A DNA stretch of 22,246 bases from a virus. Below are positions 1-22,246 of this stretch, piece after piece. The notes under the pieces were generated by a model, which ran no database searches, was not told the DNA's origin, and was given only the letters and a program-made list of their open reading frames with translations. The DNA lies in the IMG/VR virus record IMGVR_UViG_3300033980_000231, positions 1-22,246 of that record. One strand, 5' to 3'. The translations under genes were made by a program, and so were the position numbers. The first letter of the stretch is position 1. Every line of letters begins with the position of its first letter.

Positions 1-114
1 AGAAACGCATCATAACCCTCGTCAAAGGCTTATCGTCACTGAGGTTGGGCGTTGGCAGGGGGGTGACGAATCCCCTTTTCGGTAGCTAACCTAGCCATGC
101 CCTGTGGACTTTAC
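1..114. other. Short stretch downstream of the leftward operon
   Basis: No convincing complete gene is visible here. On the minus strand two ATG codons at 8-13 are preceded by a GAGG at 17-20 and run off the left edge, so another leftward gene may start there. Only about four codons are in view. A 4-bp G/C stem (60-63 with 72-75) is followed by TTTT on the plus strand. It is too short to call a terminator with confidence. Confidence 0.25.
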
Positions 115-381
115 TTAATGTTTTGTTGGTTCGCAAGCAAAAGTTTGGATCATCTCACGCAGCTTGCTATCGACATCTGACCAGTAGCTTTCAAAGGCTG
201 CGGTACCGTTGTTCTCAGCAATACCCAGGCAGATCTTGGTCAGCATCGTGAGCGCTACGCTGTTATAAACCTGCTCAGCAAAATCACTATCGTGCTGTTC
301 ACCTATCAAATCAACATGGTGACTAATGCTTTTGACCATCGCATAAGCAGTCTTGGCTATCTCGATCTCGGTCTTAGTCAT
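115..381 (-). CDS. Small hypothetical phage protein (88 aa)
   Basis: I do not recognise a named family. The reading frame is open further upstream (to 444), but the start at 381 (MTKTEIEIAKTAY) is chosen because its ATG overlaps the TGA of the upstream gene as ATGA, the junction used throughout this operon. The longer version would begin with an unlikely Cys-rich stretch. The protein is mostly helical by composition (KTAYAMVKSISHHVDL, then SVALTMLTKICLGIAE) and soluble, with no signal peptide or membrane segment. It is the last gene of the visible leftward operon, whose first gene is the HTH regulator at 1378-1596, so it is probably expressed with the repressor. Function is unknown. Confidence 0.6.
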   Translation of the reverse strand: MTKTEIEIAKTAYAMVKSISHHVDLIGEQHDSDFAEQVYNSVALTMLTKICLGIAENNGTAAFESYWSDVDSKLREMIQTFACEPTKH

Positions 382-593
382 GGCTGACCCTTCGCTGGGT
401 AAAAAGTAACGACATCGCCGGCAACATGAATAGTAGCCGTGCATCCGATCTTGCGGCAGATCTGATCGGTCCAGTGCTGGATAGCTCTCAGCGCCGGCAC
501 TTCGGGCGGGTATGCTTGCTCAAGCAACGCGAGGCTGATGGTCGCGTCCCTGCCATGCAGCACTTGGCTGGCGATCCAGGCTGCGTAGTTCAT
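378..593 (-). CDS. Small hypothetical phage protein (71 aa)
   Basis: Unknown function. The protein opens with MNYAAWIASQVLHGRDATI, a helical stretch seen in many small phage proteins, followed by a Pro-rich turn and a C-terminal half that alternates hydrophobic residues (TATIHVAGDVVTFYPA), suggesting beta strands. It has no signal peptide or transmembrane segment. The start ATG at 593 overlaps the stop of the upstream HTH gene (ATGA), and its own stop overlaps the start of the next gene in the same way. Translation is therefore almost certainly coupled. Being in the repressor operon suggests an accessory or prophage-state role, which is inference only. Confidence 0.6.
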   Translation of the reverse strand: MNYAAWIASQVLHGRDATISLALLEQAYPPEVPALRAIQHWTDQICRKIGCTATIHVAGDVVTFYPAKGQP

Positions 594-898
594 GCCTGCC
601 CCCTTGCTCGTATGGCGGCTGCTAAGTGGCTACAAGTGTTGGCGTGTTCCATCACGATGCCGTCCTCGTCATTGACTTGCAACGATATGCTCGTGAAATT
701 TTCAACCGCAGCATCAAGCAGCGCTGCACAAGCCTCACGCTCTGCAGCCACAGCATCTGCAATCAACTTATCAATGCGCGAGGCTTTGCGAAGCCGGCTT
801 ACATGGCCTTTGTCGTAGCCGGTTTGCTTAACGATGTCTTTGATCCTCAAGGACTCGTCCTTGACCAGCATCCTGACTTCAAAGTATCGGTGCATCAT
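590..898 (-). CDS. Small helix-turn-helix protein (102 aa)
   Basis: Residues about 17-40 (LRIKDIVKQTGYDKGHVSRL) read as a helix-turn-helix: helix, G-Y-D-K turn, then a recognition-like helix with S-R-L. The second half contains VAAEREACAALLDA, a helix widespread in small phage proteins, and ends with AAAIRARGQA. A DNA-binding or regulatory role follows from the HTH; target and partner are unknown. The start at 898 is one of two consecutive ATGs and overlaps the stop of the secreted-protein gene (ATGATG). The 3' end overlaps the next gene by four bases. As the second HTH gene of the leftward operon, it could act with the first-gene regulator, but nothing in the sequence shows this. Confidence 0.6.
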   Translation of the reverse strand: MMHRYFEVRMLVKDESLRIKDIVKQTGYDKGHVSRLRKASRIDKLIADAVAAEREACAALLDAAVENFTSISLQVNDEDGIVMEHANTCSHLAAAIRARGQA

Positions 899-1176
899 TT
901 CTCTGTCTTTTTTGAAAATAGTTCAGGCTTGTAAACCCGCACACTTGCGTCATGCAGGTAAATCACGCGGATCATGTCGTCCACCACAGTCCAGCAAAAA
1001 TCAAACATCCTGCCATTGGACCCGTAGCTATAACCGTCCACCAGGCTTTTGCCGAACTCCTTGCACTTGTGCTGACGCAAGGTCAGTACGATTTCACCGC
1101 CGCCCTCATTGTTGGCAGACCAAGTCTGTGCTGAGACAGCCACTGGCAATGCCAGCAAGAGCGCGGCAAGTCTCAT
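895..1176 (-). CDS. Probable secreted/periplasmic small protein with signal peptide (93 aa)
   Basis: The N-terminus is a Sec signal peptide: MR, a hydrophobic core LAALLLALPVAV, and an A-V-S-A cleavage site after about residue 16. The mature part is about 77 residues and beta-rich (GGGEIVLTLRQHKC, then MIRVIYLHDASVRVYKP). It has two cysteines (C38, C61) that could form a disulfide in the periplasm. Small secreted proteins with this GGEIVLT...CW...VVYL...R-Y pattern occur in phages and prophages of Proteobacteria as hypotheticals (from memory, not searched). It sits in the middle of the leftward operon with the HTH regulator. A prophage-expressed cell-surface or exclusion role is possible but not shown. 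Both ends are joined to neighbours by ATGA overlaps. Confidence 0.65.
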   Translation of the reverse strand: MRLAALLLALPVAVSAQTWSANNEGGGEIVLTLRQHKCKEFGKSLVDGYSYGSNGRMFDFCWTVVDDMIRVIYLHDASVRVYKPELFSKKTEK

Positions 1177-1403
1177 AGCTTCACAAAAAGGCGCTCGATG
1201 CCCTTTTCCTTCACGAAGGTGGTGAAGTCCAACGCGTAGTTGGCAATCGTTGCAAAGGCCAGCATGTGCGCCAGTTGGGCAGCTTCATAGCCCGAGCAGT
1301 TTTCAGGAATCGTGATGCGATGCATGACACCATCAATCTCAACATCAATGGGGCCAATTGGATGCTGCTTAGGAACTTCAGCGGATGTTTGGGTGTCGCT
1401 CAA
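1173..1403 (-). CDS. Small hypothetical protein, TTG start (76 aa)
   Basis: Unknown function. The start codon is TTG at 1403. The choice is supported by a strong ribosome binding site on the minus strand, AAGGAG followed by seven bases (complement of 1404-1416). The alternative ATG in that spacer is immediately followed by TAA. The gene lies partly inside the 3' end of the HTH gene (26-bp overlap) and overlaps the next gene as ATGA. The protein is acidic and soluble: a short beta-like segment (DVEIDGVMHRITIP) is followed by helices (YEAAQLAHMLAFATIANYAL). No membrane segment, HTH or cysteine cluster is apparent. The weak TTG start may keep levels low relative to the regulator upstream. Confidence 0.55.
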   Translation of the reverse strand: MSDTQTSAEVPKQHPIGPIDVEIDGVMHRITIPENCSGYEAAQLAHMLAFATIANYALDFTTFVKEKGIERLFVKL

Positions 1404-1596
1404 TTACATACTCCTTCATGATTTGTTTACGGGAAATATTGCCCCGGTTGTCGATCACGCTCATCAAGAGCAGTAACCGCCAAAAGGGCATGCGATCGTG
1501 TTTGCAGTAGTAGTGGACCGTTGAAGGCGCAACCCCTAACACCCTGGCTGCAGCCCTGACGCCACCGACTGCTTCAATAAGGTCTCTCGTGTTCAT
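1378..1596 (-). CDS. Cro/CI-type helix-turn-helix regulator (72 aa)
   Basis: The first 50 residues hold a classic phage repressor HTH: LIEAVGGVRAAARVLGV, turn, APSTVHYYC recognition helix, then KHDRMPFWRLLLLM. Length and layout fit Cro/YdaS-like single-domain regulators. There is no C-terminal peptidase (LexA/CI) domain, so SOS autocleavage is not expected from this protein alone. It is the first gene of the leftward operon and faces the early rightward operon across a control region with four AACCCAGGGTT palindromes, its obvious candidate operators. The ATG at 1596 has no clear Shine-Dalgarno. Whether it acts as immunity repressor or as Cro is unresolved, and no second regulator gene faces it on the other strand. 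Confidence 0.75.
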   Translation of the reverse strand: MNTRDLIEAVGGVRAAARVLGVAPSTVHYYCKHDRMPFWRLLLLMSVIDNRGNISRKQIMKEYVIERHPNIR

Positions 1597-1622
1597 GGTG
1601 TTAGAGTAATCGAACGGTAACC

Positions 1623-1628
1623 ATTATG
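1623..1628 (-). promoter_or_regulatory. Candidate -10 for the leftward operon
   Basis: Read on the minus strand this is CATAAT, a 5/6 match to TATAAT, about 27 bases upstream of the HTH gene start. No good -35 hexamer lies 16-18 bases further upstream. The first operator-like box (1630-1640) abuts it, which would suit a promoter controlled by its own product. Confidence 0.35.
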
Positions 1629-1629
1629 C

Positions 1630-1640
1630 AACCCAGGGTG
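1630..1640. promoter_or_regulatory. Operator-like box O1
   Basis: AACCCAGGGTG is a one-mismatch copy of the palindrome AACCCAGGGTT. Its centre (1635) is 29 bp from the centre of the next box. It lies directly beside the leftward -10 candidate. Confidence 0.55.
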
Positions 1641-1658
1641 AACGGGGTGTACACCTGT

Positions 1659-1669
1659 AACCCAGGGTT
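1659..1669. promoter_or_regulatory. Operator-like box O2
   Basis: AACCCAGGGTT is a perfect inverted repeat (AACCC-A-GGGTT). The flanks GT and GCA are also shared with other copies. It is part of the 36-bp unit repeated 90 bp downstream. Confidence 0.65.
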
Positions 1670-1705
1670 GCACGATGGTTTCGGGTTTTCATAGGAGAAA
1701 TGGCC

Positions 1706-1720
1706 GTAACCCAGGGTTAC
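1706..1720. promoter_or_regulatory. Operator-like box O3
   Basis: GTAACCCAGGGTTAC is a perfect 15-bp palindrome, the most symmetric of the four boxes. Its centre (1713) lies 49 bp from O2 and 41 bp from O4. Confidence 0.65.
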
Positions 1721-1748
1721 ACAAGGGGTGAACAGGGCGCACACCCGT

Positions 1749-1759
1749 AACCCAGGGTT
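1749..1759. promoter_or_regulatory. Operator-like box O4
   Basis: AACCCAGGGTT, perfect inverted repeat, ends 10 bp before the TTGACA hexamer at 1770. A protein bound here could contact or block RNA polymerase at the rightward promoter. Confidence 0.65.
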
Positions 1760-1769
1760 GCGATATTGG

Positions 1770-1798
1770 TTGACACAGTGTTCGATACATGAAACACT
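1770..1798 (+). promoter_or_regulatory. Candidate early rightward promoter
   Basis: A perfect TTGACA at 1770-1775 is followed 17 bases later by AACACT (1793-1798), a poor -10, so the exact promoter is uncertain. An inverted repeat AGTGTT-N10-AACACT (1777-1798) covers the same stretch, and ACACAGTGT (1773-1781) is itself symmetric. A weak -10 that needs activation or is repressed would suit a switch promoter. Confidence 0.4.
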
Positions 1799-1828
1799 TT
1801 AGATTCAGCAAACCCTGGATCAAACCTT

Positions 1829-1996
1829 ATGGAAAGAAACGATGAATGGCAGTTGATGATGCAAGAGCGCGAGCAAATGACCGAGGAAGCTTTTACCCGT
1901 GCCCGGTTGGGCATGGCCACTGAAAACGATTGGAAATGGCTTGCAAACGAACTTGGATTAGATCTTTACAAAAGGAAAGCAAATGTTGATTTCTGA
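1829..1996 (+). CDS. Small acidic early protein (55 aa)
   Basis: This short ORF starts MERNDEWQLMMQEREQMTEE and ends GLDLYKRKANVDF. The central segment (EEAFTRARLGMATENDWKWL) resembles small early phage proteins with a '...G.ATEEDW...' core, judged from memory only. It is charged, helical and soluble. It is the first gene after the divergent control region. Its 3' end overlaps the start of the SSB-like gene by 14 bp and carries that gene's ribosome binding site (AGGA at 1973-1976). The ATG at 1829 has only a weak GGA upstream. An in-frame ATG pair ten codons in is an alternative start. Function unknown. Confidence 0.55.
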   Translation: MERNDEWQLMMQEREQMTEEAFTRARLGMATENDWKWLANELGLDLYKRKANVDF

Positions 1997-2612
1997 TAGC
2001 GGCAGCGACCGCGAATTCAAATTGGCCCCGGCAGGGGTTCACATGGCCATCTGCTATGGCGTGGTCGATTTAGGCACCCAGGGTTACACCTACCTTGGCG
2101 AGCAAAAGCAAGCGCGTCAGTGCCGCATCATGTGGGAGCTTCACGGCGAAGATTCTGATGGCAATCCCCTCACCCTGGAAGACGGCAGGCCCTTGTCACT
2201 GAGCCAGCGCTACACCTTGAGCCTGGCTGAGAAGGCCAAGCTTCGCAAGACGCTGATTAGCTGGCGTGGCAGGGAATTCACCGCCCAGGAACTTAAAGGC
2301 TTTGACCTTCGTACCATCATCAGCGCACCTTGCATGCTGACTGTGACGCACGCAGTCAAGGGTGACAAGACCTTTGCCAACGTGGATACCGTAACCGCGG
2401 TGCCTGCAGCGCTCAGAAAGCTTGGCATGCCTGAAATGGTTAATAAGCGGGTGTACTTCAGCTTTGGTTACTTCGAGCAGCACGAGTTCGATGCGCTGAC
2501 CGAGGGTCTGAAGAAGATCATCATGCAGTCACCCGAATGGGAAAACAGGCAGCAGATCAAGCATGTCGCTCCGGCCAAGCTTGATGACATTGATGATGAC
2601 ATCCCCTTCTGA
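1983..2612 (+). CDS. Probable ssDNA-binding protein with SSB-type C-terminal tip (209 aa)
   Basis: The protein resembles a phage family usually found next to exonucleases and replication genes. It has a beta-rich N-terminal half (VHMAICYGVVDLGTQGYT, then CRIMWELHGEDSDGNPLT), a middle segment with YTLSLAEKAKLRKTL and SWRGREFTAQEL, then CMLTVTHAV. The last ten residues are almost all acidic and end DDDIPF, identical to the tip of E. coli SSB that docks RecO, RecQ, PriA, ExoI and other partners. Likely role: coat phage ssDNA during replication or recombination and recruit host SSB-interacting enzymes. The family assignment is from memory; the tip is seen directly. AGGA lies six bases before the ATG. 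The exonuclease at 3162-3905 is two genes downstream. Confidence 0.7.
   Translation: MLISDSGSDREFKLAPAGVHMAICYGVVDLGTQGYTYLGEQKQARQCRIMWELHGEDSDGNPLTLEDGRPLSLSQRYTLSLAEKAKLRKTLISWRGREFTAQELKGFDLRTIISAPCMLTVTHAVKGDKTFANVDTVTAVPAALRKLGMPEMVNKRVYFSFGYFEQHEFDALTEGLKKIIMQSPEWENRQQIKHVAPAKLDDIDDDIPF
2076..2089 (+). promoter_or_regulatory. Intragenic operator-like sequence
   Basis: ACCCAGGGTTACAC is identical over 14 bp to bases 1709-1722 of box O3 and lies inside the SSB-like gene, about 360 bp from O3. It lacks the outermost A of the left half-site. It could be an auxiliary site for looping or a chance match in the codons for T-Q-G-Y-T. Confidence 0.35.
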
Positions 2613-2614
2613 TC

Positions 2615-2845
2615 ATGGCTAAACAATTAACCCAAAAAGCAGCAGTTGCTAAGCCCGTTGAGAACAAGCTTGCTGAACGGGATTGGGTTCCCATTTGGTA
2701 TGTCAATGGCGTCATGCTGGTGCCGCACTTCACAAAGAAGCATGTGTGGGTGTGGCCTGGCGGCCAGTTCTTCACGCCTGCCGAACTTGTTGACATAGGC
2801 GGCAAGGAATCCACCACCCTACTTTGGCCGAGGCATTGGCTATGA
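2615..2845 (+). CDS. Small hypothetical protein (76 aa)
   Basis: Unknown function. A basic N-terminus (MAKQLTQKAAVAKPVENKLA) is followed by a Trp- and aromatic-rich body (RDWVPIWYVNGVMLVPHF, VWVWPGGQFFTPAEL). The body may be a small beta fold; its hydrophobic stretches are too short and interrupted for membrane spans. The start lies two bases after the stop of the SSB-like gene. The stop overlaps the next start as ATGA at 2842. It is placed between the ssDNA-binding and exonuclease genes, so a role in DNA metabolism is possible, but no motif supports a specific one. Confidence 0.55.
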   Translation: MAKQLTQKAAVAKPVENKLAERDWVPIWYVNGVMLVPHFTKKHVWVWPGGQFFTPAELVDIGGKESTTLLWPRHWL

Positions 2846-3171
2846 AACAGCTTGAGCTTCCAGAGATTGCCGAGTTTGGCACGGACCCTAAGCTTTTGGT
2901 CCGTAGAGATGACCCTGATACGAGTCATGCGGCAGCCCATGCGGTTAAAAGCAGTGAACTTGAAAAGCTCGTTTACGAAACGATCAAGCGTTTTGCCGAT
3001 GGCTGCACACAAGATGATGTCTTAGCACTCAATCCAACGAAGCCTTACTCATCGATTACGGCGCGGTTTCGCGCCCTGCTCGATAAAGGATTCATTGAGG
3101 ATACCGGCGAGCGCAAGCCTGGCCGGTCAGGAAAACTTCAACGCATCGTGAAAGTGAAAGCATGGAAATAA
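2842..3171 (+). CDS. Winged-helix/HTH phage protein (109 aa)
   Basis: The start at ATG 2842 (MKQLELPEIAEF) is preferred over a TTG six codons upstream because it overlaps the previous stop as ATGA. The central part reads as a winged helix: DPDTSHAAAHAVKSSELEKL, then VYETIKRFADGCTQDDVL, then YSSITARFRALLDKGFIEDT, ending with a basic wing (ERKPGRSGKLQRIVKV). The SSITARFRALLDKGFIE stretch is a typical recognition helix followed by a wing strand, shared with many small phage proteins in replication/recombination regions. It probably binds DNA; whether as transcription factor or replication accessory is unknown. It overlaps the exonuclease gene by 10 bp. Confidence 0.65.
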   Translation: MKQLELPEIAEFGTDPKLLVRRDDPDTSHAAAHAVKSSELEKLVYETIKRFADGCTQDDVLALNPTKPYSSITARFRALLDKGFIEDTGERKPGRSGKLQRIVKVKAWK

Positions 3172-3905
3172 AAGAGCGCCCTTCGGAGTCTGGACACTGG
3201 TACACCCGTACCGGCGAGCCGATGTACCAGGTCAAATCGAATGCCGGCCATCTGCGCAATACAACGCTCAGGGACGCGCGCAAATACAACCTGGTACCTT
3301 CGGTCACAACCATCCTCAATTGCGCCGCTAAGCCCGGTTTAGAGGCCTGGAAACAGCAACAGATCCTGCTTGCATCACTGACGCTACCCAAGCGTGATGA
3401 TGAGAGCCTGGACCAGTACGCTGACCGGGTACTGAAGGACAGCAAAGAGCAGGCTTCAGAGGCTCGAGATCTTGGCACTGCTATCCATGCCAAGGTCCAA
3501 AGCGCCTTCGAGGGTGGGCCACCAAATGAGAGCTACCTGGCCGTCAAGCAGATCCTCGACAAAGCGTATGGCAAGCAGGAATGGATCAGCGAAAAAAGCT
3601 TCAGCCACCCGCAAGGCTTTGGTGGCAAGTGCGATCTGCACTGCAAGGTGGCGGTCATTGACATCAAGACCAAGGCCTTTGGTCCGAACGATGATCCGCA
3701 AGGGTTTGATGAGCACCTGATGCAACTGGCGGCTTACCGATCAGGATTGATCCTGCCCGAGGCGGCTTGTGCCAACGTGTTTGTCTCAACCACTCACGCT
3801 GGCCTGGTATCGCTCTTCGAGTGGACTAAGGCTGATGTCGAGCGCGGATGGCTCATGTTTGAATCGCTTTTGAAGTATTGGCAGGCCAAAAATAATTATC
3901 AGTAG
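3162..3905 (+). CDS. PD-(D/E)XK phage exonuclease, RecB/lambda-exo-like (247 aa)
   Basis: The nuclease core is visible. PSVTTIL is at about 46-52 and GTAIHA at about 105-110. Next come E144 in SEKSF and GGKCDL with D158. IDIKTK gives the D167-x-K169 catalytic pair, and QLAAY at 188-192 is the Q-x-x-x-Y motif of RecB-like nucleases. Together these indicate a metal-dependent DNA exonuclease, probably processing ends for replication or single-strand annealing together with the SSB-like protein upstream. No annealase (RecT, Erf, Beta), helicase or polymerase is in the window. Length is normal for phage members of this superfamily. The start overlaps the winged-helix gene by 10 bp. A 127-bp control region follows the stop. 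Confidence 0.8.
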   Translation: MEIKERPSESGHWYTRTGEPMYQVKSNAGHLRNTTLRDARKYNLVPSVTTILNCAAKPGLEAWKQQQILLASLTLPKRDDESLDQYADRVLKDSKEQASEARDLGTAIHAKVQSAFEGGPPNESYLAVKQILDKAYGKQEWISEKSFSHPQGFGGKCDLHCKVAVIDIKTKAFGPNDDPQGFDEHLMQLAAYRSGLILPEAACANVFVSTTHAGLVSLFEWTKADVERGWLMFESLLKYWQAKNNYQ

Positions 3906-3936
3906 GTTGAGCGGTCGTTTTCTGGTGCATGAACGG

Positions 3937-3982
3937 TAGGGATCTTGATGAAACTGTTTGACAAGTGGATTAAAGATCCCTA
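3937..3982. repeat. 10-bp perfect inverted repeat around a promoter
   Basis: TAGGGATCTT (3937-3946) and AAGATCCCTA (3973-3982) are perfect reverse complements with 26 bases between them. The right arm fills the end of the promoter spacer and the first two bases of the -10 at 3981. It may be an operator dyad bound on both sides of the -35, or an RNA stem for transcripts reading through from upstream. Confidence 0.65.
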
Positions 3983-3986
3983 ACAT
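3958..3986 (+). promoter_or_regulatory. Strong sigma70-type promoter for the small-gene operon
   Basis: TTGACA (3958-3963, perfect) and TAACAT (3981-3986, 4/6) are separated by exactly 17 bases. Transcription would start near 3993, about 40 bases before the gene at 4033. This is the best promoter match I found in the window. Confidence 0.6.
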
Positions 3987-4032
3987 TCTCCTTACAGCAA
4001 CTTCGCTGTGAAGCAAACCAGGAGCAAACCAA

Positions 4033-4326
4033 ATGCAAAACGACATCGCAAACATCACCGCAGCATCGGTTGACCAACTCGGCGCATTGCTCGCCCAGAT
4101 CGCAGACCTGACCAAGCAGGCTGACGCAATCAAAGACGCCATCAAGGACAGCGCTAGCAACGGCGGTGCCAAGTCTGTTGAAGGCTCGCTCTTCAAAGCC
4201 ACTTACGTTGAGACCAACCGCTCGACGTTTGACAAGGACGCCTTCATCAAGGCTTTCGGTGCCGAGGCTTACGCCAAGTTCCAAAAGACCACTGCAGTCT
4301 TCTCAGTCAAAGTTACCAGCCGCTAA
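4033..4326 (+). CDS. Small phage protein with helical N-terminus (97 aa)
   Basis: The N-terminal half is a predicted long helix or coiled coil (VDQLGALLAQIADLTKQADAI, then KDAIKDSA), followed by a short GGAK linker. The C-terminal half carries a pattern I have seen in many phage proteins of this kind, ending FQKTTAVFSVKVTSR. Such proteins often lie beside phage exonucleases; a nuclease-associated or inhibitor-like role is sometimes suggested but not established here. AGGAG at 4020-4024 lies eight bases before the ATG. It is the first gene downstream of the TTGACA-N17-TAACAT promoter and could be abundantly made. Confidence 0.6.
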   Translation: MQNDIANITAASVDQLGALLAQIADLTKQADAIKDAIKDSASNGGAKSVEGSLFKATYVETNRSTFDKDAFIKAFGAEAYAKFQKTTAVFSVKVTSR

Positions 4327-4332
4327 TCAACC

Positions 4333-4347
4333 GGGGGCCTAGCCCCC
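4333..4347 (+). other. GC-rich hairpin just before a ribosome binding site
   Basis: GGGGGCCTAGCCCCC folds as a six-pair stem with a three-base loop (GGGGGC, CTA, GCCCCC). It is followed by TTGGAGG, not a T-run, so it is not a standard Rho-independent terminator. The GGAGG of the next gene (4350-4354) starts only two bases after it. It might protect the 3' end of the upstream message or set the translation rate of the next gene. Confidence 0.45.
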
Positions 4348-4358
4348 TTGGAGGACGC

Positions 4359-4568
4359 ATGTACAAGCTAATTGAATCTGACAAGTATGACCTGAGACTT
4401 CAGGTGTGCAATGTGGTCGAGAAGGCCAACAACCTGAACCGCACGCTAGCTAGTGAGTGGCCTGATCTTGATGGCTATCAACTCAATGCTTATGACCGCC
4501 TGGTCGAAGAAATGGAAGAGCTTGAGTCGATGTTCAAGCACATCAAATCACGGAGGAAAGCAGCATGA
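4359..4568 (+). CDS. Small hypothetical protein (69 aa)
   Basis: A helical, charged protein of unknown function (LIESDKYDLRLQVCNVVEKA near the start; YDRLVEEMEELESMFKHI as a likely amphipathic or coiled-coil helix; basic end KSRRKAA). GGAGG at 4350-4354 lies four bases before the ATG, right after a stable hairpin. The stop overlaps the next start as ATGA (4565). No catalytic or metal-binding residues stand out. Confidence 0.6.
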   Translation: MYKLIESDKYDLRLQVCNVVEKANNLNRTLASEWPDLDGYQLNAYDRLVEEMEELESMFKHIKSRRKAA

Positions 4569-4732
4569 GAATCATCATTGATCGCCCCATGCAGGGGTAC
4601 TTTGTTGCAGCCGAGGAGGACTGGGACCTTGGCTGGCCTACGGGCCTTGGCAGGACCCAGGAAGAAGCAATCGCTGACCTGCTGTGCCAGCGTGACCTTG
4701 ATCCCCAAACAACATTAGTGGAGGTGGTATGA
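4565..4732 (+). CDS. Very small hypothetical protein (55 aa)
   Basis: This short ORF is supported by perfect four-base overlaps on both sides (ATGA at 4565 and at 4729). The product begins MRIIIDRPMQGYFVAAEEDW and continues DLGWPTGLGRTQEEAIADLL, ending LVEVV. The strand-strand-helix layout with 'G-x-T-x-E-E-A-I-x-D-L' is reminiscent of the HicB-like small fold, but it is too short and divergent to assign. There is no HTH and no partner toxin beside it, so a toxin-antitoxin role is not supported. Confidence 0.55.
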   Translation: MRIIIDRPMQGYFVAAEEDWDLGWPTGLGRTQEEAIADLLCQRDLDPQTTLVEVV

Positions 4733-4950
4733 AAACAGGTGGACCAGCGTTTCCATTACATACACACGATTGGCACAAAGAAGTCAGTGATACAGGGTAT
4801 ATCGATCATGACTTCACCATGGGCATGACCCTACGCGATTACTTTGCAGCCAAGGCGATGCAAGCACTGGCGCAGGGGAATTATTTTGATGCAACCGCGA
4901 GGCAGGCTTACATGATTGCAGACGCCATGCTGAAAGCGAGGGAACAATGA
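4729..4950 (+). CDS. Small phage protein of the 'GMTLRDYFAAKA' type (73 aa)
   Basis: The sequence contains GMTLRDYFAAKAMQAL followed by a short loop and ARQAYMIADAMLKARE. This two-helix pattern recurs in many hypothetical proteins of phages and prophages (recognised from memory). Function is not known. The N-terminal FPLHTHDWHKEVSDTG varies more in such proteins. GGAGG lies seven bases upstream of the ATG. It overlaps both neighbours by four bases and is part of the co-translated accessory series. No membrane or signal segments. Confidence 0.65.
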   Translation: MKTGGPAFPLHTHDWHKEVSDTGYIDHDFTMGMTLRDYFAAKAMQALAQGNYFDATARQAYMIADAMLKAREQ

Positions 4951-5147
4951 TCCCCGGCACACGCGTGAAAACACCTCGAGGGCTTGGCATCCTCGAGCAC
5001 ATTCAACCCGACGGGACCTGCGCAGTCCGATTGATCAATGACCGCGAGTGGCCATTTCCTGAGTGGATTTACCTGCAACGCAATCAAGTCAAGCTGGCGT
5101 TCAAACCCAAGCCTGACCTGTCAACTTATGAGGAGGCACCCTTCTGA
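4947..5147 (+). CDS. Small beta-rich hypothetical protein ending EEAPF (66 aa)
   Basis: The protein starts MIPGTRVKTPRGLGILEHIQ and continues with strand-like segments (TCAVRLINDREWPFPEWIYL). The pattern G-T-R-V-x-T-P-x-G-x-G is typical of small SH3-like barrels seen in CarD/KOW-type domains, but this is only a resemblance. The last residues are STYEEAPF, an acidic end closing with Pro-Phe, loosely like the SSB C-terminal tip that is perfect in the 1983-2612 product. The start overlaps the upstream stop (ATGA) and the stop overlaps the next start (TGATG). Confidence 0.55.
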   Translation: MIPGTRVKTPRGLGILEHIQPDGTCAVRLINDREWPFPEWIYLQRNQVKLAFKPKPDLSTYEEAPF

Positions 5148-5440
5148 TGGAACAAGTTTACTTACAGCACCTGGGCACTTGCCCCATCTCGAAGTTTGAG
5201 ACGAGCAAGCTTAAACCCGTAACCAAGCGGCCTTATAAGTTTGGTGTGAGTGCTTGCTACTCACCTGCCCCCAGGAACTACTACAGCCACGATCAGGACT
5301 GGGTTTATGACCTGATGGTACTTGACCGCACGCCCTACCAAATGATTCGCTACAAGGGCCTCCAGTGGCTGCTGTACGCCCTTTTTGCCGGCGCTGTTAT
5401 CTACTTCAGCAACGGCGTTGCACAGTGGGCGGCGCGGTAA
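5147..5440 (+). CDS. Small single-pass membrane protein (97 aa)
   Basis: A hydrophilic N-terminal domain of about 70 residues (KPVTKRPYKFGVSACYSP, then DQDWVYDLMVLDRTPYQMI) precedes one hydrophobic segment (WLLYALFAGAVIYF) near residues 74-90, ending in AAR. There is no cleavable signal. The likely topology is an inner-membrane protein with an N-terminal cytoplasmic or periplasmic domain; orientation cannot be told. Its neighbour at 5440 is also a tiny membrane protein, so the two may work together. I do not recognise the family. The start overlaps the previous stop as TGATG. Confidence 0.6.
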   Translation: MEQVYLQHLGTCPISKFETSKLKPVTKRPYKFGVSACYSPAPRNYYSHDQDWVYDLMVLDRTPYQMIRYKGLQWLLYALFAGAVIYFSNGVAQWAAR

Positions 5441-5547
5441 TGGCTGACTTTATCGACTGGCTTATCACGATGTTTGGCGTTGGCTCGATCGGGCTGACAG
5501 TGTTTTTAATTTATGTCTTATGGAGCATGCCTTATGGCGAAGAGTGA
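5440..5547 (+). CDS. Tiny membrane protein (35 aa)
   Basis: MADFIDWLITMFGVGSIGLT followed by VFLIYVLWSMPYGEE: one hydrophobic helix spanning most of the protein. The ATG shares its A with the stop of the upstream membrane-protein gene (TAATG) and the 3' end overlaps the next gene by 14 bp, supporting a real coupled gene despite its size. Tiny membrane proteins in phages can be holins, antiholins or membrane-partner modulators. The position in the early accessory block, far from the lysozyme, makes lysis less likely. Confidence 0.5.
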   Translation: MADFIDWLITMFGVGSIGLTVFLIYVLWSMPYGEE

Positions 5548-5743
5548 TGATCGATTGACGCTGATTGCTGCAGCGCTTAACGGGATCTTGTCCCGCGGCA
5601 TTGAGCATTACAAGGATGGACCTTACTCACTGGATACGCCTGAGCGCATTGCGACGCTGGCTATCCGTATTGCAGACGCAACCCTGGAGATTAGCAATGA
5701 GAGATTACCAAGACCCAGAAGTACAGATTCAAGTGCTGGTTGA
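5534..5743 (+). CDS. Small hypothetical protein (69 aa)
   Basis: The ATG at 5534 (MAKSDDRLTLIAAALNGILS) is chosen over an ATG seven codons upstream that lies deeper inside the membrane-protein gene. The protein is helical and soluble, with DTPERIATLAIRIADATLEI as a likely long helix. Its last 47 bp overlap the next gene. Function unknown; small helical proteins of this kind are common in phage accessory regions. Confidence 0.55.
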   Translation: MAKSDDRLTLIAAALNGILSRGIEHYKDGPYSLDTPERIATLAIRIADATLEISNERLPRPRSTDSSAG

Positions 5744-5870
5744 GTACATGCAAGTCATGATCGCTCGCAGGGACTGGCATGGTGTGAGTGATGCAGCTAA
5801 TGACATCCGCGAACTCGAGGCTGAGCAAGATGGCCCCAACTTCCTGCGAAGGAGCCAGGAACATGCATAG
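5697..5870 (+). CDS. Very small hypothetical protein (57 aa)
   Basis: The product starts MRDYQDPEVQIQVLVEYMQV and has a second helix DAANDIRELEAEQD, acidic and probably helical throughout. The start lies 47 bp inside the previous gene and the stop overlaps the next gene (ATG at 5863). An alternative start in this frame at 5565 would overlap the previous gene almost entirely and reads as antinatural Cys/Pro/Leu-rich sequence, so it is rejected. Function unknown. Confidence 0.5.
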   Translation: MRDYQDPEVQIQVLVEYMQVMIARRDWHGVSDAANDIRELEAEQDGPNFLRRSQEHA

Positions 5871-6081
5871 CTGCCCACCATGCAATCAAAAGTGTGAGCA
5901 GGGGCGTTACTGCCCTGCCAGGCTCACTGATGCTGACATCAAGGCCTGTGCTGACAGCATCCCTGACTCACTGACGGCTGATCATTGGTTTTATGCTTTT
6001 GCTCGTGCCGTCGAAACCATGGTCTTGCGTAAGCGAGCCTGTACCGATGACTGGCGTGACAGCGCAGGAGATGCAGCATGA
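5863..6081 (+). CDS. Small Cys-rich N-terminus protein (72 aa)
   Basis: The first 18 residues carry four cysteines (C4, C7, C11, C18: MHSCPPCNQKCEQGRYC), which could bind one zinc ion. The rest is helical (DADIKACADSIPDSLTADHW, then FYAFARAVETMVLRKRAC). Such 'C-P-x-C-N-x-x-C-E-x-G-x-x-C' heads followed by a short helical body are found in other small phage proteins, from memory. It may be a small adaptor or DNA-interacting protein, but no target is evident. It overlaps both neighbours by 8 and 4 bp. Confidence 0.55.
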   Translation: MHSCPPCNQKCEQGRYCPARLTDADIKACADSIPDSLTADHWFYAFARAVETMVLRKRACTDDWRDSAGDAA

Positions 6082-6563
6082 ATCTACTCGAACTGCTAGA
6101 TGAAGTTGCTACCGAGACCAAAAAGGAAGACCTGCAGGAGGCTTGGGATCGGTGTCTGTTAAGAAACCACTTGAGCAATGCCAACATGGGCAAATTGATA
6201 AGTTGGTTTTGCACAGAACACGATTTGAACTGGGTGCAGTTCAATGAACTTAAACGTGTTCCTAAGTACGAGTACCAGGTTTTTTGCCACACATCACGTT
6301 ATCTCGCGGCCTACCTTCCTAAGATCTGGGAATTGCTCATGGCCGGCAAAACAAATGAGGAGATCCTTGCTTATCTCAAACGGTTCAATGTTCGCACGTT
6401 GGACAAACCCATCGACTTGAAAAAGGCGGCTAAGGAAGCCAAAGAACGGCAGCAAGACACGTTGAAAGACAAGCGCAATGTGCTTGAGAAAAAGTCGCGC
6501 ATCGGTCAACGGCTGCGTGCCAGCAAAGCCAATTGGAACACGGTCAAAGCAGTCCGATCATGA
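6078..6563 (+). CDS. Hypothetical early phage protein (161 aa)
   Basis: The largest product in the small-gene block that has no recognisable family. It is soluble and mainly helical: MNLLELLDEVATETKKEDLQ, a central aromatic segment (YEYQVFCHTSRYLAAYLPKI), KTNEEILAYLKRFNV, and a strongly basic last third (KKAAKEAKERQQDTLKDKRN followed by VLEKKSRIGQRLRA) that could bind nucleic acid or form a coiled coil. The start overlaps the Cys-rich gene (ATGA) and the stop overlaps the HTH gene (ATGA). Sitting directly before an HTH regulator, it may be a partner protein; this is inference. Confidence 0.55.
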   Translation: MNLLELLDEVATETKKEDLQEAWDRCLLRNHLSNANMGKLISWFCTEHDLNWVQFNELKRVPKYEYQVFCHTSRYLAAYLPKIWELLMAGKTNEEILAYLKRFNVRTLDKPIDLKKAAKEAKERQQDTLKDKRNVLEKKSRIGQRLRASKANWNTVKAVRS

Positions 6564-6892
6564 TCAAGATGAATGAACTGCTGTACGCACGGATGATCAA
6601 GATGCTGATGGAGGGCTGCACTGCGTACAACATCTGTGATGAGACGGGCCTGCATATCGTCACGGTCCAGTCTTATCTCAGAGCCTTACACAAAGAAGGT
6701 GTGACCCACATCACGGGCTGGGTGAAGAACTCCCGCGGTGTGGATGCCACGCACATTTACAAGCTTGGTATCGGTGAGGACAAGCCACGGTCAAAGATGA
6801 CACGGGCTGAGATTGCTAAACGGTATCGATTCAGACAACGGTTACGCGCACGCATGGAGCGTGAGCGCATTGGTTTAGGGGCAAGACCATGA
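6560..6892 (+). CDS. Winged-helix/HTH phage regulator (110 aa)
   Basis: The first ~60 residues form an HTH: MLMEGCTAYNICDETGLHI, then VTVQSYLRALHKEGVTHI as recognition helix and wing. After that comes GWVKNSRGVDATHIYKLGIG, the usual wing/tail of a small phage HTH family whose members end in a basic helix like RQRLRARMERERIGLG. It likely regulates phage transcription or binds DNA in replication. The ATG at 6560 is chosen over an upstream start at 6533 because it overlaps the previous stop as ATGA. Its own stop overlaps the first gene of the (K/R)EWVGLT array. Confidence 0.65.
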   Translation: MIKMNELLYARMIKMLMEGCTAYNICDETGLHIVTVQSYLRALHKEGVTHITGWVKNSRGVDATHIYKLGIGEDKPRSKMTRAEIAKRYRFRQRLRARMERERIGLGARP

Positions 6893-7173
6893 GTGGTGAT
6901 CACAATCAATTTCAAAAGCGCAAGTCATATCTTGATGAGCCAGTAGCCTGGATGCACACAACCGGAACAGGCCATAGGTACTTTCGGAAAAAGCCACAGG
7001 ACAAGGTTTTCAATCCACAGCCTGTGTACACCTCACCAAAGCGTGAATGGGTTGGGCTGACTGATGAGGATATTAGTTATTTTCGGTATCAAGCAACTTT
7101 CTGTGATGAATTTGACGCAGCGTTTATGGCCGAGCTTATTGAGAAAAGTTTAAAGGAGAAAAACCATGGCTGA
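6889..7173 (+). CDS. (K/R)EWVGLT paralogue 1 (94 aa)
   Basis: First of three tandem related genes. It carries EPVAWMHTTGTGHRYFRK, then VYTSPKREWVGLTDEDISYF, and a C-terminal helix ending LIEKSLKEKNHG. The EPVAW...(L/V)YT.P...EWVGLTDE layout is a known recurring pattern of small phage and prophage proteins of unknown function. The last codons encode the ribosome binding site of the next gene (AAGGAG at 7153-7158). The protein is soluble, without cysteine motif or membrane segment. The start overlaps the HTH gene as ATGA. Confidence 0.65.
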   Translation: MSGDHNQFQKRKSYLDEPVAWMHTTGTGHRYFRKKPQDKVFNPQPVYTSPKREWVGLTDEDISYFRYQATFCDEFDAAFMAELIEKSLKEKNHG

Positions 7174-7712
7174 AAACAAAACAGCAAAGACACCAACAGA
7201 TAGCGGGGTAGGTTTTATCGACGGTGTTTGGTATGGGCCAGGGCCTACGGCGTGGCAGTGTCAATGCGGCAAACCCTATACGGTCACTTGTATTTCAAGC
7301 ACACCGTTAAAGCGTGAATGGGTTGGGCTGACGCTAAATGAAGCAGAAGATTTTTACGAGAAATACACTGACAGGGCGGAGCTTATTAACGCCATAGACA
7401 AGTTCCTTGAGGAGAAGAACGCATGAGCGATTCATACGATGATTACGAGACAAAAATGCAACTTGCAGAACACGCATGGGAGGTAAAAACTGAACACGAC
7501 CGTGCCGTCGAGTTAGGGAAAGCGTATGAGCGTGGCTGGAATGCAGCATTAGCGCAACAAGAGCCTGTGGCGTGGATTACCAATGGTGGCAAGGGGGAAC
7601 TTTGGTGGCATCGCTCATCAAAGTTCGATGAAGAAGGCAACCTGATCGGCCCCAATCCAGATGACATACCACTGTACACCGCACCACCAAAGAAAGAATG
7701 GGTGGGGCTGAC
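7038..7712 (+). repeat. 24-bp motif repeated in three consecutive genes
   Basis: Bases 7038-7061 and 7309-7332 are identical over 24 bp. Bases 7689-7712 match them with four changes, three in one adjacent cluster. All three encode K(R/K)EWVGLT in the same frame of three different genes, so both protein selection and duplication can explain the match. The perfect 24-bp identity including wobble positions points to recent duplication or conversion. Confidence 0.75.
7166..7426 (+). CDS. (K/R)EWVGLT paralogue 2, diverged N-terminus (86 aa)
   Basis: Second of three tandem paralogues. The motif PLKREWVGLTLNEAEDFY is retained, but the EPVAW segment seen in copies 1 and 3 is replaced by FIDGVWYGPGPTAWQCQCGK, with two cysteines (C-Q-C). 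The N-terminus MAENKTAKTPTDSGVG is Thr/Lys-rich. The C-terminus is AIDKFLEEKNA. At DNA level, 24 bases around the motif (7309-7332) are identical to copy 1 (7038-7061), indicating recent common origin or gene conversion. GAGGAG at 7409-7414 near the 3' end is the ribosome binding site for the next gene. Confidence 0.65.
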   Translation: MAENKTAKTPTDSGVGFIDGVWYGPGPTAWQCQCGKPYTVTCISSTPLKREWVGLTLNEAEDFYEKYTDRAELINAIDKFLEEKNA

Positions 7713-7803
7713 GGATGAGGACATGGAAGCACTTTTCTTGAATGAGGACGGTGTGAGGTTTGCCCGATACATCGAAGCCAAGTTAAAGGAGCGCAACACA
7801 TGA
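7423..7803 (+). CDS. (K/R)EWVGLT paralogue 3 (126 aa)
   Basis: Third and longest of the tandem paralogues. An extra N-terminal helical region (QLAEHAWEVKTEHDRAVELG, then AYERGWNAALAQQ) precedes the shared part: EPVAWITNGGKGELWWHR, IPLYTAPPKKEWVGLTDEDM, and the end YIEAKLKERNT. The 'ERGWNAALA' helix before EPVAW is common in this protein type. AAGGAG at 7786-7791 inside the last codons serves the next gene, eight bases before its ATG. Function unknown; the array suggests domain-swapping accessory proteins rather than a conserved enzyme. Confidence 0.65.
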   Translation: MSDSYDDYETKMQLAEHAWEVKTEHDRAVELGKAYERGWNAALAQQEPVAWITNGGKGELWWHRSSKFDEEGNLIGPNPDDIPLYTAPPKKEWVGLTDEDMEALFLNEDGVRFARYIEAKLKERNT

Positions 7804-8162
7804 CGGACGAAGAACTGTTGAGGTATGCCGCAAAAGCGGTGGGGTATGTTGAACCAACCATGTATAGGCCAAAGACGAACTGTCTTTTGTGGGTTGGCAA
7901 GGAGTCCGGCGCATCCATATGGAGTCCATTCCACGACAACAAAGATGCTTTTGAATTGATGATTGATTTAGACATCGGCGTTCATCATGGCTGGACATTC
8001 GCTGACGAGAAGGTGCCGTATGCAAATGTGTGCGCCCAACATATCCCGTCGATGATTGAGGTCGGAGAAATAAAGGGTGATGACCCGAAGGCTGCAACTC
8101 GCCGCGCCATCGTCAGAGCCGCCGCTGAGATTGGCAAAAACATGGAGAAAAATCATGGCTAA
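7800..8162 (+). CDS. Phage ABA-sandwich-like protein (120 aa)
   Basis: The sequence fits the small phage ABA-sandwich type: a helix near the start (DEELLRYAAKAVGY), WSPFHDNKDAFELMIDLDIG, a short variable middle, and the characteristic C-terminal helix DPKAATRRAIVRAAAEIGKN. Proteins of this fold are frequent in Proteobacteria phages and prophages and have no agreed function. The start overlaps paralogue 3 (ATGA) and the end MEKNHG encodes the GGAG (8144-8147) for the next gene. Family call is from memory of the C-terminal signature. Confidence 0.65.
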   Translation: MTDEELLRYAAKAVGYVEPTMYRPKTNCLLWVGKESGASIWSPFHDNKDAFELMIDLDIGVHHGWTFADEKVPYANVCAQHIPSMIEVGEIKGDDPKAATRRAIVRAAAEIGKNMEKNHG

Positions 8163-8355
8163 GTTACCCTACACCTGGACCATCTGCCCTGATGAGCCGG
8201 CACCAAAACAATTCACAGCACTAACTCCCAGGCTGCTTCATGCCATGCGAAGTGGTGGCATGGACTTCACGATTGATCATCGGGTTCTTGCATGGCCAGC
8301 ATCAAAAGCAGGCAAAACGATTGTCAATAACCACCTGAAAAAAAAGCATGAATGA
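8155..8355 (+). CDS. Small hypothetical protein (66 aa)
   Basis: The ATG at 8155 (MAKLPYTWTICPDEPAPKQF) has GGAG seven bases upstream inside the preceding gene; the frame is open further upstream, but that part is antinatural overlap with the ABA-like gene. The protein is basic and soluble, with TPRLLHAMRSGGMDFTI as a helix-strand unit and a Lys-rich end (NNHLKKKHE). Function unknown. It overlaps the next ORF by 8 bp. Confidence 0.5.
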   Translation: MAKLPYTWTICPDEPAPKQFTALTPRLLHAMRSGGMDFTIDHRVLAWPASKAGKTIVNNHLKKKHE

Positions 8356-8668
8356 TGCTCTACGCTATCGCATGCTCAGGCAGTTGGTTGACTACCCCGA
8401 TCAAATGGATGCTGACCTAGATGAGCTTATACGAGAAGCAATTGAAAATTATCGAGCGACTGCACAACCAGGCGCAAAACCAAATGAAAACCGATCCAGC
8501 ATTGGCCGATCAATACTTGCACGATCTGGCCTGGAATGTGTTGGAGTTGAGAAAGAGACTGCACGATGCAATGCCCCTACTGTCGCAACGAGTCAGGACG
8601 GTCCTACAAGACAACCGTCCTTGATACCCGGTCTTACTGGGAACCCAACAAGCTTAGATTTTATTTAG
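8348..8668 (+). CDS. Overlapping ORF, plausible only in its first third (106 aa)
   Basis: The first ~35 residues (ALRYRMLRQLVDYPDQMDAD then LDELIREAIENY) look like a genuine small helical phage protein and the ATG overlaps the previous stop. From about residue 38 on, the frame runs antiparallel in quality to two better ORFs (8421-8624 and 8566-8778) and becomes Pro/Ser/Thr-rich without clear structure. Either the gene really extends and overlaps both, or an ancestral stop was lost and the tail is meaningless, or the reading shifts +1 into the 8421 frame. The sequence cannot decide. Confidence 0.4.
   Translation: MNDALRYRMLRQLVDYPDQMDADLDELIREAIENYRATAQPGAKPNENRSSIGRSILARSGLECVGVEKETARCNAPTVATSQDGPTRQPSLIPGLTGNPTSLDFI
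8421..8624 (+). CDS. Small helical hypothetical protein (67 aa)
   Basis: MSLYEKQLKIIERLHNQAQN continues with DPALADQYLHDLAWNVLELR and KRLHDAMPLLSQ, a convincing helical protein with ordinary codon use. It begins inside the 8348 ORF in the +1 frame and its 3' end overlaps the zinc-ribbon gene at 8566 by 59 bp. No strong Shine-Dalgarno precedes the ATG, so expression may depend on ribosomes arriving from the gene upstream, or on a frameshift from it. Function unknown. Confidence 0.5.
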   Translation: MSLYEKQLKIIERLHNQAQNQMKTDPALADQYLHDLAWNVLELRKRLHDAMPLLSQRVRTVLQDNRP

Positions 8669-8778
8669 AGCGCCGACGCGAATGCAAAAAATGTCAAACA
8701 CGATTCATAACCAGAGAGTTCTCACCATCGGTTCCACCACCCTCACGCTCCGTGAGTGGGCAAAGCGCGGAAAGCTAA
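8566..8778 (+). CDS. Small zinc-ribbon protein, NrdR-N-terminus-like (70 aa)
   Basis: Two CxxC pairs, C3-P-Y-C6 and C40-K-K-C43, frame TTVLDTRSYWEPNKL and RRRECKKCQTRFITRE. The order MxCPxC...V-x-D-T-R...RRRxCxxCxxRF-x-T-x-E is that of the zinc ribbon of NrdR, but the ATP-cone domain of NrdR is absent. It is therefore a free-standing zinc ribbon, as found in some phages, probably binding DNA or RNA polymerase; ribonucleotide reductase control is not implied. The end (SPSVPPPSRSVSGQSAES) is disordered and overlaps the next gene by 97 bp, so the reading there is less certain. Confidence 0.6.
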   Translation: MQCPYCRNESGRSYKTTVLDTRSYWEPNKLRFYLERRRECKKCQTRFITREFSPSVPPPSRSVSGQSAES

Positions 8779-8978
8779 GTTATTACACCCTGAAGTGGCG
8801 TGTCGATCAGGGATGGCCCTCAGACCGTTTATTTGAGCGCAGGAACGCCGTAAAGGACGGCAAGAAGGTTTGCTCTAAGTGCCAGGTCACAAAGCCCGTA
8901 GAAGGCTTCTATGAGCGTTCTAGGGGCGGGTGGCTGGCAGAGTGCAAGGAGTGCTTTAAGAAGCGTTATTTGAAGTAA
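8682..8978 (+). CDS. HTH-like plus Cys4 (HNH-associated) protein (98 aa)
   Basis: The N-terminal half (TLTLREWAKRGKLSYYTLKW, then RVDQGWPSDRLFE) matches the small HTH-like module often attached to phage homing endonucleases and structural-region DNA-binding proteins. The C-terminal half has C64-x-x-C67 and C88-x-x-C91 with VTKPVEGFYERSRGGW between them, the zinc knuckle that usually precedes an HNH nuclease domain. The protein ends right after it (KKRYLK), so no H-N-H catalytic part is present. The alternative ATG is 8691; neither has a good Shine-Dalgarno. It overlaps the zinc-ribbon gene by 97 bp and the convergent transglycosylase gene by 13 bp. Confidence 0.6.
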   Translation: MQKMSNTIHNQRVLTIGSTTLTLREWAKRGKLSYYTLKWRVDQGWPSDRLFERRNAVKDGKKVCSKCQVTKPVEGFYERSRGGWLAECKECFKKRYLK

Positions 8979-10168
8979 GGGCTGTAAGTGGCAGGCAGTC
9001 CTGATGGCATACCTTTTTCTTGTAACTTGCGGTATGCGCGCATAACCAGGGGGGAGGTTGCCAAAGCGCCACCAAGTATTTGAGTGCCTGTGTGAGGAAT
9101 GGCCGTTATGGCTGAGCCTAATGCGCCTGTGGCATATGCTGCTGCCATAGGCATATCCTGCTCAGCATACTTGCTCATGGCCTGTTGGGCCTGCTCTGCA
9201 GCGCTAATGCCTCCGAGTGCTCCCAAGCCAACCTTACCTGCTGGCGATGTCATGATGTTTTTGGCCATCGTTAACGGGCTTTTTTGCCGGGCTACCAACG
9301 CCTCTTGATCCTTACCGCGCTGAATCAAGCGATCAACGAGGGCCATCGGTTCGCCAGGCATGCGAGGGCCATACATCTTGGTGGCACGGCTTGATACCTT
9401 GCCATGGTCCTTGGCTCGCTCATAGGTGGCTGAAGCTTGAGGTACGCCGCCAACACCAGGCTTTTCCATGCCAGCCCAGTTGCGCAGCCATTTCTCACCT
9501 GAAGTGGCGGTGTCAGGCTGATTGATGCGTGACATGCCCTCAAGTGCTCGGCCAAGCAAATTAAACTTAGAGCCTGCAAACTGTAAGCCTGCTGAAGTTG
9601 CAGCGCCTGTTAAACCGCCAGCAGCATCAAGCATGAGTCGCTGGTAATCCAATTCAGAAGCTGGCGCTGGCCTTTCACCTTCAGTAAGGGTGCCACCTTG
9701 GCCAACGCCTACGCCCTCGGCCTCGCCTTCTAGGCCTATAAAGGGCTGTGGCAGCGTACCGCCTGCATAAGTATTGATCCTGCTTACATAGGCTGCAGTC
9801 TCTTCAGGGATGTCCTTGGGATCAAGTGTCTTGAGATATGCTTTATTAGGACCTGAGTTATAAGCCGCCAGCAATGCAACTGGATTGGTACCGATGTCGG
9901 GCAGTGATGACAGTTGCTTGAGGTAGGTTAAGCCGCCCTTGATATTTTGGCTGATGTCATAAGGGTTAACGCCAAGCTCTTTTGCCGTGCTCGGCATGAG
10001 TTGCATCAGACCGATCGCACCCTTGGGTGAGACAGCCTTGGGATCAAACTTGCTCTCAGCCGCCACCATGGGCAGCACAAAGTCAGGGTTGATGCCCATG
10101 CGACGAGCTTCATCGCCAATCTGCAGGGCGTAACGGACCTGATTCTCGTCGAGTTTGTTTGCTTCCAT
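8966..10168 (-). CDS. Internal virion lytic transglycosylase, SLT domain (400 aa)
   Basis: Residues about 10-130 form a goose-lysozyme-like SLT domain: VLPMVAAESKFDPKAVSP with catalytic E38, GAIGLMQLMPSTAKELGV at 50-67, and ALLAAYNSGP at 98-107. It cleaves peptidoglycan glycan strands by forming 1,6-anhydro-MurNAc. In phages with this gene order the domain is carried into the cell envelope during DNA ejection (as in T7 gp16). The remaining 270 residues are Gly/Ala-rich with hydrophobic patches (VGLGALGGISAAEQ, MAAAYATGALGSAITAI) that may insert in the membrane. It is the last gene of the leftward structural operon. The ATG overlaps the preceding stop (TAATG). Confidence 0.8.
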   Translation of the reverse strand: MEANKLDENQVRYALQIGDEARRMGINPDFVLPMVAAESKFDPKAVSPKGAIGLMQLMPSTAKELGVNPYDISQNIKGGLTYLKQLSSLPDIGTNPVALLAAYNSGPNKAYLKTLDPKDIPEETAAYVSRINTYAGGTLPQPFIGLEGEAEGVGVGQGGTLTEGERPAPASELDYQRLMLDAAGGLTGAATSAGLQFAGSKFNLLGRALEGMSRINQPDTATSGEKWLRNWAGMEKPGVGGVPQASATYERAKDHGKVSSRATKMYGPRMPGEPMALVDRLIQRGKDQEALVARQKSPLTMAKNIMTSPAGKVGLGALGGISAAEQAQQAMSKYAEQDMPMAAAYATGALGSAITAIPHTGTQILGGALATSPLVMRAYRKLQEKGMPSGLPATYSPYFK

Positions 10169-11814
10169 TAGCGCACCCCAAGCTCACTAGCTCGTTTGTT
10201 GATCGCATCCATGGTCAAGCCACCGCTAGAGCGTGGTGCTTGTTGCGTACCCTTTGGCAATAAAGGCTTCATCGCATCTTCAACAGCCGCAATACGCTTG
10301 GCTTCTTCACGCTTGTAATCTTGGCCGGCCTTTAGCTGTGCCAGTGTCATTTTGGGATTCTGCTCAAGCGTATCAGCGCGCCACTTCTCAAAGTTACTGA
10401 TGGCTTCAATCGCTTTAGCTTTGGCCATGATCACATTCGGCGTGTCAAAGCGTGGATTGATTGCAGCCCTGCGCAAGATCTCGCGCTCGCCCTCAGTAAT
10501 CTGGCCCTGGCCCTTGATCAGTTGCGAGTAATACAACTCCATCTCAGCAATGCGTGATGCTGCCATGGCCGCACGGTCAATCACCTGCTGCTTGCGCTCT
10601 TTGAACTGTTCCATGGTCTCGTTGGGAGACTTGGGCAGGTTAAGTGTTAAGTTGGCAATCACATTATCAAGCTGCGACTTATCAATGCCTTGTGAACCTG
10701 ATTCCTGAGCGCGCCTTGCAAGCGTAACGACGGCAGCAAAAATGTCATTCGGTTTATTGAAGGCACCAAAGTATTGGTTCATGCCCTCAGTGCCGATGAG
10801 CGTTTGAATGTCCTTAGCGGTTTGGACCTTGGCCACGGCCATTGAACCCGCGTCAATCGCAGAGGCTGTGCGCTTGGCACCTTGCGTGGCAAGCTCTGTC
10901 TCTTCAGCGCGTTGCACTGCTGCTTCTAACTCTTGCTGACGCTTTGCTGCTTCTTTTTCTTCAGCCGTCACAGGAATGCGCATAGCTGATGGTGATGGCC
11001 TGATACCCGTCCCAGGAGTGCCTGCAGGCGGTGCTGCAGTTCCTGCTGCAGGTGGTGCTGTAGTTGCTGCTGCAGGCTCTGCGCCAGGCCTTGTCATAGG
11101 CTTCGTGTACTTATCAGCAATCTTGAAGACCGTGGCTGCATCGCCCTTACCCATGGCCACATCAAGCGCGATCTTGTCTTCTTTGCTGACACTAATCGTG
11201 CCAACACCTGGAATCGTAACCATTTCATTAGCCTGGCCAGGAAATGGCGTAAAGGTAGGGCCGCCAGGTGTGCGCAGATTGACCGTGCCAGTGGGTTGAA
11301 CTGCAAAGCCCTCTCTCTGTTCTTTCAAAAACTTAAAGGCAAGCTCGCCCATGTCTTTGTCATACAAGCCAATTTGCGTTGCTTTTTCAGGCGTCATGCC
11401 GACAAATTGCGCTGGGTATTGCTGGCCACCGACCGTAACGGTCTCGCCTGGCTTACCGGGCTGCATGGCACTTGTAAATGACTTAAGCGCTTCGCCCTTT
11501 TGTGCTGCGCCATATTGATTGGCAGCAAGCTCTGCGCGGATCTGAGCCATCTCAATGTTGCGCTTGCGCTCGGCCTCTGCTGCAGGGCCTACAGCCGCGG
11601 CAACATTTGAAATGCTTTCGCCAAAGGAGCCTGACTTGGTTGGTCCCAAGAAGCCTTGAGCCATGGCCAAAAGGACTGGATCAAAAAGCTGATTGCGTGA
11701 CTCAAGCGCCTCGAGCATCTTTTTCTGAGCGTCAATGTAAGTCTGACGCGCCTCAGTCATGCCAGAGGATTCGCCAGGCATTTCCACGAGTGCTAGGGGT
11801 GATTTAGTTGCCAT
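10168..11814 (-). CDS. Probable internal virion protein (548 aa)
   Basis: A large, helix-rich, alanine-rich protein without a named domain. Features: a helical start (YIDAQKKMLEALESRNQLFD), a helical region with AEAERKRNIEMAQIRAELA, a central disordered Pro/Ala/Thr linker (PAAATTAPPAAGTAAPPAG, near residues 247-266), and a long helical second half (EEKEAAKRQQELEAAVQRAE, then NETMEQFKERKQQVIDRAAM). The place between the 405-aa protein and the SLT protein and the long coiled helices suggest an ejection or internal core protein, as in T7-like and P22-like podoviruses. A good ribosome site AGAGGT lies upstream of the ATG. No enzyme motif is seen. Confidence 0.6.
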   Translation of the reverse strand: MATKSPLALVEMPGESSGMTEARQTYIDAQKKMLEALESRNQLFDPVLLAMAQGFLGPTKSGSFGESISNVAAAVGPAAEAERKRNIEMAQIRAELAANQYGAAQKGEALKSFTSAMQPGKPGETVTVGGQQYPAQFVGMTPEKATQIGLYDKDMGELAFKFLKEQREGFAVQPTGTVNLRTPGGPTFTPFPGQANEMVTIPGVGTISVSKEDKIALDVAMGKGDAATVFKIADKYTKPMTRPGAEPAAATTAPPAAGTAAPPAGTPGTGIRPSPSAMRIPVTAEEKEAAKRQQELEAAVQRAEETELATQGAKRTASAIDAGSMAVAKVQTAKDIQTLIGTEGMNQYFGAFNKPNDIFAAVVTLARRAQESGSQGIDKSQLDNVIANLTLNLPKSPNETMEQFKERKQQVIDRAAMAASRIAEMELYYSQLIKGQGQITEGEREILRRAAINPRFDTPNVIMAKAKAIEAISNFEKWRADTLEQNPKMTLAQLKAGQDYKREEAKRIAAVEDAMKPLLPKGTQQAPRSSGGLTMDAINKRASELGVR

Positions 11815-11824
11815 TGCTTACCTC

Positions 11825-13042
11825 TTAACCGCCTGGGGGTCCGAATAAACCTTCGCCTGAATCGCTGCCTTGATCGCCTTGAGTGTAAGGCGCCACGCCT
11901 GCGCCACCAAAGCTTGCTGGCAAGTCACCCATGCCCACAACATCAAGTCCAGCTTGGCGAGTCAGCGCATCCAATTGTTCTTGCGTTAATCCGCTGCCGC
12001 CTACGCCACCAAGATTTTGCGCGCCAAATACGCTCTTCAAAGCATTTAATGCACGATCGCCAGCACCGCCGCCAGCAGGGAACATTGCGCCGACCAACGA
12101 TCCCAAGCCAGCAATCTGAGACATGACAGACGGACCGTAAACCGATGCAGGACCCTTGTAAGTCTCAGTCGTTGTGGTTGGGTAGTTGTAGCCACGCAGT
12201 ATCTGAGCCACATTGGCAGCACGGGTCAAAGGCGCCTCAATCTTGGATTGGTCGTATGCCAAGTCCTGCTCACCAAAACCTGCAAGTGCTTTAAGTGCAT
12301 TTTGCGATGCTGTGGCCTCAGTGCCCCCGATATTGCCTAATGCCGATGCCGCGCCTGTTAAGTTTGCTTGCTGTCTCAATGCAGCATCAAGCGCAGTTTT
12401 ATAGCCTGCAGAACGCAATTCTGATTCTTGGCGATTAGCTGCTGCGCCATAATCTGCTAAGGCTTGACCGCCAAGCGTGCCGGCACGACTGCTGCCAAAT
12501 TGACCTGAGCCAATCCCAATAGCCTTAAGTCCTGGTAATACGCTGCGTTGTAAGTTGACATCCGACGCTTCGCGCATGGCGTCAATGACATTTTTTTGGA
12601 AGGGATCGTAAAACGCTTGCAGCGTGTCAGAAAAGACGGGCTTGCCATCTTTGTCATAACTGACGCCAATCGGCGATGCTGCTAATTTGCCTGCGGATGT
12701 GGCCGCATCTAAAGCCGTTTTATAGCGGCCCAAATCGCTAAGGCCTGGCATTTCCTTGGCCTCATAAGGCTTGCCAGTGGTGGGATCAATACCACCAACT
12801 AGGTTGGCGTAGTAATCAGGCCTGCTAGCAATAAGTTCCTCGCCCGTTTTCGGAGTAAACGATGCTGGCGTTGTGATGTTGCCTGCAGCATCTTTAACCG
12901 CTGGGGTGGTGGTGCCAAGCGCACTGGTACCTGCTTGAGCCAGTTTGGTCAGGTAATCGGTGAGATACCCAGGCGCCTGTTGTGCAGTGGTACGCGAGGT
13001 GTCAACATTCGGTGGCGCAATGCCTTCAAATAATCCGGCCAT
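11825..13042 (-). CDS. Probable internal virion or tail protein (405 aa)
   Basis: An Ala/Gly-rich structural protein. It opens MAGLFEGIAPPNVDTSRTTA, then a helix (PGYLTDYLTKLAQAGTSAL), the core motif FYDPFQKNVIDAMREASDVN, then QRSVLPGLKAIGIGSGQFGS with SSRAGTLGGQALADYGAAA. It ends in a Gly/Asp-rich tail (GDQGSDSGEGLFGPPGG). The 'YDPFQ..VID...R...' plus 'G.GQFGSSR' pattern recurs in uncharacterised structural proteins of freshwater and marine podoviruses, from memory. It is probably carried in the particle and ejected, given its neighbours. Gaps to the flanking genes are only 2 and 10 bp. Confidence 0.55.
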   Translation of the reverse strand: MAGLFEGIAPPNVDTSRTTAQQAPGYLTDYLTKLAQAGTSALGTTTPAVKDAAGNITTPASFTPKTGEELIASRPDYYANLVGGIDPTTGKPYEAKEMPGLSDLGRYKTALDAATSAGKLAASPIGVSYDKDGKPVFSDTLQAFYDPFQKNVIDAMREASDVNLQRSVLPGLKAIGIGSGQFGSSRAGTLGGQALADYGAAANRQESELRSAGYKTALDAALRQQANLTGAASALGNIGGTEATASQNALKALAGFGEQDLAYDQSKIEAPLTRAANVAQILRGYNYPTTTTETYKGPASVYGPSVMSQIAGLGSLVGAMFPAGGGAGDRALNALKSVFGAQNLGGVGGSGLTQEQLDALTRQAGLDVVGMGDLPASFGGAGVAPYTQGDQGSDSGEGLFGPPGG

Positions 13043-13044
13043 GA

Positions 13045-16000
13045 TTACTTACCCTTTTTGAGGTAGTCGAGTGGAGACTTATGCGCTGGGGGTGGCAGGT
13101 CCTTTTCCTTGGTGGACCTGGCCCGTGCGCGGATCTCATGCATCATCTTGTAGAGTTTATCGGTTCCTGCCTTCGTTGAGCCATTTCCGAGTGCTGAAAC
13201 CACATCGGCTGGGAAAACAAACTCACCATCAGCTAGCCATGCAGGAATGTCATCGGACTGACCATCACCATCACCAGCCACATGCTTGCCATCGCGGAAG
13301 TCTTCGCGTGAGCCACCAGCACGGAACATAAACTGAGGGTTCATGGCACCGCCGGTGGCTTTTAAGGGTTCGACATAGCCACCTTCAGCGTACCCGCGAT
13401 TAGTCAGTCCCAGGATGTCATCGATCGATGTTTCCTGGCCATAAGTGTAGGTGGGCGTCTCAGGTTGCGGTTGTGGCAAACCCAATCGTTGTGATAGCAC
13501 GGCTGCGAGCATAGGGTCAATCGAGTTCATCTCTTCAATCCTTTGTTTCATGGCTGCCAGAGGATCAATCTGTCTTTCTTGCAGCACTTTTGATTCAAGC
13601 ATCTTGCCTTGCAAGCGTGCAATCTCTGGTCCTGTGATGGGGCCTGCCTGTGGCGATGCTGGCACTCCAGCCCTTGGCGTGGTAGTTGATGGTGGTGTCG
13701 TAACCACGGGTGGGGGCGGTGGCGGCGGTGGTGGTGGTGGTGGTGGAGGAGGTGGAGGAGGTGGAGGAGGTGGCGTCCCACTAATGCCAGAAAAGCCGCT
13801 GACGCCTGAGACGCCAGAAATAGTGCTTATGCCCGAGACGCCCGAGACGCCCGAGACGCCTGAGATGCCGCTGATACCTGAGATGCCAGAGATGCCAGAG
13901 ATGCCGCTTACCCCAGATACGCCACTGACGCCTGATACGCCACTAATTCCAGATACCCCTGAAACACCAGAAACACCTGATACCCCAGACACCCCGGATA
14001 CTCCAGAAACTCCAGAAACTCCAGAAACTCCAGATACTCCTGAAGTGCCAGACTTTTCCGTGCCAGACACGCCTGACAATCCTGACACTCCAGACACGCC
14101 TGAAATACCAGACTTTTCCGTACCAGATGTACCTGACAACCCTGATTTGCCATCACCTGATACGCCTGACAATCCAGGCTTTTCACCTTGCTGCGTGCCA
14201 AGCGTAATGTCAGTGGCTAATGGTTGATCGGTGCCACCTCCACCACCTGGAGTACCACCACCAGGTTCGCCGCCCCCTCCATCACCACCCCCTGGCGCAT
14301 TGCCACCAAGGGCTGCTTGTGCTGCGGCCAATTGTGCTGCTGCAGTGATGTCGTCTTGGACGGAAGTTGATGCTGCCGTTTGTGCTTCAGTTACCTGACG
14401 GTTAACCTCAGCAAGCATTCGAGTGATTTCATCGCGAGCATCATCTGGCAACTCAGGATCATCAAGGATAATTTCAATCTGATCTCTCAGGCCGCTTAAC
14501 TGATCAAAGCCAAGCACAGCAATATCGCCAACGCCACCACTGGCACCACCAAATAAGGCTTGGTAAGCCGCATCAGGGTCTTCAGTGCCAAGACCGAGAA
14601 TGCCGCCCAATGTCCTTAGCGTATCTTGTGCTGCTGGCGTTGAAGCTGTGATGTCAGTGCCTGCGCCACTTACAAGGCCCTGATTATTTGTTATAACTTC
14701 ATCTGAAGGCGCCCCAAACATGCCAGTCAAAATATCAGTTGCTTGCTGCGAGTCAAAAATGCCGTTTGTCACCATCCAGTCGTGGATTTGCTCTATTGAA
14801 TACCCAGAATTTCTAAATAATTGAACCGCGTCAGATAAAGTGGCAGGCTCTTTATTTGTAAACAATTGATTCATTGAAGACACCTGATTAGGGTCTCCAG
14901 CGCCGCCAGTGATTGTGTCATTGCCACTAGCGCCGATCGTTGTATCGCTGACATTTATCGTGCTTCCTGGACCCTCCCGATAAAGATATGGGTCAAATAT
15001 GCTGCCACCAACGCCTTGGCCTGTAATGCGAGGATCAATTGCACTTGCAGCCTCAAAGGCTTCATCAACTGACGCGCCTGCTTGTATGGCGCGCGTATAT
15101 GCGTCGGCTGCCAACGATGAATTGTCTGTTGGCTTAGGCACATTTGTGAGCTTGTTAGCCGCATTGCCAAACCCTGCAAGTGAACTCATCATGCCGTTAA
15201 CATCGCCGCGCTCAAATGCCTGAACTAGCCTTGCACCTTGTGCGGCAAGCCTTGCTTCAGGACTATTTGTTAACTGGGCACCAGCCATGGCAGCGGCTGC
15301 ATAATCGCCTCTGTTAAGTGCTTCAACAACTCTTGCGGCATTTACGGCGTCACCTACTTTAACGCCGCCAATGTCCATGCCAGCAATCTCTCTTCCGTAA
15401 CTCGTACCCATCAACGATGTCGCAATCGCCAAGGGATTTTTGCTGTCAATCGCTTTATACAGATTTGCTGCTTGTTGTACTTCCGTAAATCCACCGACGC
15501 CTGCGACAGAGGCAACAGCGCCAGCTATATCGCCCTTTTGGGCTGCTCGCGCTGCAGTGTAAATTTGAGCAGGAACTTGCCACGGACCTGGAACCATAGC
15601 AAGCATGGACGCAACCATATCGACTGGCTCAAGACCAGTGATTTTGGTGCCCGTATAGCGTTTTGCATCACCAACAGGAACTAGATCATTGCCTTCGGCC
15701 CGATAAAGCTGGGACATTCGAGCGCGAGGGCCTGCAACATCCTTAGCCTCGCCCGTGGCCCCAGATAGCAAGAAAAACGCATTGCCTGATGCAATATCTT
15801 GGGGCGTAATTTGATCTGCAGTTACTTGTTGTAATTGCCCGTTGACCAGCTTAAAAGCATTTGCGCTGGCATCAGTATGCCCTTGGACTGCATTGGCAAT
15901 AATTGGATTTTGTTGCAACAAATAATCTAAAGCAGTCGCTGGGACTGATCTCGTCTCTGCGGCAGTTCCCTCGCCACCCGTGTCAGTGACTTGTACAGTG

Positions 16001-16605
16001 CCAAAGGGTGTACTCGGATCAGCTTGAGAAAGGCTTCCAAACCCACTGGTAAGCACCCTGCCAGGCCTAAATAGCTCTGGAAAAATCTGGTCGTAAGACT
16101 TGCCAGTTGCGCGCTCAATATCTTCTTGAGATACGCCCCACTTTTTAGCTTCAGCAAGAGCCGCAACTTCGGTTGGATTGTTAGCCAAATAATTCAGAAT
16201 GTTCTGATTCATGGCCTCAAGGCCGATGCCACCCTGACCAATTGCAGAACGATAAGCGGTTGATCCAATAGGCGCTAAGTTTCCCGTACCTGAAGGCGTT
16301 AGGCTTACATCAGCGGTTGGTGTCAGTTGATTTGATGCCACACTAAGTGGTGATGCTGCAGTTGGCAGTGCGCCAGTTGCTGGCGCTGTACTCGTTGTCG
16401 GTAATGCGCCAGGGTAGTATTGAGCAAGTGACTTGCCTGTAGCCCTTTGAATGTCTTCATCCGATACGCCGAACTGCGACATGGCAGCACGCGTGGCTTC
16501 TTCCGTGGGCGTACCCGCAAAAAACTTGCGAATGTTCTCATTCATGGCATCTAAGCCAATGCCACCTTCACCCGTTGCATATTGATAGGCGGTTGATGTG
16601 CTCAT
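13045..16605 (-). CDS. Giant repetitive virion protein with Gly-x-Ser repeats and polyproline (1186 aa)
   Basis: The largest gene. N-terminal: two copies of a ~62-residue domain (about 4-66 and 115-177; both with GGIGL-(D/E)-AMN-x-N and ATGKS) joined by a Thr/Ser/Pro linker. Residues ~310-760 hold helical domains. Then come a Gly-rich linker (~766-794) and ~45 Gly-hydrophobic-Ser triplets (~808-943), followed by exactly 22 prolines (945-966). The C-terminal domain contains YAEGGYVEP and [20 protein letters not shown] then [11 protein letters not shown] (~1115-1145), a motif common at the ends of large phage tail or internal proteins. The likely role is a long tail-associated or ejected protein in which the triplet rod and proline hinge act as a spacer. 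The start overlaps the previous gene as ATGA. Confidence 0.7.
13708..13773 (-). repeat. Run of 22 consecutive proline codons
   Basis: All 22 codons are CCN (mixed CCA, CCC, CCG, CCT) and the run follows directly on the Gly-x-Ser repeats. Runs like this stall ribosomes unless EF-P (or a paralogue) assists. The mixed codons argue that the amino-acid run, not a DNA microsatellite alone, is maintained. The plus strand reads as a G-rich track of GGT/GGA/GGC units. Confidence 0.9.
13777..14185 (-). repeat. Collagen-like Gly-x-Ser triplet repeat region
   Basis: About 45 triplets of Gly-(Val/Ile/Leu/Thr/Phe)-Ser, encoded by a 9-base unit, interrupted by three short Glu/Asp-Lys-Ser inserts (for example GTEKSG). 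Exact 9-bp tandem copies occur at about 13835-13862, 13885-13910 and 14003-14035, the mark of recent slippage. Glycine every third residue resembles phage collagen-like fibres, but there is almost no proline in the triplets, so a polyglycine-II or beta arrangement is equally possible. Confidence 0.85.
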
Positions 16606-16853
16606 TGACCTGGCCTCGAGTTCACAGCATTGACCACTGCGGTTGCCCAGTCATACCACTCCTCAAAACCATAAGGCTCAGGAATCGCTTCATTGGCAAA
16701 AATATCGATCGCTTTAAGGCCGGCAGCCCATGACTGCCACTCGACATCAGGCCCAGGAATTTGCAGTTGCTGGCCAGCATAAGCCTCGCACATAAGCGAT
16801 GCCCATGAGTCAAAGGTGTGATACCTGGGGTCATAAACCAGTGCGATCGTCAT
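16602..16853 (-). CDS. Small conserved-looking structural-operon protein (83 aa)
   Basis: An acidic, tryptophan-rich protein (WASLMCEAYAGQQLQIPG, VEWQSWAAGLKAIDIFANEA, GFEEWYDWATAVVNAVNSRPG). Two helix-loop-W repeats with similar spacing (WQSWAAGLKAI and WYDWATAVVNA) suggest a small two-helix bundle. No named family comes to mind. It sits with four-base overlaps between the 765-aa structural gene and the 1186-aa gene, so it may be a chaperone or a minor virion component for one of these. Confidence 0.6.
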   Translation of the reverse strand: MTIALVYDPRYHTFDSWASLMCEAYAGQQLQIPGPDVEWQSWAAGLKAIDIFANEAIPEPYGFEEWYDWATAVVNAVNSRPGQ

Positions 16854-19147
16854 ACGGTGTACCCCCGCACATCGCCAAAGTCTGCATCCACAATCACTTT
16901 GCCTGTTTGGTAATCGCCATCGACTTGATTGGATACGAATTTTAAGCGCAATAAACGGCGCTGCTCTTTCATGTCAATCTTGCTTGTGCCAGGCGCAAAG
17001 GTATAGGGTCCTGTCACTTGATCGGGCTGGTCTGGATAGGGCCTGCCAACGATGTAAAGGTCTAAATCACCGACCTGAATAAAGTTGGGTTCGACACGCT
17101 CAATCCGCGTCCATTTGTTTTCACCGACCGGGGAAAAGGTTGCCGGACCACCAGCAATCACGCCCAAGTCTGAAGTCGTAAATGAGCTTTCAATGGCCAG
17201 TACATTGGTGCCTTGCACAAGGTTTTTGCCAATCTCATGCTGCCATAAAGACACAAGCTGCATGAGCGTATCAACCGTGATTTCAAAATCTATGCCGACA
17301 CCATCAAGCGTTGCAGTCAGCGTATCGCCCACCGTGTAGCCTGAACCACGATTGTTGATGATGACTGATACCACCACGCCATTAACGACTTCCATCGTTG
17401 CGGTGGCGCCCGTTCCCGTGCCACCTGTTAGCGTTTGATATGAATAGGTGTCATCAGCATAGCCGCTGCCAGCATCGGTAATGCTTACCTGATTGATGGC
17501 ATCTGCCGTATTGATCTCATAACCCGCCTCCACTGGGAAGCGGAAGACCTGAGAGAAGTAGCCAGCAGAGCGTTGCGAACCCAAAGCTTCGCCCGTGTCA
17601 TACCAAGTCCCCTCTCGAACATTGAAGATCACGCAATCAGTGCATTCAGTAGCATCGCCTCGAGGGTAGAACCACCACACCTCACCAAACCTGGGAACCT
17701 TGCATGCCCACACCTTTTGACGCTGGGTGTAGTTCAAGTTGTCGAAGAAATAGTTTTGGTTCATCGGGTTGGGAATTTCTTTGACCACCCCGTTGTAGAG
17801 CATGAATCGATCAACGCCCACCCAGTAATAAATACCGTCGTACTCAATGACTGCTGAAGACGACATGAACGATGATTGACTTGTGATGATGTCGTAACGC
17901 CAGTAAGTCGTAGCGGCAAAATTTGCCGTGCCAGGAACGCCCAGTGATTGCGGCGCATAAGACACGCGAATCATGCTATCCAAGGACCAAAATAGGCCGC
18001 TAGGCGCGTTAGAACCGCCTCGGACTGGTAAGCCTTGCAAGATCTTGCCCGTGGCCGCATTGACCTGATTGGCGTCTGCTGAGACCCAATCATCAATGTC
18101 ACCTGCCGAGCAATTCCAAATCAGGCCATCATTGCCATAAACAAAAACATACGGATGCAATGAGACGACACCGCCTGAAATGGATACTTCATTGTCAAAG
18201 GTCAGTGTCGTCGTGCTTGAAGCTGTTGCATTGGCACTCAATGTGACTGTCGTTGCGACGACAGAAACCACGGTTGTACCGGCAGGAATGCCATAGCCTT
18301 TGACGACTTGCCCTGCGGCAATTTTAGGATCAAGTGCTGCAAGCGTGACGGTGGCAGATCCACTTGTAACCACGCAACTATCAACCGCAAAAAGGCCTGC
18401 AGCCCATAAGGTCGTGCCCGTTAAAGGGCCGCATAAAAGCCTAGTATTGATTTCTGAGTCAATGCTGTCTAAGTCTTGCGAAGGATGCGCTACAAGCAGA
18501 TTGGTTTGATAACTGACCGTGTCAGTAAAAGTATCAAACTGCCATGAATTCATGTCTGATGCAACAAACGGCGAATCAATCGTTGAGACTTGCAAGACTA
18601 GGCCCGAGCCACCACCACTTCCCAGGCTTGCATCAGTTGCGGTTAACAAGTCACCAGCCACAAACCTAACGCCGCCACCTGTAATTGTGGCCGCGGTGAT
18701 GACACCCGCTGTCACTGTAATTGTGGCCACAGCACCCAGGCCAGTACCCGAGGTGCTATAAATCAAAGGCACATTGGTATAAGTTGCACTTGCATAGCCC
18801 GTGCCACCATCCACAATGCTTAAAGCAGTGACCGGGCCGCCAAAGCTAAAGTCTGTAACGCCAGAACCCACGCCAGTATTGCTGATGGGCACAACTTGCA
18901 AGCCATCGCTATAGCCACTATAGACATTGTTGTACTGATTCCTTACCACTACAAAAACGCCCCGTGAGGGGCCTGCAAGGTTATTAACGATCTCTCGATA
19001 ACCACCCATCTTTCGTGGTCGCGCTAAGCCACCCCCAAACTTTTGGAAGCGCACCCAGCGGCCATCGGTATAGAACTCCTTATCAAAGATCGTGCCGTCC
19101 CTTTGAATGCCAGGCTTGGTATCAAGCGCAAAGACCTTATTGGTCAT
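16850..19147 (-). CDS. Large tail/hub structural protein with inserted repeat domains (765 aa)
   Basis: N-terminus VFALDTKPGIQRDGTIFDKE, then FYTDGRWVRFQKFGGGLARP, a start typical of large podovirus tail (nozzle/stabilisation-like) proteins. Two beta-rich modules, about 105-190 and 550-627, share the pattern D-x-G-(T/S)-GYA...TGTG(L/A)GA-x-AT...V..G.(V/I)....G(V/S)...GD-x-LTAT. A third module at about 254-319 (GSATVTLAALDPKIAAGQVV, GIPAGTTVVSVVATTVTLSA) is an adhesin-like beta domain. The core between (SLDSMIRVSYAPQ, YWVGVDRFMLYNGVVKEIPN) reads like a beta-propeller. The end is DGDYQTGKVIVDADFGDVRG. The likely role is the tail tube tip or hub that closes the portal. The start overlaps the fibre-like gene (TAATG). 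Confidence 0.65.
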   Translation of the reverse strand: MTNKVFALDTKPGIQRDGTIFDKEFYTDGRWVRFQKFGGGLARPRKMGGYREIVNNLAGPSRGVFVVVRNQYNNVYSGYSDGLQVVPISNTGVGSGVTDFSFGGPVTALSIVDGGTGYASATYTNVPLIYSTSGTGLGAVATITVTAGVITAATITGGGVRFVAGDLLTATDASLGSGGGSGLVLQVSTIDSPFVASDMNSWQFDTFTDTVSYQTNLLVAHPSQDLDSIDSEINTRLLCGPLTGTTLWAAGLFAVDSCVVTSGSATVTLAALDPKIAAGQVVKGYGIPAGTTVVSVVATTVTLSANATASSTTTLTFDNEVSISGGVVSLHPYVFVYGNDGLIWNCSAGDIDDWVSADANQVNAATGKILQGLPVRGGSNAPSGLFWSLDSMIRVSYAPQSLGVPGTANFAATTYWRYDIITSQSSFMSSSAVIEYDGIYYWVGVDRFMLYNGVVKEIPNPMNQNYFFDNLNYTQRQKVWACKVPRFGEVWWFYPRGDATECTDCVIFNVREGTWYDTGEALGSQRSAGYFSQVFRFPVEAGYEINTADAINQVSITDAGSGYADDTYSYQTLTGGTGTGATATMEVVNGVVVSVIINNRGSGYTVGDTLTATLDGVGIDFEITVDTLMQLVSLWQHEIGKNLVQGTNVLAIESSFTTSDLGVIAGGPATFSPVGENKWTRIERVEPNFIQVGDLDLYIVGRPYPDQPDQVTGPYTFAPGTSKIDMKEQRRLLRLKFVSNQVDGDYQTGKVIVDADFGDVRGYTV

Positions 19148-20388
19148 TAGAAGGTGCCCCCACTAACACCGCCCGTAAAGTTGCCTGTACCTGTGACATC
19201 GACGCCATTCGCATTGACATCAACAATCTGAGTTCCCAGCACTGAAATACCAAAACGCCCTGCGCCAGGCCTGTAAATGCCCGTATTGGTCTCAGATCCA
19301 AAGTTAAGTGATGGGCTGCCAGCAGAACCGTTAACAAGGCTAAACGAGGTGCCGCCTGCTTGCGTGGTATTAGCGTTAAAAATGTTTGTGCCATCGCAAA
19401 AAAGCGATGCCTGACCTGATGCGGGAACCGTGGCCGTATTGGCACCTACAGCGCCCGTTGAAATGGTTAGCGTAAAACCACCGGCCGTAGTTTGATTGCT
19501 GATGATATAAAAATTAGTAACGGGCGGGACAATGATCGTGACATCATTGCTTAAGACGCCGTTATAAATTTGTATGACATTGGCAGCTTCGTTGGCTGTC
19601 AGCGTGTAGGTTCCATTTGTGACTGTTTTGGTCAGTACGCCAAACTCAAACTGCGTGCTGACGCCATAACCGATCGTGACAAAGGCCGTTCCCGTTGAAA
19701 CAATAAAGGCCGACTCGCTGGGCTGGAAGGCTTTGGTTAAAGCGCCATCAATCAATTGTGAGCCTGGCGCATCCAGGGTAAGCGTGCCCGTGCCATTGTT
19801 CTTGATGAGCATGAACCAGCTATCACCCACCGTTACCGCTGAAGGCAAAGTCACCGTTGTAGCGCCACCACCCCATACATAAGTCTTAGCGCGATCGCCA
19901 TCAACAAAGGATTGGCTTGCGACAATTGAAACCACAGGATGGCTTTGATTAAGCGTCAGTCCCGAAGCCAAAAGGCCAGCACCAGCAAGCGTGGCCGCAT
20001 CAGCACTTGAGGTCCCAGCACCAAATTCAAAGTTGGACCATGAGCCTGCTTCAGTGCTGTTATTGGTCAGGTAAATGTAGCGTGATGTGCCTGATGCGAT
20101 GGCAACGATCGTGCCTGTGCCGTCATAAGTCTTAACGGTAAAGGTATGAGCGCCCGTGTTTTTAATGAGCGCGTCTTGACCCACTGAGACTTGATCAGCA
20201 GCAGGCATGCGCAACTCAAGGCCGGCACTGGAGGCTGACACATCCATAATGCGTGCTGCCGGGGTGTCGGTACTGAGGTTGCCATTGATAGGCCACACCA
20301 ACTGCAAGTTGGCAGTCAGTGTGATGGATTCATACGAGACATCCGTAGGCTGGACGACATCGCCAGTGAAGGGACTGGTATAGCTCAT
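19147..20388 (-). CDS. Fibre-like beta-rich virion protein (413 aa)
   Basis: A Thr/Ser/Gly/Val-rich protein of repeated beta strands. The N-terminal domain (YESITLTANLQLVWPINGNL, ARIMDVSASSAGLELRMPAA) resembles attachment domains of tail fibres. The middle repeats the pattern of strand-turn (TVTLPSAVTVGDSWFMLIKN, NGTGTLTLDAPG). The end has LNFGSETNTGIYRPGAGRFG followed by SVLGTQIVDVNANGVDVTG, which in many phage fibres precedes a receptor domain or an S74 chaperone; here the protein stops after GNFTGGVSGGTF. It is probably a short tail fibre or head decoration. The operon position beside the adaptor and the 765-aa tail protein fits. Confidence 0.6.
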   Translation of the reverse strand: MSYTSPFTGDVVQPTDVSYESITLTANLQLVWPINGNLSTDTPAARIMDVSASSAGLELRMPAADQVSVGQDALIKNTGAHTFTVKTYDGTGTIVAIASGTSRYIYLTNNSTEAGSWSNFEFGAGTSSADAATLAGAGLLASGLTLNQSHPVVSIVASQSFVDGDRAKTYVWGGGATTVTLPSAVTVGDSWFMLIKNNGTGTLTLDAPGSQLIDGALTKAFQPSESAFIVSTGTAFVTIGYGVSTQFEFGVLTKTVTNGTYTLTANEAANVIQIYNGVLSNDVTIIVPPVTNFYIISNQTTAGGFTLTISTGAVGANTATVPASGQASLFCDGTNIFNANTTQAGGTSFSLVNGSAGSPSLNFGSETNTGIYRPGAGRFGISVLGTQIVDVNANGVDVTGTGNFTGGVSGGTF

Positions 20389-20390
20389 GA

Positions 20391-21020
20391 TTAACTATCC
20401 GCGGCAATGGCCTGGCGATCAGCGATACGCAGCTTATCCTCGGCCATGAGGGTTTGCATGATGGCGTCATACTGCGCTTGCCACACGGGAGTGCGCTCGT
20501 CATTCTTCAAAAACGGCATGGCTTGTAAGAGCGACCCATAAAGCAATGCTTGCGGCGCGTAAACCGTAAACCAATTGGTTTGATTCGTGATGTCTAACGG
20601 CGCGACACGCTCGTAATAAAGCACTTCAAAGTTGTAGGCGATCGTTGGCGTCGGCGCTACGAACCAGTGCGTGTAATCGTAATCACAATAAAACTTTGGC
20701 ACCCCAGTCAGCGTCGGATCAGGCCAATACTCACGCAAGTATTCATACTTTCGTAGCAGGACAGGGTAACGCTTGCCTGCCACTGTGATGTTCATGGACA
20801 CGGTTTTGTGCCAGCGCGCAGGCTTGTCAATGACTGGGTTTGCCGCGTTCATCGCGCTGTTTTGCACGGTCAGATTGCCAAGAAACTTGATCTGGCTGGC
20901 AATGACTTGTTCAGCAAGTCCAATAAAGGTAGGAATACGAGCCACGGTCTCGGCGTCGGTGCGCTCCAGGTACTGCTGGATGTCCGTCACCAGGTTGTTG
21001 TAGGTCATTGCGTAGGCCAT
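20391..21020 (-). CDS. Head-tail adaptor protein, SU10/P22-type (209 aa)
   Basis: The helical N-terminus TYNNLVTDIQQYLERTDAET with RIPTFIGLAEQVIASQIKFL, then ARWHKTVSMNITVAGKRYPV and PKFYCDYDYTHWFVAPTPTI, follows the layout of podovirus adaptor proteins that form the ring below the portal (adaptor of SU10, P22 gp4-like role), judged from memory. A Tyr-rich end domain (YNFEVLYYERVAPL) and LLYGSLLQAMPFLKNDERTP complete it. The ATG at 21020 overlaps the previous stop as TAATG, with AAGGTG seven bases upstream; a GTG two codons earlier is less likely. It would dock the tail proteins encoded downstream to the portal. Confidence 0.65.
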   Translation of the reverse strand: MAYAMTYNNLVTDIQQYLERTDAETVARIPTFIGLAEQVIASQIKFLGNLTVQNSAMNAANPVIDKPARWHKTVSMNITVAGKRYPVLLRKYEYLREYWPDPTLTGVPKFYCDYDYTHWFVAPTPTIAYNFEVLYYERVAPLDITNQTNWFTVYAPQALLYGSLLQAMPFLKNDERTPVWQAQYDAIMQTLMAEDKLRIADRQAIAADS

Positions 21021-21415
21021 TACCACACCTTCTTCTTGATCGATTCGGGCTGGGGCACAAATTGCTTGCCTTGCCTCATGCCTTCACGCTTGGCTCGAGT
21101 TGTTGCCGCGTATTCAGAAGGTGTGAGCTTCTCTCGTGCTGCCTTGGGCAAGTAACGCTCGCCGGTTGCCTTGGGTCCTTGAGTGCTGGGCTTGCCACTG
21201 CGCGTACCCCAGTCCTCTTTGGTCCACTTTGAGAGCGAATTATCCGCTTTTTTAGGCCCTTTGTAACCCCCGCCTGACTGCTTGTATTTCTGGGTGGCTA
21301 ACTGCGCTTTACGGGCGCTCCACTGGCCTGGGTTGCCCCCTTTGCCGGAAGCTTTCACGGATGCAACGATGCGTTTCCACTTGGCCGGATCTGACTTAGT
21401 TGCTGATGTCATCAA
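21020..21415 (-). CDS. Basic DUF5872-like protein (131 aa)
   Basis: Highly basic and Gly/Ser-rich. The first part (DPAKWKRIVASVKASGKGGN, then PGQWSARKAQLATQKYKQSG) is a short helical DNA-binding-like region. The second part, SLSKWTKEDWGTRSGKPS, ATGERYLPKAAREKLTPSEY, then AATTRAKREG, matches in my memory the DUF5872 type found in phages and large algal viruses. Function is unknown; basic composition suggests binding to DNA or to the virion interior. It lies between the lysozyme (ATGA overlap) and the adaptor (one-base overlap). Confidence 0.6.
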   Translation of the reverse strand: MMTSATKSDPAKWKRIVASVKASGKGGNPGQWSARKAQLATQKYKQSGGGYKGPKKADNSLSKWTKEDWGTRSGKPSTQGPKATGERYLPKAAREKLTPSEYAATTRAKREGMRQGKQFVPQPESIKKKVW

Positions 21416-21951
21416 TCACCTCTCAGGTAAAGCGATTTTTCAGCGTTACGGCGACGAACCAGGCCTGGCAATACCTTGCCACCACCCATGGTCCATGCCA
21501 TGAAAGCCTCGGCAGCACCGCTAAAGTCGGCGCGGTTGTTTTTCATTCTTATCGTAGACCGCTGATAATTCCCGACTCCAGCGTTGAACGCAAAACTGAC
21601 CACAGCGTCGAAGCTTGACTGACGGCCAGCAAGATTAGGAGACATTCGCAGTACACCGCGCTCAAAACGGACGAGATCATCCTCAAAAAGGCGATCAATC
21701 TCCTCCTGCGTCCAAGTACGATTATCTTGGGCTGCGAGTGGGTAGTCCTTACGGAGAATGCCGGTGTAGCCATCTTTCCTTATTACTGGCAGTTTGATCT
21801 GATCTTGATACAAAACATGGCCGTACCCAATGGTCCAAATGTGGGCTGGGCATAAGTAAGGCTTAAGACTCTTGCCCTCAAACCTGTGCATCAACTCAAT
21901 GCCAGCCTGACCCGTTTTCACTTCTTGTTCCAACTTCTGGAGCCAAACCAA
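21412..21951 (-). CDS. Endolysin, T4/P22-type lysozyme, GH24 (179 aa)
   Basis: The catalytic pattern is E25-8 residues-C34-5 residues-T40 in HRFEGKSLKPYLCPAHIWTI followed by GYGH. It matches the E-8-(D/C)-5-T triad of T4/P22/R21 lysozymes, with Cys at the position of T4 Asp20 as in the P22 type. Later conserved parts: FDAVVSFAFNAGVGNYQRST and GGGKVLPGLVRRRNAEKSLY. It hydrolyses the MurNAc-GlcNAc bond of peptidoglycan. There is no convincing N-terminal SAR/signal helix (start MVWLQKLEQEVKTGQ), so release should need the holin-like gene just upstream, which overlaps by 34 bp. Confidence 0.85.
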   Translation of the reverse strand: MVWLQKLEQEVKTGQAGIELMHRFEGKSLKPYLCPAHIWTIGYGHVLYQDQIKLPVIRKDGYTGILRKDYPLAAQDNRTWTQEEIDRLFEDDLVRFERGVLRMSPNLAGRQSSFDAVVSFAFNAGVGNYQRSTIRMKNNRADFSGAAEAFMAWTMGGGKVLPGLVRRRNAEKSLYLRGD

Positions 21952-22223
21952 AAGCCAATAATGCCGCCGAGCATGGCCATCTCATCATCGGAAAAGATGA
22001 TCGTACTGACTCGAACCAAGTCATCAATGTTTTGCACAAGATGCGGGTGCTGCCAGACGTAATAAGCAAGCACGGCATTGACGGCAATCAACTCAAGGAT
22101 TAGCAAGTAAGTGACGTTTGGGCGCACTGTGCCAATGTAGTTCACCACCCACTTGCTGGACTTCTCAATGATCTGCTTGTCATGGTCCAGCGCAGCCACA
22201 GTCATTTGCGCATCCGTTTGCAT
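21918..22223 (-). CDS. Holin-like membrane protein, possibly cut by window edge (101 aa visible)
   Basis: Two hydrophobic helices: YLLILELIAVNAVLAYYVW (about 39-57) and MLGGIIGFWFGSRSW (about 84-98). An acidic segment (IIFSDDEMA) and a basic tail (WNKK) accompany them. The order 'hydrophobic helix, D-D/E-E..., GIIGFWFG-x-R' is that of 3-TM/gene-transfer-agent-type holins of phages. It lies directly before and overlaps the lysozyme gene, so holin is the natural call. The frame is open from the ATG at 22223 to the window end (no stop in about 23 bases), so a longer N-terminus may exist outside the window. Confidence 0.65.
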   Translation of the reverse strand: MQTDAQMTVAALDHDKQIIEKSSKWVVNYIGTVRPNVTYLLILELIAVNAVLAYYVWQHPHLVQNIDDLVRVSTIIFSDDEMAMLGGIIGFWFGSRSWNKK

Positions 22224-22246
22224 GGCAATCTGATCAGTGCGAATCT

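Follow-up and report, generated by a model that had tools for sequence, protein, structure and literature searches.

In the Cro/OR regions of lambdoid phages (Cro of Xfaso1, N15, P22 and PY54), one of two divergent early operons starts with the gene for a Cro-fold protein, and palindromic operators of about 16-20 bp overlap the promoters. The Rco switch of pLS20 uses overlapping divergent promoters and DNA looping (PMC4207663). Limnohabitans phage DC33 (PQ492659) also has a divergent early region, in which the first leftward gene is small and Cro/YdaS-like, and it shares one related rightward gene with the locus described here. Its record, PQ492659.1, is 39 kb long and contains tailed-phage-like genes under the taxonomy line Inoviridae, which is probably a submission error.

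The DNA analyzed here, referred to as the window, is the 22,246-base IMG/VR virus record IMGVR_UViG_3300033980_000231. Positions 1597-1800 would control the divergent early operons of a freshwater tailed phage. The general plan of this region, namely Cro, divergent early promoters, and palindromic operators, is well known. Unlike the lambdoid regions, however, the window has no CI gene between the promoters, and a second, unrelated class of palindrome (11-15 bp) is added beside each promoter. Boxes of this class also vary in presence among close relatives. As in the pLS20 switch, the promoters of the short forms of the region (described below) are close enough to compete, and looping could occur in the long forms between their two separated operators and repeated sites. 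The regulator is different, the setting is a phage, and both looping and the binder are hypothetical here. The DC33 region differs in lacking the box, AACCCAGGGTT, and its 284-bp intergenic region is unrelated.

The leftward operon begins with a cro-like gene (1378-1596, minus strand) encoding a 72-aa helix-turn-helix protein. The product gave weak HMM matches to YdaS and P22 Cro, and its PHROG is annotated as a transcriptional regulator. The AlphaFold2 model (pLDDT 77) has a small all-helical Cro fold with a helix-turn-helix. Its best PDB matches are the Cro proteins of Xfaso1, N15, and P22, with a high match probability and Foldseek E values of 0.03-0.2. Judged from this modeled fold, the product is a Cro-type protein, although the fold match comes without strong statistics. 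The rightward operon begins with a 55-aa ORF (1829-1996, plus strand; function not assigned) that has homologues in all relatives. In a 55.8-kb relative (G006), the cro operon runs on to DUF1376/DnaT-like, DnaB-like, and terminase genes, and the rightward operon includes a recombination-type nuclease. The window also encodes a large structural protein (13048-16605, minus strand) in which a long proline run comes after a collagen-like GVSGVS repeat. No relative of the window's Cro was found in GTDB genomes, which were searched for a host. The original prediction spoke of a divergent phage switch. A lysis-lysogeny switch is unsupported because 14 related records (up to 56.6 kb, though possibly fragments) contain no match to Phage_integrase (PF00589) or Peptidase_S24, that is, neither a tyrosine integrase nor an S24 repressor.

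The conserved cro promoter on the minus strand consists of TTGC[A/G]T (1631-1626; TTGCAT in the window), a spacer of 17 bp, and TACTCT (1608-1603). The -35 lies in the conserved string GGGTTGC[A/G]T, which is also present in most short forms, as ATGCAACC. The -10 is a consensus-based assignment and is conserved together with TTGCNT at 17 bp in most relatives. A cro transcript from this -10 would begin at or beside the ATG at 1596 (1594-1608, minus strand), and from this promoter position the cro mRNA would be leaderless. In L002, L004, and L006, a 9-bp tandem duplication (CATGGTGTT) at the cro start repeats the start codon, and the ORF call of cro in L006 begins MNTMNTRD. The -35 of the rightward early operon, TTGACA (1770-1775, plus strand), is conserved in all relatives compared. 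It has no good -10, and a promoter scan found no full sigma-70 site for the rightward promoter. The two -35 hexamers are 138 bp apart in the window, whereas they are 15-17 bp apart in the short forms, where two polymerases would collide.

A motif of about 20 bp is found at both promoters. In every relative compared, GTGTTCGATACATGAAACAC lies between the rightward -35 and its gene, and CCGTTCGATTACTCTAACAC-like sites are present on the minus strand at the cro promoter. The window has only two strong sites, namely CCGTTCGATTACTCTAACAC at 1598-1617 (minus strand; 25.8 bits), which is kept in short and long forms, and GTGTTCGATACATGAAACAC at 1778-1797 (plus strand; 26.3 bits), which is near-invariant in all relatives. 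The next independent site scores 9 bits, with a matrix built from family sites that include the window's own two. Since the motif is common to all relatives, with and without boxes, its sites are likelier Cro operators than the boxes are.

The second palindrome class forms an array of four boxes (no strand assigned), all of them intergenic between the leftward gene at 1378-1596 and the rightward gene starting at 1829. The array had been predicted to consist of three exact copies of AACCCAGGGTT and one single-mismatch copy, AACCCAGGGTG, within 130 bp. A count in the record confirmed these copies, their center spacings of 29, 49, and 41 bp, and the end of the last box 10 bp ahead of TTGACA (1770). 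Box O1 (AACCCAGGGTG, 1630-1640) had been placed beside a leftward -10, CATAAT, which is not conserved. Given the TTGC[A/G]T-17-TACTCT promoter of cro, O1 overlaps the conserved leftward -35 instead. O2 (AACCCAGGGTT, 1659-1669) is also perfect in L007 and L039. O3 (AACCCAGGGTT, 1708-1718) is the center of a perfect 15-bp palindrome, GTAACCCAGGGTTAC (1706-1720), and is degenerate in L039 and L007. O4 (AACCCAGGGTT, 1749-1759) is centered 16 bp ahead of the first T of the rightward -35.

When up to two mismatches were allowed, 16 box matches were counted against a shuffle mean of 5.3, and none of 100 shuffles reached 16. None of 400 Markov sequences contained an 11-bp odd palindrome that occurs three times within 130 bp. 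The exact box occurs nowhere in the 22,246-base record other than at 1659, 1708, and 1749. The sole other one-mismatch match, CACCCAGGGTT at 2075, is coding and recurs downstream, at a similar position, in several relatives without boxes. A search for the palindrome over the genome and its relatives, which had been proposed as a test of the array, showed that the boxes are not scattered but confined to the divergent promoter region. The copies within the window are not independent of each other, because an 89% direct repeat of a 36-bp module (1636-1671 and 1726-1761, plus strand) connects them. The box extended by its flanking bases, GYAACCCAGGGTTRC, is a better repeat unit than the 11-mer. 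In the middle of the array (1695-1748), a Shine-Dalgarno-like AGGAGAA is followed by a 16-codon ORF (MAVTQGYTRGEQGAHP). L007 retains the length and stop of this ORF with different codons, and type D loci (see below) such as L137 have TCATAGGAGAA on the opposite strand ahead of a 9-codon ORF. Both arrangements could be due to chance.

Relatives were collected by searching with the Cro protein, its profile, the first rightward gene, and the conserved promoter sequence, which returned about 40 contigs. Most of them have no box and have 85-88 bp between the cro start codon and the end of the rightward operator. Long forms, which have boxes and about 120 bp or more of extra DNA, alternate with short forms among the relatives regardless of Cro type. 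Cro has three C-terminal types, of 72, 62, and 67 aa, and for each of them there are loci with boxes and loci without. Apart from the window, the same six contigs were retrieved by each of two long-form-specific patterns. No long form was found in GTDB genomes (exact pattern) or in plasmids and named phages (exact-pattern or BLAST searches). The Manatee Spring records, Acinetobacter vB_AbaSI_1, and Limnohabitans DC33, all of which have related early genes, have no boxes in the stretches read. Judging from these sequences, the boxes are not needed for basic function, since short forms with the same Cro and operators occur without them.

One clear case of recombination at the long form was found by sequence comparison. 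The window and L039 are 63% identical in cro and 93% identical in the intergenic region, over 171 bp without gaps. L039 in turn shares 94% identity with the box-less L067 both in cro and in the downstream 600 bp. At least one exchange of the long form has therefore taken place independently of the flanks. A mobile palindromic element of the REP or MITE type was ruled out, as the element occupies a single site in viral contigs. No phage gene co-occurs with the boxes in the genomes compared, so this approach gave no candidate binder, and a cognate phage gene that tracks the boxes was rejected.

Boxes at the same places are also found in a distant clade, type D, whose Cro is about 50% identical to that of the window. 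Nine further contigs were retrieved with a pattern consisting of a box 6-16 bp upstream of TTGAC[A/T] and then TTCGA. Because the O4 box was part of the pattern, type D phages without boxes would have escaped the search. The pattern allowed 11 spacings, and the flanking G and C of O4, its spacing, and O1 were not part of it. The distance from the box to TTGACA is nevertheless 10 bp throughout, except in L135 (11 bp). From the center of O4 to the first T of the rightward -35, the distance is 16 bp in the window and type D, and 17 bp in L135. The flanking G and C of O4 are present in most type D sequences. A box at the O1 position is found in seven of the eight type D loci that reach that far (five exact, two with one mismatch).

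The DNA around these two boxes is much less conserved than the boxes themselves. Between the window and type D, 11-12 of 15 positions are identical at O1 versus 3-8 of 20 in the next 20 bp. At O4, 13-15 of 15 are identical, compared with 8-10 of 20 in the preceding 20 bp and 3-5 of 8 in the following gap. L135, in which the footprint is shifted by one base, is the exception to both comparisons. Intergenic lengths vary in type D, and no alignment is possible for the middles of L135, L140, L142, and the L136 group, either among themselves or against the window. Type D genomes of 50-58 kb have at most two exact boxes each, all in the intergenic region. By this alignment evidence, O1 and O4 are a phylogenetic footprint of two promoter-proximal sites, and O2 and O3, which lie outside it, are extra copies of the window's lineage. 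The extra copy O2 was not found in type D. The idea of an insertion unique to the window's lineage was dropped once the outer boxes were seen in the distant clade.

The original prediction held that one protein could control both directions and that this protein is the product of 1378-1596. The first part agrees with the confinement of the boxes to the divergent promoter region and with the fixed places of O1 and O4 beside both promoters, which are kept in the distant clade. The second part is not supported, as L001 and L003 have no boxes and their Cro proteins are 93% and 92% identical to that of the window, with the same recognition helix. The description of the boxes as operators of the 1378-1596 repressor is thus only partly supported by the sequence comparisons. 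Because Cro proteins this similar are found both at loci with boxes and at loci lacking them, the boxes would be a layer for a regulator other than Cro.

In our best explanation, to which we give about an even chance of being right, Cro operators form a base layer and the boxes are an optional second class of operators for another regulator. The small Cro-type protein most likely represses both operons through one operator of about 20 bp per promoter, and this layer would be common to the whole phage family. The long forms would place O1 on the cro -35 and O4 16 bp upstream of the rightward -35. A putative dimeric regulator, probably a phage or host protein other than Cro, may bind O1 and O4 and adjust both promoters. 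The surroundings of O4 probably arose together with those of O2 by the 36-bp duplication. The element also shifts the -35 hexamers from the colliding spacing of the short forms to that of the window. Any binding event, the direction of regulation, and the identity of the binder are inferred in this model.

The boxes may instead have no protein of their own. In this explanation, a repeat-rich spacer has grown by fold-back and tandem duplication from the cro -35 (GGGTTGCAT), and any effect would come from promoter separation. The 36-bp duplication is consistent with such growth, as are an inverted copy of the cro -35 region in L039 and a single-strand folding z of -5 in the window. Decay is also seen. 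In L007, the only diverged array of the window's own lineage, 44 of 60 box positions are kept versus 56 of 76 in the DNA between (p = 1), and box conservation above background was rejected for this array. L006 has lost half of O1 and has indels in its repeat units. Against a spacer of this kind, the distant clade keeps the sequence, symmetry, and spacing of the outer boxes while everything between them is replaced. Moreover, the box has not spread elsewhere in the genomes, and the element is found at this site only. We consider this origin of the boxes unlikely, though still to be taken seriously. An RNA element was also considered and rejected: no Rfam family matched at the gathering score, and the region lies upstream of both promoters as well. 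One match to a plant miRNA family (E 0.025), far below the threshold of that family, was taken as chance. Concerted change of the two 36-bp modules was set aside because it rests on three columns only.

The middle of the long forms contains a further repeat, the iteron TGTNCRCC, on the minus strand. In the window, it is found at 1646-1653 (TGTACACC), 1727-1734 (TGTTCACC), and 1736-1743 (TGTGCGCC). It is spaced by about 10-13 bp, and all long forms tested but L140 have more copies of it in their middle than shuffles do. The motif was read from some of the sequences later counted, which makes the shuffle counts somewhat flattering, but the enrichment also holds in loci outside the motif choice (L137-L139 and L007). 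The distances from O1 to O4 showed no significant helical phase, with p between 0.05 and 0.28 according to the helical repeat assumed.

TGTNCRCC resembles TGTTCG, one half of the common operator, and this resemblance bears on another possibility, that the boxes are auxiliary operators of Cro itself. Cro would then assemble a single nucleoprotein structure across both promoters by occupying the 20-bp sites, the boxes, and the half-site repeats. Besides cro, no DNA-binding gene was seen at every readable locus of the family, and O1 and O4 adjoin the Cro operators. TGTTCG (with at most one mismatch) is enriched in seven of the twelve long forms (L135, L136-L139, L142, and L006). However, it is not enriched in the window, L002, L007, L039, or L140, the box shares no half-site with the conserved operator, and relatives with an identical recognition helix have no box. 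Cro of phage PY54 binds a single 16-bp site (PMC4488713), which also counts against auxiliary operators. We regard this role of Cro as improbable. Both the repeat-grown spacer and auxiliary Cro binding remain live rivals of the second operator class, in which the phased TGTNCRCC repeats between the boxes would perhaps assist the regulator and may be weak Cro half-sites. A replication origin or partition site, made up of the boxes and iterons and bound by a phage initiator (the DUF1376 gene of the leftward operon), is very improbable. The 10-12 bp repeats flanked by palindromes do look iteron-like, and DUF1376/DnaT-like and DnaB-like genes belong to the same operon. However, the region is missing from sisters whose replication genes are the same, and type D genomes keep the boxes despite very different DUF1376 versions.

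In the open-access literature searched, the AACCCAGGGTT palindrome was not found as a phage regulatory site; its letters occur in seven papers, none of which, as far as titles and abstracts tell, deals with phage regulation. We also found no description in the open literature searched of a paired box with fixed promoter spacing, Cro-independent exchange, and phased repeats. We tentatively propose, as a possibility somewhat short of even, that the locus holds an early-control element of freshwater phages. It would consist of a pair of AACCCAGGGTT operators at fixed promoter distances with helically phased repeats between them, be read by a putative regulator, and be exchanged as a unit independently of Cro. 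Sister phages would then differ in whether their operons compete or are jointly controlled. If this is true, an entire second layer of operators can be acquired or lost by the early switch of a phage with no change in the repressor or the main operators. The role of the layer could be tested by comparing natural sister phages, and the box would be a precise bait for a regulator of freshwater phages or their hosts.
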